From: Natrinema caseinilyticum | Lineage (GTDB): Archaea > Halobacteriota > Halobacteria > Halobacteriales > Natrialbaceae | DNA length: 64,000 bases | Direction of reading: 5' to 3' | Assembly (NCBI RefSeq): GCF_024227435.1 | Contig: NZ_CP100445.1 | Span: 3,345,369 to 3,409,368, forward strand | Part shown: piece after piece, positions 1-64,000 of the stretch | How the letters are laid out: each line of letters begins with the position of its first letter | Numbering within the stretch: the first letter of the stretch is position 1 | Notes under the pieces: generated by a model | Databases searched by the model: none | Seen by the model: only the letters and a program-made list of their open reading frames with translations | Told to the model about the DNA's origin: nothing | Program-made: the position numbers and the translations under genes

Positions 1-456
1 ACCGAGTTCGAGGACAACCTCGGGCTCGCGGTGACACTCGATCCGGTCCCGTGGAATTCGATGCTCGACGAGTACTTCTACGCGGCACCGGGTGACGCGC
101 AACGGTGGGATCTGATGGGCGGGGTCGGCCGCAATTCCTATCCGCGCGCCCCCGAAGCGACCGAATCCTACTGGCGGGAGACCGACGAGCCGTGGAACAC
201 GGCAAACGGGTACGGCTACGACGACCCACACGGAATCGCAGACCGCCTCGCCAAGTCGGCCAGGATGACAGATCTGGACGAGCGGCAAGCGGTTCTCGCA
301 GAGGTGTTCGGCATCTTGAGCGAGGAGCAGCCGTGGAACTTCCTCTTCTTCGGAAAGGATCTCAACGGCTACCGAAATTCCGTCGATCCGACCGAAGAGC
401 CGAGCATCTCGTGGGGATACGATCTCGTCCGCTGGCAACTCGAGACCGAACAGTAA
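1..456 (+). CDS. Peptide/nickel-type ABC transporter substrate-binding protein, C-terminal part (5' end outside window)
   Basis: The frame is open from base 1, so the N-terminus, including any lipobox, lies upstream of the window. The 151 visible residues resemble the C-terminal lobe of family 5 (DppA/OppA-like) binding proteins: a stretch rich in W, Y and N (AAPGDAQRWDLMGGVGRN), then a helix with DERQAVLAEVFGILSEEQPW and a final aromatic strand. It would capture the solute outside the membrane and hand it to the two permeases that follow. The assignment rests mainly on the downstream permease and ATPase genes, 12 bases away and clearly in one operon. The substrate cannot be read from sequence. 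Confidence 0.85.
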   Translation, partial: TEFEDNLGLAVTLDPVPWNSMLDEYFYAAPGDAQRWDLMGGVGRNSYPRAPEATESYWRETDEPWNTANGYGYDDPHGIADRLAKSARMTDLDERQAVLAEVFGILSEEQPWNFLFFGKDLNGYRNSVDPTEEPSISWGYDLVRWQLETEQ

Positions 457-468
457 CCACACCGAACA

Positions 469-1443
469 ATGAAACGGTACATCGCAAAACGTCTCGCCTG
501 GACCGTCGTCGCGACCTGGATCACGGTGACGATCACGTTCCTGCTCATCGATTTCTCACCCATTTCCGCCAGCGGTGCCACGTTCGTCGATCAGCAGGTG
601 CAGGCGGGCATGAACGTGAACGAAGCGAGAGAATTGTACCGACAACAGTTGGGGTACGGGGACACCGTCTGGGAGCGATACACCAACTTCATGATCGGGC
701 TGGTGACACTCGACTGGGGGTGGTCGATGCTGTACAACCAGCCGGTGATCGACGTGATCACCAGTTCCTGGATCTACTCGTTTCAGTACGTCTTCCCGGC
801 GACGGTGCTCTCCGTCGGTCTCGGGTTCGGAATCGGACTGTACTCGGCGACCCACCAGCACACCGCGGAAGATTACGCGGCGACCCTGTTTGCGTTCACC
901 GGTATCAGCCTTCCGAACTTCTGGTTCGCGATCATGCTCATCCTGCTCTTCGGCGTCCACTTCGACGTGCTTCCGAGCTTCTACACCACGAAGCACACCC
1001 TTCTCTCCGTGGGAAACGTCAAGCAACTCATCCTCCCGATCGTCGTCCTCGGGACGTCCGCGATCGCCACCGAGATGCGCTACGCTCGGGCGGAGTCGCT
1101 CGAGTACGTTCAGGCCGAGTTCGTCAAAACCGCACGGGCGAAGGGGCTCTCGGAGCGCGAGATAACCCTCAGGCACATCTTCCGGCCGGCGATGGTACCG
1201 TTGATCACGATACTCGTCGGTGACGTCCTCGGACTGTTGTTCGCCGGCGCCTACGTCCTCGAGGTCATCTTCCAGATCCCCGGTCTCGGGCTGGTCAGCT
1301 ACCAGGCGATCATCCAGCAGGACACGCCGCTGGTCCTCGCGACGGTGCTGATTCCGGTGCTAATCGCGATCGTCGGGAACCTCGTTCAGGACGTCTGCTA
1401 TACGATTCTCGACCCACGAATCGACTTCGGTGATCGCGAATGA
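469..1443 (+). CDS. ABC transporter permease, DppB/OppB type
   Basis: A 324-residue integral membrane protein with an N-terminal membrane helix (about residues 9-29), a soluble loop, and a five-helix core. The cytoplasmic EAA loop that docks on the ATPase is visible around residues 205-245 (EMRYARAESLEYVQAEF, then ARAKGLSEREI). Length matches the DppB family (about 310-340). It starts at ATG 12 bases after the binding-protein gene and ends overlapping the next permease by four bases (1440-1443, ATGA), so translation is probably coupled. It forms the translocation pore with the DppC-type partner. Confidence 0.95.
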   Translation: MKRYIAKRLAWTVVATWITVTITFLLIDFSPISASGATFVDQQVQAGMNVNEARELYRQQLGYGDTVWERYTNFMIGLVTLDWGWSMLYNQPVIDVITSSWIYSFQYVFPATVLSVGLGFGIGLYSATHQHTAEDYAATLFAFTGISLPNFWFAIMLILLFGVHFDVLPSFYTTKHTLLSVGNVKQLILPIVVLGTSAIATEMRYARAESLEYVQAEFVKTARAKGLSEREITLRHIFRPAMVPLITILVGDVLGLLFAGAYVLEVIFQIPGLGLVSYQAIIQQDTPLVLATVLIPVLIAIVGNLVQDVCYTILDPRIDFGDRE

Positions 1444-2609
1444 GTCCGGATTCACGGGCCGACCGCGGGCTGGACGACGTCACCTTCGAAGATATCGACT
1501 GGGACGACTACGAGAGCGGGTTCGAACTGACTCGTTGGCGAATCGCGACGTTCGTCACGATGGGCGGGATACTCGTCGCCTGGCTCCTCGACACCCGGTT
1601 CGGGAGTCAGCAACAGCCCCTCGTCGCCACCGAGATGGGACCGTTCGAGTTCGCACCGAACCCGGGGAACGTCGAGTGGCTCTTCGCGCTCACCGTCGCG
1701 GTGCTGTTCTTCTACGGCATCGTCCCCCTGTACCGGAACCCGCGGATGACCGGCTACTACTGGACGGAGTTCAAGAAAAACAAGGCCGCAGTGGCGAGCC
1801 TCGGGTTCCTCACGTTCATCTTCCTCCTCGCGGTGATCGGGCCGTTCGTGGTCGGCCGCCCCGAAATCGACATCACGAACCCGTACCAGCCGCCGGTGTT
1901 CTACCGGTACCTGCCGGGTCTCGAGGGCGGGTCGTGGGAGCACCCGCTCGGAACGATGCAGTCGGGCGAAGACGTCCTCCAGATCGTGGTCAGTGGCGCC
2001 CGGGTGAGCATGATGGTCGGGCTCATCGGCTGTCTGTTGATCATCGCACTCGCCAGTGCGGTCGGAACGACCGCCGCCTACTTCGGCGGACTGGTCGACG
2101 AAGTGTTGATGCGCTTCGTCGACATCATGCTCACGTTCCCGACGTTTTTCCTGATTCTGTTCGTCGTCTACCTCTACGGCGGCGACCTGTTCACGATCGT
2201 TCTCATCCTGGGGTTGACCACGTGGACGGCAACCTCACGGCTCGTTCGATCTGAGGCGCTTCAGCGAACCGAAGAGCAGTACATCGATGCCGCGAAGAAC
2301 GTCGGTGCGAGCGAACGGTGGATCATTACGCGACACCTCGTTCCGAACGTCTCCAACACGATCATCACGGCGGCGACGCTCGCGATCCCGTCGCTAATTC
2401 TCTACGAGGCGGTCCTGGCGTTTCTCGGCTTCGGTGACCCGAACGTTTGGTCGTGGGGACGTGCGATTTCCGTCGGCCGGAACGACCTCCAGAACGCGTG
2501 GTGGGTCGCGACGATTCCCGGACTCTTCCTCTTTCTGACGGTACTGGCGTTCAATTTCCTCGGCGATGCGTTGCGAGACGCACTCGACCCCCGACACGAA
2601 AAACGATGA
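1440..2609 (+). CDS. ABC transporter permease, DppC/OppC type, with long N-terminal extension
   Basis: The second permease, 389 residues, longer than bacterial DppC (about 300). The extra N-terminal 100 residues hold two predicted membrane helices (about 37-55 and 80-97) before the usual N-terminal DppC helix around residue 120. The EAA loop is clear near residues 265-300 (SRLVRSEALQRTEEQY, then AAKNVGASERWIITRH). The gene overlaps both neighbours by four bases (ATGA at each junction), so the operon is translationally coupled. Long N-terminal forms are common in haloarchaeal DppC proteins, so the extension is not evidence of a new function. Confidence 0.95.
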   Translation: MSPDSRADRGLDDVTFEDIDWDDYESGFELTRWRIATFVTMGGILVAWLLDTRFGSQQQPLVATEMGPFEFAPNPGNVEWLFALTVAVLFFYGIVPLYRNPRMTGYYWTEFKKNKAAVASLGFLTFIFLLAVIGPFVVGRPEIDITNPYQPPVFYRYLPGLEGGSWEHPLGTMQSGEDVLQIVVSGARVSMMVGLIGCLLIIALASAVGTTAAYFGGLVDEVLMRFVDIMLTFPTFFLILFVVYLYGGDLFTIVLILGLTTWTATSRLVRSEALQRTEEQYIDAAKNVGASERWIITRHLVPNVSNTIITAATLAIPSLILYEAVLAFLGFGDPNVWSWGRAISVGRNDLQNAWWVATIPGLFLFLTVLAFNFLGDALRDALDPRHEKR

Positions 2610-3637
2610 CCAGCGAACCACTACTCTCGATCCGGAACCTGCGGACGTACTTCCACACCGACGACGGAGTCGTCAAAGCGGTCGACGGCATCAGCTTCGA
2701 CGTGAACCGCGGCGAAACCGTCTGTCTCGTCGGTGAGAGCGGGTCCGGAAAATCCGTGACTGGCGAATCGGTGACGAAACTGCTCCCGATGCCACCCGGC
2801 GAACTCGTCGGCGGGTCGGTGGTCTTCGACGGCGAAGACGTCGGTACCGTCTCCGACGCCAGGTTGCGGGAGCTACGCGGCGGCCGGATCGGACACGTCT
2901 TCCAGAACCCGGAGGGTGCGCTCAACCCCGTTTACACCGTCGGATACCAGATCCGGGAAGCGATCACCGCTCATCGGGACGTCCCGGCGTCGACGGCCCG
3001 CCGACGGGCGATCGATCTCCTCGAGGATGTCGGCATCCCGGAAGCGACGACTCGAATCGACGACTATCCACACGAGTTCTCCGGCGGAATGAAACAGCGC
3101 GTCGTGATCGCGATGGCACTCGCCTGCGAGCCGGACCTGTTGATCGCGGACGAGCCGACGACGGCACTGGACGTCACGATCGAGGCACAGATACTCGAGC
3201 GTTTTCGAGCGCTGCAAGCGGCATACGACATGGGTATCGTCTTCATCACGCACGATCTCGGCGTCGTCGCCGAGATAGCAGATACAGTCGCCGTCATGTA
3301 CGCGGGGAAGGTGATGGAAATCGGCCCCGTCGAGGACATCTTCGAGAATCCGGCCCATCCATACACGAAAGCGCTACTCGACTGCCTTCCAGGCCGATCG
3401 GACCTCGACCCCATCCCTGGGACGCTCCCCAGCGCGATCGATCCGCCGTCGGGGTGTCGGTTCCACGAGCGGTGTGCGTACGCGACCGAGGAGTGTCGCC
3501 GCGGTGACCAGCCGCCGATGACCGACCTCGGGGACGGTCGGCGAGCGTCCTGCGTTCACTGGCGCGACGGCGCCGATGGTCTCCCGAACCTCGTGGAGGC
3601 GCCCGACGTAGGCCCGGGTTTCGGGGGTGGCAGATGA
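2606..3637 (+). CDS. ABC transporter ATP-binding protein, DppD/OppD type
   Basis: A 343-residue ATPase. I chose ATG at 2606 because it overlaps the stop of the preceding permease (ATGA) and begins a normal DppD N-terminus; longer in-frame ORFs to 2447 would run through the permease gene. Walker A is GESGSGKS (near residue 39), the ABC signature SGGMKQR (about 157) and Walker [13 protein letters not shown] (about 178), followed by the switch H in THDLG. The C-terminal oligopeptide domain carries the cysteines of [15 protein letters not shown], which in this family are linked to an iron-sulfur cluster or zinc. It powers import together with the next ATPase. Confidence 0.95.
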
Positions 3638-4980
3638 GCGCGGACCGCCCGCTACTCGAGGTCGATTCCCTGGAGAAACACTTCCCAATGACACGGGGCG
3701 TGCTGAACGACGAGATCGGCCGCGTGCGGGCCGTCGATGGGATCTCCTTCGAGATCGAAGCGGGCGAAACGTTCGGCATCGTCGGCGAATCCGGGTGCGG
3801 AAAGTCGACCGCGGCACGGACCATCCTCCGTCTCGAGGAGCCGACCGGCGGGTCGGTCCGGTTCGACGGACGGGACGTCACCGAGTACGACCGGGCGGAA
3901 CTGAAGCGGTTCCGACGCGAGGCCCAGCTGGTGTTTCAGGACCCGGATTCGAGTCTGGATCCGCGAATGAGCGTCGGCGAATCGCTTGCGGAGCCGCTGA
4001 TCGTCCACGGAATGAGCGATCGCGAGCGCCGCAGATCGATCGTCGAGAAGCTCCTGGTCCGAGTCGGATTGCACGCGGACGACCTCGATCGGTACCCCCA
4101 CGAGTTCTCGGGCGGGCAGAAACAGCGAATCGGACTCGCCCGGGCGCTCGTCTTGAATCCGCGGCTGCTCGTTGCGGACGAACCGGTCAGCGCGCTCGAC
4201 GTTTCCGTGCAGGCGGAAATCCTCGAACTCGTGGCCGACCTCCAGCGGGAGTTCGGCCTGAGCGTCCTGGTCATTAGCCACAACCTCGGGATCGTTCGAC
4301 ACATCTGCGATCGCGTCGGGGTCATGTACCTCGGGAAACTCGTCGAAGTCGGCCCGGCGGGGGACCTGTTCTCGAACCCGAAACACCCCTATACGCGCGC
4401 ACTGGTTTCGGCGATCCCCTCGACCGACCGTTCCCAGCGCGGACGGCGGGTCGGACTCGACGGCGACGTCCCCGATCCCGCGAATCCGCCCAGAGGCTGT
4501 CGGTTCCACACTCGCTGTCCGGACGTCGTTCCACCGAACGGGTACGATATCGAACAGGATACCTGGCGTACCGTCCTCGACTTCAAGCAACGCGTCGAGT
4601 CGGGAATCTCGAGAGCCGAACTGTTCGATCTGGTGTATCCCGCGTCGACGACCGAAGAGCGCGAGGCCTCCGGCCGGCTGCCTGCCGGCGACGTCGAGGA
4701 CGCGTTCCGTTCCGAGTACGGACTCGACGCACCACTCGAGGACGCGCGACTCGAATCCGTGTTCGTCCGTACCGTCGAGCGGATCGCATCCGGCGACGTG
4801 GGTGCGGCCCGCGAGTTGCTCGACGACGAGTTACCGACGGTCTGCCAGCACTCGAGCCCGGATCTCGTCGCGGAGAACGGACACCGGGTCACCTGTCACC
4901 TGATCGACGAGCCACCCCGCTCGGCGGACGCACCCGCGAGCGACCGCGACGCACTTCGATCGGACGACGCGGACGAGTGA
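3634..4980 (+). CDS. ABC transporter ATP-binding protein, DppF/OppF type, with insertion in C-terminal domain
   Basis: A 448-residue ATPase; DppF is usually 320-340. The N-terminal two-thirds is standard: Walker [10 protein letters not shown], signature SGGQKQR, Walker [13 protein letters not shown], switch H in SHNLG. The C-terminal peptide-transporter motif starts at [14 protein letters not shown] (about residue 288) and is then interrupted by some 100 residues (about 305-410) containing an acidic helical segment before the motif resumes with [10 protein letters not shown] and VTCHLIDE. The insertion therefore sits between the first and last cysteines of the metal-binding motif. Similar insertions occur in haloarchaeal DppF proteins. 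The start overlaps dppD by four bases. Confidence 0.93.
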
Positions 4981-5114
4981 GTCGGTCGCTCGGTCGACGA
5001 GCGGCCACTCTGTCGAGTGCCACTCGAGGTTCTCGATCCGGCAGCGTAGCCGGGCGGACACAGAAACCCGTCGACCGAGACAATTATTTGACGCTATCGC
5101 TGGTAGCGGGTCGT

Positions 5115-5279
5115 ATGGAGCTCCCGTCGTTCTCGAGTTACTGGAACGAAATCGAACCGACGCTGTTGATCGCCATCGGCTTCGTCCTGTTCATCTTTCC
5201 CGAACCGGCGACCTCCGCGTTCGGCGCGGGACTCATGCTCCTCGGCGTCAGCTGGTGGTTCTACGAGTGGGGACGGTGA
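5115..5279 (+). CDS. Small two-helix membrane protein, unknown function
   Basis: A 54-residue protein with two hydrophobic segments (about residues 15-30 and 34-50) ending in WWFYEWGR. I place the start at ATG 5115, not at the upstream in-frame ATG 4977, because a T/A-rich promoter-like stretch (AATTATTTG, 5078-5086) lies about 30 bases ahead and the region between has no protein-like composition. It stands alone between the ABC operon and the histidine-kinase scar. Function not recognised. Confidence 0.6.
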   Translation: MELPSFSSYWNEIEPTLLIAIGFVLFIFPEPATSAFGAGLMLLGVSWWFYEWGR

Positions 5280-5439
5280 AGATGTGCCAGTCGGCGAGGG
5301 AGCACCGGTGGCGCGGAGACCACTCGGAGTGAGTCGACTCCGACCGACGTGACTCGTTTCGACCGCCGTAACTTCCCGTTGCTCCTCGACCGCGTTGCTC
5401 GCTCGGTGTTGACGAGAGCGGCGTCGCGTTTCCGTCGCC

Positions 5440-5936
5440 TCAATCGCCGGTCGCCGTGCGATCGGACGCCGCCGTGACAGACTTCGCGTCAGCGCGCGGA
5501 ACCTCGAGCGTCACGACGGTGCCGCGGGGATCGTTGTCCGTAACGGAGAACTGTCCGCCCGTCCGGGTGACGATCCAGTTGACCAGCCAGAGGCCGAGCC
5601 CGTTCGCGTGTCGGAGCTGCGTGATTTCCCGATCGCCCTCGAGAAGGTCGCGCTCGTCGTCGGGGATTCCGGGTCCGTCGTCGGCGATCGAGAGCGTGAG
5701 TATATCGTCCTCCGGGCAGTCCGAAAGCGTCACGTCGATGCTCGGACGCGGCCGATCGGTGTGCTCGACGGCGTTCTCGAGGACCTGAAAGATGGCCGTT
5801 TGCAGGTACTCGTCGACGCGAGCGAAGCTTCGGTCCGGCAGCGAGCAGTCGACGTCGACGTCGCTGTGGGTACTCTCGAGGCGGGCGACGGCCCGCTCGA
5901 CTGCGCGGGTCTTCGCGGCGAGATCGCTGCGGATGC
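5440..5936 (-). pseudogene. Histidine kinase, C-terminal catalytic fragment (truncated by a tnpB remnant)
   Basis: The reading frame encodes the HATPase_c domain of a haloarchaeal sensor kinase: N-box FQVLENAVEH, G1 box DDGPGIPDDE, a G2-type stretch HANGLGLWLVNWI and the terminal strand DPRGTVVTLEV. The helix before it (residues reading KTRAVERAVARLES) is the usual linker. Upstream, the phosphoacceptor histidine, the PAS/GAF sensors and the start are missing: from about 5936 the frame passes into antisense of a tnpB 3' end. Nothing matching the lost N-terminus lies between here and purQ, so the deletion removed it. The fragment has no phosphorylatable histidine and is very likely non-functional. 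Confidence 0.8.
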
Positions 5937-6319
5937 TCGAGTACAAGTGCGAACGCGAAGGGACGCACTTTGTGGCCGTCGATCCGGCTGGCACGACCAA
6001 AGAGTGTGCAGCCTGCGGCGTTTCAACCGACAAACCGTTGTGGGTCCGCGAACACTCGTGTCCGTCGTGCGGGTTCGCCTCCGACAGGGATTGGAATGCA
6101 GCGTGGAACATTTTTTCTCGCGGAATCAAGCAGTTAGGAGCGGGACGCTCCGAATCAACGTGGTTCGAAAATCTCCGATTTTCGTCATCACGAAAGGCTT
6201 CGCCTTTCGAACGACCTGTGGAGACTGCGCTCCCTACGGGGACCCATTCGGTTCCTGCAAAGCGCGTCGTTGAATCAGGAAGCTCCACCCTCGAGGAGCG
6301 AGCGCAAGCGAGCGAGTAG
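5934..6319 (+). pseudogene. tnpB: IS200/IS605-family TnpB (OrfB), C-terminal fragment
   Basis: From about residue 48 of the open frame the protein matches the TnpB C-terminus: HFVAVDPAGTTKECAACG, then CPSCGFASDRDWNAAWNI. This is the target-nucleic-acid-binding zinc ribbon (two CxxC pairs) followed by the RuvC-III segment, whose catalytic Asp would be in SDRD. RuvC-I, RuvC-II and the whole N-terminal half are absent, and no left end or TnpA gene is seen, so it cannot be an active nuclease. The frame upstream of about 5934 is antisense histidine kinase, which fixes the junction. The right end of the element follows and looks complete. Confidence 0.85.
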
Positions 6320-6334
6320 GGTGGGGTAGTTCAC
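6228..6334 (+). mobile_element. Right end of the IS200/IS605-type element, including the segment expected to encode the omega (re) RNA
   Basis: After the tnpB RuvC-III motif the sequence runs into an element end ending in GTGGGGTAGTTCAC at 6334. It holds a foldback formed by CCACCCTC (6287-6294) and GAGTAGGGTGG near 6314-6324, around GAGCGAGCGCAAGCGAGCG. In this family (established knowledge) the 3' end of tnpB overlaps a structured RNA whose guide is the host DNA just beyond the right end, here from about 6335. The exact boundary is inferred by similarity to haloarchaeal elements, not proven. Host DNA just outside has a short perfect inverted repeat (CGACTCA/TGAGTCG, 6338-6356). Confidence 0.6.
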
Positions 6335-6403
6335 ATTCGACTCACGATCTGAGTCGTCACCGCCGCAGTGAAGAACGTCCCGTCAGCGCCCGGCTCGTGT
6401 CCG

Positions 6404-7096
6404 CTATGCCATCGTATTCGTGTCAGCGAAGCCCTCGAGGATACCCTGGCCGTCGGTCGGGCCGACGTCGGGAAGGGTGACGCGCTCGGGATGGGGCATC
6501 AACACCGCGACGGTGTCGCGGTCGCCGAGGACGCCGGCAACGTTGTGTTTGGATCCGTTGGGGTTCACTTCGGGTCCGGTCTCCCCGTTCTCGTCACAGT
6601 ACCGAAAGAGGACCCGACCCTCGTCTTCCAGTTCCGCGAGTCTGTCGTCGTCGATCTCGTAGCGGCCCTCGCCGTGGGCGATCGGAACTTCGATGACGTC
6701 GCCTTCGGTGTAGGCGGCCGTCCACGGTGTATCGTCTCGTTCGACGCGCAGGTAGACGTGTTCGCACTGGAAGCGAGCGCTCTCGTTGGTCGTAAAGGCC
6801 CCCTCGGTGAGGCCGGACTCGCAGCCGACCTGGGCTCCGTTGCAGATGCCGAGGACTGGAACGCCCTCGGCCGCAGCGTCGCGGATCTCGGCCATGATCG
6901 GCGAACGGGCCGCCATCGCCCCCGCACGCAGGTAGTCGCCGTAAGAAAAGCCTCCCGGCAGGACGACGCCCGTCGTCTCCGCGGGCAGGCCGTCTTCGTG
7001 CCAGACGATCTCGGCGTCGATGTCGAGATGGGCGAGGGCGCGTTCGGCGTCGCGATCGCAGTTCGAACCGCCGAAACGGATTATCGAGACCGTCAC
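6404..7096 (-). CDS. purQ: Phosphoribosylformylglycinamidine synthase subunit PurQ
   Basis: The glutaminase subunit of FGAM synthase (purine step 4); it supplies ammonia to PurL with PurS. The class I glutamine amidotransferase fold is visible: the nucleophile Cys in VLGICNGAQVG, oxyanion region PGGFSYGDYLRAG and the His/Glu pair in LMPHPER. The 230-residue length fits the archaeal family. I start at GTG 7096 (reading MTVSIIRFGGSNCDRD), the conserved haloarchaeal N-terminus; an in-frame GTG lies three codons upstream. purS is 59 bases upstream in the same direction, so they form an operon. Confidence 0.96.
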   Translation of the reverse strand: MTVSIIRFGGSNCDRDAERALAHLDIDAEIVWHEDGLPAETTGVVLPGGFSYGDYLRAGAMAARSPIMAEIRDAAAEGVPVLGICNGAQVGCESGLTEGAFTTNESARFQCEHVYLRVERDDTPWTAAYTEGDVIEVPIAHGEGRYEIDDDRLAELEDEGRVLFRYCDENGETGPEVNPNGSKHNVAGVLGDRDTVAVLMPHPERVTLPDVGPTDGQGILEGFADTNTMA

Positions 7097-7155
7097 AGTC
7101 TCCACCCCGCGGTGTCGTGACCGCCGGATTCGATAGTGGTGATGGGACCCGCCAT

Positions 7156-7410
7156 CTACCGTTCGTCGACCTCCACGTCGTAGTCGTGGATCGTCGGATT
7201 CGCCAGGAGTCGTTCGGCCATCTCGTCCGCGCGATCGCGTGCGCCGTCCGCGGAGTCGGCCTCGAGATCGATCTCGAAGCGGTCGGCCGAGCGGAGGTCC
7301 TCGAGCGCAAAGCCCAGTCGCTCGAGGGCCCCCTTCGTCGTCTCGGCTTCGGGGTCGAGCACGCCGTGTTTGAGTCGAACCGTCACCGTCGCGGTGTAGG
7401 CGGTCATCAT
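7156..7410 (-). CDS. purS: Phosphoribosylformylglycinamidine synthase subunit PurS
   Basis: An 84-residue small subunit of the three-part FGAM synthase (PurL/PurQ/PurS). The PurS fold shows as a first strand YTATVTVRLKHGVLDPEAE, a helix after TKGALERLGF and the strand RFEIDLEAD. It bridges PurL and PurQ. Two adjacent ATG codons begin the gene; the second is equally possible. It is the first gene of the purS-purQ operon; purL is not in the window. Confidence 0.96.
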   Translation of the reverse strand: MMTAYTATVTVRLKHGVLDPEAETTKGALERLGFALEDLRSADRFEIDLEADSADGARDRADEMAERLLANPTIHDYDVEVDER

Positions 7411-7531
7411 CTAATACCCCGTAACCGTGCTCAAAAACGCTTTCGTTGTCTCCCTGCAATGCACGTACGTGGTCACAACCTGGCGCTCTCGATGACAGGT
7501 CACCGCTCGCCCGGCCGACGTCCGGTGGCGA

Positions 7532-7846
7532 TCACGCCGGGCGCGCAACGACGATGTCGCCCGTCGCGTGGACGGTGATCGAGTACGCGTCCAGTTGGAA
7601 CGACACTTGGCCGATGTTTCGGCCCGCGGTCCCGCTCGTCGGCGCGAAGAGCGTCTCGAGGCTCTCGGGGTCGATTTGGTCGTAGAGTCGTTCCACCTCG
7701 GTTGGGTCGGATTCGGAGAGCTCAGCGACCGTCGAGACGATCGTCGTCGTCAGCGAGTCGGTACCCGCCCAGTCGTGTGAAACGAACGCGGTCTTCCGTT
7801 CGCGATCGATTCGTGATCGTCCGTAATCGTGTGGTTTAGCCGTCAT
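7532..7846 (-). CDS. HalOD1 output-domain protein
   Basis: A 104-residue soluble protein matching the HalOD1 domain typical of halophilic archaea: a helix SLTTTIVSTVAELSESDP, the hallmark LYDQIDPESLETLF, then strands ending in ITVHATGDIVV. Such proteins are either stand-alone or joined to response-regulator modules and are thought to act in signalling; the molecular role is unknown. A TATA-like box lies about 65 bases upstream. A second HalOD1 protein is at 60683-61060. Confidence 0.8.
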   Translation of the reverse strand: MTAKPHDYGRSRIDRERKTAFVSHDWAGTDSLTTTIVSTVAELSESDPTEVERLYDQIDPESLETLFAPTSGTAGRNIGQVSFQLDAYSITVHATGDIVVARPA

Positions 7847-7909
7847 TGTAGTTACCTATCAGCTGGCGACTGTCACTGTACGTGACTGAAACATCGTTCC
7901 ACAGACGAA

Positions 7910-7919
7910 GGTATAAATC
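7910..7919 (-). promoter_or_regulatory. TATA-box promoter for the HalOD1 gene at 7532-7846
   Basis: Read on the minus strand the site is GGATTTATAC, a good archaeal TATA box. With the usual 25-27 base spacing, transcription would start near 7889 and leave a leader of about 43 bases. Confidence 0.5.
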
Positions 7920-8220
7920 CCTGTCAGACAATTTACGATCGATTGTAGGACAAAATAATCCCATTCGCGAGACGGGGTGGCGGTTTCTCGCGAGCGTCCG
8001 TCATACGTCAGACACGCGGTGCCGGATCGATCGAGGGACCTGCCCTCGAACGCTCGCTTTCGCAGTCGAACCGGCGAGCGCGCCGAGAAACCGTGCCCAA
8101 CGGCGTCAGACAGTCGGCCGGGACGCTCGAGCCGACGGATCGCGGGCCACAGCGACGACGACCGCAGGCTCCAGGGACCGGTCGCGGTCGAGACCGGTGG
8201 CCCGGCGACGAGTCGACGAT

Positions 8221-8288
8221 TGGACGCAATCGGCAAGACGGGGGTGTGCCGCGGTGGACGCAATCGGCAAGACGCGACTGTGCCGCGG
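8221..8288. repeat. Two tandem copies of a 34-bp repeat in the purU upstream region
   Basis: Copies at 8221-8254 and 8255-8288 begin TGGACGCAATCGGCAAGACG and end GTGCCGCGG; they differ at three bases. A partial third unit (TGGACG) follows. The rest of the 7847-8422 gap holds no convincing gene: ORFs on both strands lack conserved features. Confidence 0.85.
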
Positions 8289-8387
8289 TGGACGACCGGC
8301 GAACGACGGCCGGTTACGTTCACCCGGTGGAAGTGTCGGATCAATGGGGTGGTGTGGGTAATTCTCACGCCGCACCGCGGAAAGCAG

Positions 8388-8396
8388 GATTTTTAG
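8388..8396 (+). promoter_or_regulatory. TATA-like promoter of the purU transcript
   Basis: GATTTTTAG is T-rich and lies about 26-28 bases before 8419-8423, which predicts a transcript starting at or just before the ATG of the 12-codon upstream ORF. Confidence 0.45.
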
Positions 8397-8422
8397 CCGC
8401 TCGAAAATTGGTGTCCATCGTG

Positions 8423-8461
8423 ATGAATCGACATTCGCTCGAGCGGAGGTGGCAGCGTTGA
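8423..8461 (+). CDS. Possible 12-residue leader peptide overlapping purU
   Basis: ATG at 8423 opens a frame reading MNRHSLERRWQR and stops at TGA 8459-8461. The stop overlaps the predicted TTG start of purU (TTGA), and the purU ribosome-binding site GGAGG (8445-8449) lies inside it. The promoter position predicts a nearly leaderless mRNA beginning at this ATG. Translation of the leader could couple to, or control, initiation at the weak TTG. It is arginine-rich. This is inference from geometry; conservation is untested. Confidence 0.4.
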   Translation: MNRHSLERRWQR

Positions 8462-9408
8462 CGACCGACGTAACCGAAATCACGGTGATCGGGGAGGACG
8501 ACACCGGACTCGTCGCCCGAGTGACCAGCCTCCTGTTCGAGCGAGGGATCAACATCGAGGACCTCGACCAGGCCGTTCGGGACGGTGTCTTCCGGATGTA
8601 TCTGGCCGTCGACACCTCCGAAATGGTCTGTACGGAGGCGACGCTCCGGACGGATCTCAACGACCTCGGGGACGACCTCGGACTCGACGTTCAGGTTCGG
8701 TTCCCCGCCGACCGCGAAACGCAGCAGATCGCGGTCCTCGTCACCAAGGAGAGCCACTGTCTCGAGGCGTTGTTCGAGGCATGGGCAAACGACGACCTCG
8801 GTGCTGACATCGGCGTCGTCATCGGCAACCACGACGATCTCCAGCCGCTGGCCGAACACTACGACGTGCCGTTTCACGACGTCGGCGACGAGGGCGGCCA
8901 GCAAAACGAGGAGCGCCTCCTCGAGTTGCTCGCCGAGTACGACGTCGATCTGATCGTTCTCGCCCGGTACATGCGCATTCTCAGCCCGAACGTCGTCTTC
9001 CGCTACGAAGATCGCATCATCAACGTTCATCCCTCGTTGTTGCCGGCGTTCCCCGGCGCGGAGGCGTACCGGCAGGCAGTCGAGGAAGGCGTCCGCGTCG
9101 CCGGGGTCACCGCTCACTACGTCACGACCGACCTCGATCAGGGGCCGATCATCACCCAGCGCGCGTTCGACGTGCCCGACGACGCCGACGTCGCGGAGAT
9201 GAAACGTCGCGGCCAACCGCTCGAAGCCGACGCTCTGCTCGAAGCCGTCCAGCTTCACTTGAACGGCGACGTTTCGGTCCATCGCGGCCGGACATCCGTC
9301 CGGGAGAACGGCGATACGTACCAGCTCGGCCTGCCCGACGAGATCCGGGAGTTCACCCCGGACCGGCCGGTCGACGGAATCGGGAGCGCGGTCGCCGACA
9401 ACCAGTAG
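8458..9408 (+). CDS. purU: Formyltetrahydrofolate deformylase
   Basis: Hydrolyses 10-formyl-tetrahydrofolate to formate and tetrahydrofolate, balancing the C1 pool. Residues 1-80 form an ACT domain (EITVIGEDDTGLVARVTSLL), which in bacteria senses methionine and glycine. The rest is a formyltransferase fold with the catalytic Asn-His pair in INVHPSLLPAFPGAEAY and the Asp in TTDLDQGPII. I chose TTG 8458 because GGAGG lies 8 bases upstream and the protein then begins MTTDVTEITVIGEDD; GTG 8449 is the alternative. Family length is about 280; the C-terminus here is about 30 residues longer and acidic. Confidence 0.9.
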   Translation: MTTDVTEITVIGEDDTGLVARVTSLLFERGINIEDLDQAVRDGVFRMYLAVDTSEMVCTEATLRTDLNDLGDDLGLDVQVRFPADRETQQIAVLVTKESHCLEALFEAWANDDLGADIGVVIGNHDDLQPLAEHYDVPFHDVGDEGGQQNEERLLELLAEYDVDLIVLARYMRILSPNVVFRYEDRIINVHPSLLPAFPGAEAYRQAVEEGVRVAGVTAHYVTTDLDQGPIITQRAFDVPDDADVAEMKRRGQPLEADALLEAVQLHLNGDVSVHRGRTSVRENGDTYQLGLPDEIREFTPDRPVDGIGSAVADNQ

Positions 9409-9457
9409 GTCCCTCGGATCGGTCTCTGCGGCGATCGGCCGGACCGCCGTCAGTGCG

Positions 9458-9628
9458 TCAGGCCGACCCCGACATCTCCCAGGTCTCGAGGCACCCGTCG
9501 CTACAGAAGTGCTTGTAGACCGCCGTTCCGTCTTCGACGGTCGTCACGACGCGCTGTTCGGAAGACGGTCCTGCCCGTTCGCCGCAGTGGTGACACGCGG
9601 GTGCGTCCTCGTCCGTCGAGTCAGTCAT
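9458..9628 (-). CDS. Small two-CxxC-type zinc-finger protein
   Basis: A 56-residue protein (ATG at 9628, TGA at 9458). It has CHHCGERAG near residues 12-20 and a second pair in KHFCSDGCLETW (about 40-50), a pattern of the small haloarchaeal zinc-finger proteins related to TRASH-like fingers. Four cysteines could bind one zinc. It lies convergent with purU. The specific role is unknown; such mini-proteins have been linked to regulation in Haloferax. Confidence 0.7.
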   Translation of the reverse strand: MTDSTDEDAPACHHCGERAGPSSEQRVVTTVEDGTAVYKHFCSDGCLETWEMSGSA

Positions 9629-9822
9629 CGATCGACAGATGGGGCGAGACTCACTTTAACGAATTCATTTCGGCCACATCGGCCGTGAAGGGTCTATTCG
9701 CCCCGATCGCGTGTTGTGGGGACTGATGCCCGATATATCGACTGTGCCGCTCGATGTCGGTGGTGCGTACGTGCGCGTCCACGGGTACGCTTATCGCCAC
9801 CGACGACGTACGTTGGTATGTC

Positions 9823-11130
9823 ATGACACAGCAAGAAATACAGCAGGAGTTGTACGTCGACCAGTACACGCTCGGTCTCGTCGGTCCCGACCAGGAGTGG
9901 GCGGGAACCGTCGCCGACGGGGGCACGGTCACGACCTATACGCCGCCGGGGTGTTGGGGGCCGATGATCACGCCGAAGTTTCGCGGGGGACACGAAGTGA
10001 CGAGGCCGATCCGCGTCGAGGGCGCGTCCGTCGGCGACGCCGTCGCGCTCCACATTCGGGACGTCGACGTGACGAGTATGGCGACGAGCACGGGATCGAT
10101 GGCCGAGCGGGAGGACGCCTTCGGCGACGACCCGTTCGTCGATCACCGCTGTCCGGAGTGTGGCACCGAGTGGCCGGAGACCGTCGTCGAAGGGACCGGC
10201 GAGGACGCGATCATGTGCGCCGAGTGCGGTGCGAACGCCTCCTCGTTCGGTTTCGAGTACGGCTATACCGTCGCCTTCGACGACGACCACACCGTCGGGA
10301 TCACGCTCGACGAAGACGGCGCACACGACCTCGCCGAAAACGCCGACGAGGTGATGGACATTCCTGAGAACTCACGCCAGCACCCCATCGTACTGTACGA
10401 ACCCGGCGAGATGCCCGGCACCCTGGGACGACTGCGCCCGTTCATCGGGAACGTCGGCACGACCCCGCCGATCACGATGCCCGACTCGCACAACGCGGGC
10501 GACTTCGGCCAGTTCCTCATCGGCGCCGAACACGACTACGGCCTCGAGAGCGAAGCCGACCTCGAGGCCCGCACCGACGGCCACATGGACGTCCCGCAGG
10601 TTCGACCGGGCGCGACGCTGATCTGCCCGGTCAAGATCGACGGGGCCGGAATCTACGTCGGTGACTTGCACGCGAACCAGGGTGACGGCGAACTCTCGTT
10701 GCACACGACCGACGTGAGCGGCACCGTCACGATGGACGTCGAAGTCATCGAGGGTCTCGAACTCGACGGTCCGATCCTCCTGCCCACCGCCGAAGACCTC
10801 CCGTTTATCAGCAAACCGTACAGCGACGAGGAGCGCGAAACGGGTCGCGAACTCGGCGAAAAGCACGGCGTCGACGTGGAAGACGACATGGGCCCGATTC
10901 AGGTGATCGGCTCCGGCGCGACCGTCAACGACGCGACGCAAAACGCGTTCGACCGCGCGACCGAACTGCTCTCCATGAGCGAGGGCGAGGTCCGGTCGCG
11001 GTGTACGTTCACCGGCGGCGTCCAGATCGGCAGACTCCCCGGCGTCGTTCAACTCGACATGCTCGCGCCGATGGGCGTCCTGGAAGACCTGGATATCGCT
11101 CAGCTGGTGCGCGAGCAGTACGGGCTCTAG
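9823..11130 (+). CDS. Acetamidase/formamidase family protein with an inserted zinc ribbon
   Basis: A 435-residue member of the FmdA/AmdA family, which hydrolyses formamide or acetamide to ammonia and the acid. Family features include CWGPMITPKFRGGHEVTRP near the N-terminus, GRLRPFIGNVGTTPP and HANQGDGELS. Between residues 105 and 145 it carries CPECG and CAECG, a zinc ribbon not part of the core fold, inserted before the strand FEYGYTVAF. I start at ATG 9823, since upstream in-frame codons lack protein character and a T/A-rich element (CTTATC, near 9790) precedes it. The substrate is not shown by sequence. Confidence 0.85.
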   Translation: MTQQEIQQELYVDQYTLGLVGPDQEWAGTVADGGTVTTYTPPGCWGPMITPKFRGGHEVTRPIRVEGASVGDAVALHIRDVDVTSMATSTGSMAEREDAFGDDPFVDHRCPECGTEWPETVVEGTGEDAIMCAECGANASSFGFEYGYTVAFDDDHTVGITLDEDGAHDLAENADEVMDIPENSRQHPIVLYEPGEMPGTLGRLRPFIGNVGTTPPITMPDSHNAGDFGQFLIGAEHDYGLESEADLEARTDGHMDVPQVRPGATLICPVKIDGAGIYVGDLHANQGDGELSLHTTDVSGTVTMDVEVIEGLELDGPILLPTAEDLPFISKPYSDEERETGRELGEKHGVDVEDDMGPIQVIGSGATVNDATQNAFDRATELLSMSEGEVRSRCTFTGGVQIGRLPGVVQLDMLAPMGVLEDLDIAQLVREQYGL

Positions 11131-11275
11131 ACCGACCCGGTACCCTGCTTTACTGGTGCGACCCGAGTCGGGTCGACCCGTGTCCCGTCCGGCCGACCGG
11201 GAGAGATCGGATCTTCCGTATCCGTTACGATTATCACCAAAGATTATTGCCTCACCTGGTGGACGAGCGACCGTG

Positions 11276-12007
11276 ATGGCTGGATCACAACAACCGGAAG
11301 AGATAACATTTCAAGAACACGTGCTGACGGAGAGAGAACGAGAACTCTCGAGTCAGATCGAATCCGTAGAGTACATCGATGCGAAGGCGGCAAGCCTGTT
11401 CACGTTGATTACCGGCGCTTCGGGAGTCATTTCGCTCGTCGCCGTCATCTCTCCGTACGTCGGGCTTCCCGTCCCTCCCTCGCAAATCTCTCAAGCCGAC
11501 GTCCTCGAGTACTACGAGCCCTTCTTGCTCGAACCCTCCATCTTCGTCGGCATCGTGTGCCTGCTGTTCTCGCTCGTATTCGCGGTGGTGACCCGCGACG
11601 TCGGTGACTATTACGACGGATTAAAAGAAGAGCATATCGACGCGGCCGTCGCCGACATCAAAGCGAAATCAATTTCGGAAACGTGGCGGATCGACGTAGT
11701 GGAGAACCTCGAGGAGAGCGTCGAACACAATGCCAGACGCATTCAGTACAAGACGTTTACGTACAGCGTCTCCGTCTACTTATTGATGGGATCGATTCTA
11801 TTTCTTTTCATCGGTCTGTACAACATCGCGTTAGACACGTCCGTGCTCGCTTCGTACGTATCCGTGGTCGTAGTCGGCGTGGTAATCATCGGAATCAGGA
11901 TCTTATCGATGATTAGAGCGCCGACCGCGGACGAACACGCGCCCCAAAATCGAGGAATGCCGAATACTCCCATCGCCCAGGTTGCGAAGGCCGTGTTTAG
12001 ACGCTAG
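11276..12007 (+). CDS. Four-helix membrane protein with cytoplasmic helical linker, unknown function
   Basis: A 243-residue protein with an N-terminal charged helix (ERERELSSQIES), four predicted membrane helices (about 40-62, 87-106, 162-184 and 190-212) and a 55-residue charged segment between the pairs. The entry into the first helix, EYIDAKAASLFTLITG, resembles the D-x-K-A motif of two-helix effector families (DUF5706/Pycsar and SLATT types), but no nucleotide-sensing gene is adjacent, so this is only a resemblance. Its DNA is less GC-rich than its neighbours, as is the 450-base gap after it, which suggests recent acquisition. GTG 11273 directly before ATG 11276 is an alternative start. 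Confidence 0.65.
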   Translation: MAGSQQPEEITFQEHVLTERERELSSQIESVEYIDAKAASLFTLITGASGVISLVAVISPYVGLPVPPSQISQADVLEYYEPFLLEPSIFVGIVCLLFSLVFAVVTRDVGDYYDGLKEEHIDAAVADIKAKSISETWRIDVVENLEESVEHNARRIQYKTFTYSVSVYLLMGSILFLFIGLYNIALDTSVLASYVSVVVVGVVIIGIRILSMIRAPTADEHAPQNRGMPNTPIAQVAKAVFRR

Positions 12008-12455
12008 TGAAATTGCCTGTCGGAATTTTTCGGATGTGAAGCGAGCACTGTCCGATACGTACTCCAGACTGGCTCGCTTCACCGACCGATGCATCGAATT
12101 ATTTCAGAAGTCTGTCTGAAGTGGTCCGAAGGAACTGATCGACGAAGGGAACTAAAACTCGTACTCGGAAACGAGATACCCGTCTCGAGGATAGAACCGC
12201 AATTGTCTGCAGACCTATTTGATAACGGAGAGAGACGGGCAATTGGCTCCACCAGCATCGCTCGTCGTTCGTCAAATCGTAACTACGCAAAACAGCTCAA
12301 AATTCGTGTGATTTCGCGCGTCTAAACGAGATTCCGTTGCGAGAAAACGGACAACGAACGGTAATCCGTCGAGCGTTGACGATCGATCGTTTGGCGTTGA
12401 CGATCGGTAGTGGAGAGGCGACGACCGGTATCGGAACGGCGAAAACGTCGGCCCG
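12008..12455. other. Gene-free AT-richer gap
   Basis: About 450 bases with no credible gene. Frames of 60-80 codons exist on both strands but lack conserved features, a promoter and normal codon use. With the preceding membrane-protein gene it forms a patch of lower GC, consistent with a small insertion next to the MoaD-like gene. Confidence 0.6.
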
Positions 12456-12740
12456 TTACCGACTCGCGTCCTCTCTGGATCCGCCCTGAACGGCCGGGAC
12501 CACCGTCAGCGTCGCGTCGTCCGGCACTCGGTGCTCGAACTCGGTGCGCTCCCCGTCGACCGTCGCTCTGACGCTCGGTCGGACGGTATCGCCATCGTAG
12601 AGGTATCCTTCCGCCCGCGGATACGCGTCGACGAGGGCGGCCATGGCATCGGCGACCGTTCCACCCGACCACTCGAGTGTCACCGTTTTGGCACCAGTCG
12701 CGCTCCGCAGGGGGCCGTACACCGTGACTACGGTCTCCAT
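12456..12740 (-). CDS. MoaD/ThiS-family ubiquitin-like protein with residues beyond the di-glycine
   Basis: A 94-residue beta-grasp protein: first strand ETVVTVYGPLRSATGAKTVT, helix TVADAMAALVDAYP and final strand ATLTVVPAVQGG. In MoaD, ThiS and archaeal SAMPs the chain ends at Gly-Gly, which is adenylated by an E1-like enzyme. Here SREDASR follows the pair, so the glycine would need to be exposed by proteolysis or the protein is not used as a sulfur carrier or modifier. The start at ATG 12740 is supported by a TATA element (TATATG, minus strand, near 12768) that predicts a leaderless transcript. Confidence 0.75.
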   Translation of the reverse strand: METVVTVYGPLRSATGAKTVTLEWSGGTVADAMAALVDAYPRAEGYLYDGDTVRPSVRATVDGERTEFEHRVPDDATLTVVPAVQGGSREDASR

Positions 12741-12906
12741 GGGTGTGACTGGGTCGAGCGGACACATATACCGACCGGGCGGACCGGTCGTCCCGTGCCC
12801 GTCTAAAAACTCGGGGACCGACTCTCATACGGACTACTGTACGTCATTACCGGTGCATCCGCAGGACGGTCGCAGGTGCACCGGTACATCGGTACAGCAG
12901 ACCGTA

Positions 12907-13116
12907 TCAGTCGTCGCTCGGTTCGGCGGTACTCGAGGCCGCCGCCGTCGCGTCTCGCTGGCCGGTCCACTCCGGAGAGAACGCCGATACCACGGTGAGG
13001 CCGATCATCGCGAGGACGATGAGTCCGAGGACGACGCTCGCGATGGTCGCGACTCCGGTGGTGAGGTTGAAGAGGACGATACCCGCCGCGATTCCACTGG
13101 CTGTTGCGAGAGTCAT
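12907..13116 (-). CDS. Small membrane protein, unknown function
   Basis: A 69-residue protein with two adjacent hydrophobic segments (about residues 5-21 and 25-45) and a polar tail rich in Ala, Ser and acidic residues. It lies downstream of purC and in the same direction, 143 bases from it. No family recognised; composition and codon use look genuine. Confidence 0.55.
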   Translation of the reverse strand: MTLATASGIAAGIVLFNLTTGVATIASVVLGLIVLAMIGLTVVSAFSPEWTGQRDATAAASSTAEPSDD

Positions 13117-13259
13117 TTTCGCTCACTCGAACGTGGCCGGTCCCCCCCATATGAGGGTTACTTTGTCCGGTTCCCGTTGTGAAACGATACCAGTGGCCGT
13201 ACGAGAGTTCGTCCGGGACCGTCGCGCGCCGAGCGGCGCCGGGGTTCGCCGTTAGCCGT

Positions 13260-14279
13260 TCAGAGACGTCGGACCGCGCCGATCGCGGTCGAGAGCGGCG
13301 GTGCGTCGAAGATCTCACGACCGGTGTACGCATTTGCGCCCGAACAGTACATGTCGCGGGCCGTCTCGAGGACGCCGTCCGCGAGCGGTTCGGGGTCCAC
13401 GTCGCACAGCGACTTCCAGTCGGCGACGTCCGCTCGCTTTGCTTCGGCTTTCGCGGCTTCGACGGCCTGCACCCACTCGGGCTGGGTGCGCTTGTGGTAC
13501 TGGCGCAGCACCTCCTTCGAGAGCTGCGTCCCCTCGTAGCTGAATCGGTTTTCGTCGAACGTGCCGACGACGTCGGCGACGCGGATTTCACCCCGATAGT
13601 ACAGGCACTCGATCTTGCCGTCCTCGTGGACGAGTCCGGCCGAACTGGCCTGGTCGGTGACGATCCGATTGACCTCGCGGGCGACCGACGCGAGGTCCTC
13701 GATGTCGGCCGCGCCCGCGATCGCGTCGGCTTCGTCGCGCTCTAAGTAACGGTCGCCTTCCTCGTACTTCGTCGAAAATTCGACGATCGGGTCGTCCAGG
13801 TCGACGGCCTCGTCCGGCCACTCGTCGAATTCGAGGCCGTGATCGGCGGGTGCGGTCCGGCGCCGGAGGCTCGAGCCGACCGGGACGCGGTTTCGGAAGA
13901 CGATTTCGAGCGGAATCAGATAGTTCTCGCCGGCCGCGTCGTGGTAGCGGTCGTACTCGTACTCCCGTCCCTCGTGTGGCAGGTCGGGCACTTGCGTGAG
14001 GTCGATAGCCATCTCCGAGGGCGGGTGAGACGCGTTCTCGAGTTGGATAACGTCACCGTTCTCGACGACGCCCCGATAGTGAGTTGGGACCCCTTCGCTC
14101 TCGAGGAGTTCGAAGTTGAACGCGCCCATCGCACAGAGGCTCGCACCTTTCTGCGGGATCTGGTCGGGCATCTTTCCCCAGTCGAACACCGAATAGTCGT
14201 CCGTGAAGACGAACGAGCCCCGACCGAGGTCCGTCGCAGTCGCTTCTTCCTCGATGCGGAATTCTTTGACGCTCGTCAC
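13260..14279 (-). CDS. purC: Phosphoribosylaminoimidazole-succinocarboxamide synthase
   Basis: SAICAR synthetase joins aspartate to CAIR with ATP (purine step 7). The N-terminal lobe reads [24 protein letters not shown], with the nucleotide-binding region and SAICAR motif; the central lobe has [15 protein letters not shown], and [14 protein letters not shown] follows. The protein is 339 residues, typical of the longer archaeal/eukaryal type. The start is GTG 14279, which gives the conserved opening [14 protein letters not shown]; the longer frame to 14300 has no support. It is a stand-alone gene, part of a dispersed purine set. Confidence 0.95.
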
Positions 14280-14424
14280 GCGAGACACCTCGGGACGCAC
14301 TCGGCGCCGCAGTTCATACCTCGATTGCCGTGTCGGGACCGTAAGAAGGTTTCAATATCCGATTGGCATCCGGTGACCGACGACGAAACGCCCACGAGTA
14401 CGAATCGGCGGTCGAATCGCTCGC

Positions 14425-14715
14425 TCAGTCGTTTTCGATGGTCTCGAGCAGTTCCCTCGCGTCCGCTCGTAACGATTCTTTCAGGGTCCTCTCGTCGATG
14501 AGTCTGCGAAGCGTCGACCGGCACTGCGGCGTCGCTACCGATTCGAGGGCCCGCTTTCGGAACTGATCGGTCAGTCCCTCCCGTCGAACGAGACGCTCGA
14601 GTTCGTCGCACTCGTTCGCCGTCTGTAGCTCGCCGATGGCACGCCGTCGCGTTTCGGCTGTGGCGCTCTCGTCGAGTACGAGATCGAGACACTCCGCAGG
14701 CGTCCGAGAACTCAT
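14425..14715 (-). CDS. Small helical protein, unknown function (HEAT-like)
   Basis: A 96-residue soluble protein made of regular amphipathic helices (residues about 5-14, 20-32, 36-45, 50-60, 63-75 and 80-93), with a repeating pattern of charged and hydrophobic residues like short HEAT or ARM repeats (ETRRRAIGELQTA, RKRALESVATP, RADARELLETI). No catalytic motif. It is divergent from the ion-channel gene. Function not known. Confidence 0.6.
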   Translation of the reverse strand: MSSRTPAECLDLVLDESATAETRRRAIGELQTANECDELERLVRREGLTDQFRKRALESVATPQCRSTLRRLIDERTLKESLRADARELLETIEND

Positions 14716-14983
14716 GTGGTGGTTTTCGCGGCCCCGGCGGATAACTCCACGACCTGCGTTCGACGAGCGTCACTCGCCGGTGAGGAGAGCGAACCGTACG
14801 GGTTTCGGGAAACGCGCGCTGCGCGTGGATACGCTGGAGCGAGAATTTTCCGGTTCGAGAACGAAGCTGGGTGCGTGATCCGATCGATTTCGGTCCGGAA
14901 CGTCGCGCAGGCCGCGTCCGGTCGCTCGCAGATCGGCCGCGACGGTGACCCGGAGGATCGTCCAACCGCGAGGTGGCTGTGAC

Positions 14984-15997
14984 GTGGATTACCTCCACTT
15001 TGCTCTCGGGAGCGTGCTTCTCGCTACCGTCGTCGTGGACCTCCTGTGGACGACGATCTGGGTTGAGGGGGGTGCGGGTCCGCTCACATCGCGGCTGCTG
15101 GCGTGGGCGTGGAGTGGCTTCCGACGAATTGGAGATCGGAACTCCCGTCTGCTCACGCTCTCTGGACCGCTCTGTCTCGTGATCGGCCTCACTGTCTGGA
15201 TCTCCCTTCTGTGGGCGGGCTGGACGCTCATCTTCGCGAGCGCCGACTCTGCCATCATCGATACGATCGACGGCGGACCGGTCTCCTGGCTGGACCGTCT
15301 CTATTTTACCGGATACACGATATTCACGCTGGGAAACGGTGATTTCGCCCCACGGGATGGTATCTGGCAGTTCGTGACCACGCTCGCGACGGCCAGCGGA
15401 ATGTTGTTCGTCACCCTGAGCGTCACCTACGTTCTTTCCGTCCTCGACGCCGTCACGCAGAAACGGTCGTTCGCGAGTAACGTGAGCGGTCTCGGAACGC
15501 GGAGCGCCGAAATCCTTCGAACGAGCTGGGACGGCGACGAGTTTCGAGGCCTCGACGTGCCCCTGAACGAACTCACCTCGCAACTAAACGTGCTCACGGA
15601 GAACCACAAGGCGTACCCGATCTTGCATTATTTCCACAGCAGACAAAGCGACCGTGCGCCGGTGACGAGCATCGCGATCCTCGACGACGCGCTCACGCTG
15701 CTTCGTTTCGGCGTCCCCGAATCGGATCGTCCGAGCGACACCATCGTGAAAAACGCGCGGATGAGCGTCCACAGTTATCTCGGGACGGTCCACGAGACGT
15801 TTATCGAACCCGCGGATCGGTCTCCACCCGACCCGGCTCTCGACTCGCTTCGCGAGGCAGGAATCCCGACCGTTTCCAACGAGGAGTTCGCCGCGTCCCT
15901 CTCGGATCTGACCGAACGCCGGAGGACGGTGCTCGGTCTCGTCGAGTCGGACGTCCGGGAGTGGCCGTCCCTGGACGGACGGCGTCCCGGTTCGTGA
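14984..15997 (+). CDS. Ion channel-like membrane protein with variant selectivity filter
   Basis: A 337-residue protein: membrane helices at about 5-22, 58-84 and 130-155, with a re-entrant pore loop reading LYFTGYTIFTLGNGDFAP between the last two. That arrangement (outer helix, pore loop, inner helix) is the two-helix potassium-channel module, but the filter has TLGNGD in place of TVGYGD. The C-terminal 180 residues are soluble and helical, without a recognisable RCK domain. I chose GTG 14984 because AGGTGG lies 7 bases upstream and a membrane helix begins at once; GTG 14945 is possible. Confidence 0.75.
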   Translation: MDYLHFALGSVLLATVVVDLLWTTIWVEGGAGPLTSRLLAWAWSGFRRIGDRNSRLLTLSGPLCLVIGLTVWISLLWAGWTLIFASADSAIIDTIDGGPVSWLDRLYFTGYTIFTLGNGDFAPRDGIWQFVTTLATASGMLFVTLSVTYVLSVLDAVTQKRSFASNVSGLGTRSAEILRTSWDGDEFRGLDVPLNELTSQLNVLTENHKAYPILHYFHSRQSDRAPVTSIAILDDALTLLRFGVPESDRPSDTIVKNARMSVHSYLGTVHETFIEPADRSPPDPALDSLREAGIPTVSNEEFAASLSDLTERRRTVLGLVESDVREWPSLDGRRPGS

Positions 15998-16041
15998 CGC
16001 CGGACCTGCGAAGCCGTCGCCGTCCAGTTCGAAAGTCGCGG

Positions 16042-16126
16042 GTGTCGGGCCCGCACATTCCTGTGTCGAATTCGCAATTCCGTGTGCGGCGGGTCCACAC
16101 ATCCGCGCGTCGGGCCCGCAAATCCA
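16042..16126. repeat. Four degenerate ~20-bp direct repeats upstream of cofH
   Basis: Units start near 16042, 16063, 16082 and 16105 and read GTGTCGGGCCCGCACATTCC, GTGTCGAATTCGCAATTCC, GTGTGCGGCGGGTCCACACA and GCGTCGGGCCCGCAAATCCA. Three contain an 8-bp palindrome (CGGGCCCG or CGAATTCG). The array starts 44 bases after the channel stop and ends 35 bases before cofH, where an operator would lie. No protein binding is shown. Confidence 0.6.
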
Positions 16127-16161
16127 TCACGTTTTTCTCACTGTACGGGAATCTTTCGCCG

Positions 16162-17550
16162 ATGGAGCGACCGGTGACCGAGGCCGACCTCACGTTCGAA
16201 CACGTTCCCGAGACCGACCAGTCCTTCGAGAACGCACTGGCAAAGGCACGCGACGGCGACCGTCTCACGGTCGACGACGCGATCGAGTTACTCACCACGG
16301 GGACCGACCGTGAGGGGATCGATCGGACGCGCAAGGAGCGCGTCCTCGAGGCGGCCGACCGCCGCCGCGCGGAGACCGTCGGCGAGGAGGTCACGTTCAT
16401 CGCGAACCTCAACAACAACGTCACGACGGCCTGTAACGTGGGCTGTCTGTTCTGTAACTTCAAAGATGCCGCCCACACCTTCGAGCGCGAGACCGATATC
16501 GAGACGGCGGGATTCACGAAGACGCCCGCCGAGTCGCGCGAGATCGTCGCCGACGCGGTCGAACGCGGCATCTACGAGGTCACGTCCGTTTCCGGCCTTC
16601 ACCCCGCGTTCGCACTCGACGACGAACACCGGGAGATACTCGAGGCGCATTCGAACCCGAAGGCGGTCAACTACAAGTCCCCTGACCTGTACGCGACGAG
16701 TCCCGGAACCTACACCGAGCAGATGACCGCGATGAGCGTCGACGGGGTTCACGTCCACTCGATGACGCCGGAAGAGGCGTATCACGCGCGACGCGGGACC
16801 GACTGGTCGTACGAAGAAGTCTACCGGCGGCTGCGAGATGCGGGGCTCGATACGGTCCCCGGCACGGCCGCCGAGATCCTCGTCGACGAAGTCAGGGACG
16901 TGATCTGCCCCGGAAAGATCGACACCGACGGCTGGCTCGAGGCCATGGAGGCCGCCGCGACCGTCGGTTTCGACATGACGGCGACGATCATGTACGGTCA
17001 CGTCGAAAACGAAGCCCACCGCGCGGTGCACCTGAAACGGGTCCGCGACTTACAAGACCGGACCGGGACGATCACGGAGTTCGTTCCGCTTTCTTTCATC
17101 CACCAGAATACCCCGCTGTACGAACATGACGTGGTATCCGGTGGCGCGAGTACCGACGAGGACGAACTGATGATCGCCGTCTCGCGGCTCTTCCTCGACA
17201 ACGTCGATCACATCCAGTCTTCGTGGGTCAAGTACGGCGACCAGCAGGGGTTGAAGCTGCTCTCCTGTGGCGCCGACGACTTCATGGGGACGATCCTCTC
17301 CGAGGAGATTACCAAACGGGCCGGCGGGGAGTTCGGCGAGTACCGATCGTTCGCCGACTACGTCGACCTCGTGCGTTCGATCGGCCGGATCCCCGTCGAA
17401 CGGTCGACCGACTACGAGAAACGTCGCGTGATCGATCCCGACCAGTCTCCCATCGGCCCCCAACTCGGCCCGAAAGCGGACGGAACCCCGCTGCTGACTC
17501 GCGAAGAACGTGACGAACGCGAAACCCGGACCGCGCCCGCGGACGATTGA
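16162..17550 (+). CDS. cofH: FO synthase subunit 2, radical SAM enzyme CofH
   Basis: With CofG it builds 7,8-didemethyl-8-hydroxy-5-deazariboflavin (FO), the chromophore of F420: CofH joins the tyrosine-derived group to 5-amino-6-ribitylaminouracil. The radical SAM cluster motif is CNVGCLFC (Cys 91, 95, 98), and the barrel continues with motifs such as SVSGLHPAF and ISFH-like PLSFIHQN. At 462 residues it is normal for the haloarchaeal form. ATG 16162 follows a T-rich promoter-like stretch near 16130; the upstream open frame from 15961 overlaps the channel gene. The partner cofG lies 1.6 kb downstream on the opposite strand. Confidence 0.95.
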   Translation: MERPVTEADLTFEHVPETDQSFENALAKARDGDRLTVDDAIELLTTGTDREGIDRTRKERVLEAADRRRAETVGEEVTFIANLNNNVTTACNVGCLFCNFKDAAHTFERETDIETAGFTKTPAESREIVADAVERGIYEVTSVSGLHPAFALDDEHREILEAHSNPKAVNYKSPDLYATSPGTYTEQMTAMSVDGVHVHSMTPEEAYHARRGTDWSYEEVYRRLRDAGLDTVPGTAAEILVDEVRDVICPGKIDTDGWLEAMEAAATVGFDMTATIMYGHVENEAHRAVHLKRVRDLQDRTGTITEFVPLSFIHQNTPLYEHDVVSGGASTDEDELMIAVSRLFLDNVDHIQSSWVKYGDQQGLKLLSCGADDFMGTILSEEITKRAGGEFGEYRSFADYVDLVRSIGRIPVERSTDYEKRRVIDPDQSPIGPQLGPKADGTPLLTREERDERETRTAPADD

Positions 17551-17691
17551 CCGGTTGGGGACGATCGACCGCCCCTGACGGCGCCCGCCGCCCTCGAGCC
17601 CGCGATCGACCGGGCGCCGTCAGGGGCGCGCGGATCGGTATCGAAGGCCGGTACTCCCGACGGGACTCGAACGGGTTCCGGTGTGAAATGC

Positions 17692-17700
17692 TTTATATAA
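17692..17700 (+). promoter_or_regulatory. Strong TATA box for the SDR gene
   Basis: TTTATATAA is a textbook archaeal TATA box. Its centre lies about 26 bases before ATG 17721, which predicts a leaderless transcript and favours 17721 over the ATG at 17715. Confidence 0.75.
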
Positions 17701-17720
17701 CGTCGAAATGAGATATGGGT

Positions 17721-18479
17721 ATGCGACTCAAAGACAAGACCGCATTTATCACTGGCGCAGGGTCCGGCCTCGGTCGGGAGGCCGCCGAACTGTTCGCCGA
17801 AGAGGGCGCAACGATCGTCGCAGCAGACGTCGACCACGAGGGTGCCGAGGAGACGATCGGCCGGGTCGAAGACGCTGGGGGGGAGGGAACGGCACTCGAG
17901 GTCGACGTTCGCGACTCGGACGCGGTTCACGCGGCCGTCGACGAGGCGGTCTCGGCGTTCGGTCTCGATATCATGCTCAACAACGCCGGAATCAGTCACG
18001 GCCGCACCGCGGTCGAGGATATCGACGAGGACGAGCGCGACCGCGTTATCGACGTGAACGTCAAGGGCGTCTGGAACGGCTGTCACGCGGTGATCCCGCA
18101 TTTCAGGGAGCAAGGGTCGGGGGCGATCGTGAACACGGCCTCGCTGGCCGGCGTCATCGGTGCGCCACAGCTGGGAGCGTACTCGCTGACGAAGGGCGCG
18201 GTCGTCAACTTCACCCGCACGGTCGCGGCGGAGGTCGGTCCGAACGGCGTCCGGGCGAACGCGGTCTGCCCGGGCGTGACGGACACGCCGATGCCCCGAA
18301 AGAACCAGACCGAAGCGGAGTGGGAAGCGACCAAAGAGGAGATGGCCCGTCACTATCCGCTCAAGCGACTCGGCCGGCCCGAAGACATCGCCAACGCGAT
18401 GCTGTTCCTGGCGAGCGACGAGGCCGACTGGATCACCGGGCAGGCGCTGGTCGTCGACGGCGGCTTCTCCTGTTCGTAG
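17721..18479 (+). CDS. Short-chain dehydrogenase/reductase (SDR family)
   Basis: A 252-residue classical SDR, an NAD(P)-dependent oxidoreductase. The cofactor motif is ITGAGSGLG near the N-terminus, with NNAG in the fourth strand, the catalytic Tyr-Lys in YSLTK with the serine upstream (NTASLAG), and the typical C-terminal WITGQALVVDGGF. An Asp after the second strand (VAADVDHEG) suggests NAD preference. Substrate not predictable; FabG-like or glucose dehydrogenase-like relatives are common in haloarchaea. It has its own strong promoter and separates cofH from cofG; a link to F420 is not shown. Confidence 0.92.
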   Translation: MRLKDKTAFITGAGSGLGREAAELFAEEGATIVAADVDHEGAEETIGRVEDAGGEGTALEVDVRDSDAVHAAVDEAVSAFGLDIMLNNAGISHGRTAVEDIDEDERDRVIDVNVKGVWNGCHAVIPHFREQGSGAIVNTASLAGVIGAPQLGAYSLTKGAVVNFTRTVAAEVGPNGVRANAVCPGVTDTPMPRKNQTEAEWEATKEEMARHYPLKRLGRPEDIANAMLFLASDEADWITGQALVVDGGFSCS

Positions 18480-18584
18480 CCTCGGACCGGTTACCCGAAC
18501 TACCCGAACCGGCTCCGCGTCGAACCGATTTCGCGAGTTCTCGAGGGAGGAAGTGTTTCGGTGCCGGCGACGAAAGAGCGTGGT

Positions 18585-19037
18585 ATGTCGACGGACGAAT
18601 CCTACGTGCGGCGGGCGATCGAACTCTCGAGGTCGGCGGTCGAGAACGGTAACACGCCCTTCGGCTCGCTGCTCGTGATCGACGACGACGTCGTCCGGAC
18701 GGACGAGAACACCACGCTCACCGAGGACGACATCGCGGCGCATCCGGAGTTCAAACTCGCCCGGTGGGCCGCACGCGAACTCGAGGCGGCCGAGCGCGAG
18801 GCGTGTACGATGTACACCAGTACGGAGCCGTGTCCGATGTGTGCGAGCGCGATCGCGTACGCCGGGCTCGAGCGGGTCGTCTACAGCGTCTCCGTCGACT
18901 CGCTCGCGGACGTTCGAGACGACGGCGTGATCGAAATCCCCTGCGAGGAGGTCTTCGACCGGGCCGACGCGAGGACGGACGTCGACGGACCGATCCGAGA
19001 AGCGGAGGGACTCGCGGTTCACGACGCGTATTTCTAG
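18585..19037 (+). CDS. Cytidine/deoxycytidylate-deaminase-fold nucleoside deaminase
   Basis: A 150-residue zinc hydrolase of the CDA superfamily. The second zinc motif PCPMCASAIAYAGLERVVY is clear; the first is the variant AHPEFKLARWA, with HPE where most members have HAE, so the zinc His and the catalytic Glu are both present. It could deaminate a base such as guanine, cytosine or a tRNA adenosine; the substrate cannot be decided. The start at ATG 18585 follows a tract upstream that lacks coding character. It may share a transcript with the SDR gene 105 bases upstream. Confidence 0.82.
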   Translation: MSTDESYVRRAIELSRSAVENGNTPFGSLLVIDDDVVRTDENTTLTEDDIAAHPEFKLARWAARELEAAEREACTMYTSTEPCPMCASAIAYAGLERVVYSVSVDSLADVRDDGVIEIPCEEVFDRADARTDVDGPIREAEGLAVHDAYF

Positions 19038-19054
19038 CGTCGTTTGCCCTCCTG

Positions 19055-19106
19055 CGCGGTCGACGGGCCGGTTAGCGCATCGCGGTCGACGGGCCGGTTA
19101 GCGCAT
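19055..19106. repeat. Two perfect tandem copies of a 26-bp repeat, plus a diverged third
   Basis: Bases 19055-19080 and 19081-19106 are identical (CGCGGTCGACGGGCCGGTTA, then GCGCAT). A diverged third unit at 19107-19131 runs into the last codons of cofG. The array lies between convergent genes (deaminase and cofG), where the two transcripts would terminate. Confidence 0.85.
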
Positions 19107-19122
19107 CGCTATCGGACGGCCG

Positions 19123-20301
19123 TCAGCGCGTCGCGGTCGTCGTTTCGCCTCGGAGCACCGATCGATAGCGCTCGCCCGCGGGGTCGGCTGCCGCGAGTGC
19201 GTCTCGAATCGTCGGCGAGATCCAGTCCCGCCTCCCGTCCGAACCGTCGGCACCCGCGCCGTCGGCGACCACGCCGTCGAAGTCGTCCGTTCGCAGGTCC
19301 GGCGGCAGGAACCGTTCGTAGACCGGCAGCCGTTCGCTCAGCGGAACGCCCGCGTGATCGGCGATGTCCTCGAGTTCTCGCAGCGCGGGCCACTTGTACT
19401 CCGGATTGATGTGGTCGTCGGTGACCGGTGAGACGCCGCCCAGATCGTCGACGCCGCAGTCGATCAGGTCCGTTGCGGGGGCGAGGTTGGGAGGGACCTG
19501 CACCGAAATCTCCTCGGGCAAGGCGGCGCGAGCCATCGCCGTCACGCGGCGCATCGTCGCGAGGTCGGGCGAGCCGTCAGACCAGCGCTCGTTGTCTACG
19601 ACCGGCTGAACGATCACTTCCTGGATGTGGTCGTAGCGCTCGTGCAGTTCGCGGATCGCCAGCAGGCTCTCCGCGCGATCCCGCCAGTTCTCGCCGATCC
19701 CCACGAGGATCCCGGTCGTGAAGGCGACGTCGAGTTCGCCCGCGTTCGCGAGCGTCCGGAGCCGCTGTCCGGGCACCTTGCGCCGCGGGCCGGCGTGTGC
19801 GCCGACCTCGGCGGTCGTCTCGAGCATCACACCCATGCTGGCGTTGACGTCCGCGACGAGTTCCATCTGCTCGCGGGTCTGGTCGCCCGGATTGGCGTGC
19901 GGGAGCAGCCCTTCCTCGAGCGCGACTTCGCAGGCCTCGCGCAGGTAGGCGTGGATCGAGTCGTGACCCCACTCCGCGAGTTGCGCGTGAATGTCGGTGT
20001 AGCGATCGTCGGGATCGTCGCCGAACGTGAAAAGCGCCTCCGTACAGCCCGCGTCCGCGCCGCGCCGACAGATCTCGCGGACCTCCTCGAGCGAGAGCAG
20101 CGAGGCCTTGCCGGGTGGGTCGAAGTAGGTACAGTAGGTACAGGTGTATCGACAGGCCGTGGTGAGCGGCACGAAGACGTTTCGCGCGAAGGTCAGCGCC
20201 GGCGGCGCCTCGACGTCGTTCGGACTCACCTGCAGGAGGGTATCGACGGCCCGATCGTCGACCGCGATATCGACGCCGTACTCGCTCGCCCCGGGGAACA
20301 T
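19123..20301 (-). CDS. cofG: FO synthase subunit 1, radical SAM enzyme CofG
   Basis: The second half of FO synthase, which cyclises the CofH product to the deazaflavin FO. The cluster motif CRYTCTYC (Cys 50, 54, 57) is intact, followed by the CofG-type segments FTFGDDPDDRY, LLPHANPGDQ and VFTTGILVGIGE-like (FTTGILVGIGENWRDR). Its 392 residues fit the family. It is downstream of cofC in the same direction (83-base gap), so cofC and cofG probably form an operon. The stop is inside the diverged repeat unit. Confidence 0.95.
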   Translation of the reverse strand: MFPGASEYGVDIAVDDRAVDTLLQVSPNDVEAPPALTFARNVFVPLTTACRYTCTYCTYFDPPGKASLLSLEEVREICRRGADAGCTEALFTFGDDPDDRYTDIHAQLAEWGHDSIHAYLREACEVALEEGLLPHANPGDQTREQMELVADVNASMGVMLETTAEVGAHAGPRRKVPGQRLRTLANAGELDVAFTTGILVGIGENWRDRAESLLAIRELHERYDHIQEVIVQPVVDNERWSDGSPDLATMRRVTAMARAALPEEISVQVPPNLAPATDLIDCGVDDLGGVSPVTDDHINPEYKWPALRELEDIADHAGVPLSERLPVYERFLPPDLRTDDFDGVVADGAGADGSDGRRDWISPTIRDALAAADPAGERYRSVLRGETTTATR

Positions 20302-20384
20302 TACGTCGAAGTGTCGGCGCTCGTCACATAAGGCTTCACTTCCTCGCGCGGGGGACGCGGGCCCCGGGTCGTCGGTCGCCGATG

Positions 20385-21053
20385 TCAGTCGGTCCGATCA
20401 CTCCCCGCTCGAGTCGCCTGGAGCCGTCCCGTCGCCCGCTCGAGTTCGAATCCGAACGCCCGGAGCCGGTCGGCCGTCCGCCCGGTTCCGTGGACGAGCA
20501 CCTCGACGAGATCCGACGGCTCGTCGACGTCGGTCGCGAGCCGGAAGGAGTCGATCGTCTCGAGGCTCGCGTCCGCCGCGCGAGCGATTTCGCGGTGGTC
20601 CAGGTACGACGCACCGTGGTAGTCGGCCCGAAAGTCCGGGTGGCGGACGACGAGTCCGTTCGTCCCTCCGCCCCGTCCCGGCGCGATCGCGACGTCGGCG
20701 GCAGTCGAGAAGAGGTCCGCGAGCGCGTCCGGCGTCGCCAGCGCGAGATCGGCCATCACGACGGCGACGGATTCGTCGTCCTCGCGTTCGGGGAGCCGCG
20801 CGTTGACCGCGGGCGTGAGCGGCCGGTCGTCGATCTCGACGGACGTCGCCGCCGCCACCTCGTCCGGAAGCGCGAGGTCGGCGGCGTCGAGCGGTGCGGT
20901 CGAGACGACCGTCGGCTCGCGCTTCGCCTCGACGACGGCACGGAGGACGTCCGCGAGCATGTCGCGTGCGAACGCCGATCGCTCCGGTTCGGTGAGGACG
21001 GACGCGAGCCGCGTCTTCGGCGTCTCCGCGGCGAAGGGGACCACGACGCGCAT
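20385..21053 (-). CDS. cofC: 2-phospho-L-lactate guanylyltransferase CofC
   Basis: Activates 2-phospholactate (or phosphoenolpyruvate) with GTP to make the side chain of F420. The nucleotidyltransferase fold is visible: an N-terminal strand with the phosphate loop (VVPFAAETPKTRLASVLTEPE), the metal-binding MADLALATPD and the GRGGGTNGLVV substrate loop. The 222-residue length fits. It is the first gene before cofG. cofD and cofE are not in the window. Confidence 0.94.
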   Translation of the reverse strand: MRVVVPFAAETPKTRLASVLTEPERSAFARDMLADVLRAVVEAKREPTVVSTAPLDAADLALPDEVAAATSVEIDDRPLTPAVNARLPEREDDESVAVVMADLALATPDALADLFSTAADVAIAPGRGGGTNGLVVRHPDFRADYHGASYLDHREIARAADASLETIDSFRLATDVDEPSDLVEVLVHGTGRTADRLRAFGFELERATGRLQATRAGSDRTD

Positions 21054-21231
21054 CTGAATCTGATTGCGGTACTCCGGGCGCGCTCAAAAACACGTCGAAC
21101 CGAGTGCGATCACCGCCGCCGTCGCGGCGGGTGTCTCACCGTTCCGGGCGGCGCCGACGAATCGCTCCGTCCCCCATGCCCCCGATACGAACGCGACCGC
21201 TCGAGTCGTCGAAAAGAGACCGAACCGTCGC

Positions 21232-22410
21232 CTAGAAGAGCGGTTCGAGTTCGTCCTCGTCGTCTTCGACCAGTTCCTCGAGGTTCTCCTCGCTCTCCCG
21301 TTGAATGTCGTCGATGTTGTCCTGTGCTTCGATCGCGACCTGCTGCAGGCGCTTGATTCGGGGAACGTTCGTCACGCCCGAGAGCAAAATCGCCGCGGCG
21401 ACCTCCGGTTCGCCCCGAGGGAAGTCACCGCCGCGGACCTCCATACTCCCGGTTTCCTCCTCGAGCCACTTCCGTCCGCGTTCGATACCTTTCCGGTTCA
21501 GGTATTCCGAGGGACCGGAGAGGACGAGCAGGGCGCGTTCGGTGCCTTCGACCTCACACGGGAGCGTCAGCCGGCCGAGCGCGGCCTTGCGGACGAGGCT
21601 CGTGATGCGGTTCGTCGTGTTTGCGGCGTCCAGGTTGTCGTCTCCGCCGGTATCGCCGGTAAACCGCGAGAGGAGCCCGCCACCCGTGTTGAGTTCGACC
21701 TCCTCCGAGGCGAAGCCGACGGTGGAGACACCACCGCCGGAGAGCGTGTTGATGATCTCCGAGGAGTCGACGACGCTTTCGGCCACTTCCTGCCCGTCGC
21801 CGACCTCGCCGGCGCCGAAGAGAATGCCGAACCGCCGAACGATCTCTTCGTTGATCTGATCGTAGCCGCCCTCGACGGATTCGCCGGTTTGTCGCCAGGA
21901 GTCGTTATCGAAGACGAGCAGGTTGTCGACCTCGCGGACGAACGTCTGGAACGAACGAGCCGCGTTAAGCGTGTAGATGCCCCCTTCGTCCGTGCCAGGG
22001 AGGACGCCGAGCCCGTAGACGGGGATCGTGTAGATCCGTTTGAGGTGCTTTGCGAGGACGGGCGCACCGCCCGAACCGGTGCCGCCGCCCATGCCGGCGA
22101 CGATCAGAAAGGCGTCGACCTCGTGGGTCGGAATCGAGTCGATGGCGTTTTGCACCTCGTCGATGTCCTCTTCGGCGACTTCCGCGCCGAGTTCGTTGTC
22201 AGCACCGACACCGTGGCCCTTCACGCGGGCCTGGCCGATGAGTACGCGATTCTCCTGTGGAATATTATCGAGGCCGATGAGATCCGCTTTCGCGGAGTTG
22301 ACGGCGATCGCCGCGCGGACGATTCCGCTGTTCGTCCGATCGTCGTACTCGAGGAATCGATCGACGATTTTGCCACCGGCCTGCCCGAATCCGATCATCG
22401 CCAGCTTCAT
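21232..22410 (-). CDS. cetZ: CetZ tubulin/FtsZ-like cytoskeletal protein
   Basis: A 392-residue GTPase of the haloarchaeal CetZ family that shapes cells and supports motility-associated rod form. The tubulin signature is GGGTGSGGAP (about residues 108-117), with the N-terminal MKLAMIGFGQAGGKIVD loop, NSAKADLIGLD and the T7-like region. The C-terminal tail is acidic (EENLEELVEDDEDELEPLF). The length and motifs match CetZ1-like proteins rather than FtsZ1/2. A good TATA box (GATTTATATC, minus strand, 22455-22464) precedes it with a leader of about 23 bases. Confidence 0.94.
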   Translation of the reverse strand: MKLAMIGFGQAGGKIVDRFLEYDDRTNSGIVRAAIAVNSAKADLIGLDNIPQENRVLIGQARVKGHGVGADNELGAEVAEEDIDEVQNAIDSIPTHEVDAFLIVAGMGGGTGSGGAPVLAKHLKRIYTIPVYGLGVLPGTDEGGIYTLNAARSFQTFVREVDNLLVFDNDSWRQTGESVEGGYDQINEEIVRRFGILFGAGEVGDGQEVAESVVDSSEIINTLSGGGVSTVGFASEEVELNTGGGLLSRFTGDTGGDDNLDAANTTNRITSLVRKAALGRLTLPCEVEGTERALLVLSGPSEYLNRKGIERGRKWLEEETGSMEVRGGDFPRGEPEVAAAILLSGVTNVPRIKRLQQVAIEAQDNIDDIQRESEENLEELVEDDEDELEPLF

Positions 22411-22454
22411 TGTTTGTTAGGGGGCTCCGTTGGATTTGTAACAGTGCAATGGAG

Positions 22455-22464
22455 GATATAAATC
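22455..22464 (-). promoter_or_regulatory. TATA-box promoter of cetZ
   Basis: GATTTATATC on the minus strand predicts a start near 22433, 23 bases before the cetZ ATG. The intergenic stretch 22440-22605 is unusually AT-rich, with T/A blocks such as TTATTTAATATATTTTATA near 22566-22588 between cetZ and the next gene. Confidence 0.7.
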
Positions 22465-22639
22465 TTGTGCTAACGTGAATTTCCTGAATAATTTAATAAC
22501 AAGTTGAACCAGTCAGCTAGTGGGGTTTTCGACGGGTATTGTGGTATGGAATCCGATATTTCGCCCATTATTTAATATATTTTATATTATTCGGGCGCGC
22601 CGAGTATGACCGGCGGCGGACGCACCGCTGTGGTCGTCG

Positions 22640-23557
22640 TCAGGTCGTTTGCACCGGTCTCTCGTCCGCGCTCGACGGGTCGAGACCGAGCTGTTCGCCG
22701 AGGGTCAGCAACTCGGCCGGATCGCGACCGAACGCGGTCACGTCGTTGTCCGAGACGGTATTGTCGACCTCGAGCGACCGCGCCTGATCGGGACCGAACG
22801 GAACGAACGGAACGGGGCCGACCGCGGCCAATCCGAGTTTGGAAACGGCCATCGGAACGGGGACGATCGTGACGTCTTTCCCCTCGGCTTCGTAGACGAG
22901 TTCCGTCACGTCCGCGAGGGAGAGGACCTGCGGGCCGGCGACCTCGTAGGTCTCGCCGACGTGGGCGTCGTCTTCCAGGACGGTGGCCAGCAGCGGGACG
23001 AGGTCGCCGACCCAGATCGGCTGAAACCGGGTCTCCCCGCCCCCGGGAAGGGCCGTCACGCGCGGCGTTGTTACCGTCTTCGTGAAGTTGGTGAACTCGG
23101 CGCCCTCGCCGAAGACGACCGAGGGACGAACGATCGTCCACTCGAGAGACGAGTCCCTGACGACCTCCTCCGCCTTCCCCTTGGCGCGAAGGAAGGCGGT
23201 AGTGGCGTTCGGATCGGCCCCGAGTCCGCTCATCTGCAGGAACCGGTCGACGTCGCCGGCTTCGGCGGCGCGGACGAGGTTCTCCGTCCCACCGAGGTGG
23301 ACCGCATCGTGCGTCTTCCCGCGGGGAGGCTGGTACAGCGGCGAGAGGGACACGAGGTTGACGACCGCGTCGTGGTCCGCGACCGTCTCGACGATCGAAT
23401 CGTACGCGCCGACGTCGCCCATGGCCGAATCGACGCCCGCTGGGAGGTCGTCGGCCGGGGACCGTGACAGCGCCGTTACCTCGTGGCCGCGCTCGGCCAG
23501 TTCCGCACACAGATTCGTGCCGATGAAGCCGGTACCGCCGGCGACGAGGATCTTCAT
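22640..23557 (-). CDS. NAD-binding epimerase-like protein, NDUFA9 family
   Basis: A 305-residue extended SDR/Rossmann protein. The N-terminal MKILVAGGTGFIGTNLCAEL is the NAD(P) motif, followed by an acidic Asp-rich loop; the substrate Tyr-Lys motif is not obvious (FLRAKGKAEEVV replaces YxxxK), as in NDUFA9-like atypical members. It may be a chaperone-like or structural factor rather than an active epimerase. The start codon is ATG 23557. It faces tmk divergently with only 96 bases between. It is convergent with nothing, and 230 bases separate it from cetZ. Confidence 0.82.
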   Translation of the reverse strand: MKILVAGGTGFIGTNLCAELAERGHEVTALSRSPADDLPAGVDSAMGDVGAYDSIVETVADHDAVVNLVSLSPLYQPPRGKTHDAVHLGGTENLVRAAEAGDVDRFLQMSGLGADPNATTAFLRAKGKAEEVVRDSSLEWTIVRPSVVFGEGAEFTNFTKTVTTPRVTALPGGGETRFQPIWVGDLVPLLATVLEDDAHVGETYEVAGPQVLSLADVTELVYEAEGKDVTIVPVPMAVSKLGLAAVGPVPFVPFGPDQARSLEVDNTVSDNDVTAFGRDPAELLTLGEQLGLDPSSADERPVQTT

Positions 23558-23653
23558 ACGGGGGATATGCAGACGCGGCGATATATAGGTGGGCGGCCAT
23601 GCTGTGTGGATCCTCTCGACAGATTGTAGTAGCAGTCACGACGAGGTCCGATC

Positions 23654-24256
23654 ATGCTCGTCACGCTCGAGGGGTTAGATGGCAGCGGCAAGACGACGGT
23701 CTGGAAGGCCTTACACGAGCGCTATCCGGACGCCACGTTTACGCGCGAACCGACGAACTCGTGGTACGGCGACGCCGTCTATCGCTCGATCGAGGACGAC
23801 GACGCGGATCCGCTCGCCGAACTCTTTCTCTACACCGCCGATCACGCCGATCACCTCTCGCGAGTGATCGAACCCGCACTCGAGCGCGGCGACCTCGTGG
23901 TCTCCGATCGGTACTCCGACTCCCGGTTCGCCTATCAGGGCGCGACCCTCGAGGCGGCCGACGCCCACGGCCTCGCGGACCCGCTCGAGTACGTCGTGGA
24001 CGTCCATCGGCCGTTTTCGATCGAACCGACGCTGACGGTCTACCTCGATCTCGATCCCGAAACGGCCGCGGCGCGAGCGGGCACGACGAACAAGTTCGAG
24101 CGGGCCGAGTACCTCGCGTCGGTTCGCGACAACTACGAACGGCTGATCGAGCGTGACCCCGATCGATTCGCTCGCGTCGACGCGACTCAGTCGCCGGACG
24201 CCGTTCTCGAGGCGGTGACCGATGCACTCGCGGCGGCCGTCTCCGAGTCGCGATAA
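23654..24256 (+). CDS. tmk: Thymidylate kinase
   Basis: Phosphorylates dTMP to dTDP for DNA synthesis. The P-loop is [11 protein letters not shown] at residues 5-15, followed by the substrate-binding DR-box [15 protein letters not shown] and the LID/terminal helix. Length 200 residues, matching archaeal enzymes. ATG 23654 follows a short gap after the divergent gene. Confidence 0.95.
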
Positions 24257-24348
24257 GCTGTCTTCGGGCCCGTCGTCCCCGGAGTCGAGAACGCGAGTGT
24301 CGGTCTCGGGCAAAGGCTTTAGTCGTGACAGGGTGTACCACACCGCCG

Positions 24349-24579
24349 ATGGTCCACGCGTTCATCATGGTGAAGACGGCCGCCGGGAAATCCGAGGGTC
24401 TCCTCGCGGAGATCGGCGACCTCGAGTCGGTCACCGCCGCCCATATCGTCGCGGGTAACTACGACATCATCGCGGAAATCGACGCGCCCGAAGTCTACGA
24501 CGTGTTACAGACCGTCTCCTCGAGCATTCAGGGCCTCAGCGGTGTCACCGACACGAAAACGTACATCGCGATGGGGTAG
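24349..24579 (+). CDS. Stand-alone Lrp/AsnC-type ligand-binding (RAM) domain protein
   Basis: A 76-residue protein consisting only of the RAM effector domain of the Lrp/AsnC family: strand VHAFIMVKTAAGKSEGL, central VTAAHIVAGNYDIIAEID and final VTDTKTYIAMG. There is no DNA-binding HTH. Its close relative (about half identical over the core) is at 25477-25707, on the far side of trkA. Both likely oligomerise and bind an amino acid or similar ligand. A T-rich box (GGCTTTAG, near 24316) 26 bases before the ATG suggests a leaderless transcript. Confidence 0.85.
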   Translation: MVHAFIMVKTAAGKSEGLLAEIGDLESVTAAHIVAGNYDIIAEIDAPEVYDVLQTVSSSIQGLSGVTDTKTYIAMG

Positions 24580-24736
24580 CGAGGCCCCTCGAAATCGGAT
24601 CGCACAGACCGATCGGACCCGTTTTCGCCGGCCGTTCGGCGTTTTCCGTCCGTCTCGGCGCTCGAGGTGCGCCTTCGAACACCTACCATGGTACGCGGGG
24701 GCAAACTTATTCACCCGTGCGAGCGTACCCCTGTCC

Positions 24737-25477
24737 ATGCGGTTCGTGATTATCGGGGCCGGACGGGTCGGTTTGCGTACGGCACGCGTCCTGCGTGACG
24801 AGGGCCACGAGCTAACGCTAGTCGAACGTGACGACAGGCGGGTCAGGCGCGCCCGTACGCAGGAGTTCACCGTCATCGACGGCGATGGGTCCCGCGAAGA
24901 CGTTCTCGAGGAGGCAGGCGTCACGACGGCCGACGCCGTGGGTGCGTTGACCGGGGACTTAAACGTCAACTTCACGGCCTGTATGATCGCTAACCATTAC
25001 GGCTGTCGGACGGTCATGCGGATCGACGAAGCCTATCGCGAGGGGATCTACCGAAAGTACGCCGATCAGGTCGACGAAGTGGTTTACCCCGAACGTCTCG
25101 GAGCGATCGGCGCGAAAAACGCCCTGCTCGGCGGAACCATCCGCGCCATCGCCGACATCGCGCCGCACCTGCAGGTCGTCGAACTCACGATCACCGATTC
25201 GGCCCCCGTCAACGGGTATACGATCAGCGAACTGCAGTTGCCGGCCGACGCGACCGTCCTCGCGTTCGGCAAGCGCGACCGGCCGCTTGGCATCCCGGAC
25301 CCCGACCTGTCGCTCGAGGTCGGCGACCGACTCGTCGTCCTCGCGGATTTCGACGTCTTGAGCGACGTCCGCCAGCTGCTGGTCGGCGAGACGGCCGGCC
25401 AGGCAGCCGCGAATTCGGGTGCCGGGTCGGCGGCGACGAAACTCGAGCCGGATACTGACACTGGAGGTGTCAACTGA
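24737..25477 (+). CDS. trkA: TrkA-family potassium uptake regulator
   Basis: A peripheral NAD-binding gating protein for a Trk/Ktr channel. The N-terminal RCK_N motif is MRFVIIGAGRVGLRTARVL with a following VERDDRR; the central segment GSREDVLEEAGV closes the Rossmann domain, and residues about 137-225 form the TrkA_C domain (NGYTISELQLPADATVLAFG). The C-terminal 20 residues are a low-complexity linker. ATG 24737 is chosen because the conserved N-terminus starts here; the upstream frame crosses poor sequence. The following RAM gene starts inside its stop (TGATG), a sign of coupled translation. Confidence 0.93.
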   Translation: MRFVIIGAGRVGLRTARVLRDEGHELTLVERDDRRVRRARTQEFTVIDGDGSREDVLEEAGVTTADAVGALTGDLNVNFTACMIANHYGCRTVMRIDEAYREGIYRKYADQVDEVVYPERLGAIGAKNALLGGTIRAIADIAPHLQVVELTITDSAPVNGYTISELQLPADATVLAFGKRDRPLGIPDPDLSLEVGDRLVVLADFDVLSDVRQLLVGETAGQAAANSGAGSAATKLEPDTDTGGVN

Positions 25478-25707
25478 TGGTCACGGCATTCGTTATGATC
25501 AAAGCAAACACTGGAGAGGCGGATCGACTCAAAGAGAGCATCGACGCTATCGCAGGTGTGCAGTCGGTTCATATCGTTGCCGGCGACGTCGACCTCATCG
25601 CGAAAGCGCAGGTCGAAACGCCGGCCGAGGTCAAAGAGATCGCGGCCACTCGAATCCAGGCCGTCGACGGCGTCGAAGACACGCAGACGTACATCGCGAT
25701 GGACTAA
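25477..25707 (+). CDS. Stand-alone Lrp/AsnC-type ligand-binding (RAM) domain protein, second copy
   Basis: Another 76-residue RAM domain without an HTH: VTAFVMIKANTGEADRLKE, VQSVHIVAGDVDLIAKAQV and VDGVEDTQTYIAMD. The ATG overlaps the trkA stop by one base, so the two are co-translated. The TrkA-RAM pairing suggests the RAM protein modulates potassium uptake in response to a ligand; this is inference from context. Confidence 0.85.
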   Translation: MVTAFVMIKANTGEADRLKESIDAIAGVQSVHIVAGDVDLIAKAQVETPAEVKEIAATRIQAVDGVEDTQTYIAMD

Positions 25708-25837
25708 CGCGACCGTTCGCGCCGTCGTTCGGCCGTCGCCTCGCGCCTGCTTGCGGGACGCCGTCGGAACCGACGGGGCGCGGTCCCGTCGAAATCGACC
25801 CGCGTACGTCGCGTAATCGGGTACGTCCTCCGTGCGG

Positions 25838-26284
25838 TCAATCGGCCCACATCTCGAGCGCAGCGAGAACCCTGTCGGCCGCGTCTTCGGGACCGCATTC
25901 GTCGGTGTCGACCACGAGGTCGGCGTCGGGTTCGTCGAACTCCCGATAGACCACGTGCACTCCCTGCTCGTCGATCGGATTCGTACGGTGTCGGTTTCGA
26001 TCGAGGCACGTCTCGAGGCCGGCAGTCACCAGGACGAACCGGAGATCGCCGAGCGCCCGAAACCGCGTTTGCCACGGTCGGCGGTAGAACGTCCCGTCGA
26101 CGAGCGTAATCCCCGTCGGCGGCGCATCGGCGACCCGCTCGGCCAGTCGTTCGTCGGTCCGACTCGAGAAGTCGTCCGAGTGAAACAGCCGGACGGGGCT
26201 GTCGCTCGACGCGAGTCGATCCCGGACCAGGGTCGCGATAGTGGTCTTGCCCGCACCCGGTGGCCCACAGATCGCAACGATCAC
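25838..26284 (-). CDS. P-loop kinase, possible adenylylsulfate/nucleoside kinase-like ATPase
   Basis: A 148-residue single-domain P-loop protein with Walker A GPPGAGKTT near the N-terminus and a D in the following LFHSDDFSSRTD, typical of small-molecule or tRNA kinases (APS kinase, PSTK-like, Zeta-like families). No substrate motif is decisive. The start is GTG 26284, because the P-loop strand VIVAICGPPGAGKTT begins the fold; the longer frame upstream has no domain. It lies convergent with the RAM gene. Confidence 0.7.
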   Translation of the reverse strand: MIVAICGPPGAGKTTIATLVRDRLASSDSPVRLFHSDDFSSRTDERLAERVADAPPTGITLVDGTFYRRPWQTRFRALGDLRFVLVTAGLETCLDRNRHRTNPIDEQGVHVVYREFDEPDADLVVDTDECGPEDAADRVLAALEMWAD

Positions 26285-26418
26285 GGCCGTCGGTAGCGGT
26301 CGCCGGTATCCCACTAGTTCGATCCGGGCAGTGAGGGTGACCCCGGTATCCGAGGGGACCTCGCGTATCGGAGGGGACGATCTCGGGTCGCGACCGCACA
26401 CGTGCACGAAATCACACA

Positions 26419-26553
26419 TCACACGAACGACTCGTCCGAGGCACTCGTGGGAAGTTCCGCGAGGCACCGTCGACAGTAGGAGTAAAAAAAGTCGTTTTCG
26501 GTCTCACAGACCGGGCATTCCTGCTGATCCGTGGCCTCGTCTGATGTCGACAT
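26419..26553 (-). CDS. Very small zinc-ribbon protein
   Basis: A 44-residue protein (ATG 26553, stop 26419) with CPVCETEN (residues 13-20) and YCRRC (26-30), two cysteine pairs that would bind one zinc. It is a typical haloarchaeal mini zinc-finger. The neighbouring P-loop kinase stands in the same direction, 134 bases downstream. Function unknown. Confidence 0.6.
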   Translation of the reverse strand: MSTSDEATDQQECPVCETENDFFYSYCRRCLAELPTSASDESFV

Positions 26554-26723
26554 GTGCGTCGATTCGACCCGCGGACGAAAAGACACGGGGCCCACGCATG
26601 CAAGGATCCGTCTCTCGCGACACCGATCGGATACCGACGGAGACGCATCCTCCAGTTGGCAGCACGCGCTCGAACTCTCACCGAACCGTCGGCACGCACG
26701 CACACAGACACCCACTCGAGACG

Positions 26724-27761
26724 TCACTCCCAGTCGATTTCCTCGCCGCGGCTCGACTCCCGGAGGATGAACGGGCCGATCGCCAGCGTCCGCTTCGCGA
26801 CCGTCGCGATCCGCAGGATAAAGGCGATCAACAGGAGGAAGGGAGTGACGGCGATGGTCGCCGCGAGCGCGACGACCCACACCAGATAATCGATTCCGAG
26901 GAGCGTTCCGGTCACGGCAGTGCCGTCGAAAAACGTGATCATTGACAGCGTGATCACCAGCGCGGGAACGGCCACGTACATCATCGCCCGCGAGAGGTTG
27001 ATCAACTCCCACTGGAAGTAAAGCGTCTTGAAGTGCTCACGCGCGAGGCCGAACAGTTCCAGCGTCTCGAGCAGGTCGTCGTACGCGGTCCGGGCTTCGT
27101 CGTCGAACTGGTCCGCGTAGGCGTTCTCGATCCGGCGCAGACGGAAGATTTTCCACGAATAGTTGTAGTCGAGCGCCGCCTTGAGCACGTCGTACGTCCC
27201 GAACTGTGCGTTCTCGAGTTCCTCGCGGATCGAGTCGGCGTGGGACGTGATGTTGTCGGTGAAGGCGTCGACGCGGTCACCGAACTCCTCGTCGGAGTTC
27301 TCGGAAACGGCGCCGCGAAAGTCGGTTGCGCGCTCCTCGGAGGCGGCGACGACCGCCTGGAGGAACGATGCCGGTTCGGGTGGGCTGATTGGCGCATCGA
27401 TGGCCGACTCGACGTCGTCTCGGAAGTCCATGGCACCTTCGAACCGCTCGCGCTGGTCCTCGACGGCTCCGAGTTCCTGCGAAAGGACGAGCGAGTTGAT
27501 CGTGACCACCAGCGTCACGCCGGTTATCAACGCGGTCACGAGCGCCTGGAAGGCGGTTTCGATCGGGTCGCTCGTGCCGACGAGGGCTCGAAGCGAGACG
27601 GGGCTGATTCGAGCGACGACGAGCAGACCGCCGAAGACGAAGAGCATCAATGCGGCCGTGATCACCCACCGGTTCGTGTCCAGCAACAGCCGATGTTTCA
27701 CCGTGGGGGCCTCACTACGCTGGGCCATCGTATCGCTCGGTCGGGAACCGTCGCCGCTCAT
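26724..27761 (-). CDS. Multi-helix membrane protein with large cytoplasmic loop, unknown function
   Basis: A 345-residue protein: two N-terminal membrane helices (about 31-50 and 72-96), an acidic soluble loop of about 160 residues with regular helices (RERFEGAMDFRDDVES, EFGDRVDAFTDNITS), then two more membrane helices (about 258-278 and 288-312). The pattern resembles haloarchaeal membrane proteins of unknown function; nothing in it marks a transporter or enzyme. I chose ATG 27761 (upstream frame reads into the divergent DUF5787 gene); an alternative in-frame Met is 12 codons downstream. Confidence 0.7.
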   Translation of the reverse strand: MSGDGSRPSDTMAQRSEAPTVKHRLLLDTNRWVITAALMLFVFGGLLVVARISPVSLRALVGTSDPIETAFQALVTALITGVTLVVTINSLVLSQELGAVEDQRERFEGAMDFRDDVESAIDAPISPPEPASFLQAVVAASEERATDFRGAVSENSDEEFGDRVDAFTDNITSHADSIREELENAQFGTYDVLKAALDYNYSWKIFRLRRIENAYADQFDDEARTAYDDLLETLELFGLAREHFKTLYFQWELINLSRAMMYVAVPALVITLSMITFFDGTAVTGTLLGIDYLVWVVALAATIAVTPFLLLIAFILRIATVAKRTLAIGPFILRESSRGEEIDWE

Positions 27762-27876
27762 CGTACGACTCCGACGGTACCATGGCCCCGCTGATATATC
27801 TACGCCAGTACTGCACGGCGTGGCTCGAATACGGCCAACCACAGGGGATATTATCCTGCGGCCGCACCGTAGTGAC

Positions 27877-28920
27877 GTGACTCTCCGGGCAGAGACCGAA
27901 TTCTCGTTCGAACTCCGGACGTGTCGATGGGTCGAACGGGAGTGGCAATCCGACGCGGCCGACCGCGCGCTCGTCGTCGCTCGACAGCTCGGAACGAAAC
28001 GACGCCGCTGGGACACCATCGTCCTCGAGTGCGATCCCGACGGGCTCCGTCGACGGGCGACGTTCGGCCCCGATCGGCTCGATAGCGATTTGCTTCACGT
28101 CGTCCGGAACGCCCCCGCCGAGTGGACGTATTACCGCGAGACGCTTCCACATCCCGGCTACCCGTGGCGGTACGTCCGCGAGGCGATTCACCGCGCCGAC
28201 GACCGCGGGATCCTCGAGACGAGACGGAACGGCAACCGGATCGAAATTCGACGGAAACGGGAGTATCCCGACTGGCTCGAGCGGATCGTCGCGATCGAGA
28301 ACAAACCCGACCTGGACAAGAGCGCGGCTCGAGCGCTCGCCTCCCAGCTCGAGTACGACGTCGCGATGGGGCTTGCCGACGAAGTCTGGGTTGCGACCCG
28401 TGCGACCGGCGAGCGCGTCGAACCGGTTCTCTTCGAAGGGGTCCCGGTCGAGGTCGGCATCCTCGCGCTCGATCCCGAGGCGCTGACGGGGGAGGTCGCC
28501 TGGCACCCGCGCGCGCTGGCAGCCGACGAGCCGGGAACACGGATCCTCGAGCGGCCCGACGGCGGGACGCACGACGGTTCAGCGGCTCGATTCGAATACG
28601 TCGATCCCGAGACGAAAGCCGACACCCGACTCGCGATCGCCGAGCGCGCGTACGAACGCGGCTGGCGCTCGTTCGTCGACACGATGCGCCCGGACTGCCG
28701 GCACTTCCAGTTACGGGCCGCCGACTCGCGTCAGGCGGTTCCCTATTGCGCCGCCAACGGTCGCGCCCAGACGGCCGCCGAGTGTTCCGGCGGCTGTGCC
28801 GACTTCGAGCCCGAACCACCGGCGTGGCGCACCCGCGGCTGGCCGATCGAAGGCGGGCCGGGAAAACGGTCCCAGAAACTCCTCGAGGAGCGCCGTCGAC
28901 GGCGGCGGCCGGGGCTGTAA
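27877..28920 (+). CDS. DUF5787-like protein with PD-(D/E)XK nuclease-like motifs and cysteine cluster
   Basis: A 347-residue haloarchaeal protein. Residues 131-143 read PDWLERIVAIENK, a good PD-x8-(E)xK pattern, followed at about 157-160 by QLEY, which matches the QxxxY motif of the RecB/Cas4 nuclease family. One Cys is near the N-terminus (RTCRWVE, Cys16), and the C-terminal third holds CRHFQ (274), PYCA (291) and ECSGGC (303, 307). In Cas4, AddB and Dna2 a similar distribution of one N-terminal and three C-terminal Cys binds an Fe-S cluster. The start GTG 27877 begins a compact domain; longer frames overlap the divergent gene. Nuclease activity is inferred, not shown. Confidence 0.7.
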   Translation: MTLRAETEFSFELRTCRWVEREWQSDAADRALVVARQLGTKRRRWDTIVLECDPDGLRRRATFGPDRLDSDLLHVVRNAPAEWTYYRETLPHPGYPWRYVREAIHRADDRGILETRRNGNRIEIRRKREYPDWLERIVAIENKPDLDKSAARALASQLEYDVAMGLADEVWVATRATGERVEPVLFEGVPVEVGILALDPEALTGEVAWHPRALAADEPGTRILERPDGGTHDGSAARFEYVDPETKADTRLAIAERAYERGWRSFVDTMRPDCRHFQLRAADSRQAVPYCAANGRAQTAAECSGGCADFEPEPPAWRTRGWPIEGGPGKRSQKLLEERRRRRRPGL

Positions 28921-28959
28921 GCGTCCGATCGGGCCCGTCGCGTCACCGCGGTGGCACCC

Positions 28960-29460
28960 TCAGTCGGAGACGCCGACCTCGAGACCGTCGCGCTCGAGGG
29001 CCAGTCGGAACGTCGGGACGGTTCGGTACTCGACTTCGACGACGCCCTTGCGACGCAGGCTCTGGAGTCCGGAGCGGACGTCCTCCGCGTCGGGATCGAC
29101 GTCGTACGCGTCCCGGAGCTTGTGCAGCACGGAGACCACGCTCTCTGATTCTTCGTCGGGGCCGGCGAGCACCTCGACGATCCGAGCCTGTAGTTCTGGA
29201 ACGCGGATTCGCGAGGGAATCCCGTCGTCCTCGTCGCTTTCGACGCCCGGCTCCACGTCGACGAGTTCCGCCGCGTCGGCGGTCGCGCGGATCAGACTGT
29301 TGTCGTCTCTGAAATAGTAGTCCCCGAGTTCGTTCTCGAGGTACTGGTGGACTTCGCTCCCGCTTTCCATCCCCCATCGGTCCTGGAGCTCGGCGTTCTT
29401 CGTCGGCTGTAGCTCCACCACGTCCGCCAACCGTTCAGTTGCCTCATCAGAGAGCGCCAT
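28960..29460 (-). CDS. DUF5797-like small protein with winged-helix character
   Basis: A 166-residue haloarchaeal protein. The N-terminal half has a helix-turn-helix-like arrangement (ADVVELQPTKNAELQDRWGM and SEVHQYLENELGDYYFRDD); the C-terminal half has a second helical set (SVLHKLRDAYDVDPDAED, LQSLRRKGVVEVEY), like repeated wHTH modules. This suggests nucleic-acid binding, but no operator is known. ATG 29460 is the first Met with coding character, and the tail lies 40 bases from the stop of the DUF5787 gene. Confidence 0.68.
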   Translation of the reverse strand: MALSDEATERLADVVELQPTKNAELQDRWGMESGSEVHQYLENELGDYYFRDDNSLIRATADAAELVDVEPGVESDEDDGIPSRIRVPELQARIVEVLAGPDEESESVVSVLHKLRDAYDVDPDAEDVRSGLQSLRRKGVVEVEYRTVPTFRLALERDGLEVGVSD

Positions 29461-29594
29461 CGTCGAACTGTATGCGGATCCGGTACTTTTGCGTTGCGTC
29501 CCACCCCGGGTCGCGGGTGCGTTCGAACCCGAGCGCCGCTTTTCGACCGCTCGCTGCGCTTCGTCCGGACCACTCCCACCCCGACGAACCGTCG

Positions 29595-30758
29595 CTACCC
29601 GACGTCGGCGACGAAGCTGCGCAGATCGTCGACGAACAGGTCGGGGACCTCCATCGCCGCGAAGTGGCCTCCCTCGGGCATTTCGGTCCAACGCGCGATG
29701 TCGTATACGTCCTCCGCCCAGCCGCGGGGCGTTTTGTACACCTCGGCCGGGTAGCGGGCGTGACCTGTCGGAACGTCGACGGAGCTCGGCGACGCCGCCT
29801 CGACGTCCGTTTCGTAGTACACCCGCATCGAGGAGTTAATCGTCTCCGTGAGCCAGTAGACGCTCACGTTATCGAGCAGGCGGTCGCGGTCGAACCGGGA
29901 CTCGAGGTCGCCGTCGCAGTCGCTCCAGGTCCGGAACTTCTCGACGATCCAGGCCGCGAGTCCGGCCGGCGAGTCCGTCAGCCCGTACGCCAGGCTCTGG
30001 GGCTTGGTCGCCTGAATTTCGTAGTAGGCGGTCTCCTCGTCGAGGAATTCGGCGGTCTCTCGGTACTCGGCTCGCTCCCCCTCGTCGAGCAACTCCATCG
30101 GGTCGTCGACCGCCAGCGATGCGGGACTCAGAAATAGCATATTCGTGTGAATCGCGTCCAGGCGGTCGGGGTAGTTCGCGCCCAGCAGAGTCGTGACCAT
30201 GGCCCCCCAGTCGCCGCCCTGTGCGACGTAGCGGTCGTAGCCGAGTCGCTCCATCAGTTCGGCGACGACGTCCGTCATCGCCGGCACGTCGTATCCCTGC
30301 TCTCGAGTGGGGCCTGAAAACCCGAATCCGGGGAGCGACGGGGCCACGACGTGGAACGCCGCCGACGGATCGCCGCCGTGGGTCGCCGGATCGGCGAGCG
30401 GTCCGAGGACGTCGAGAAACTCGGCGACCGAACCGGGCCAGCCGTGGTTCAAGACGAGCGGTGTCGCGTCCGGCTCCGGCGAACGGACGTGGTAGAAGTG
30501 GACCCGCTGGCCGTCGATCGTCGTGACGTACTGGTCGAATCGATTGAGTCGGGTCTCGAACGCCGACCAGTCGAACTCCTCGCGCCAGTACTCACAGAGT
30601 TCCCGTAGATACTCCCGCTCCGTCCCGTACGCCCATCCTGCGTCGGGGAGTTGATCCGGCCAGCGCGTCCGCGCCAGTCGCGTCCGGAGGTCGTCGATCT
30701 CCGTCGGCTCGACTGCGACCTCGAACGGCCGGATCGCCTCGTCGTCTTCCGTCGTCAT
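29595..30758 (-). CDS. Epoxide hydrolase-like alpha/beta-hydrolase (EHN domain)
   Basis: A 387-residue soluble enzyme resembling soluble epoxide hydrolases of the EHN type. The N-terminal EHN lid segment (about 8-115) precedes the oxyanion motif HGWPGSVAEF, the nucleophile Asp in AQGGDWGAMVT, and the catalytic His in MPEGGHFAAMEVPD, with an acid residue in the loop region. The usual role is hydrolysis of an epoxide to a diol; the substrate is unknown. Start at ATG 30758 gives a normal N-terminus. Confidence 0.9.
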   Translation of the reverse strand: MTTEDDEAIRPFEVAVEPTEIDDLRTRLARTRWPDQLPDAGWAYGTEREYLRELCEYWREEFDWSAFETRLNRFDQYVTTIDGQRVHFYHVRSPEPDATPLVLNHGWPGSVAEFLDVLGPLADPATHGGDPSAAFHVVAPSLPGFGFSGPTREQGYDVPAMTDVVAELMERLGYDRYVAQGGDWGAMVTTLLGANYPDRLDAIHTNMLFLSPASLAVDDPMELLDEGERAEYRETAEFLDEETAYYEIQATKPQSLAYGLTDSPAGLAAWIVEKFRTWSDCDGDLESRFDRDRLLDNVSVYWLTETINSSMRVYYETDVEAASPSSVDVPTGHARYPAEVYKTPRGWAEDVYDIARWTEMPEGGHFAAMEVPDLFVDDLRSFVADVG

Positions 30759-30863
30759 GATGCTTCCCTGGCCTCCGGACCGTCGACTCGGGCACTCGCA
30801 GACACGACTCGCATATCGTTCCCGACTCGTTCGCACCACAAAATACTGTCGCGGCGTCGGGCC

Positions 30864-32162
30864 TCAATCGCTTCCGACGACCGGCACGGAAGCCGTCGTC
30901 TCGAGGGTCTCCTCGACCTGCGTATAGACCAGGATCGCTCCCAGGACGGCGAGCGCGGAGCCGAAAACGAAGGGGACCTCGAAGTCGAACCTGACCAGCG
31001 CGCCAGAGGAAAGCGGACCGGCGGCGATTCCGTACCCGAAGGCCATCGTGAGGATCGACAGTTTCGACCCGGACTCGCCCTCGCCGGCGAGGTCGCCCGC
31101 GAGCGCTAGCGATGGGGCAAACACCATCGCGGCGGCGACGCCCTGGAACAATCGGGCCAGGAACATCAGCACCGAGGACATGATAAATCCCTGCGCGAGG
31201 GTCGTCGGGACGAGAAACACCATTCCGGCGACGATGAACGGCCGGCGGCCGTACCGATCGCAGGCCCGCCCGATCGGCGTCTGGAGCGCGACCTGGGCGA
31301 TGATGAACGCGGCGAACTGGAGGCCGAACCAGGTCGCGCCCTGATCGAGCCGGGGGTTGACCTGCGGTTGAAGGGTCGCAAAGAGGGCGATCGACGTCGC
31401 CATGAAAAACGACGCGACGCCGAGCGTGAAAATCGGGTCGAGCAGGTTCGTCCCGGATCGGTCGAGGATCGGAATCGAGAGGTCCGCACCGGCGTTCGCG
31501 ACGGTCGACTCCGGATCGGAGACGAGTACCGTCACGAGGGCGTAGCTCGTCGTGGCGGCGACCGTGGCGATGTAGAACGCGGCGTCGAACCCGTTGACCG
31601 TCACCCCGCCGGGGAGCGCGTAAGGGCCGAGATTGACGACCGCACCCGCGACCGCCGGTCCAGCACCGAATCCGATCAGCCGGAACGTGTTGTAGACGCC
31701 CATGTTTCCGCCGCGGTCTCCGGCCGTGGCGAGTTCGTTTACGAGCGCGACCGACGACGGAATGATGAACGCGACGCTGACGCCCTGCAATCCGCGGATG
31801 ACGAGCAGCGAGACGTACGTTTCCGCGAAGACGTACGCGGCGTTTGTCAGCGCCAGTCCGGCGAGCCCGACCAGAATGAAGGGTTTCCGTCGGCCGAGTC
31901 GATCCGACAGTCGGCCGGTAAATGGCTGGAAACTACTGTTGAGAAACCCGAATACCGAGAGAATGAGCCCGATAATCAACGAGTCCCCGAGCCCGAACGC
32001 CGACCCGCTAACGATCCCGCTCGTCACGTACAGCGGGATCACGATGATCAGAAACGAGTTTCCGATCCCGTCGGCCATCCGCGCCCCCGCCAGCGCGAGT
32101 ACCCGCCGATCGACGGCAAACGGCGCTACGAGCCGATCCACGACTCTTCGCATCACTTTCAC
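30864..32162 (-). CDS. Major facilitator superfamily transporter
   Basis: A 432-residue protein with twelve predicted membrane helices. MFS motif A (GRLSDRLGRRKPFILVG) lies between helices 2 and 3, and a second, diverged copy (GRACDRYGRRPFIVAG) sits between helices 8 and 9. The substrate cannot be predicted; drug-proton antiport is a common fit. The ATG is at 32162; an in-frame ATG lies three codons downstream. Confidence 0.9.
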   Translation of the reverse strand: MKVMRRVVDRLVAPFAVDRRVLALAGARMADGIGNSFLIIVIPLYVTSGIVSGSAFGLGDSLIIGLILSVFGFLNSSFQPFTGRLSDRLGRRKPFILVGLAGLALTNAAYVFAETYVSLLVIRGLQGVSVAFIIPSSVALVNELATAGDRGGNMGVYNTFRLIGFGAGPAVAGAVVNLGPYALPGGVTVNGFDAAFYIATVAATTSYALVTVLVSDPESTVANAGADLSIPILDRSGTNLLDPIFTLGVASFFMATSIALFATLQPQVNPRLDQGATWFGLQFAAFIIAQVALQTPIGRACDRYGRRPFIVAGMVFLVPTTLAQGFIMSSVLMFLARLFQGVAAAMVFAPSLALAGDLAGEGESGSKLSILTMAFGYGIAAGPLSSGALVRFDFEVPFVFGSALAVLGAILVYTQVEETLETTASVPVVGSD

Positions 32163-32167
32163 GTCCG

Positions 32168-32538
32168 GTGTCCCGCCCGATTATAGTTTCGAATCGAAAT
32201 GTCGGTCCGCCGGACCGTCTCGGGCGACTCGACAGCGCGACGGGCGATCCGTCGGCGTCGGCCCATCGCCTGAGAGACGACACGCCTGTCCGGATCGGAG
32301 CGGTCCTCGACGACCTCGAGCATTCGACCACGACGGAGCGGGCCACCGTCGAACTCGAGGACGGTCTCCGTTCGTTCGCCGACGGCCAGCGTGCTCGGTC
32401 ACCCCGGCCGACCGAATCGAGTGGGACCGCCTCGAGTCTGCTGACGAGATACTGGCGGAACGACGCACCGGTGGCCCGCGCGAAGCCGTCGACGCACGTC
32501 TCGGACTGCGGGCGACGGACGCCCGTTTCATCCGCTGA
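32168..32538 (+). pseudogene. Small hypothetical gene disrupted by an apparent frameshift
   Basis: Two reading frames in succession have the codon pattern of real haloarchaeal genes. Frame A opens at GTG 32168 and reads well to about 32395 (VRIGAVLDDLEHSTTTERA, VELEDGLRSFADGQ). From about 32405 the neighbouring frame takes over (DRIEWDRLESADEILAERRT, then LGLRATDARFIR) and ends at TGA 32538. A one-base deletion or two-base insertion near 32396-32410 (CGGTCACCCCGGCC) would join them into one protein of about 122 residues. It may be a pseudogene or a sequencing error. No family recognised. Confidence 0.5.
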
Positions 32539-32596
32539 TCGATCACCGATTCTAAACGGGTCCCTTAAGTCGCTCGACCTCCGTAGGCCGGGTAAG

Positions 32597-32905
32597 ATGG
32601 AATTTTGCGACGAATGCGGTTCGATGATGAAAGCCGACGACGGCATCTGGAAGTGCGGTAGTTGCGGTTTCACGAAGCCGAAAGGCGACGCCGCCGAGTA
32701 CACGCTCACGGAAGATCAGGAGGCGAGCGAGATAATCGAGTCCTCCGAGGAGACCTCGCTGCCCGAGACCGACGCGATCTGCCCGGAATGTGGCAACGAC
32801 CGCGCGTACTGGTACATGCAACAGATTCGCTCGGCGGACGAATCCGAGACCCGCTTTTTCATCTGCACAGAGTGCGAGTACAAGTGGCGGGAAGACGACA
32901 ACTAA
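32597..32905 (+). CDS. tfs: Transcription factor S (TFS, TFIIS-like cleavage factor)
   Basis: A 102-residue protein that helps RNA polymerase backtrack and cleave transcripts; it also resembles the RPB9 subunit. The N-terminal zinc ribbon has CDECG and CGSCG; the C-terminal ribbon has CPECG and CTECE. The acidic hairpin needed for cleavage is present (RSADESET, with Asp-Glu). ATG 32597 starts the conserved MEFCDECG. A strong hairpin follows the stop. Confidence 0.95.
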   Translation: MEFCDECGSMMKADDGIWKCGSCGFTKPKGDAAEYTLTEDQEASEIIESSEETSLPETDAICPECGNDRAYWYMQQIRSADESETRFFICTECEYKWREDDN

Positions 32906-32977
32906 CGAAATTTTACGCTGCAGTCTGTCGCGCTGGCGGCTTCGCCGCACAGCGCGACGTCCCTCGGTAAAATTTCG
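32906..32977 (+). terminator. Long nested hairpin after tfs, likely terminator or structured 3' end
   Basis: The outer arms CGAAATTTTAC (32906-32916) and GTAAAATTTCG (32967-32977) are perfect complements. Inside, GTCGCGCTG (32927-32935) pairs with CAGCGCGAC (32950-32958), and GCGGC pairs with GCCGC around a TTC loop. The hairpin begins right at the tfs stop. The interval 32978-33207 holds no supported gene; a repeated segment of TTCGTTCGCTCG type is present near 33030. Confidence 0.7.
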
Positions 32978-33207
32978 ATCAAAAGCACTCCTCCCTCCCT
33001 TACAGGTCGGTCGTCGGCCCGCTCGCTCACTTCGTTCGCTCGCGGTCGGTGACGGGTGACGGCCTGCCCTCCCCCGGGTCGCGGCCCCCTCGCCGTGCTC
33101 GGAGTCCGCTCCTGGCCACTGCCATCTCGAGTTCGTGAACCGGTCGTAAAACCGAAAGGAGGATCGTCTCGATACGCGACGACCAACTCGAGTGTACCGG
33201 GATCGCG

Positions 33208-33996
33208 CTACTCGTTGCGCGCGACCGTCAGATAGCCGGTGTGACCGACGGGCGCGGTCGATGGCCTCGAGCCCCGTTCGTCGAATTGCATCTCGCGCTG
33301 GATCGTCTCTCGAGTAGTGACGGCCGAGAGGCCGGCTTCGCGAGCCGTCTCCGCGACCTCGCGGGTCGACTCGACGAACGGGCTGTAGACCGCGACGAAG
33401 CCGCCGTCGACGAGCAGGTCGGGGGCGCGTTCGACGACCGCCGGCGCGTCGCCGGTATCGAGGGTGCAGACATCGAACGACGCGGGCTCGAGGGCCTCGA
33501 ACTCCTCGGTCACGTCGCCGGTTCGGACCTCGACGGCGTCGGCGACGCCGCCGAGGGCCATGTTCTCGCGGGCGACGTCGGCGAACTCGGGGTCGCGCTC
33601 GTAGGTCACGACCGAGGCGCCGGCGCGGGCCATCGACGCGGCGAGGACGCCCGTTCCGGTCCCGGCGTCGAGCACGCGGTCGCCGCCTGCGATTCCCGTC
33701 TCGCCGATCACCAGCCCGATATCGCGGGGGATCATCGGCGCGCCCGTCCGCTCGAAGTGATGGAAGAGGTCCGGTCCCCGCAATCGACGGACCCGAAATT
33801 CGTCGCCCAGATGGGTCTCGAGGGTGTCGCCCGGTTGGACCTCCTCTGGGACCTCGAGGACGCCGAGGTCGGTTCCCATCTCGTCGCCCGGCTCGACGAG
33901 GTACTCGCGGTCGCCGCGAACGAGCAAGACCGGAATGCGGTCGCCTTCGCTGTCGGTGCTCGCGGTGTCGTCGTCCGCGTCGTCTGATCCGTTCAC
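33208..33996 (-). CDS. trmI: tRNA (adenine-N1)-methyltransferase, TrmI type
   Basis: A 262-residue SAM-dependent enzyme that makes 1-methyladenosine (positions 57/58) in tRNA. The SAM motif is [18 protein letters not shown], with [15 protein letters not shown] as motif II. The N-terminal region ([19 protein letters not shown]) is the beta-barrel domain of the TrmI family, and [20 protein letters not shown] precedes the SAM motif. The GTG at 33996 overlaps the nac stop (GTGA, 33993-33996), so the two are co-translated. Confidence 0.9.
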
Positions 33997-34382
33997 TCGA
34001 GGGATTCGACCGCCGCGGCGAGGTCGCCGTCGTTGTCTTCCAGGGCCGCGCGGGCCTCGTCCTCGCTGACGTCGGCTCGCATGGCGACGAGTTCGACGTC
34101 GTCGTCCGGGATCGACGGTCCGGCGTCGCTCTCGTCGCTTCCGGCGCTTTCGCCGGCCGAGCCGGCTTCGACCTCTTCTGGCGAGCCGATGACCTGGTAC
34201 GTCTCCTGGCCGCGGGCGTCCATCTTGGTGACTTCGGCGTTGTTGAAGACGAGATCGTACTCCGCGGTGCGGATGATGACCTCTTCGGCGTCGATGTCCT
34301 CGACGTCGATTCCCATCTGTTCCATCATCTGTTCCATCTTGCGCGGGTTGAGTCCGCCACCTCCTCCGAACATACTCGCCAC
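33993..34382 (-). CDS. nac: Nascent polypeptide-associated complex protein (archaeal NAC)
   Basis: A 129-residue ribosome-associated chaperone. The NAC core is [39 protein letters not shown] and [12 protein letters not shown]; the acidic linker and C-terminal UBA domain ([20 protein letters not shown]) follow. It homodimerises. Either Met 1 or Met 4 may start it. It forms an operon with trmI, whose start overlaps its stop. Confidence 0.94.
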
Positions 34383-34516
34383 GTCGCCACCGGCACCCTT
34401 TTACTTTGTCGTTCGGACGACGGGGTGGGCAACCGAACGGATCCGTCGGGGCGGCTCCGGACCCGCGGATCGACGGACCGACGTTTTCAATCGACGCGAC
34501 CGTGTAGCGTGCCCCG

Positions 34517-35137
34517 ATGGTAACCGAACTCGACGCGCTACTCGAGGTGCTCGAACTGAAAGACGAGCGCCGGACGGGGTGGGTCCTCCGCGGGATCGAG
34601 AATCCCGAGTCGGTCGCGGCCCACACGTGGGGCACGGCGTTGCTCTGTCTCCTCTATGCGGATCGAACCGAGGGCGCGGTGGACCGCGATCGGGCGATCT
34701 CGATGGCGCTCGTCCACGACCTCGCGGAAGCGCGCACGGGCGACTTCGCCACTCGAGCGGACGACGAGAACCAGCGCGTGACCGCCGCGGAGAAAGCGGC
34801 GCTCGAGCGGGAGGCGATCACCGCCCTCCTCGACCCGTTCCGGGACCGAGACCGTGATACTCTGTCGCTCTGGGAGGAGTACGAGGCCCGCCGGACGCCC
34901 ACCGCGCAGTTCGTCAAGGACATGGACCTGATCGACAACTGCCTCCAGGCGCTCGCGTACGAACGAACGGATCGCTACGACGCGGCCGATACGAGCGACG
35001 CGTTCTCGCGGTTCGAAAACGTAGACGAGTTCTTCGCGACGGCAGCACCGCGGATCCGGACGGAGATTGGCGACGCGCTGTTCGAGACGATCAAAGCGCG
35101 ATACGAACGGGAGATCGGTCGAGACTGTCAGCTGTAG
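34517..35137 (+). CDS. HD-domain phosphohydrolase (YfbR-like nucleotidase)
   Basis: A 206-residue metal-dependent hydrolase. The first metal His is in ESVAAHTWGTALLCLLYA, the HD pair in ALVHDLAEARTGDF, and a later Asp in FVKDMDLIDNCLQAL. The arrangement is that of 5'-deoxynucleotidase YfbR and the related HDDC2 proteins. It probably dephosphorylates a nucleoside monophosphate, which fits its housekeeping surroundings, but the substrate is inferred. ATG 34517 is 134 bases from the divergent nac promoter area. Confidence 0.85.
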   Translation: MVTELDALLEVLELKDERRTGWVLRGIENPESVAAHTWGTALLCLLYADRTEGAVDRDRAISMALVHDLAEARTGDFATRADDENQRVTAAEKAALEREAITALLDPFRDRDRDTLSLWEEYEARRTPTAQFVKDMDLIDNCLQALAYERTDRYDAADTSDAFSRFENVDEFFATAAPRIRTEIGDALFETIKARYEREIGRDCQL

Positions 35138-35144
35138 CACCGGG

Positions 35145-35633
35145 TCACGGTTCCGCGGGGGCGCCCTCGCGGACGTTCACCGCCATCCCCGTCTCGAAGT
35201 CGAGAATCGCGTCGGCGGCGAGCTGTGCCGTTCCGACCGCGAGCAATTCGCCGCGCTCGTGGACGACCAGCACCTCGTCACCCGGTCGGATCTCCGCGCC
35301 GGCTTCGAGGACGAACTTCGCGAACACGTTCTTCTCGTCGCGGACGAACGGCTCGCTCTCGTCGTCGACCACGACCCGATAGGCCGGTGGGGCGAGGCCG
35401 GCGTGGAGACGGCGCCCGCCCTCGAGTCCCAGGGTGAAACGGCCGTCGGTGCCGAACGAGACGATGCGGCCCGCCTCCGCGTGGATTTGCTGTGGACGGC
35501 CGGAGGTCGTCCGCTTGATCGTTAGCGAGTCCGCCGGCGGGAAGAGTGCGTCACCCGCGCCCGCGCCGAACTGATAGTCGGCGATGGTCCGGAGGTCGGG
35601 AAGTCCGGCGTGTCCGTCCGATGGGTCGCTCAT
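35145..35633 (-). CDS. PUA-domain protein
   Basis: A 162-residue protein ending in a PUA-like domain (residues about 75-155, including VVDDESEPFVRDEKNVFAKF and RPGDEVLVVHERGELLAVG), the RNA-binding module of archaeosine and pseudouridine enzymes. The N-terminal part (TIADYQFGAGAGDALFPP) is shared with archaeosine-related PUA proteins. It could act in tRNA or rRNA modification, but no catalytic domain is present. ATG 35633 fits the conserved opening, and it is convergent with the HD gene (8 bases between the ends). Confidence 0.8.
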   Translation of the reverse strand: MSDPSDGHAGLPDLRTIADYQFGAGAGDALFPPADSLTIKRTTSGRPQQIHAEAGRIVSFGTDGRFTLGLEGGRRLHAGLAPPAYRVVVDDESEPFVRDEKNVFAKFVLEAGAEIRPGDEVLVVHERGELLAVGTAQLAADAILDFETGMAVNVREGAPAEP

Positions 35634-35828
35634 CGGCCGGAGTTGGACCCGGTGGGTCGAAAGCCCTTCGACCTGACTGCGTCGGTAGTGGTACCTCGTT
35701 GCTTTCGAAGTGGTCCGTGTGAGCCACTGTTCCGGCGGAAATCGGAACGGCCACATCCGTTCGGTATCGGCTCGCCATGATCAGAGATAGTGACTGTTAT
35801 ACTATCCGAACTTCAATTGCCGTCAGCG

Positions 35829-36005
35829 ATGGACGTTACTCAGATCGGTCTCGGGGTTGCCTTGCTCGTCCTCGGCACCCTGACGCTCATCGGCCCGGCC
35901 ACGTTCGTCACGGGACCGTTCGTCTACCTCCTGGCGGGTGCGTCACTCTTCGTCACGGGGTATGCGCTCGTGATCGGACTCTCACAGAACAGACAGCCAA
36001 ATTAG
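35829..36005 (+). CDS. Small membrane protein, unknown function
   Basis: A 58-residue protein with two hydrophobic segments (about 6-24 and 30-50) separated by a short GPATFVTGP turn, ending in SQNRQPN. It may start at ATG 35829; the upstream in-frame ATG 35790 is less likely because the intervening sequence is not hydrophobic or conserved. Function not recognised. Confidence 0.55.
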   Translation: MDVTQIGLGVALLVLGTLTLIGPATFVTGPFVYLLAGASLFVTGYALVIGLSQNRQPN

Positions 36006-36112
36006 GCGACGGTTCCGTTCCAGTCGCGTTTTTGGTCCGTCCCCATCGTTCGCCGATTTCGAACCCGATAGCGTCCGATCCCGGTCGATCACGGTGGTGT
36101 CTTCGGGTTCGC

Positions 36113-36610
36113 TCAGAGCAGGAACGTCTCGTGGCGATCGCCGAGGTCGAGGAACGAATCGGCTTCGGCGATCAGTTCTTCGGCCGTCGAGGACTCGAAC
36201 GCCATCACCTCGACGCGGACGCCTTCGTGGCGCAGGTGCGAACAGAGCCGGGAAAAGTCGCCGTCGCCCGTACAGAGGACCATCGTGTCGACGTGGTTCG
36301 CGAGCGTCACCGCGTCCAGGCTCATCCCGACGTCCCAGTCCGCCTTTTTCGTCCCGTCCGCGAACCGCTTGATGTCCTTGATCTTCGGCTCGAAGCCGAT
36401 GTCGACGAGCGCCTCGAAGAAGCTCTCCTCTTCGGGCGCCTCCGCGCGAATGACGTACGCGATCGCACGGGTGAGTTGGCGGTCCTGAACCGCCTTCTCG
36501 AGCAGGGCGGAGTAGTCGATGTTGCGGCTGTGGAGGCTCTGTGCAGTGTGGTAGAGGTTCTGAGCGTCGACGAGGACGGCGACGCGCTGACCGGGGTGAA
36601 TTTCCGTCAC
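36113..36610 (-). CDS. NYN-domain (LabA-like) PIN-fold protein
   Basis: A 165-residue protein of the LabA/NYN family of PIN-like ribonucleases. The first Asp of the active site is in VAVLVDAQNLY, the second region in KKADWDVGMSLDAV, and the third in MVLCTGDGDFSRLCSHL; all are intact. It may cleave RNA. It stands alone between small genes. Confidence 0.88.
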   Translation of the reverse strand: MTEIHPGQRVAVLVDAQNLYHTAQSLHSRNIDYSALLEKAVQDRQLTRAIAYVIRAEAPEEESFFEALVDIGFEPKIKDIKRFADGTKKADWDVGMSLDAVTLANHVDTMVLCTGDGDFSRLCSHLRHEGVRVEVMAFESSTAEELIAEADSFLDLGDRHETFLL

Positions 36611-36691
36611 GTATCACGATATCGGGGACGAGCGTAAAAAATTTCGTCGGTCGGTCCCGATCGATCGTGATCGGGCACGATCCGAACGAGC

Positions 36692-37516
36692 CTACCCGCG
36701 GAGCTTCTCGATTCGTTTCTCCATCGGCGGGTGCGTCGCGAACACCTTCTCGAGAAGCGACCGGTCGGCGTTGAAGATACACAGCGCGCTCACGCTGTCG
36801 TCGAGTTGTGACTCGCGACCCTGTGACCCCTGAGAAATCTTCTCGAGGGCGCGAGCGAGCGGGTCGCCGCTGCCGATGTACTGGCTGGCGTCGTCGTCGG
36901 CGACGTATTCGCGGTATCGCGAGATTGCGAGGACGAAGATCATCACGAGCATCTGTGCGACGTTCGAGATGATCATGCCGACGAAGATACTGCCGATGTT
37001 GCGTTCGCCGCCGAACATGTACACCATGTACGCGACCCACCCGACCATCATCGCGATGGAACTGCCGAGGACCATCGCGAGGACGTCCCGGTTCTTGATG
37101 TGGGCGAGTTCGTGCGCGATCACGCCCTCGAGTTCGTCACGCTGGAGTAGAGTCAGGAGTTCCGTCGAGACGACGACGACACCGTTGCCCTTCCGGCCGG
37201 TCGCGAAGGCGTTGGGGACCCCCATCTGCATGACCATCAGTTTCGGTTTGTCGATACCCATGTCCTGGCACAGCGATTCGGTCATTCGGTGGACGTCGCG
37301 ATACTGCCCTTCTTCGGGCATCTCTTCTGCGCGTCTGGTCGCCGACCAGGTCCCGATCTTGTACTGGATTACCGGGAGCACAAGCAGCCCCAGCAGGACG
37401 AGCGGCCACGCCCCGAACCCGAACATCGCGAGGCCGAACGCTCCGACGAGCATGTAGAAGGCGAACAGAATCGAGCCGACGACCGCCATTCGAACCTTCA
37501 GGCCGAAGTCAGTCAT
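36692..37516 (-). CDS. htpX: HtpX-like membrane zinc metalloprotease
   Basis: A 274-residue membrane protease of family M48 involved in membrane protein quality control. The zinc motif is GVIAHELAHIKNRD, with the third ligand Glu in SRYREYVADDDASQ. Two N-terminal membrane helices (10-30, 38-55) and two after the zinc motif (about 155-200) anchor it. The TATA box (CATTTATC on the minus strand, 37541-37548) is about 28 bases from ATG 37516, so the mRNA is probably leaderless. Confidence 0.93.
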   Translation of the reverse strand: MTDFGLKVRMAVVGSILFAFYMLVGAFGLAMFGFGAWPLVLLGLLVLPVIQYKIGTWSATRRAEEMPEEGQYRDVHRMTESLCQDMGIDKPKLMVMQMGVPNAFATGRKGNGVVVVSTELLTLLQRDELEGVIAHELAHIKNRDVLAMVLGSSIAMMVGWVAYMVYMFGGERNIGSIFVGMIISNVAQMLVMIFVLAISRYREYVADDDASQYIGSGDPLARALEKISQGSQGRESQLDDSVSALCIFNADRSLLEKVFATHPPMEKRIEKLRG

Positions 37517-37540
37517 AGGGAACTGTACGTACCGAACGTG

Positions 37541-37548
37541 GATAAATG
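37541..37548 (-). promoter_or_regulatory. TATA box of htpX
   Basis: The plus strand reads GATAAATG; the minus strand CATTTATC. Spacing to ATG 37516 fits a leaderless start. The remaining stretch 37549-37884 lies ahead of dapA and shows no gene; a weak GGTATATG near 37648 could serve dapA, with a long leader. Confidence 0.55.
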
Positions 37549-37884
37549 ACGTGAAATTGTATGTTACTTCTCGACACCTGAGCCGGCCCGGCACAGCAGT
37601 GGCGCTCGGTCGAAGTCACAACGAATAAGTCAGTTCGGCCTCGTGTGGGGTATATGCGCCGCGTCGCTCACTCGGCCGTCGGAACCGTCGTGAGCGGCGC
37701 CAGCCCTCGTTTTTCGAAACGTAAACGCGCGTGAGAGTGCTCGAGGCGGGAGTGGCACCCCCGTCCCGGGCGCGATTCGATCGCTCACAGTTGCGTTCCA
37801 CCGACCACGACCACCCACCGATCGGAACCGATACACCCTACCGATTGGGGGCTCATACACGACTCAACGACACCACATCACACC

Positions 37885-38808
37885 ATGACAGCAATCGACC
37901 TATCGGGCGTCTTCCCGGCGATGTGTACGCCCTTCGACGAGGACGAACGGATCGACTTCGAAACGCTTCAGACCGACGCTCAGCGGCTCGAGGCCGCGGG
38001 CGTCGACGGGCTCGTTCCCGTCGGCTCCACCGGGGAGTCCGCGACCCTGACACACGACGAACACGTCCGCGTCGTCGAGGCGGTCATCGAGGCCGTCGAC
38101 GACGTGCCCGTCATCGCGGGGACCGGTTCGAACAACACCCGCGAGGCGCTCGAGCTCTCCGAACGCGCCGCCGAGGCCGACGCGGACGGCCTCCTGCTCA
38201 TCTCGCCGTATTACAACAAGCCGGAACAGCGCGGCCTGGTCGAGCACTTCCGAACGATCGCGGACGCCGTCGATCTCCCGCAGATCGTCTACAACGTCCC
38301 GTCGCGGACGGGCCGAAACATCGAGCCGGACACGGCCGTCGAGCTGGCGAGCCACGAGAACATCGCGGGATACAAGGCCGCGAGCGGCGACCTTGGACAG
38401 ATCGGCGAGATAACCGAGCGCACGACGGACGAGGACTTCGCGGTCCTCTCGGGCGACGACGCGCTCACCCTGCCGGTCATCTCGGTCGGCGGGACCGGTA
38501 CGATCAGCGTCGCCGCCAACGTCGAACCCGAACTGACCTGCGCGATGGTCGGCGCAGCGCTCGACGGCGATTACGAGCGCGCCCGGCGGCTTCACCACGA
38601 ACTCGGCCCGCTGTTCCGCGAACTCTTCGTGGAGACCAATCCGATTCCGGTCAAGGAGGCCATGGAGATCCGGGGCTACGGTCCCGCTCGCATGCGCTCG
38701 CCGCTGACGCGCCTGGCCGACGAGTACCGCGAGGGGCTCGAGGCCGTTCTCGCCGACTTAGAGCGCGATACGACCGCGGTCGTCGACGCCGCGGAGGGGG
38801 ATCGATGA
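37885..38808 (+). CDS. dapA: 4-hydroxy-tetrahydrodipicolinate synthase
   Basis: Condenses pyruvate with aspartate semialdehyde, the first step to lysine. The Schiff-base Lys is in ENIAGYKAASGDL, the Tyr in ISPYYNKPEQRG, and the upstream glycine motif in VGSTGESATLTHDE. The 307-residue length is slightly longer than usual (about 290-300). It is the first gene of the lysine operon; the stop overlaps dapB by four bases (ATGA). Confidence 0.94.
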   Translation: MTAIDLSGVFPAMCTPFDEDERIDFETLQTDAQRLEAAGVDGLVPVGSTGESATLTHDEHVRVVEAVIEAVDDVPVIAGTGSNNTREALELSERAAEADADGLLLISPYYNKPEQRGLVEHFRTIADAVDLPQIVYNVPSRTGRNIEPDTAVELASHENIAGYKAASGDLGQIGEITERTTDEDFAVLSGDDALTLPVISVGGTGTISVAANVEPELTCAMVGAALDGDYERARRLHHELGPLFRELFVETNPIPVKEAMEIRGYGPARMRSPLTRLADEYREGLEAVLADLERDTTAVVDAAEGDR

Positions 38809-39572
38809 CGGTACGGCTCGGCGTCACCGGCGCGACGGGCCGGATGGGCCGGGAAGTGATCGCCGCCGCGACGGCCCGCGAGGACTGCGAGGTGGTCTTC
38901 GCCGTCAACCGTCGGCCGGACGAGGAGACCGTCGACGGCGTCGAGGTCGAATCCGCGGCCGAGTTCGACTCGCTGGTGGTCGACCGCGAGCCGTCAGTCG
39001 TGATCGATTTCACGGGACCGGAGTCCGCTGTCGACTACGCCGAGGCCTGCGCCGACGCGGGCGTCGCGTTCGTCACCGGGACGACCGGCTTCGACGACGA
39101 CGGCCGCGAGGCGCTCGAGGCCGCGGCCGAGGACGTGGCCGTCCTCCACGCGCCGAACTTCGCCCGCGGCGTTCGGGCGCTGGTAAACGCCGTCGGCGAG
39201 GCGGTGCGAAACCTGCCGGGCTACGACGTCGAACTCGTCGAGACCCACCACAACGGAAAGCGCGACGCGCCGAGTGGCACCGCGAACCGGCTGCTCTCCG
39301 AGATCGAGGCCAACGGGGACTTCACCGACCGCACGCACGGTCGCGAAGGCGACGCCCCGCGCGAGACCGGCGAGATCGGCGTCCACGCGCTGCGCGCCGG
39401 TGACATCACCGGTGAACACGAAGTCGTTCTCGCGGGCAACCACGAGGAGGTCAGACTCACCCACCGCGCCGAGGACCGCGGCGTCTTCGCCGCGGGAGCG
39501 GTCGACGCGGCGGTCTGGATCGCTGGACAGAAGGCGGGCAGCTACGACTTTGCGGACGTGATCGCAGAATGA
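38805..39572 (+). CDS. dapB: 4-hydroxy-tetrahydrodipicolinate reductase
   Basis: Reduces the dapA product to tetrahydrodipicolinate with NAD(P)H. The cofactor loop is GVTGATGRMGREV, with GTTGFDDD in the second Rossmann turn and the DapB signature VETHHNGKRDAPSGTA containing the catalytic His and Lys. 255 residues. Both ends overlap neighbours by ATGA, as in a tightly coupled operon. Confidence 0.95.
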   Translation: MTVRLGVTGATGRMGREVIAAATAREDCEVVFAVNRRPDEETVDGVEVESAAEFDSLVVDREPSVVIDFTGPESAVDYAEACADAGVAFVTGTTGFDDDGREALEAAAEDVAVLHAPNFARGVRALVNAVGEAVRNLPGYDVELVETHHNGKRDAPSGTANRLLSEIEANGDFTDRTHGREGDAPRETGEIGVHALRAGDITGEHEVVLAGNHEEVRLTHRAEDRGVFAAGAVDAAVWIAGQKAGSYDFADVIAE

Positions 39573-40405
39573 GCGCACTCGAGACCGATATCGGCGAGCT
39601 GTGGGAGCGGAAACAGAACGACGCCATCAGTGCCGAGACCGCCGGCAAAGACGAGTACGCGACCCTGGACGCCTTCCTCGACGCCCTCGAGGACGGCGAG
39701 ATCCGCGCCGCCGAGAAACACGGCGGTTCGTGGGAGGCAAACGAGTGGGTCAAACGGGGCATCCTGCTCAACTTCGGCCTGCGCGCGACCGAACCTCGCG
39801 AGTACGGTGGCGTCACGTACAACGACGTCCTTCCGCTTGCCGACTCGAGCGGGTACGGCGATCGCGGCAGCCGAAATACGCCGGACGGCACCGTCGTCCG
39901 CCGCGGGGCGAACGTCGGGTCGGACTGCATTCTGATGAGCCCCGCGTTCGTCAACGTCGGCGCTCGCGTCGGCGACGGCACCCTGGTCGACTCGTGTGAT
40001 ACGGTGGGCTCTTGCGCCCAGATCGGCGACAACGTCAAACTCGGCGCGAACCTCCTCATCGGGGGCGTCTTGGAGCCGGTCGAGAACGCGCCGGTCATCG
40101 TCGAGGACGACGTCTCGCTGGGCGCCGGCTGCCGGGTCACCAGCGGCTTCGTCGTCGGCGAGAACAGCGTCGTCGGCGAGAACACCCTCCTGACGCCGCG
40201 CATTCCGGTCTACGACCTCGTCGAGGACGAGATTCTCTACGGCGAACTGCCCGCCGACCGGCGCGCGTTCACCCGCTTCGTGGAATCCTCGATCGGCGAC
40301 CACGACCTCTTCGACGGCGGCGCGTACAAGCCCGCCGTCGTCGCGACGGATCTGGAGACCGAGACGCTCGAGGCGACCGAACGCGAGGACGCGCTGCGGG
40401 AGTAG
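39569..40405 (+). CDS. dapD: 2,3,4,5-tetrahydropyridine-2,6-dicarboxylate N-succinyltransferase
   Basis: Adds a succinyl group to tetrahydrodipicolinate. Left-handed beta-helix hexapeptide repeats are visible in TVVRRGANVGSDCILMSPAF, VNVGARVGDGTLVDSCDTVG and VKLGANLLIGGVLEPV. The 278-residue length fits DapD and identifies the succinylase branch of the pathway. After its stop, two T5 tracts (40471-40475 and 40485-40489) may end transcription or serve as the promoter of the next gene. Confidence 0.94.
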   Translation: MSALETDIGELWERKQNDAISAETAGKDEYATLDAFLDALEDGEIRAAEKHGGSWEANEWVKRGILLNFGLRATEPREYGGVTYNDVLPLADSSGYGDRGSRNTPDGTVVRRGANVGSDCILMSPAFVNVGARVGDGTLVDSCDTVGSCAQIGDNVKLGANLLIGGVLEPVENAPVIVEDDVSLGAGCRVTSGFVVGENSVVGENTLLTPRIPVYDLVEDEILYGELPADRRAFTRFVESSIGDHDLFDGGAYKPAVVATDLETETLEATEREDALRE

Positions 40406-40516
40406 GCGTGTCACCGGCGGTCGGATCTCGAACGAACAGGGTCTCGCAGTCGGTGTGGGGAAGATGTCGATTTTTGAGGGAGGATTTTTGTCTGTTCCCC
40501 TCGTAGTGGGATCAGA

Positions 40517-40768
40517 ATGAGCAAACGGGCTAAAGCCGACGATCGGGGCCGAATCGTCATTCCGCACGAGATCCGTGAGAAACACGGCGATCGATACCGC
40601 GTCGTCGAACTCGACGATCGAGTCGAACTGATCCCGCTGAAAGACGACCCGATCGAGGGCCTCCGAGACGCCGTCGGTGATGCCTTCGACGACAAATCGA
40701 TCGACGAGATCAAGCGAGCGGCGCACGAGACCGCTCGAGAAGACGCGATAGACGACGTGCGTGAGTAG
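40517..40768 (+). CDS. vapB: AbrB/SpoVT-family antitoxin
   Basis: An 83-residue protein with a swapped-hairpin DNA-binding domain (DDRGRIVIPHEIREKHGDRY) and an acidic helical tail (REDAIDDVRE) that would embrace its toxin. The gene ends six bases before the PIN toxin. A T-rich element (GATTTTTG, 40483-40490) 26-30 bases upstream could be its own promoter. This cassette sits in the dap operon. Confidence 0.85.
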   Translation: MSKRAKADDRGRIVIPHEIREKHGDRYRVVELDDRVELIPLKDDPIEGLRDAVGDAFDDKSIDEIKRAAHETAREDAIDDVRE

Positions 40769-40774
40769 TATTCG

Positions 40775-41155
40775 ATGATCTACGCCGATACGGATTTTTT
40801 CATCGCACTCGTAAAAGACGACGATTGGCTCCAGGATCGGGCGGCCGAGATCGCCCTCGAGAACGAGGGAGAGATCTACACCTCGCGGGCGACGCTGCTC
40901 GAGTTGCTCGTGATCTCGGACAGATTCGAGTTCGATCGGATGGAAGCGCTCACCTACGCGCTCGAGATTGCAGCGGTCCCCGAAGACGAAGACGTCCTGT
41001 TCCAGGCGGCGGACTACATGGAGCAGGACGAACTCACCGCGTTCGACGCGTACCACGTCGCCTACGCGGACGAAGATCCCCTCGTCTCGTCGGACAAATC
41101 GTTCGACGATGTAACGGACGGGAGGATCGCGATCGAAGCGGTCGAACTCGAGTAG
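40775..41155 (+). CDS. vapC: PIN-domain toxin, VapC type
   Basis: A 126-residue PIN-fold ribonuclease. The first active-site Asp is in MIYADTDFFIALVKDD, an acidic residue in LLELLVISDRFEF, and the C-terminal aspartates in AFDAYHVAYADEDPLVSSD. VapC proteins cut tRNA or rRNA. The adjacent AbrB-type protein would neutralise it. The pair is inserted between dapD and lysA. Confidence 0.9.
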   Translation: MIYADTDFFIALVKDDDWLQDRAAEIALENEGEIYTSRATLLELLVISDRFEFDRMEALTYALEIAAVPEDEDVLFQAADYMEQDELTAFDAYHVAYADEDPLVSSDKSFDDVTDGRIAIEAVELE

Positions 41156-41205
41156 CCGAGACGGAACCCAAACGCTTGAATCCTCGCGGTGACTTGGAAT
41201 CGACA

Positions 41206-42531
41206 ATGACTGACGCTGCGGTTTCGCCGCCCGTCCGCCGCCTCTCCGACTGGGACGCGGCCGAACTCGAGTCCCTCGCCGACGAGTACGAGACGCCGCT
41301 GTACGTCCTCGACCTCGAGCGCGTCCGGGAGAACTACCGGCGGGTCGACGCGGCCTTTCCCGACGCCGAGATCCTCTACGCGCTCAAGGCGAATGCGCTG
41401 GGAGACGTTCTCAGGGCGCTTCGCGAGGAGGGCGCCGGCCTCGAGTGTGCCTCCGCGGGCGAGGCCCAGCGGGCACTCGAGGCGGGTGCGACGGGTGCCG
41501 ACGTCCACTACACGGCGGTCAATCCGCCCGCGCGGGATCTCGACTGGGTCGTCGACGCCTGGGCGGATCACCCGGAACTGACGGTCACGGCGGGCTCCGA
41601 AGACACGATTTCCCGCCTCGCCGACCGCGGCTACGACGGCCGGCTCTGTCTCCGGGTCAACCCCGGTATCGGCGCCGGACACCACGCAAAAGTACGGACG
41701 GGCGCGGCCGCGAAGTTCGGCGTCCCGGCCGAACGCGCGGTCGACGTGCTCGAAGATGCCACAGAGCGCGACTTCGACGTCGTCGGGATCCACGCCCACG
41801 TCGGCTCCGGCGTCTCGAGCGATCAACTCGCCGCTCACCGAGAGTTCGTCGCGCGGATGGGCGACCTCGCCAGACGCGTGGACGCTGCGATCGGCGGCGA
41901 CGGCCTCGAGTTCGTCGACGTCGGCGGCGGCTTCGGCGTGCCGTATCACGAGGACGAGGAGCCGTTGGACCTCGAGTCGGTCGCGGAGGCGACGCGAGAG
42001 GCCATCGGCGAGATCGACGCCCGGCTCGCAGTCGAGCCGGGCCGTTACTTCGTCGCCGACGCGGGCGTCCTTCTGACCGGCGTAAACACGGTCAAGCGGG
42101 CTCGAGAGACGACCGTCACCGGCGTCGACGCGGGAATGACGACGCTGCTGCGCCCGGCGATGTACGACGCCTATCACCCGATCCGGAACCTGACGGCCGA
42201 CGTGGACACCGACGGAGTCGACTCGAGCGATGCGGCGGTTCGCGAGCCGATTCCACAGACAGTAGCCGGACCGATCTGCGAGAGCGGCGACGTGTTCTGT
42301 TCGGACCGCGACCTTCCGGCGAGCGAACGCGGTGACGTCCTCGCGATCGGCAACGCCGGGGCCTACGGCTACGAGATGGCGAGCCAGTACAACTCCCGGC
42401 CGCGACCCGCGTCGGTCGTCCTCGACGGCGACGCGGTTTTTCTCTCGCGACGCCGAGAGACCGTCGACGACGTCACCCGGCTCGAGCGCGAGACCCGAAC
42501 GAAGCGCGGGCCTCGCACGGACGACCGGTGA
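41206..42531 (+). CDS. lysA: Diaminopimelate decarboxylase
   Basis: Converts meso-diaminopimelate to lysine and CO2. PLP is bound by the Lys in ILYALKANALGDV; the glycine-rich phosphate loop is GGGFGVPY, and the Cys-Glu pair for the second active site is in GPICESGDVF. The DAP-recognising signature HAHVGSGVSSD is present. At 441 residues it is slightly longer than usual. ATG 41206 follows a short leader after the toxin gene. Confidence 0.95.
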   Translation: MTDAAVSPPVRRLSDWDAAELESLADEYETPLYVLDLERVRENYRRVDAAFPDAEILYALKANALGDVLRALREEGAGLECASAGEAQRALEAGATGADVHYTAVNPPARDLDWVVDAWADHPELTVTAGSEDTISRLADRGYDGRLCLRVNPGIGAGHHAKVRTGAAAKFGVPAERAVDVLEDATERDFDVVGIHAHVGSGVSSDQLAAHREFVARMGDLARRVDAAIGGDGLEFVDVGGGFGVPYHEDEEPLDLESVAEATREAIGEIDARLAVEPGRYFVADAGVLLTGVNTVKRARETTVTGVDAGMTTLLRPAMYDAYHPIRNLTADVDTDGVDSSDAAVREPIPQTVAGPICESGDVFCSDRDLPASERGDVLAIGNAGAYGYEMASQYNSRPRPASVVLDGDAVFLSRRRETVDDVTRLERETRTKRGPRTDDR

Positions 42532-42559
42532 GGAACGAAGTCGACCGGTGAGGAACGAA
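42522..42559. repeat. 18-bp direct repeat covering the lysA stop
   Basis: CGACCGGTGAGGAACGAA occurs at 42522-42539 and 42542-42559. The first copy includes the lysA stop codon, so the second looks like a tandem duplication of the gene end. The intervening stretch to dapF (42560-42720) holds no clear gene. Confidence 0.8.
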
Positions 42560-42720
42560 CCGAGAGCGGGACGTGTGAACGAGGAGCGGGTCTCGAGAGA
42601 GCGGCCGGCGAGCGACGGATTCAAGGCGGAACCGAACCGAGGGGTAGCACACGACATCTCGGTCGCCGCGGCAGCGCCCCGGCGACCGCGACGACGAGAC
42701 ACTCTCCCAGTGATCGCACG

Positions 42721-43554
42721 ATGACCGTTCCATTCCAGAAGTACCACGGCACCGGCAACGACTTTCTAATTATCCACGCGGACGAATACGTCCCCGACAG
42801 GGCAGCACTCGCCGAGCGCGCGTGCGACCGCGACACCGGCGTCGGTGCCGACGGTGTTCTCTATCTCGCCCTGGAGGAGAAGTTCAATCCGCCCCGCGTC
42901 GTCATGACGCTCGTTCAACCCGACGGGTCGGTCGCCCCGATGTGCGGCAACGGCGCTCGCTGTGCCGCCGAGTGGGCGATGGAGCGCACGGATACCGATA
43001 GCGTGATGATCGATACCCAGGCGGGGACGCTGCGCGCCGATCGGGCGGACGACGGCGACATCGTCGTCGAGATGGGCACCGCCACGTTCGACCCGACGAA
43101 GATCCCCGTCGACGCGGACGAACAGGTGTTCGAAACGGAGATCGAAGGCCTCGAGGTGACGATGGTAAACACCGGCGTCCCCCACGCCGTCGCGTTCGTC
43201 GACGACGTAGACGACGTCGACCTCGAGGCGGTCGCACCGCCGGTTCGCTACGCGGACGTCTTCCCGAAGGGGACGAACGTCTCCATCGCGAGCCCCGACG
43301 GGTCGGGCGGGTTCCGGCAGCGAACCTACGAACGCGGCGTCGAAGCGGAGACCGAGTCCTGTGGCACCGGTGCGGTCGCAATCGCCACCGTCGCCCGCCG
43401 ACTGGGGCTTACGGACGCCGACCCGGTGACGGTCTCCCCGCCCGGCGGGGACCTGCGGGTGAGTTTCAACGAGCGCGGGAACGCGACGCTCGCCGGCCCC
43501 GTCGAACACGAGTTCGACGGCGAGGTAGCCGTCGAACCGCCGGTCGAGTCGTGA
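42721..43554 (+). CDS. dapF: Diaminopimelate epimerase
   Basis: Interconverts LL- and meso-diaminopimelate. The two catalytic cysteines lie in APMCGNGARCAAE and ETESCGTGAVAIA; the N-terminal FQKYHGTGNDFLIIHAD and the PEP-mimic loop are normal. 277 residues. Its stop overlaps the GTG of dapE (GTGA). Confidence 0.95.
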   Translation: MTVPFQKYHGTGNDFLIIHADEYVPDRAALAERACDRDTGVGADGVLYLALEEKFNPPRVVMTLVQPDGSVAPMCGNGARCAAEWAMERTDTDSVMIDTQAGTLRADRADDGDIVVEMGTATFDPTKIPVDADEQVFETEIEGLEVTMVNTGVPHAVAFVDDVDDVDLEAVAPPVRYADVFPKGTNVSIASPDGSGGFRQRTYERGVEAETESCGTGAVAIATVARRLGLTDADPVTVSPPGGDLRVSFNERGNATLAGPVEHEFDGEVAVEPPVES

Positions 43555-44687
43555 CGGGGACCCGTCAGGACGACGCGTTCGAGCCGATCGAATTTCTCGA
43601 GGACGCGGTTCAGTACCCCTCCCACGAGGACGTCGACCCGATGCGCGGCTTTCTCCGCGAGACGATAGAGAAGCGGGGCTTCGCGGTTCGCATCGACGAC
43701 GGTGGGGCCGTAGTAGCCTCCCGTGGGCCCCCGGCCGCCGCCGCCGAGACACACGTCGTCTTGAACACGCACATCGATACGGTGTCGCCGCACGTTCCGT
43801 TCGAACGCACCACCGACGGGGGCGCCGACGTCGTTCGCGGCCGCGGATCCTGCGACGCGAAGGGCCCACTCGCGGCCATCCTCGCCGCGTTTTTCGCCGT
43901 CGAGCCGACCGACGGCCGCGTGACGCTCGCGATCACCCCCGACGAGGAAGTCCTCTCGACGGGCGCGTACGCGCTGGTCTCGAGCGAGGACGAACCGACG
44001 CGGGACGCGGACGCGGTGATCGTGGGCGAACCGACCGGCCTCGACGTCTGTACGGCCGCGAAGGGGCGCTTCCAGGGAACGATTCACCTCTCCGGGGCGA
44101 ACGCCCACGCCGCCGAACCCGAGACCGGAATCAACGCGGTCGCGGCGCTAGAGCCGGTCCTGGAGTCGCTCCGGACCTTCGACGAGCGCGAGGACGCGCC
44201 ACCGGCCCACCCCCAACTCGGTGCGGCCACGCTCACACCGACCGTCGTCGAAGGTGGCGGGGCGACCAATCAGGTGCCGGCGGACTGTGCGCTGACGGTC
44301 GACCGACGGAGCGTGCCGCCCGAGACAGCCGACGGCTTTCACGAGGCGCTGATTGCACACCTTCGAGCCGCCGTTCCCGACGACGTGGGCGTCGAGTTCC
44401 AGTTCACCGATCGGCCGACGCCGTTCCTCGAGGCCTGGGAGACCGATCCGGACGCTCGAGTCGTCGGTCTCCTCGCGGACGCGGCCGGCGGCGACGTCCG
44501 CCCGTTCACGGCCGCGACGGAAGCCTCGTACTTCGCCGCGGACGCGCCGACGGTCGTCTTCGGACCGGGCGTACTCGCCGACGACGAGGGGGCCGTCGCA
44601 CACGCCCCGCGCGAATACGTTCGGGTCGACGACGTCAGAGCGGCGGCGCGGGCGCTCGAGACGACGCTCTCGGAACTGCTCGCGTAG
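43551..44687 (+). CDS. dapE: M20-family succinyl-diaminopimelate desuccinylase (DapE-like)
   Basis: A 378-residue zinc aminoacylase/peptidase. The metal motifs are VLNTHIDTVSPHVPF, with RGSCDAKGPLAAIL and the catalytic Glu pair in ITPDEEVLSTGAY. It most likely hydrolyses N-succinyl-diaminopimelate, judging by its place after dapD and dapF; the same family includes ArgE and lysine-LysW hydrolases. It is the last gene in the operon. dapC, the aminotransferase for this route, is not in the window. Confidence 0.88.
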   Translation: MTGTRQDDAFEPIEFLEDAVQYPSHEDVDPMRGFLRETIEKRGFAVRIDDGGAVVASRGPPAAAAETHVVLNTHIDTVSPHVPFERTTDGGADVVRGRGSCDAKGPLAAILAAFFAVEPTDGRVTLAITPDEEVLSTGAYALVSSEDEPTRDADAVIVGEPTGLDVCTAAKGRFQGTIHLSGANAHAAEPETGINAVAALEPVLESLRTFDEREDAPPAHPQLGAATLTPTVVEGGGATNQVPADCALTVDRRSVPPETADGFHEALIAHLRAAVPDDVGVEFQFTDRPTPFLEAWETDPDARVVGLLADAAGGDVRPFTAATEASYFAADAPTVVFGPGVLADDEGAVAHAPREYVRVDDVRAAARALETTLSELLA

Positions 44688-44807
44688 CGGAACCGGGCCC
44701 CGCCCTCGCTCGATGGGTCCCGAACGGTCGCTCGCCGATACGTATCGCTCGAGTGGTACACCGAACGGTTTTGTCAACGGAAGCCCAATTGCATGTGGGT
44801 AGTTACC

Positions 44808-45020
44808 ATGCAAAAGAACGTCGGAGGAATCGATCGCACCGGGCGCCTCGTCGTCGGCGCGGTGGCCGTGCTGGCCGGTATCGCCGCGCTGACGGGCTTC
44901 TGGGCGGTCGGAATCGTGACCGCGGTCGTCGCCCTCGTCGTCGGGGGGATCCTGCTGGTGACTGGACTGACCCGGAAGTGTCCGATCAACGACGCCGCCG
45001 GAATCGATACGACCGAGTGA
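44808..45020 (+). CDS. DUF2892/YgaP-like small membrane protein
   Basis: A 70-residue protein starting MQKNVGGIDRTGRLVVG with two membrane helices (about 15-34 and 36-55) and a C-terminal KCPIND motif, which matches the DUF2892 family (the membrane part of YgaP and free-standing relatives). The role is unknown. ATG 44808 is favoured over the Met 15 bases upstream because it starts the family motif. Confidence 0.85.
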   Translation: MQKNVGGIDRTGRLVVGAVAVLAGIAALTGFWAVGIVTAVVALVVGGILLVTGLTRKCPINDAAGIDTTE

Positions 45021-45056
45021 CGGTGCCGGCCGTGACGGGCCGTTTTCGACGGTGCT

Positions 45057-45473
45057 CTACGCAGACATGAGCGCTATCGCCACCACGCTGAGCCCGATGG
45101 CGGCGAGTTTGCGAGCGGTGACGGTCTCGTCGAAGGCCACGATACCGATCAGCGAACTGACGACGATGAACAGCCCGTAGATCGGCACCACGATGCTGAC
45201 GGGGCCGAGTGCGAGCGCCCGGTAGTAGCTCAACAGGCCGATCGTTAGCAACACGCCGATCGCGATGAGCGTCGGCGTCTGGGGGTGACGGAGGTACGGC
45301 CGCACCCGGAGGCCCCGGTAGGCGATCACGAGGCCGACGGTGACGAACATGACCGAATTCGACAGGAACACGGCGAGCGTGCTGGGGAGGTCGGTCATCG
45401 CGACCGAGAGCAGCGGCGCGACGAGGCTGTACGCGAGACAGGCGAGAATCGACAGTTCGAGGTACCGACGCAT
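45057..45473 (-). CDS. Half-size EamA/DMT-like membrane transporter, downstream partner
   Basis: A 138-residue protein with four or five predicted membrane helices, about half of a typical DMT transporter. It contains RALALGPVSIVVPIYGLFIVVSSL, the EamA-repeat pattern. Its start overlaps the partner's stop (TGATG; a GTG immediately upstream at 45476 is an alternative). Two half-size copies in tandem suggest a heterodimer. The substrate is unknown. Confidence 0.8.
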   Translation of the reverse strand: MRRYLELSILACLAYSLVAPLLSVAMTDLPSTLAVFLSNSVMFVTVGLVIAYRGLRVRPYLRHPQTPTLIAIGVLLTIGLLSYYRALALGPVSIVVPIYGLFIVVSSLIGIVAFDETVTARKLAAIGLSVVAIALMSA

Positions 45474-45895
45474 CACTCCTCACCTCCGGCGGCGAGATAG
45501 ATCGCGAGCGCGGCGACGACGATGCCGGCAGCGCGGGTCGCGGTCAAGTCCTCGCCGAGGAACGCGATTCCGATGATCGAACTCCCGACGATGAAGAGGC
45601 CGTAGATCGGGACGACGACGCTGACCGGTCCCTGTTCGAGCGCCTGGTAGTAGGCGAGGATGCCGGTCGACAGAAAGAGGCCCGCGACGTAGACGATCCC
45701 CGCCGCGGGCGTGGTCACGTCCGATGGCCGGCCCGTCCCCGTGACGACGAGGACCACGGCGGTCAGGCAGAGGAAGATCGTCGTCGAGAGAAAGAGCGCG
45801 ACTGCGGGCGGCACGTCGGACGTGACGACGCTCGTCAGCGGTGCGATCAGCCCGTACGCGACGAGTGCGACGAGCACCCACAGCAGATACTCCAT
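45473..45895 (-). CDS. Half-size EamA/DMT-like membrane transporter, upstream partner
   Basis: A 140-residue protein, first of the pair, with similar helices and the same repeat motif (QALEQGPVSVVVPIYGLFI). It shares extensive similarity with its downstream partner: the helix-loop PVSxVVPIYGLFIVxSS is nearly identical, which suggests a tandem duplication. The stop codon overlaps the start of the partner. Both may insert with opposite or fixed topology. Confidence 0.8.
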   Translation of the reverse strand: MEYLLWVLVALVAYGLIAPLTSVVTSDVPPAVALFLSTTIFLCLTAVVLVVTGTGRPSDVTTPAAGIVYVAGLFLSTGILAYYQALEQGPVSVVVPIYGLFIVGSSIIGIAFLGEDLTATRAAGIVVAALAIYLAAGGEE

Positions 45896-46029
45896 ACCAC
45901 TCGTCGATCGGCGGGCGACTTTTACGGTCCGATTCGGCTTCTCGAGCGATCGCGACGGTATCGCATTCGGTTCGCGTCGACAGCACTTTTTTAGTTACGC
46001 GTTTCGTCGCTTCGAACAGATTTACATTC

Positions 46030-46911
46030 GTGATCGTCGCTGGAACCGCTCTCACCGTTCCGTCGCCGCCGGCCGCGCCGTCGAGCAGCCTCGCCACGGT
46101 TCCCGGTTCCGTCCTCACGCAGGCCGTCACCGTCGCGGGAGCCTGGATGCTCGTTACGCTGATCGTCGCCACCGGGACGGTCGTTGTCGCCCCGCGATCC
46201 GTGCGGAACCGCCGAGACGAGGTGCGTTCCGACCCGGACGTCGCGTTCGCCGTCGGGTTCGTCGCCTTTTTCGGCCTGCTTCTCGGTTCTGCGCTGCCGC
46301 TGTTCGCCGGGATGGCTCTCGAGCACCTGCTGTTGATCCTGCTGGGTGCGCTCGTCGCGATACCGGGATTGTTCGCGTGTGCCGCGATGTTCGTCGTCGG
46401 GGGGTGTATTGGCGCGATCGTCGTCGGCGACGGACTCGACAGCCGGCTCGGATCGACTTCGGAATCGCTGTGGCGCTCGCTGGTGCTCGGAACGCTCGTA
46501 CTCGGGACGAGCCAGCTGGTGCCGGTTTTCGGGGCGATCGTGACCATCGTCGCGGTGTGTCTCGGCTGCGGAACGATCGTCGGCAGCGGGTACGAGGCGG
46601 TGCGAGGCGAGGCGCTAGTGACGTCCTCGAGCTCCCCGTCCGCCGGTCCTGGGTCGGGCCCCCGCTCACGAACACGGTCGGTGCCGGTCGAGACCGCGCT
46701 GGATGCCTCGAGCGGGTCACACGAACACGAGTCGAATCGACGGGCCCACCCGACCGACTTCGACGCGTCCGGGACGGGACGCCGGGACGATCGGCTCGAC
46801 GGCGCGACCCGGGATCTCGAGTCCGACAACCGGCTGGACGAGACCACGACTCGGCCGGCCGGTGACGGGGACGCCGGACGATCCGATCGCGCTCGGGACG
46901 ACTCCCGTTGA
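46030..46911 (+). CDS. Membrane protein with glycine-rich helices and disordered acidic tail
   Basis: About 293 residues: an N-terminal hydrophobic segment (residues about 28-52), further helices near 75-100, 105-130, and 150-180 separated by short loops, then a long polar tail rich in D, R and S (about 200-293). No known motif. GTG 46030 fits a leader behind a T-rich box (TTTTTTAG, 45987-45994); the reading frame is open upstream to 45841, so the start is uncertain. Confidence 0.55.
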   Translation: MIVAGTALTVPSPPAAPSSSLATVPGSVLTQAVTVAGAWMLVTLIVATGTVVVAPRSVRNRRDEVRSDPDVAFAVGFVAFFGLLLGSALPLFAGMALEHLLLILLGALVAIPGLFACAAMFVVGGCIGAIVVGDGLDSRLGSTSESLWRSLVLGTLVLGTSQLVPVFGAIVTIVAVCLGCGTIVGSGYEAVRGEALVTSSSSPSAGPGSGPRSRTRSVPVETALDASSGSHEHESNRRAHPTDFDASGTGRRDDRLDGATRDLESDNRLDETTTRPAGDGDAGRSDRARDDSR

Positions 46912-47007
46912 GCGTCCACTCGCTCTCTCGCTGCACGAAACGCCCGGTCACCGTCTTCGCCCCCGGATCGCGTTTCTCCCGAACCGGGGTTCGGTGACTC
47001 GAGTCGA

Positions 47008-47784
47008 TCACGCGTAGGAGAGGTAATTAACGAGGTAGACGGTTGCATTGAAACAGCCGTGAACCAGCGCCGGGACGAGTAAGGTGTCGCTGGCTTCGTA
47101 GAGTATCCCGAAGAAGAGCCCCAGCGTCGTTACTGTTCCGATACTCACCACGACGGCGCCGATTTCCTCGCCCATGTACACGGGCAGGTGGATACATCCG
47201 AACACCAGGGCGGCGAGACCCACCGCGACGACGGTCGGGAACGTCTCCTCGAGTCGCGACTGGAGGACACCCCGGAACAGGAGTTCCTCACCGGGACCAG
47301 TCAGCAAGACGGCGATCGGGATCCTGACCAGAAACAGGGCCGGATACGTCCGGCCCTCTTCGATTCCGGAGTGAGTCGTTCCGTCGCTGCCGCCGAAGGG
47401 CTCGAGCAGGTCGACGACCGCCTCGAACCCGATCATGACGACGAACGCACCGACCAGTCCCGCGACGACCCAGGCCACGTCCCAGACCGTCGGCCATCGG
47501 ACCCGAAGGAAATCGGCGACGAAACGCCGATCGAACCCGCGTCGACGGATGATCATGTACGAGAGCGCCGTGCCGCCGGCACCCACGACGTTGAACCCCA
47601 CCGTGAGTCCGATTTCCTCGACCGTCCGCGTACCGTAGCCCAGCGCGGTGAGGTGACCGATCGTTCCCACCCCTGCGACCGTGCCGCTCGCGTAGCCGAA
47701 CAGTCCAACCACGAGGCAGACGCCGACCGCCCGCGTCCCGCGTTTGACCCGCGCCCCCACGCGTCGCCGCTTGCTCGAGCGCAC
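47008..47784 (-). CDS. CPBP-family (CAAX-type) intramembrane protease
   Basis: A 258-residue membrane protein. The family motifs are present: GPGEELLFRGVLQSR with the catalytic Glu pair, a first His in FGCIHLPVY and the last motif LVHGCFNATVY. About seven to eight membrane helices. Such proteases (Abi family) act in membrane processing and in bacteriocin self-immunity; the role here is unknown. Confidence 0.88.
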   Translation of the reverse strand: MRSSKRRRVGARVKRGTRAVGVCLVVGLFGYASGTVAGVGTIGHLTALGYGTRTVEEIGLTVGFNVVGAGGTALSYMIIRRRGFDRRFVADFLRVRWPTVWDVAWVVAGLVGAFVVMIGFEAVVDLLEPFGGSDGTTHSGIEEGRTYPALFLVRIPIAVLLTGPGEELLFRGVLQSRLEETFPTVVAVGLAALVFGCIHLPVYMGEEIGAVVVSIGTVTTLGLFFGILYEASDTLLVPALVHGCFNATVYLVNYLSYA

Positions 47785-47896
47785 ACGGTTTCGTTATCAC
47801 CATCGATAAAAATAGGTATTGATACGACCGGCGTTAATTGAACGCCGCGGGGGCCGATCGGATCCGATCGACCCTCGCCCGGCATCCATTCGGCCG

Positions 47897-49285
47897 TCAG
47901 TCGGTCATGTCGTCGACTAATTCGCTCGCAACGCCGGTGTAGCCGGCCGGCGTCAGCGCGTGGAGTTCCTCGCGGACGTCCTCGTCGACGTCCAGGTCGT
48001 CGAACAGTTCGCGGAAGTCAGCGAGCGTGACGTCCTTGCCGCGGGTGACTGCCTTGACGCGCTCGTAGGCGTCGGCCTGGCCCTCGCGCCGGAGGATGGT
48101 CTGGACGGCCTCGCCGATGATTTCGGGGGTCGCCTCGAGGTCGTCGTGCATGACCTGCTCGGAGGGGACGACCTTCGAGAGGCCGGCAGCGGTCTTACCG
48201 TAGCCGATCAGGCAGTGGGCGAAGGCGGGTCCGATGTTACGCTTGACGGTCGAATCGGAGAGGTCGCGCTGGAGCCGGGAGGTGGTGACGTAATCAGCGA
48301 GGAAGGCGAGGTCCGAGTTTGCTTTCGAGAGGTTCCCCTCGCTGTTCTCGAAGTCGATCGGGTTCACCTTGTGTGGCATGGTCGAGGACCCCGTTTCGCC
48401 TTCGACGGCCTCTTGCCCGAGGTAGCGATCGGAGACGTAGAGCCACACGTCGAGGTCGAGGTCGAGCAGGACCGCGTTGGCTCCGCGGAACGCGTCGAAC
48501 AGGGCCGCGAGGTCGTCGCAGGGGTTGACCTGCGTCGTCAGCGCCTCGAACTCGAGGCCGAGCCCCTCGACGAAGTCCCGGGCGAAGGCCTGCCAGTCGA
48601 CGTCCGGATAGGCGGCGACGTGGGCCGCGTACGTTCCGGAGGCGCCGCCGAGTTTGCCTCGCAGGTCGTCGGTCGCCAGCCGGATGCGACCGGTGGCACG
48701 GGCCAGCCGGGAGGCGTAGACGGCCATCTCCTTCCCGAACGTGGTCGGCGTCGCGGGCTGGCCGTGGGTACGTGCCAGCATCGGAAGGTCGCGGTAGTCC
48801 CGCGCCATGTCCGCGAGACGCTCGCGGACGTCGTACAGTTCGGGCAGGAGGACCTCGTCGACGGCGTCCCGGACGAGCAGTCGGTGGGCCAGGTTGTTCA
48901 CGTCCTCGCTGGTCAACCCGAAGTGGATCCAGGCCGACGCGTCGCTCCCCTCGGGAAGGCGGTGGCGGACGAAGTATTCGACGGCCTTGACGTCGTGGTT
49001 CGTCGCCTCGAAGTCGGCGTGGCCCTCGGTCTCGAGTTTCTTGATCAACTGCGCGTCTTCCTCGGCGAAGCTCTCGGCGAGGCTCCGCAGGTGGGTGCGC
49101 TCCTCGAAGTCGAGTTCCAGCGGCGTCGCCTCGAGGTCGGCCAGCGCGATCAGGTACTCGACTTCGACGCGGACTCGGGCGCGCATGAGTGCGGCCTCGC
49201 TCGCGTACGGCGACAGCGGTGCGGTCCGGCCGCCGTACCGGCCATCGAGCGGGGAGACGGCGTACAGGGCGTCGGTCTCGGTCAT
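47897..49285 (-). CDS. purB: Adenylosuccinate lyase
   Basis: Catalyses two purine steps: release of fumarate from SAICAR and from adenylosuccinate. The family signature is GETGSSTMPHKVNPIDFEN with its flexible Ser loop; the catalytic His is in LARTHGQPATPTTFGKE. It has 462 residues, within range. ATG 49285 (reading MTETDALYAVSPLDGRYGG) starts the conserved N-terminus. It is divergent from the purN-purH fusion gene (49463), so both may be co-regulated. Confidence 0.96.
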   Translation of the reverse strand: MTETDALYAVSPLDGRYGGRTAPLSPYASEAALMRARVRVEVEYLIALADLEATPLELDFEERTHLRSLAESFAEEDAQLIKKLETEGHADFEATNHDVKAVEYFVRHRLPEGSDASAWIHFGLTSEDVNNLAHRLLVRDAVDEVLLPELYDVRERLADMARDYRDLPMLARTHGQPATPTTFGKEMAVYASRLARATGRIRLATDDLRGKLGGASGTYAAHVAAYPDVDWQAFARDFVEGLGLEFEALTTQVNPCDDLAALFDAFRGANAVLLDLDLDVWLYVSDRYLGQEAVEGETGSSTMPHKVNPIDFENSEGNLSKANSDLAFLADYVTTSRLQRDLSDSTVKRNIGPAFAHCLIGYGKTAAGLSKVVPSEQVMHDDLEATPEIIGEAVQTILRREGQADAYERVKAVTRGKDVTLADFRELFDDLDVDEDVREELHALTPAGYTGVASELVDDMTD

Positions 49286-49462
49286 ACCGGTCGTTGGTCG
49301 AGCGGGTCGCAAAAGCGTGTCGAAACCACCGGCCCGACGACGCCACGAGCGTGCATACCTCCGGGGATGGAGCTGCGAATACGATTGTATCGATACACGA
49401 ACGTGTATATGTCGGTGCTCGAGACCGCAATCACTTTGCCGCTCGCGGGCGCGGGTTCGACC

Positions 49463-51094
49463 ATGACGCGAATCGCCGGGATGGCCGGCAACCGAGGGCG
49501 CAACCTGTTGAATATCGCCGACCGCGAACCGGGCGGAGCCGAGTTCGCCGTCGTCCTGACGAACGCGGCGGACGCGCCGGTGCTCGAGGCCGCCGCCGAG
49601 CGCGGGATCCCCACCGAAGTCGTCCCCCTCGAGGACGGGATGAGCCGTCGCGACCACGAGGCGGCCGTTCTCGAGGCGCTGTCGGACTACGAGTTCGACC
49701 TGGTCTGTCTGGACGGGTACATGCGGATCCTCTCCGAGACGTTCCTCGACGAGGCTCCGACCACGCTGAACGTCCATCCGTCGCTGCTGCCGTCGTTTCC
49801 CGGCATGGACGCCTGGGGCGACGCGCTCGAGGCCGGCGTCTCGGTGACGGGCTGTACGGTTCACGTCGTGACGGACGCGACAGACGAGGACGGCGCGGTC
49901 GTCGAGGCGGACGTCGACGCCGGGCCGATCGTCACCCAGGAGCCGATTCCGGTGTACGAGGGCGACGACGAGGAAACCCTCAAAGAGCGCGTCCTCTACG
50001 AGGGCGAGTTTCGAGCGTACACCCGGGCCGTGAAGTGGTTCGCCGAGGGGGCGCTGGACGTGGATCCGGAAACCGGCGAGGTGACCGTCGAAGCGGATGC
50101 GCCGAGCGCGCCGGACGCCGAGGGGCTGCCCGCGCGTCGATTCACCTCGAGCGACCGCGCTGATACCCTCCGCTACGGGGAAAACCCGCATCAGGACGCC
50201 GCGGTCTACGCCAATTTCACCTGCGACGAGGCCAGCGTCGTCCACGCCGACCAGTTGAACGAGGGCGCGAAGGCGCTGTCGTACAACAACTACAACGACG
50301 CCGACGGCGCGTTGAATCTCATCAAGGAGTTCGACGAACCCGCGGCGGCGGTCATCAAGCACACCAACCCCGCCGGCTGTGCGACCGCCGACTCGCTGTC
50401 CGCGGCCTACGAGAAGGCGCTCTCGACGGACCCCATGAGCGCCTTCGGCGGCATCGTCGCCCTGAATCGGCCGTGCGATGCCGATACCGCCGAACAGATC
50501 GTCGACTCGTTCAAGGAGGTCGTGGTCGCACCCGGCTACACCGACGACGCGCTCGCGGTGCTCTTCGAAAAAGAAAATCTCCGCGTACTCGACGTTGGTG
50601 ACCTCGGGGAGCGCACCGAACGCTTCACCGAGAAACCGCTCGTCGGCGGACGACTGGTTCAAGAGCGCGATCTGCAGTCGATCTCGGTCGACGACCTCGA
50701 GGTCGTCACCGAACGCGAGCCGACCGACGAGGAACTCGAGACGATGGTGTTCGCCTGGCAGACGCTCAAGCACGTGAAGTCGAACGGCATCCTCTTCGCG
50801 CAGGGTACGGAGACAGTCGGCATCGGAATGGGGCAGGTCTCTCGCGTCGACGCGGTCAGACTCGCGGCGATAAAAGCCGACGAGCACGCCGAGGGCAAGG
50901 ATGCAGAGGGCGCAGTCATGGCCTCGGACGCGTTCTTCCCGTTCCCGGACGGTATCGACGAGGCCGCGAAGGCGGGCATCGGAGCCGTCGTCCAGCCGGG
51001 CGGTTCGGTCAACGACGAGGACGTGATCGAGGCCGCGGACGAACACGGCATGGCGATGGCGTTTACGGGCCAGCGGAGTTTCAGGCACGATTAG
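49463..51094 (+). CDS. purH: Bifunctional GAR transformylase-AICAR transformylase (PurN-PurH fusion)
   Basis: Two formyl-transfer steps of purine synthesis, both from 10-formyl-THF, in one 543-residue chain. The N-terminal PurN domain (1-205) has the Asn-His pair in LNVHPSLLPSFPGM and Asp in VEADVDAGPIVTQE. From about residue 230 the AICAR transformylase domain of PurH follows (DTLRYGENPHQDAAVYA, KALSYNNYNDADGALNL, IKHTNPAGCATADS). There is no MGS-like IMP cyclohydrolase domain, as expected in haloarchaea, which use PurO. ATG 49463 follows TATA-like GTATAT (49402-49408). Confidence 0.94.
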   Translation: MTRIAGMAGNRGRNLLNIADREPGGAEFAVVLTNAADAPVLEAAAERGIPTEVVPLEDGMSRRDHEAAVLEALSDYEFDLVCLDGYMRILSETFLDEAPTTLNVHPSLLPSFPGMDAWGDALEAGVSVTGCTVHVVTDATDEDGAVVEADVDAGPIVTQEPIPVYEGDDEETLKERVLYEGEFRAYTRAVKWFAEGALDVDPETGEVTVEADAPSAPDAEGLPARRFTSSDRADTLRYGENPHQDAAVYANFTCDEASVVHADQLNEGAKALSYNNYNDADGALNLIKEFDEPAAAVIKHTNPAGCATADSLSAAYEKALSTDPMSAFGGIVALNRPCDADTAEQIVDSFKEVVVAPGYTDDALAVLFEKENLRVLDVGDLGERTERFTEKPLVGGRLVQERDLQSISVDDLEVVTEREPTDEELETMVFAWQTLKHVKSNGILFAQGTETVGIGMGQVSRVDAVRLAAIKADEHAEGKDAEGAVMASDAFFPFPDGIDEAAKAGIGAVVQPGGSVNDEDVIEAADEHGMAMAFTGQRSFRHD

Positions 51095-51238
51095 ATCCGC
51101 GACCGACCGAAGGGAGCGAGCAGCTTTTTGGGCCAGATTTTTGCGCGAGCGGTGAGCGACCACCGGGAGCGAACCCGAGTGGAAAAAGGTGGATGCTGCG
51201 ATGGCGTTTACGGGACAGCGGAGTTTCAGGCACGATTA
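51053..51238. repeat. 41-bp duplication of the purH 3' end
   Basis: Bases 51053-51093 and 51198-51238 are the same 41-base stretch (GCGATGGCGTTTACGGGxCA, then GCGGAGTTTCAGGCACGATTA) with one mismatch. The second copy would encode the last 13 residues of PurH and stop again, but lies in noncoding DNA. The 104 bases between hold T/A-runs (TTTTTGGGCCAGATTTTT and GTGGAAAAAGGTGGA). No gene is present from 51095 to 51339. Confidence 0.9.
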
Positions 51239-51339
51239 ACCGGGTTTGAGAAACGCCTTCCGGCGCTTTCGTCACAACCGGGTATCGGACAGGAGAGTCT
51301 GACGTAACGAACGCGGCCGTTTCGATCGCCGTTCGGTTT

Positions 51340-51780
51340 TCAGGAAATGGAGGTGGGTAATCGACCGCGACCGATCCGGTCGCTCAGCCAGTCTCCGACC
51401 CACGCACCGATCATCGCGGTCACGCCGGCAACCGCGAAGAAACACCCGATGAATACCACCGCGAACGCGATCTGAATCAGGTGAAACCAGAGCGGGGAAG
51501 CGAGATCCGACACGATTACCAGCATGTCGGACCCCATCCACAGAATCGGGAGCGAACCGATAAAACCGACTCTCGCGGCAACCTGAGAGCGCGTCATCGA
51601 TCCGTCACCGTACAGATAGCCGGCGATGAAACCGCCGAAAAATACCGGCGTGAGATCGATCCTGTGTCCCGTCTGCGCGTAGAGGGCGGTCGTAACGGGA
51701 AACGCAGCCAGCCCGCCGATGATCGCCGCTCTCCAGGCGGGATCCGCGAACCGGGATTTGACGTCCAGATCGCCGTTCAC
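51340..51780 (-). CDS. DUF5518-like membrane protein
   Basis: A 146-residue protein with four membrane helices (about 20-37, 44-58, 65-88 and 95-125). The pattern GGFIAGYLYGDGSMTRSQVAAR resembles haloarchaeal DUF5518 proteins. The start is GTG 51780. The frame ends in a polar tail. Function unknown. Confidence 0.72.
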   Translation of the reverse strand: MNGDLDVKSRFADPAWRAAIIGGLAAFPVTTALYAQTGHRIDLTPVFFGGFIAGYLYGDGSMTRSQVAARVGFIGSLPILWMGSDMLVIVSDLASPLWFHLIQIAFAVVFIGCFFAVAGVTAMIGAWVGDWLSDRIGRGRLPTSIS

Positions 51781-51874
51781 AATCCGATATCGTAGCGGGT
51801 CGACTATAAATACGTTGAATATCTAACTGTATCGCCGTCCGCGAACCGAGCACGGCGTCCGGCACCTCACAGCT

Positions 51875-51984
51875 ATAGTAGTCGTCGAAACGATTTACTC
51901 CCCGCTCGCAGCGGAGCGGCCAGCGAGTCTTCGCTGGCCGCGACTTCGCGAGCGGGGAGTGCACTGACTTTCAACGACTACTAT
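51875..51984. mobile_element. Foldback/MITE-like element with terminal inverted repeats
   Basis: The 16-base ends ATAGTAGTCGTCGAAA (51875-51890) and TTTCAACGACTACTAT (51969-51984) are inverted repeats with one mismatch. Inside are further perfect arms: ACTCCCCGCTCGC (51897-51909) with GCGAGCGGGGAGT (51948-51960), and GGCCAGCGA (51918-51926) with TCGCTGGCC (51931-51939). The whole 110 bases fold into one long hairpin. No ORF is inside. A short TSD is not obvious. Confidence 0.72.
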
Positions 51985-52083
51985 GGAGCGAACGCACGTT
52001 CGAGAGTATTTTATGAGTGACCGTCTCGCCTCGAGCGGTTCGATTTCGGTTGGTTTCAAGTGTTTGTATGGTGATTAGATGCT

Positions 52084-52326
52084 ATGACAACGCTCGAGTT
52101 GAGTAAAGAAGTTAAAAATTGGATCGCTATAATTTTACTACCGCTGTCAACCTTGGTTTTACTCGCGAGCGAGATTCTGCACAGACTAAGCCTCCTCGCT
52201 GACGCCGACCCTGGTATAATCCACGCGATTGCATCTGTTATTGGCTGGGTAGTACTCATTTTATCATTGACGTACTTATTTGTCGGTCTCCGGACGTCTC
52301 TGCCCGTTGTTGATTTCACAGAATAG
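52084..52326 (+). CDS. Small two-helix membrane protein, unknown function
   Basis: An 80-residue protein with two membrane helices (about 12-30 and 45-68). Codons use A and T more often than neighbouring genes (TTAAAAATTGGATCGCTATAA), which points to recent arrival. The ORF starts 4 bases after a T-rich stretch. No family recognised. Confidence 0.5.
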   Translation: MTTLELSKEVKNWIAIILLPLSTLVLLASEILHRLSLLADADPGIIHAIASVIGWVVLILSLTYLFVGLRTSLPVVDFTE

Positions 52327-52827
52327 CACGCCCACATTCGTTATCGTTCACTGATGATCGAAGGGGAACTCATCTGATTTGAATTCCGCGATGTCCACAG
52401 CCATAGTTCCTCCAGATCTGAATGACCGTATACCGCTTCAACAGCCAGTAAAACTGGATCGGGAAAGCGTGGCGGTCGACCGCCCGTGACCAAATGTTGC
52501 ATTCTCTTCAAGCAGAGAGTGATCTACCACTGATCTACGAATTCTCGAGCACACCTGCTCCGTCACGTCAAGCGTAGATAACCTCTCGAATCCCCCGAGA
52601 CCAGCTCCTCATTCAGGCCGACGGGAGTGATCGGTCTCGAGCCGACCAGAACCGAAAATTTCGGCCCCTGGGAGACTTCAATCCATAGCTGATTCCAATA
52701 GCTATAAGTTATTCTACGAACAGCTTCTGAATGGAAGTTACGCTTCCGAATATGGGGGCGTATATGAAATGCCCCGGGTGCTAGAACACCCGAAGCGTGG
52801 CTTCCAAACACGACCCGTTTGCAAGCC
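52327..52827. other. Gene-free region of the accessory island
   Basis: About 500 bases with no supported gene; composition is near 50% GC, lower than flanking core DNA. Short foldbacks and TATA-like elements occur (for example GCTATAAGTTATTC near 52701-52715). Confidence 0.55.
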
Positions 52828-52959
52828 ATGTTCCACTTGCTTCTACCGAGACATAAACGTCTCGCACGACGGAAGTATCGGTACACTCGACAGAAACGGT
52901 GCCGCGGCCGCCCGGTTCGGAGCCGCGACAGCCACAGCGACGCCGGAGGTCGGCCATGA
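52828..52959 (+). CDS. Possible 43-residue arginine-rich peptide
   Basis: ATG 52828 opens a frame to TGA 52957-52959. The product is strongly basic (RHKRLARRKYRYTRQKRCRG, then RPVRSRDS), and its stop overlaps the ATG of the next gene (52956, ATGA), the coupling seen in real operons. Overlapping frames compete (a 64-residue frame from 52769 is also open), so coding is uncertain. Confidence 0.35.
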   Translation: MFHLLLPRHKRLARRKYRYTRQKRCRGRPVRSRDSHSDAGGRP

Positions 52960-53198
52960 CTGACGACGAACTGATCGATGACGAATTGCCAGACGACCCC
53001 GACTCGAGCCGGAATCCGACCGAGTCCGAAATTCTGGATGGCATCCTCATAGACGTGGACCTCAACCCGCCACCGGAACTCTCCAGGTGTCCGAACTGCG
53101 GCGGGCCGGTCGCGTCGGTCACGTCTCGAGGACCGACGGATCACACCGCGGGACCGTATGGCTGCAGTCTCACGCCCGGGGAAGTCGAGCAGCTCTGA
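52956..53198 (+). CDS. Small acidic protein with one CxxC pair, unknown function
   Basis: An 80-residue protein starting at ATG 52956 behind GGAGG (52944-52948). It begins with a very acidic stretch (DDELIDDELPDDPD), then SEILDGILIDVDLNPPPEL, then RCPNCGGPVASVTSRG with a CxxC and a final Cys. It may bind zinc with an extra His/Cys (DHTAGPYGC). No known family. Confidence 0.6.
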   Translation: MTDDELIDDELPDDPDSSRNPTESEILDGILIDVDLNPPPELSRCPNCGGPVASVTSRGPTDHTAGPYGCSLTPGEVEQL

Positions 53199-53289
53199 CT
53201 CCACCCGGGGTCCATCCACATCGCCGCTGACGCAGCCACCAGCAACCTCGGTCTCGCGGGTGTAATTCTTGCTCTCGTCCCACAGTCGT

Positions 53290-53529
53290 CTAGCGTTTCA
53301 GTACCTCACGAACACGTCCGTGATCCGATCGTATCTGGCCGCCGGGTCCGCCAGTTCCGTGAATCGGGCAGCGGTTCAGGTTGCCACCGGCGACGTCGAG
53401 ATCGAGTTCGGATACGTTCCGTGCGACGATCCCCGCCTCGATCACCGTCTCACGGTGGGTTTGATCGCTGCCCGACCCGTTCCAGTCGTCGACTCGAGTT
53501 CCGCGAGCGGCCCCGAATCGGGTGTTCAA
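53290..53529 (-). CDS. Possible small protein, unknown function
   Basis: A 79-residue frame with mixed character: ETVIEAGIVARNVSELDLDV and HGTGGPGGQIRSDHGRVREV. Third-position GC is moderate, and an opposite-strand frame is also open, so it may not be real. It lies downstream of the PIN gene. Reported with low confidence because nothing else fills 53199-53562. Confidence 0.25.
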   Translation of the reverse strand: MNTRFGAARGTRVDDWNGSGSDQTHRETVIEAGIVARNVSELDLDVAGGNLNRCPIHGTGGPGGQIRSDHGRVREVLKR

Positions 53530-53562
53530 CTGGGACTCTCGCTCACGTGTGTTCGTCCTCGA

Positions 53563-54060
53563 TCAGCCCAGATCGATGTGCGGAATCGTCACGACATCGA
53601 AAAGCTGGTAGTGACTGTCGTACGTTGCGATGTGATCGACGCCCAGGTCGTTCATGTGACACGCGATGACGAAGTCCGTAAACGAGGCATCGTTGGTGTC
53701 CCACTCGATGAACCTCTCGCGTGCCTGCTCGAACGCGCCCTCAGAAACGCGCTCGAAGCGAACCAGTCCACTTTCATCGACGGCTCTGAACAACAGCTCA
53801 GCATATCGAAGCGACGCACGTTTCTTCAGCCGAGTTGCCGCTTCGTCGAGGGCATGCTCGTTGACGATGAACTGCCGATAGGGGAGCTCACCCTCACCTG
53901 CAAACTCGGCGATCGCTCGCGATGCGTCGTGGAGTTCATCGTTCGGGTTGAAAAACGCGAACAGGAACTTGGGTCCGAGGAACACCCGGTGTGTGAGTCG
54001 TGCCGGTTCGAAGTGGTCGACGGAAACTGGTCCAACGGGGGTATCGATCGACCGTCCCAT
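53563..54060 (-). CDS. PIN-domain protein, predicted toxin
   Basis: A 165-residue PIN-like protein. Acidic residues expected for metal binding are visible in NPNDELHDASRAIAEFAG, FIVNEHALDEAATRL and TNDASFTDFVIACHMND, followed by DHIATYDSHYQLFD near the end. The first Asp is partly atypical (PKFLFAFFNPNDE). The gene starts directly after the antitoxin stop (no gap). Confidence 0.75.
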   Translation of the reverse strand: MGRSIDTPVGPVSVDHFEPARLTHRVFLGPKFLFAFFNPNDELHDASRAIAEFAGEGELPYRQFIVNEHALDEAATRLKKRASLRYAELLFRAVDESGLVRFERVSEGAFEQARERFIEWDTNDASFTDFVIACHMNDLGVDHIATYDSHYQLFDVVTIPHIDLG

Positions 54061-54366
54061 TCATTCCTCGCTGCTGGATGTATCCGAGAACTGGATATCG
54101 ACAGTATTCCCACTCCACTCTTCGACCAGATCATCTTCTGTCGCGGCATTCGTGTATGGGGTGTCAGGCTCTGGTTCTCGATCGAGTTCCTCGAGAATCT
54201 CGAACAGGGGGTCATCTGGATCGACCTGTTTTTGCTTCTCCATCCAGACTTCGGTCGCTTCACGCAATGCCGCGGTCAGTGAGAGCCCCTTCTCTTGGGC
54301 AAGCGATTTGAAGTGTCGGTACTCTTCCTCCGACAATTCGGTCTGGACGTGCGTCGACTTACCCAT
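54061..54366 (-). CDS. Predicted antitoxin of the PIN-domain gene (RHH-like)
   Basis: A 101-residue acidic protein. The N-terminal STHVQTELSEEEYRHFKSLA and GLSLTAALREATEVWMEKQK resemble a ribbon-helix-helix domain with its helix pair, followed by an acidic tail that would bind the toxin. It is the first gene of the pair. Confidence 0.75.
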   Translation of the reverse strand: MGKSTHVQTELSEEEYRHFKSLAQEKGLSLTAALREATEVWMEKQKQVDPDDPLFEILEELDREPEPDTPYTNAATEDDLVEEWSGNTVDIQFSDTSSSEE

Positions 54367-54460
54367 TGAACATCACCCTTTCATGAATGGATTCGCGTCC
54401 ATGATCCATAAACCTATTCATGGCATCTTTGGGACATCGCCAGGCTGAACGGCTCAACCC

Positions 54461-54478
54461 CTACAAAGGGGTTTTGTG
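54461..54478 (+). terminator. Hairpin with T-run (possible terminator)
   Basis: ACCCCTACAAAGGGGTTTT has four-base arms CCCC and GGGG around TACAAA and a T4 run. It lies upstream of the antitoxin gene on its other strand; there is no obvious gene ending here on the plus strand, so its target is unclear. Confidence 0.35.
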
Positions 54479-54481
54479 CTA

Positions 54482-54660
54482 CTACAGGGGAACGTCACGA
54501 TAACTCGATTGCTCGACACCAGATTGGGAAACGAGAACACGAACGTCTCGAATCGAGAACCGCACCTCGAGATCACCGGTTGCTGAATCCACGAGAAGCT
54601 CGAGCGCCTCGACACCGATCACTCGCTGCAGTTGGTACTCGTCAGCTGCTACGCTTGCAG
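54482..54660 (-). pseudogene. C-terminal remnant of an unrecognised gene
   Basis: On the minus strand an open frame without a start reads AADEYQLQRVIGVEALELLV, then DLEVRFSIRDVRVLVSQSG and stops at TAG 54482. Codon use looks genuine. Its upstream end meets the ACR3-like fragment near 54650, so the gene has lost its 5' part. Confidence 0.4.
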
Positions 54661-54900
54661 GACTCGATCGGACAGATCGCGGTGGTCGCTCCCACGTACA
54701 TTGCGTTCTTCGTTAGTGTACCGTCGTTCGGACGACTGGTGGCCGGACTCTTGGGAATGGATGCCGGCGAAAACCGGGCGCTCGTGTTCACGTCGGGCGA
54801 TGCGGTTGCATCCGCGGTCGTCGTCACCCAGACACTCGTCGAACTGACGGGCATGGTCCTTCTCACACGAGTTGCCCCTGTTGCCGCTCGAGGAACTCGA
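54640..54900 (+). pseudogene. Remnant of an ACR3/bile-acid-symporter-like arsenite transporter
   Basis: The plus-strand frame reads VVAPTYIAFFVSVPSFGRLV, then ALVFTSGDAVASAVVVTQTL, VELTGMVLLTRVAP, which resembles the last membrane helices of ACR3-type permeases. The usual segment between the FTSG motif and VVVTQTLVEL seems deleted by about 15-20 residues, and there is no start or N-terminus. The end overlaps the 3' end of the nucleotidyltransferase gene on the other strand. Confidence 0.55.
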
Positions 54901-55567
54901 GGAGTGTCTCGATATCCTCGGCCGAGGCCGCTGATTGGCCAAACATACTCTTGAAACGATGATCGAGCCCACCCTCTTCGATGAACGCTTGTGCGTCACT
55001 GAGCTGTTCCCGAAGGGCAGTCGCATCTCCGCGATGCAGATGTGTCTCGACCATGTCTACATCGACCGAGGGAATTGTCGCAAGAATATCGGCGAGATCG
55101 GCTTTCCGGCCACTATGGAGTTTGGCGGCAACGAGTACCTCCCCGTCAGCTGCTCGTGCCGTCGTCGATCGAGTCCCCCCCGAAATCGTCGTCGGGGAAC
55201 TGTGTGTGCGCAGATAGTCGAACGACCACTCTGCTTCGGTCTGCCGGCAGCCGAGGCCGTTAACGAGGATGTCTACGCCGACCGGATGGGGCAGCCCTTT
55301 GGTGCGCTCGAAGAGTTCGATTTCGCGATTATAGATGGTCTCTTCTGGGGGCACTTCGAGGTCGGCCTGTCGTTCGAAGCGACGTGCTTCGAGAAAGGCA
55401 ACGACTTCGTCGTAGTCGTCTGGGGCGATGACGAGGTCGAGGTCGGTCGAAAACCGCGTCTCGAATTGACTGATCGCATAGCCTCCAACGAGGACGAACC
55501 CAATATCTGACTGTTCCAGTTCTTCGAGCACTTCGATGAGTGCCTCGCTTCGGTCTTCTTGACTCAT
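54863..55567 (-). CDS. Nucleotidyltransferase-like protein, AbiEii/MenT-like toxin candidate
   Basis: A 234-residue protein with an NTase fold: GFVLVGGYAISQFETRFSTD continuing LDLVIAP, giving the G-G-Y...S-x-D-L-D pattern of AbiEii, MNT and MenT nucleotidyltransferases. The central part (VEVGVDILVNG-like and AKLHSGRKADLADILAT) resembles the AbiEii helical region. MenT/AbiEii toxins add nucleotides to tRNA or another target. The C-terminus (LLEFLERQQGQLV) runs into the ACR3 remnant. The upstream partner gene ends two bases before its start. Confidence 0.72.
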   Translation of the reverse strand: MSQEDRSEALIEVLEELEQSDIGFVLVGGYAISQFETRFSTDLDLVIAPDDYDEVVAFLEARRFERQADLEVPPEETIYNREIELFERTKGLPHPVGVDILVNGLGCRQTEAEWSFDYLRTHSSPTTISGGTRSTTARAADGEVLVAAKLHSGRKADLADILATIPSVDVDMVETHLHRGDATALREQLSDAQAFIEEGGLDHRFKSMFGQSAASAEDIETLLEFLERQQGQLV

Positions 55568-55569
55568 GT

Positions 55570-56250
55570 TCAGGCTGGCTCCATGCGGTAGCTCGCGTCA
55601 GTGTCGACGTCGTCGTACATCCGTCCGAGCATGTCGAGTGCCGACTCGAAGGTTGCGTAGTACTCGTTTGCGAACGCCACGGTTTCCTGGAGTGGGATGA
55701 CGGACCGTCCGTCGACCATCTCGGCATCGATTTGTGACCGTGGCTCCAGAACGATCTGGATGGTGCCGTCGAGATCTTCTGTGGGCTGGCGCTCTTCCGA
55801 AGTCGGGATTCCGAACCGATCGAAGAACGCCGTCCAGGCGTCGAGGTCGGATTCGTGGACGGCGATGAATAGCGGATAGTCCTCTGGGTCGCGAGCAACC
55901 TGGTAGCCACCGCGGGTCCAGACGTAGACCGCATCGATGGCAGTGAATGCATACTCCATACCCGCAAACTGCGGGAGGACGTACGCTTCCGAGATCGACG
56001 GTGGCGAGATGTCTGCTGACGCCGTCAGGAACTCGAGACCGACGTCTCGGATTGCCTGATCGACGAGCTGGAGGCCGTCATCGTACGCGACGTATCCCGC
56101 TTCCTCGATACGGTTCACGACGCGCCGAATCGTCTCCCGGTTCTCGTCGATTTTCCGCGCGACGCCCGCGATGGAATCACCCGGGTCGAGCGCGAGGATG
56201 ACCTTGAGTTCCTTCTCACCACACACTTCGTACATCCTATGATTGCACAA
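55570..56250 (-). CDS. Winged-helix protein, putative antitoxin/regulator of the NTase gene
   Basis: A 226-residue protein with an N-terminal winged helix (KELKVILALDPGDSIAGVAR, then RETIRRVVNRIEEAGYVAYD) and a C-terminal alpha/beta region, which matches the AbiEi-like antitoxin design: DNA-binding head and toxin-binding tail. It lies two bases upstream of the NTase gene. The pair is therefore a probable type IV-like TA or abortive-infection module; direct evidence is lacking. Confidence 0.7.
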   Translation of the reverse strand: MCNHRMYEVCGEKELKVILALDPGDSIAGVARKIDENRETIRRVVNRIEEAGYVAYDDGLQLVDQAIRDVGLEFLTASADISPPSISEAYVLPQFAGMEYAFTAIDAVYVWTRGGYQVARDPEDYPLFIAVHESDLDAWTAFFDRFGIPTSEERQPTEDLDGTIQIVLEPRSQIDAEMVDGRSVIPLQETVAFANEYYATFESALDMLGRMYDDVDTDASYRMEPA

Positions 56251-56595
56251 TTCTGTGCAACACTAAAAAGGATTACCCTTCTTGTGGGTCTACTGGCTGG
56301 ATTTGGCGAGCCCCCTCAGTGACTTCCTCGAGACCCCGACCGGCACCCCAGCCGACCTGAGTAAAGCAGCTCTGAGCCGCCTCGCGGTCCGACCACTTCG
56401 CCGCCGACACTGGCCCCGCGACGTGGGTTCCGCGGGGGCGACTCCGTTTCCGCAGGGGTGGCGAATTCTTTTTGCGCGTTCCCCGAGGAAATCCGGCAAT
56501 GGCCGAGAAACGAGATCCCGAACGGGATCGAGACCGAACGCGGACTCGCGATTTCGAGCGGCATCGAACGCGAGCGTCGGATCCGGGGCTCGAGC
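56251..56595. other. Intergenic boundary of the accessory island
   Basis: About 345 bases between the divergent wHTH and glycerate kinase genes. A minus-strand frame (SDREAAQSCFTQVGWGAGRG near 56310-56400) has protein-like sequence but no start or family. An AT-rich tract before 56280 may hold the wHTH promoter. Confidence 0.45.
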
Positions 56596-57951
56596 ATGAT
56601 CGAGAACCGTGACCGCCTCGCCTCGAGTGCGGCCCGCGACGTGGCACTCGAGTGCATCGAAGCCGGAATCGAGGCGGGGCATCCCGAGAGCGTCGTCCGG
56701 GAGGCCGTGGCGCTCGAGGGCGAGGTTCTCCGCGTCGCCGGCGAGTCGTACGACCTCGGCGACTACGACGAGGTGGTGGTCCTCGGTGGCGGCAACGCGG
56801 CGGCTCACGTCGCGGCGGCGCTCGAGGACCTGCTGGGCGATCGGATCGACGGCGGCGTGATCGTCACGGACGACCCCGCGGAAACCGAGCGCGTGAGCGT
56901 CCGCGAGGGTGACCACCCCGTCCCCAGCGAGCGCGGCGTCGCGGGGACCCGGGACCTCCTCGAGCGAGCGGGCGCGGTGTCCGACAATGCGCTCGTGCTG
57001 GCGGCGATCACGGGTGGCGGAAGCGCGCTCATGCCCGCACCCGCTGGAGACCTCTCGCTGGCCGATCTGCAAGCGACCACCGACGCGTTGCTCGCGAGCG
57101 GGGCCGACATCCACGAGATCAACGCGGTCCGCAAGCACCTCTCGGCGTTGAAGGGCGGTCGGCTGGCGCGGCGAACCGCGCCCGCGACGGTCGTCTCGCT
57201 GATTCTCAGCGACGTCGTCGGAAACGACCTGAGCGTCGTCGCCAGCGGCCCGGTCGCCCCCGACGAGTCGACGTACGAGGACGCGCTCTCGGTCCTCGAG
57301 CGCTACGGGATCGACGCGCCCGACGGAGCCGCGGCCCGCCTCGAGCGCGGCGCGGCCGGCGATATTCCGGAGACACCGGGAACCGACGATCCCGCCTTCG
57401 ATCGCGTCACGAACCACGTCGTCGCAGACGGGATGACCGCGCTCCGGGCTGCCAGCGACGCGGCGGCCGACCGCGGGTACGACCCCCTGATTCTCTCCTC
57501 GCGCGTTCGCGGCGAGGCTCGCGACGCGGCCACGACTCACGTCGCGATCGCGGAAGAGGGACGGGCGACGGAGACGCCGGTCTCGCCGCCGGCCGTGCTC
57601 CTCTCCGGCGGCGAGACGACGGTGACGGTTCGCGGTGACGGCGACGGCGGGCCGAATCAGGAGTTCGCGACGAGTGCGGCCCTCGCACTCGGTGGCGACG
57701 GCCGGGACGGGACGGGCGGCGAAAACGATCGCGAAATTACGGTCGCAGCGGTCGACACGGACGGCATCGACGGTGCGACGGACGCGGCCGGCGCGCTCGT
57801 CGACGGAACGACCGTCGCGGATCCCGACGCGGCGCGGACGGCCCTCGCCGAGAACGACGTGTATCCGTATCTCGAGGCGCGAAACGCGCTGATTCGCACC
57901 GGACCGACCGGAACCAATCTGAACGACCTGCGGGTGCTGGTCGTCGAGTAG
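56596..57951 (+). CDS. gckA: Glycerate 2-kinase, MOFRL/GckA type
   Basis: A 451-residue kinase of the DUF4147/MOFRL family, which phosphorylates D-glycerate, linking it to glycolysis or serine metabolism. The glycine-rich region VVVLGGGNAAAHVAAALED and AITGGGSALMPAPAGD mark the N-terminal domain; NEFATSAALAL-like (GGPNQEFATSAALALG) and TDGIDGATDAAGALVDG mark the MOFRL C-terminal domain. I start at ATG 56596, since the frame upstream to 56458 has atypical sequence. Confidence 0.9.
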   Translation: MIENRDRLASSAARDVALECIEAGIEAGHPESVVREAVALEGEVLRVAGESYDLGDYDEVVVLGGGNAAAHVAAALEDLLGDRIDGGVIVTDDPAETERVSVREGDHPVPSERGVAGTRDLLERAGAVSDNALVLAAITGGGSALMPAPAGDLSLADLQATTDALLASGADIHEINAVRKHLSALKGGRLARRTAPATVVSLILSDVVGNDLSVVASGPVAPDESTYEDALSVLERYGIDAPDGAAARLERGAAGDIPETPGTDDPAFDRVTNHVVADGMTALRAASDAAADRGYDPLILSSRVRGEARDAATTHVAIAEEGRATETPVSPPAVLLSGGETTVTVRGDGDGGPNQEFATSAALALGGDGRDGTGGENDREITVAAVDTDGIDGATDAAGALVDGTTVADPDAARTALAENDVYPYLEARNALIRTGPTGTNLNDLRVLVVE

Positions 57952-58002
57952 GCAGCGAGCGCGGCCCCGAATCACTCGGGTCGCGGAACCTCGGTCTGAA
58001 AC

Positions 58003-58830
58003 TCAGGGCTCGCCGGTTCGCGTAAGCGGGTCGATCACGCGACAGGCGTTCTTCGAAAACGCGCGTCGGAGGAGGTCCTCCGAGACGTCGAGGGTGAGTA
58101 TCTCCATGACCGCGACGTTCGGGTGACAGGCCGGCGCGCCGCTTCCGAAGAAGACGCGGTCGGGGTGTTCGAGCAGCGCCCGCTCGAGTTGCTCGCGGTA
58201 GCGGACGAAACTCGTCTCGAGGTAGCAGTCGTCGTACGTTTCGAGGAGATCGATCATGTCGTCCATCATCGATCGGTTCAGTGGATGCCCGCCGAATCTG
58301 CCGACGACGACGGGGAAGGACCGCTCGAGCAGGGTTTCGGCGAGCGTCTCGGGCGGGGCGTCGACGCCGCCGCGAACGATCACGGGCAGGTCGACGTCCT
58401 CTAGGGCCGCGAGGACGTCGTCGGCGGGATACTCGTCGACGCCGGGATCGATCACGAACCCGTGAAAGCGGTCGTCGTACGCGTACTTCTCGACGTCGCC
58501 GGGGGTGGTGTGGTGGTCCGTGCGCTGACGGACCGCGTTGCGGAGCCGTCCCGCTGCGTTTCGACCCGGCGTTTCCGTTCCGTTGATCCGGGCGAACGCG
58601 ACGAACGGGCGGTCGACGCTGCGCCTCGCGACGCCGTTGTTCGGCGCGAGATAGCTCGTCTCGGGCCGAGACGGCGGGAACACGATCGACCTGGTGATTC
58701 CCGCCTGGTGCATCTCCCGCTCGAGCCGATCCGCCGTGATCGTTCGTCTCTGGGGATCCTCACTGCCGTCGGCCGGCGGCAGTCGCGTCGCGACGTCGAC
58801 GACGCGAAATCCGTGTTCCTGCTCCAGCAT
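58003..58830 (-). CDS. Amidohydrolase-family protein (amidohydrolase 2-like)
   Basis: A 275-residue TIM-barrel-like hydrolase. Typical features are the N-terminal VVDVATRLPPADG region (HxH position replaced by atypical residues), PVVVGRFGGHPLN (barrel strand 5 with a His), ETSFVRYREQ, and the end VFFGSGAPACHPN with Asp/Ser. The canonical N-terminal HxH metal motif is not obvious, so it may use fewer metals or be inactive. Start ATG 58830. Confidence 0.7.
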   Translation of the reverse strand: MLEQEHGFRVVDVATRLPPADGSEDPQRRTITADRLEREMHQAGITRSIVFPPSRPETSYLAPNNGVARRSVDRPFVAFARINGTETPGRNAAGRLRNAVRQRTDHHTTPGDVEKYAYDDRFHGFVIDPGVDEYPADDVLAALEDVDLPVIVRGGVDAPPETLAETLLERSFPVVVGRFGGHPLNRSMMDDMIDLLETYDDCYLETSFVRYREQLERALLEHPDRVFFGSGAPACHPNVAVMEILTLDVSEDLLRRAFSKNACRVIDPLTRTGEP

Positions 58831-58944
58831 CTATCGGGAGTGTTCCGAGTCGAGCCATATTTCCCTACCGGCTCCGTCGTCGACGGGTCTGTTTCTCGTT
58901 CGCACGGGCAATCGCAAGACGGAGCGGTGGTTGTAGGGAAAGAA

Positions 58945-58951
58945 TTATATA
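58945..58951 (+). promoter_or_regulatory. TATA box of the thermosome gene
   Basis: GAATTATATAG around 58943-58952 has a TTATATA core, 25-27 bases before about 58974. The leader is about 12 bases and includes GAGGAT (58975-58980) before ATG 58986. Confidence 0.7.
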
Positions 58952-58985
58952 GAAGTGCTGACGACATGGTTAGTGAGGATCAACG

Positions 58986-60563
58986 ATGGCACAACAGCGA
59001 CGCATGGGCGGACAGCCTATGTTCATCTTGAGCGAGGACAGTCAGCGAACCCAGGGACGCGACGCCCAATCGTCGAACATCATGGCCGGCAAGGCCGTGG
59101 CCGAGTCGGTACGCACGACGCTCGGCCCCCGCGGAATGGACAAGATGCTCGTCGACTCCGGCGGGGACGTCGTCATCACGAACGACGGCGCGACCATCCT
59201 CAACAAGATGGACATCGAGCACCCCGCGGCCCAGATGATCGTCGAGGTCGCCGACTCGCAGGAAGAGGAAGTCGGAGACGGAACGACGACGGCCGCCGTC
59301 GTCGCGGGCAACCTGCTCGGCGAGGCCGAAGACCTCATCGAACAGGAGGTCCACGCGACGACGATCGTCGAGGGCTACCACGAGGCCGCCGAGATCGCGC
59401 TTGACGCGATCGCCGACGTGGTCAACGAAGCCGACGTCGACGACGAGATTCTCACGCAGGTCGCCGAGTCGAGCATGACCGGCAAGGGAACCGGCGGCCT
59501 CACGGCCGAATCGCTGGCCGAAACCGTCGTCGAAGCGATCCGTCACGTCGAAACCGACGACACAGTCGCACGCGACAACGTCACCGTCCACACCCAGATC
59601 GGTGCCTCGTCGAACGCGACCGAACTCGTCCCCGGTATCGTCGTCGACGAGGAACCCGCCCACGAAGCGATGCCCGCCGAGGTCGAGGACGCGTCGCTCG
59701 CGATTCTGGACGTCGAACTCGGCGTTCGCACGGGCGACGTCGACGCGGAGTACGCCATCGATTCGATCGACCAGCTCAACGCCGCTATCGACGCCGAGGA
59801 AGGCGAGCTCCAGGGCTACGCCGAGACCATCGTCGACAGCGGGGCTGACGTCATCTTCACGACCGACGACGTCGACGACCGCGTCGCGACCGCGCTCGCC
59901 AACGAGGGCGTCCTCGTCTTCGAAAACCTCGGCGACAGCGACGCCCGCAAGGTCGCGTCCGCGACCGGTGCCCGCCGCGTCGGCGCACTCGAGGACTTAG
60001 AAGACGAAGACTTCGGCTCGGCGGACCGGATCCACACCGAGACGTACGGTGACGACGACCTCGCGTTCGTCGAGGGCGGCGCTGCCGCGGAGACGGTTAC
60101 CGTCTTCGTTCGCGGTGGCACCGAACACGTCGTCGACGAACTCGAGCGCGCCATCGAGGACGCACTGGACGTCGTCGCGACGGCGCTCGTGTCGGGCGAG
60201 GTCGTTCCCGGTGCCGGCGCGACGGAAATCGCGATCGCCGACAAGATCCGACAGGAAGCCGCCGGTATCGAGGGGCGCAAGCAACTCGCCGTGACCTCGT
60301 TCGCCGACGCGATCGACGTGGTTCCCCGCACGCTCGCAGCCAACACGGGCCAGGACCCGATCGACGCGCTCGTCGATCTCCGCGCCGCCAACGAGTCCGA
60401 GGGTTGTGCCGGCCTCATCACCAGCGGTGACGAAGTCACCATCGACGATCCGTTCGAGCACGGCGTCGTCGATCCCGCCGACGTCAAGCGCGAAGCCATC
60501 GAAAGCGCGACCGAGGCCGCGACGATGATCGTCCGCATCGACGACGTCATCGCCGCCGAGTAA
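58986..60563 (+). CDS. Thermosome subunit (group II chaperonin), no GGM tail
   Basis: A 525-residue ATP-dependent folding chaperone subunit. Equatorial ATP motifs: [20 protein letters not shown] and [14 protein letters not shown]; the catalytic Asp in the apical-side [15 protein letters not shown] region is typical. The chain ends RIDDVIAAE, without the Gly-Met repeats that close many haloarchaeal subunits, so it resembles the CCT3-type. It is a single gene with a strong promoter. Confidence 0.95.
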
Positions 60564-60602
60564 CGTCGTTCGACGACGGCAATTCGACGCAGCAGTTTTT
60601 TT
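60564..60602 (+). terminator. Hairpin and T-run after the thermosome gene
   Basis: GTCGT (60565-60569) and ACGAC (60573-60577) can pair right after the stop codon, and a T-run of seven (60596-60602) follows, the classical archaeal terminator signal. Confidence 0.55.
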
Positions 60603-60682
60603 CGCATCGTCACCCTCGATCGAGTCGCCCGTGTCTTCGCGGCCGACAATGTTATATGCTAACGTGTCGGATCTGGTGTATC

Positions 60683-61060
60683 ATGCCCGGAACCACTCCG
60701 CGAGATAACCTGACGCCGATCGGTTCCACGGCCGATCGAACGGTCTACTACGACGGGGATCGGGGGACCTATCACGCGTGGTGCGACGACGACGCGTACG
60801 AGCCGGTGAGTATGGCCCTGGTCACGACCGTCTCGTCAGTTCTCGGGGTCGAACCCGAGGATCTCGAGGCGCTGTGGGAGTGCGTCGACCCGGACGCGTT
60901 GAACGCGCTCTTTATTCACTGGCGAGGCGACGAGTCGCGCGTCGGCGACGGTTCGATTTCGTTTCCGTTCTCCCAGTGTGCGGTGACCGTCCGCTCGAGC
61001 GGCGAACTCGTGATCGATCCGTCGCCTCGATCCACACGACGGGACGGGGACGGGGACTGA
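60683..61060 (+). CDS. HalOD1 output-domain protein, second copy
   Basis: A 125-residue protein with the HalOD1 pattern: VSMALVTTVSSVLGVEPEDL, then LWECVDPDALNALF, and strands with CAVTVRSSGELVI. A GTTATAT element (60651-60657) lies about 26 bases before ATG 60683, so the mRNA is probably leaderless. The earlier Met at 60656 is less likely. Role in signalling is inferred. Confidence 0.82.
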   Translation: MPGTTPRDNLTPIGSTADRTVYYDGDRGTYHAWCDDDAYEPVSMALVTTVSSVLGVEPEDLEALWECVDPDALNALFIHWRGDESRVGDGSISFPFSQCAVTVRSSGELVIDPSPRSTRRDGDGD

Positions 61061-61110
61061 GAACCGAATTCGTCCGCGTCGTCGCGAGCCGTCTTTCTGC
61101 CACGGGTTCG

Positions 61111-61953
61111 TCACCCGCCGGCCGCTTCGGCTGGCTCGAGGACGACCCGATCGCCGGCTTCGAGTCCGAACGCCTCGTCGCCGCGCCCTCGATTGACGTC
61201 GAGTTCGACGAGGCCGTGGCTACCGACGGTCGCGAGCCGGTCGCCGACTGGGACGGCGCCGAAGGTGTCTCCGACCGGAACGACGTCGCCGTTCGCGGCG
61301 ATCCGATCGTATCCAGCGAGGACGTCTCCCGAAACGTTCGTGATGACGTTGCCGAAGCCGTCGACGACCAGTACTTCGCCGGTCGCTCGCCCGTCGTCGA
61401 CCGACGGCGACGGTAACTCGAGGTCGACGTCGACTGCGGACGGCGCGAGACACGCGAGCGACGACAACTCGTCGCCCCCCACGTCGTGGACCGCCGCGGC
61501 GACAGGCGCGAACACGTCCCGGCCGTGAAACGTGGTGCTCTTCGCGGAACGGTGCTCGCTCGAGCCGCCGCTCCAGTGTCTGGTCGTCGCGGGGGCAACG
61601 GGATCGACTTCGCGCTCGTCGACGACGTACGCCTCGAGCTCGTCCGCCTCGTCACCGGCGAGTCGCCGTGCTGCGGGAAGCAAGACGCCGTTGTCTGGCC
61701 CGACGAGCGCGTGGTCTCCCGCACGGAGAACCAGCGCGTTTCGGTCGGTACCGACGCCCGGGTCCACGACGACGAGATGGGTCGCGGGTGGAAAGTACGG
61801 AAGCACTTCCCGAAGCCAGAACGCGGCCGCGCGGACGTCCTGCCGGGGAAAATCGTGAGTCACGTCGACCAGTCTGGCGTCGGTACGATGGAGCAGTACA
61901 CCTTTCATCGCGGCCGGGTACGGCGACCCGAAATCCGACGCGAGTGTGATCAT
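61111..61953 (-). CDS. S-adenosyl-L-methionine hydroxide adenosyltransferase (DUF62)
   Basis: A 280-residue enzyme of the SAM hydroxide adenosyltransferase/fluorinase-like family, which splits SAM to adenosine and methionine. Markers: the N-terminal ITLASDFGSPYPAAMKG with Asp, VVDPGVGTDRNALVL, GPDNGVLLPAA, and VDGFGNVITNVSGD. Start ATG 61953 gives the conserved N-terminus. It lies back to back with nadM in the same direction. Confidence 0.92.
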   Translation of the reverse strand: MITLASDFGSPYPAAMKGVLLHRTDARLVDVTHDFPRQDVRAAAFWLREVLPYFPPATHLVVVDPGVGTDRNALVLRAGDHALVGPDNGVLLPAARRLAGDEADELEAYVVDEREVDPVAPATTRHWSGGSSEHRSAKSTTFHGRDVFAPVAAAVHDVGGDELSSLACLAPSAVDVDLELPSPSVDDGRATGEVLVVDGFGNVITNVSGDVLAGYDRIAANGDVVPVGDTFGAVPVGDRLATVGSHGLVELDVNRGRGDEAFGLEAGDRVVLEPAEAAGG

Positions 61954-62018
61954 GCCCGAGTGTCGGACGCGAAGGCACAAATCAGTCGTCGTTCGTCTCC
62001 GAACCGCCCGATCACAGC

Positions 62019-62537
62019 TCAGTGGCCGTTCGAATCCGTGTCGCTCACCATCTGAATGCGCTCGATGCCGTTCATCTCCTCGACGACCTCGACGACCGCT
62101 TCGGGAACCAGCGACTGCCAGTCGCCGCCGTTGATCATCCGCTCGCGGACCTCGGTTCCCTCCAAGACGTCCCGGTTGAACATCGGCGACTGGCGGATCT
62201 CGATATCGGCCTCCCGAAAGAGCTGGATGACCAGCGGGTTGTTCGAGTACGCGACGTCGAAGTCGGGACTCATACTCTGGATGTGGCTCACCCAGACCGA
62301 GTTCCGCTCCAGGTCCTCGATCGGGACCGCGTACGTTACGAGATCGTAGTCGACGAGCGATTTCGTGATCATCATGATCCGTTCGCCCGCGGTAAACGGA
62401 TTGCGCCCGGTGTGCGAGTCGTCGGCGCTCCCGATTCCCAGGACGAGTTCGTCGACGTCCTCGGCGATCTGCTCGACCATGCTCAGGTGGCCGTTGTGAA
62501 AGGGCTGAAAGCGGCCGATATAGAACCCCCGCGTCAT
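62019..62537 (-). CDS. nadM: Nicotinamide-nucleotide adenylyltransferase (NadM)
   Basis: Makes NAD from NMN and ATP. The nucleotidyltransferase signature GRFQPFHNGHLSMVEQ and the C-terminal ISSTS-like loop (here GTEVRERMINGGDWQSLVPE) are visible. 172 residues. The start is ATG 62537 (MTRGFYIGRFQPF); an in-frame ATG three codons upstream also exists. Confidence 0.95.
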   Translation of the reverse strand: MTRGFYIGRFQPFHNGHLSMVEQIAEDVDELVLGIGSADDSHTGRNPFTAGERIMMITKSLVDYDLVTYAVPIEDLERNSVWVSHIQSMSPDFDVAYSNNPLVIQLFREADIEIRQSPMFNRDVLEGTEVRERMINGGDWQSLVPEAVVEVVEEMNGIERIQMVSDTDSNGH

Positions 62538-62546
62538 GCCGGACAC

Positions 62547-62906
62547 TGCTCGAGCAGCACGCTTAAGCGTGGCGAGTTCGCTGCGTACTGCGCGACGCCT
62601 TCAACGTCTCATATATCTGTCGACCGAGTGTCGCCTCGCCTTCGCCGCTCTCTGTCATTCGGGGTAATCCGGCCTTGTCACTGCATTGTGGTAATAGGTA
62701 TCACTGCACGCGAATACTAGTCGGATCGGACCGGTCGGCGATCCGAATATTCCAGATTTGCATATCATGAATCAATACGATCGCCCCTCTTCTTGATTTC
62801 GACCCTCGGACGCTGTGCCCCCCGGTTTCCGCAACTGACACCATGCTCCGCATGGAGAAAGTATATCAGTCGCAATCCCTTCGAAACAGATACCGAACAG
62901 AGTTCT
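62547..62906. other. Divergent promoter region between nadM and lonB
   Basis: No gene is supported here. A nested palindrome lies at 62722-62745: CGGATCG and CGATCCG arms flank GACCGGTC. A TATA-like GTATATC (62861-62867) lies 26 bases before about 62890 and would drive lonB, with a short leader. Confidence 0.5.
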
Positions 62907-64000
62907 ATGAGTAACGATACGAACGTTGACGACCCTCCCGAAGACGCCCCGGAGGCTGCTCCCGACGAGGAATACGTCGAGGAGCACCCAGAGCGTCAGG
63001 GAGAGCGGTCGCCGCTCGAGGAGGAAGACGGTGACCGTCGCACCGACGTCGACGATCCGAGCGACGAGTTCGATTCGTCAACCGCCGACGAGGCAGAAGG
63101 GGGCGACGACATCGAGACCGTCGACGACCTCGGCAGTACGGTCGAGGTCGATCCCGGCGTCGAAGTCGACGAGGACATCGCCGAGGACGACCTTCTCGGC
63201 GGCCTCAAGATCGATTCGACGGAGGACATCGAGGTCCCCGATCGGCTCGTCGATCAGGTCATCGGACAGGACGAAGCACGCGATATAATCATCAAGGCGG
63301 CGAAGCAGCGCCGACACGTCATGATGATCGGCTCGCCGGGGACCGGCAAGTCGATGCTGGCGAAGGCGATGAGCCAACTGCTTCCCAAGGAGGATCTTCA
63401 GGACGTTTTAGTCTACCACAACCCGGACGACGGCAACGAGCCGAAAGTCCGCACCGTTCCCGCCGGCAAGGGCGAACAGATCATCGACGCACACAAGGAG
63501 GAAGCACGCAAGCGCAACCAGATGCGCTCGATCCTGATGTGGATCATCATCGCGATCGTCATCGGGTACGCGATCCTCGCCGGGCCCCTCCTGCTCGGCA
63601 TCGTCGCCGCGGGGATCATCTGGCTGATCTTCCGGTACACCAGCCGGGGCACCGACGCGATGGTGCCCAACATGATCGTCAACAACGGCGATCAGCGCGT
63701 CGCGCCCTTCGAGGACGCGACCGGCGCCCACGCCGGCGCGCTGCTGGGCGACGTCCGCCACGACCCGTTCCAGTCCGGCGGCATGGAAACGCCGAGCCAC
63801 GACCGCGTCGAACCCGGCTCCATCCACAAGTCCAACAAGGGCGTGCTGTTCGTCGACGAGATCAACACGCTCGACATCCGCACCCAGCAGAAGCTGATGA
63901 CGGCCATCCAGGAGGGCGAGTTCGCGATCACCGGCCAGTCCGAGCGCTCCTCGGGCGCGATGGTCCAGACCGAGCCCGTCCCCTGTGACTTCATCATGGT
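62907..64000 (+). CDS. lonB: Archaeal membrane-anchored Lon protease (LonB), N-terminal part (3' end outside window)
   Basis: ATP-dependent protease for quality control. After a very acidic N-terminal region (about residues 1-95, EEDGDRRTDVDDPSDEFD) comes the AAA domain: Walker A IGSPGTGKSMLAKAM, then two membrane helices (about 210-250) inserted inside the ATPase domain, and Walker B GVLFVDEINTLDIRTQQK. The Ser-Lys protease domain is beyond base 64000. ATG 62907 follows a TATA box. Confidence 0.95.
   Translation, partial: MSNDTNVDDPPEDAPEAAPDEEYVEEHPERQGERSPLEEEDGDRRTDVDDPSDEFDSSTADEAEGGDDIETVDDLGSTVEVDPGVEVDEDIAEDDLLGGLKIDSTEDIEVPDRLVDQVIGQDEARDIIIKAAKQRRHVMMIGSPGTGKSMLAKAMSQLLPKEDLQDVLVYHNPDDGNEPKVRTVPAGKGEQIIDAHKEEARKRNQMRSILMWIIIAIVIGYAILAGPLLLGIVAAGIIWLIFRYTSRGTDAMVPNMIVNNGDQRVAPFEDATGAHAGALLGDVRHDPFQSGGMETPSHDRVEPGSIHKSNKGVLFVDEINTLDIRTQQKLMTAIQEGEFAITGQSERSSGAMVQTEPVPCDFIM

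Follow-up and report, generated by a model that had tools for sequence, protein, structure and literature searches.

The window, by which we mean the whole 64,000-nucleotide stretch of Natrinema caseinilyticum DNA analysed here, carries on its plus strand an open reading frame at positions 27877-28920 that starts with GTG, encodes 347 amino acids and is a real gene. Its product matched the Pfam family PF19100 (DUF5787) across the full profile (positions 1 to 278) with an E value of 2.4e-123 and a score of 411.7 bits, against a gathering cut-off of 25, and a scan of the same protein against NCBIfam gave no match. Judged by its sequence, the gene is a genuine member of DUF5787, as the original prediction had assigned it, and the residues on which that prediction drew (C16, PDWLERIVAIENK at 131-143, QLEY at 157-160, C274, C291, C303 and C307) were all found where it had placed them. 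The same genome encodes a second DUF5787 copy at 34% identity beside the aIF2-gamma gene. We refer to the window gene as paralogue A and to the copy on the aIF2-gamma side as paralogue B. The features of paralogue A, together with its convergent neighbour, are as follows.

27877..28920, plus strand: DUF5787 paralogue A (PF19100), a predicted PD-(D/E)XK nuclease of 347 amino acids
27898..27912, plus strand: E8-F-x-F-E12, an invariant acidic pair on the first helix (residues 2-26 in the model)
27922..27924, plus strand: Cys16, not strictly conserved
28012..28014, plus strand: Asp46 on strand 2 (residues 44-52 in the model), the best fit to the "D" of PD-(D/E)XK
28075..28263, plus strand: predicted winged-helix insertion, residues 67-129, between the strands that carry the D and the ExK
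28267..28275, plus strand: P131-D132-W133, with P and W strongly conserved and D variable
28297..28305, plus strand: E141-N142-K143, the ExK motif, at the end of strand 134-142 in the model and followed by PDL
28345..28359, plus strand: Q157xxxD161 on the next helix (residues 148-164), overlapping QLEY
28639..28668, plus strand: AERAYxxGWR helix motif (residues 255-264), ahead of the Cys domain
28696..28797, plus strand: Cys4 domain, C274-x16-C291-x11-C303-x3-C307, a probable metal site (Zn or Fe-S)
28813..28917, plus strand: basic tail of paralogue A, modelled at low confidence, with a net charge of +7 here and without a PIP box
28960..29460, minus strand: DUF5797 gene (PF19110), convergent to paralogue A and its most conserved neighbour

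Elsewhere in the window, the 3' part of an open reading frame within positions 26419-27012 (minus strand) might specify a small product rich in Cys (CPVC...CRRC), which may be one of the small zinc-finger proteins of haloarchaea.

Within the genomes sampled, DUF5787 looks confined to the Halobacteria. A protein search recovered it from all 125 genomes of the same taxonomic family, and the Pfam profile detected it in 289 of 292 Halobacteria genomes, with at least two matches in all but three of the 289; Haloferax volcanii, a control genome of the class search, also carries it. Three Halobacteria genomes lacked it (G142, G286 and G337), and an alignment-based search of these recovered none either. 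In the phylum sample, matches occurred in 53 of 295 genomes, comprising 52 Halobacteria above the cut-off and one sub-threshold relative outside the class (G531), which was rejected as a chance match to the zinc-ribbon part of a protein read as methionyl-tRNA synthetase. No convincing match was obtained in the 242 non-Halobacteria genomes of the phylum, and no relative was found in the viral contigs searched. Beyond this phylum, the distribution check covered 14 control genomes. A quick IQ-TREE reconstruction of 90 sequences placed A and B on opposite sides of a branch supported at 100% SH-aLRT, A and B each taking in many haloarchaeal families, which fits a duplication that predates the divergence of these families.

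Conservation was counted over 181 distinct homologues (84 of paralogue A and 97 of paralogue B). Positions invariant throughout this set include E8, E12, R36, Q37, D46, W133, E141, N142, K143, Q157, D161, E256, R257, W263, R264, C274, C291 and C307, and C303 is kept in 180 homologues. The "PD" at 131-132, earlier taken as part of the nuclease signature, does not follow this pattern: residue 132 is Asp in only 156 of the 181 homologues and otherwise A, E, N, S, R or G, which rules it out as the catalytic Asp, whereas the invariant acidic residue is D46. The QxxxY motif that had been read into QLEY likewise gave way to another: Tyr occupies position 160 in 49 of 84 A sequences and does not figure among the residues common in B, and every homologue has QxxxD instead, with a varying residue ahead of the Asp. 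Because E12, D46, E141, K143, Q157 and D161 are invariant while D132 and Y160 vary, the alignment favours a catalytic set of E12, D46 and E141-x-K143 with Q157 and D161 over one of P131-D132...K143. Membership of the PD-(D/E)XK superfamily is a matter of prediction, D46 and E141-K143 being invariant and located on strands in the model; on this footing, the proposed PD-(D/E)XK fold with an intact ExK site is borne out both by the predicted models and by the presence of E141 and K143 in 181 of 181 homologues. PD-(D/E)XK folds are sometimes repurposed, and with that precedent, and with activity itself a prediction, DUF5787 might be a catalytically dead scaffold whose winged helix binds DNA. We regard such a scaffold as quite improbable, since the catalytic-type residues are all invariant in both paralogues.

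The proposed cysteine signature survived in part. C274, C291, C303 and C307 are conserved, but C16 is missing in 8 of the 181 homologues (present in 83 of 84 A and 90 of 97 B). Set against the refuting conditions of the original prediction, the predicted fold stays PD-(D/E)XK and the C-terminal cysteines hold, while the conservation of C16 fails in part. From the alignment, the conserved four-cysteine cluster is made up of the four C-terminal residues, with C16 not part of it, and these could bind Zn or an Fe-S cluster. Two genomes (G007 and G008) seemed to lack the Cys domain; in G007 the loss proved to be apparent only, due to an insertion there, with the match spanning residues 8-345.

The original prediction had further placed the protein with the Cas4/AddB-type Fe-S nucleases of the RecB family, with which DUF5787 does have the PD-(D/E)XK superfamily in common, as well as conserved cysteines, several of them, toward the C terminus. 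The layout of these residues differs, however. In Cas4 and AddB, a single cysteine in the N-terminal part is combined with three in the C-terminal part (PMC3466216), and 30 haloarchaeal Cas4 sequences show the spacing C-x(134-135)-C-x2-C-x5-C, as opposed to the C-terminal C-x(12-16)-C-x(11-12)-C-x3-C of DUF5787, in which the N-terminal C16 is dispensable, QxxxY is absent and the D lies at a different position. Profile similarity is nil, with hhalign of the DUF5787 profile against 30 haloarchaeal Cas4 sequences returning probabilities below 1% (0.2 to 0.4%), and the Cas4 Pfam family gave no match in scans of the window protein or of 45 members. On the cysteine spacing, the lack of QxxxY and the profile comparison, membership in the Cas4/AddB group was rejected, and we consider it very unlikely. 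The top structural matches were proteins other than Fe-S RecB nucleases. Cas4 and AddB were not among the VIA-align structural matches listed, an absence that is no evidence of difference. As a separate observation, Cas4 gave no match in the genome to which the window belongs and is present in 115 of 194 Halobacteria genomes.

Structures were predicted from two alignments for modelling, made up of the window protein and 44 B sequences with the A orthologues left out, and the A model rests on homologues that are 33-39% identical to the window protein. The AlphaFold models reached a mean pLDDT of 80 (A) and 84.7 (B), with lower confidence in the Cys domain and the tail. Foldseek searches with both models produced no match at E 0.001, and the same was true of the viral structure library, for which the list (none at E 0.001) includes phage entries named "DNA repair protein" and "MmcB-like". 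A CDGSH Fe-S match in the PDB was discarded as not meaningful (E 0.28). A second look with VIA-align gave 3dnx as the top match for both models (Z 10.8 for A and 11.9 for B), with 130 residues of the B model aligned at 3.0 Å and nearly the whole 146-residue chain of 3dnx covered, and it also retrieved PaqCI (Z 9.9 for A and 9.5 for B). Further PD-(D/E)XK enzymes in the list for the B model were SfsA (8.3), a Can2-type nuclease (8.2), EndoMS/NucS (7.6 and 7.5) and BamHI (6.2), alongside McrC, Can2/Card1-type entries and others of this superfamily, and the matches bring together several PD-(D/E)XK nucleases that are unrelated to one another. Winged-helix domains account for many rows in the list for the A model, where they align with residues 66-131 (Z up to 8.8, 58 residues at 1.7 Å), which places a winged helix between the D46 strand and the E141-K143 strand. 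The predicted fold is therefore a PD-(D/E)XK core with an inserted winged helix, followed by the Cys4 domain, and in the models it appears to resemble nucleases of bacterial DNA repair more than it does the CRISPR protein Cas4. The type II restriction enzymes and CRISPR ancillary nucleases among these structural matches would also be in keeping with an anti-phage or restriction nuclease. Such a role is extremely unlikely for a family that is near-universal and anciently duplicated, that gave no useful match in a PADLOC scan and that has no conserved defence-type neighbours.

The two paralogues differ at their C termini. The motif Qxx[LIM]xx[FWY] lies within the last 25 residues of paralogue B in 78 of 78 proteins taken from named genomes, mostly as QSGLDRF. 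It was seen in none of 103 paralogue A proteins (last 40 residues) and in 3 of 573 unrelated neighbour proteins. In this PIP box the textbook motif's second aromatic residue is usually missing, as it is in the Fen1 of the same genome, which ends in QTGLDRWT. The archaeal PIP consensus and the archaeal partners of PCNA have been reviewed, and Pyrococcus NucS binds PCNA through a C-terminal PIP motif (PMC4929162); unlike the Pyrococcus protein, 30 haloarchaeal NucS/EndoMS proteins had no PIP-like motif at their C termini. From its C-terminal tag, paralogue B very likely docks to the PCNA replication clamp.

Paralogue A is usually found near an opposite-strand DUF5797 gene in many haloarchaeal families and often near a Nudix gene, the DUF5797 neighbours forming a cluster of 15 among 17 loci with an assigned anchor gene, and TFIIS-like and S10-like genes also occur nearby. 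The gene matching ribosomal protein S10 (PF00338), for example at positions 4249-4581 on the minus strand of locus L085, often lies upstream of A and next to the Nudix gene. Paralogue B is located near a DUF359 gene and, in a divergent arrangement, next to aIF2-gamma, Rpb7-type RNA polymerase subunit and PIN genes. Because no operon with repair genes was present at the A or B loci examined, gene context is neutral and neither supports nor excludes a repair role. An RNA-acting nuclease, or a nucleic-acid regulator with a part in transcription or translation, would suit the aIF2-gamma, Rpb7-type and PIN genes that adjoin B and the TFIIS-like and S10-like genes near A, and the Can2/Card1-type structural matches can act on RNA too. 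We nevertheless hold an RNA substrate to be rather unlikely, as these neighbours are divergent or convergent and form no single operon, the PIP box speaks for DNA, and most of the listed structural matches with a known function are nucleases that cut DNA or winged helices that bind it.

Collectively, DUF5787 is probably a family of PD-(D/E)XK DNA endo/exonucleases with two ancient paralogues in the Halobacteria, of which B would be recruited by PCNA via its PIP box. What the analysis shows directly is the presence and conservation of the family, its old duplication and the PIP motif, and the fold and the winged helix are predictions, whereas we infer nuclease activity, a DNA substrate, PCNA binding, a role in repair and any cooperation between A and B; the most likely role is that of a metal-dependent DNA repair nuclease pair with B recruited by the clamp, and the DNA-repair function suggested in the original prediction is plausible. 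In paralogue A, E12, D46, E141 and K143 would hold a catalytic metal with the help of Q157 and D161, the grip on DNA would come from the inserted winged helix together with the basic tail, and the metal site of the Cys4 domain would be a structural one. Paralogue B, with the same active site, would be brought by PCNA to replicating or repaired DNA because it ends in a PIP box, and paralogue A may have a substrate of its own or may work jointly with B. It is also possible, if doubtful, that the co-retained paralogues form a clamp-coupled repair system of the Halobacteria's own, in which a winged helix set in the catalytic fold, a PCNA-delivered B and its partner A (possibly as a heterodimer) would handle a lesion such as a crosslink, a mismatch or a stalled fork.

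A literature search, with most subscription journals outside its reach, retrieved no paper naming DUF5787 or PF19100 and no experiment on the family, and DUF5787 is unmentioned in the searched passages of a review on Haloferax replication and repair. Nearly every haloarchaeon keeps both DUF5787 copies, and if the family includes a clamp-bound nuclease, it would be a core and so far overlooked component of genome maintenance in haloarchaea. Two relationships to known repair nucleases were considered and set aside, namely, the replacement of a missing NurA, which is ruled out by the presence of NurA in 96 of 97 Halobacteria genomes, and a complementation of NucS, of which there is no sign, NucS being present in 179 of 194 genomes.

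Among known systems, the best structural match of both predicted models is 3dnx (SPO1766), which we take to be an MmcB-type protein, the title of its PDB entry giving only "unknown function". MmcB has been described as an endonuclease of the PD-(D/E)XK type by which Caulobacter is protected against mitomycin C (PMC9578287). Compared with the MmcB-type proteins, the inserted winged helix, the Cys4 domain and the PIP box of B are features of DUF5787, and no MmcB profile came up in Pfam scans up to E 10 (A) or E 1 (45 members), in which HMMER filters may hide weak matches. The type IIS restriction enzyme PaqCI (8em1, 8epx) resembles DUF5787 in the alignment of its nuclease domain and is a much larger enzyme. 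We know of no Cys4 domain or PIP box in PaqCI. The archaeal EndoMS/NucS (2vld, 5gke) is alike in the core that aligns to the B model and, in Pyrococcus, in a C-terminal PIP motif that binds PCNA, as expected for B (PMC4929162). The N-terminal domain of EndoMS/NucS is not seen in DUF5787, whereas the winged-helix insertion and the Cys4 domain are features of DUF5787, and hhalign of DUF5787 against haloarchaeal NucS gave a probability of 0.3 to 0.4%, outside the nuclease core. The arrangement of core, winged helix and Cys4 domain, with the PIP box added in B, was not found elsewhere, and DUF5787 is predicted to represent a new family within a known superfamily.
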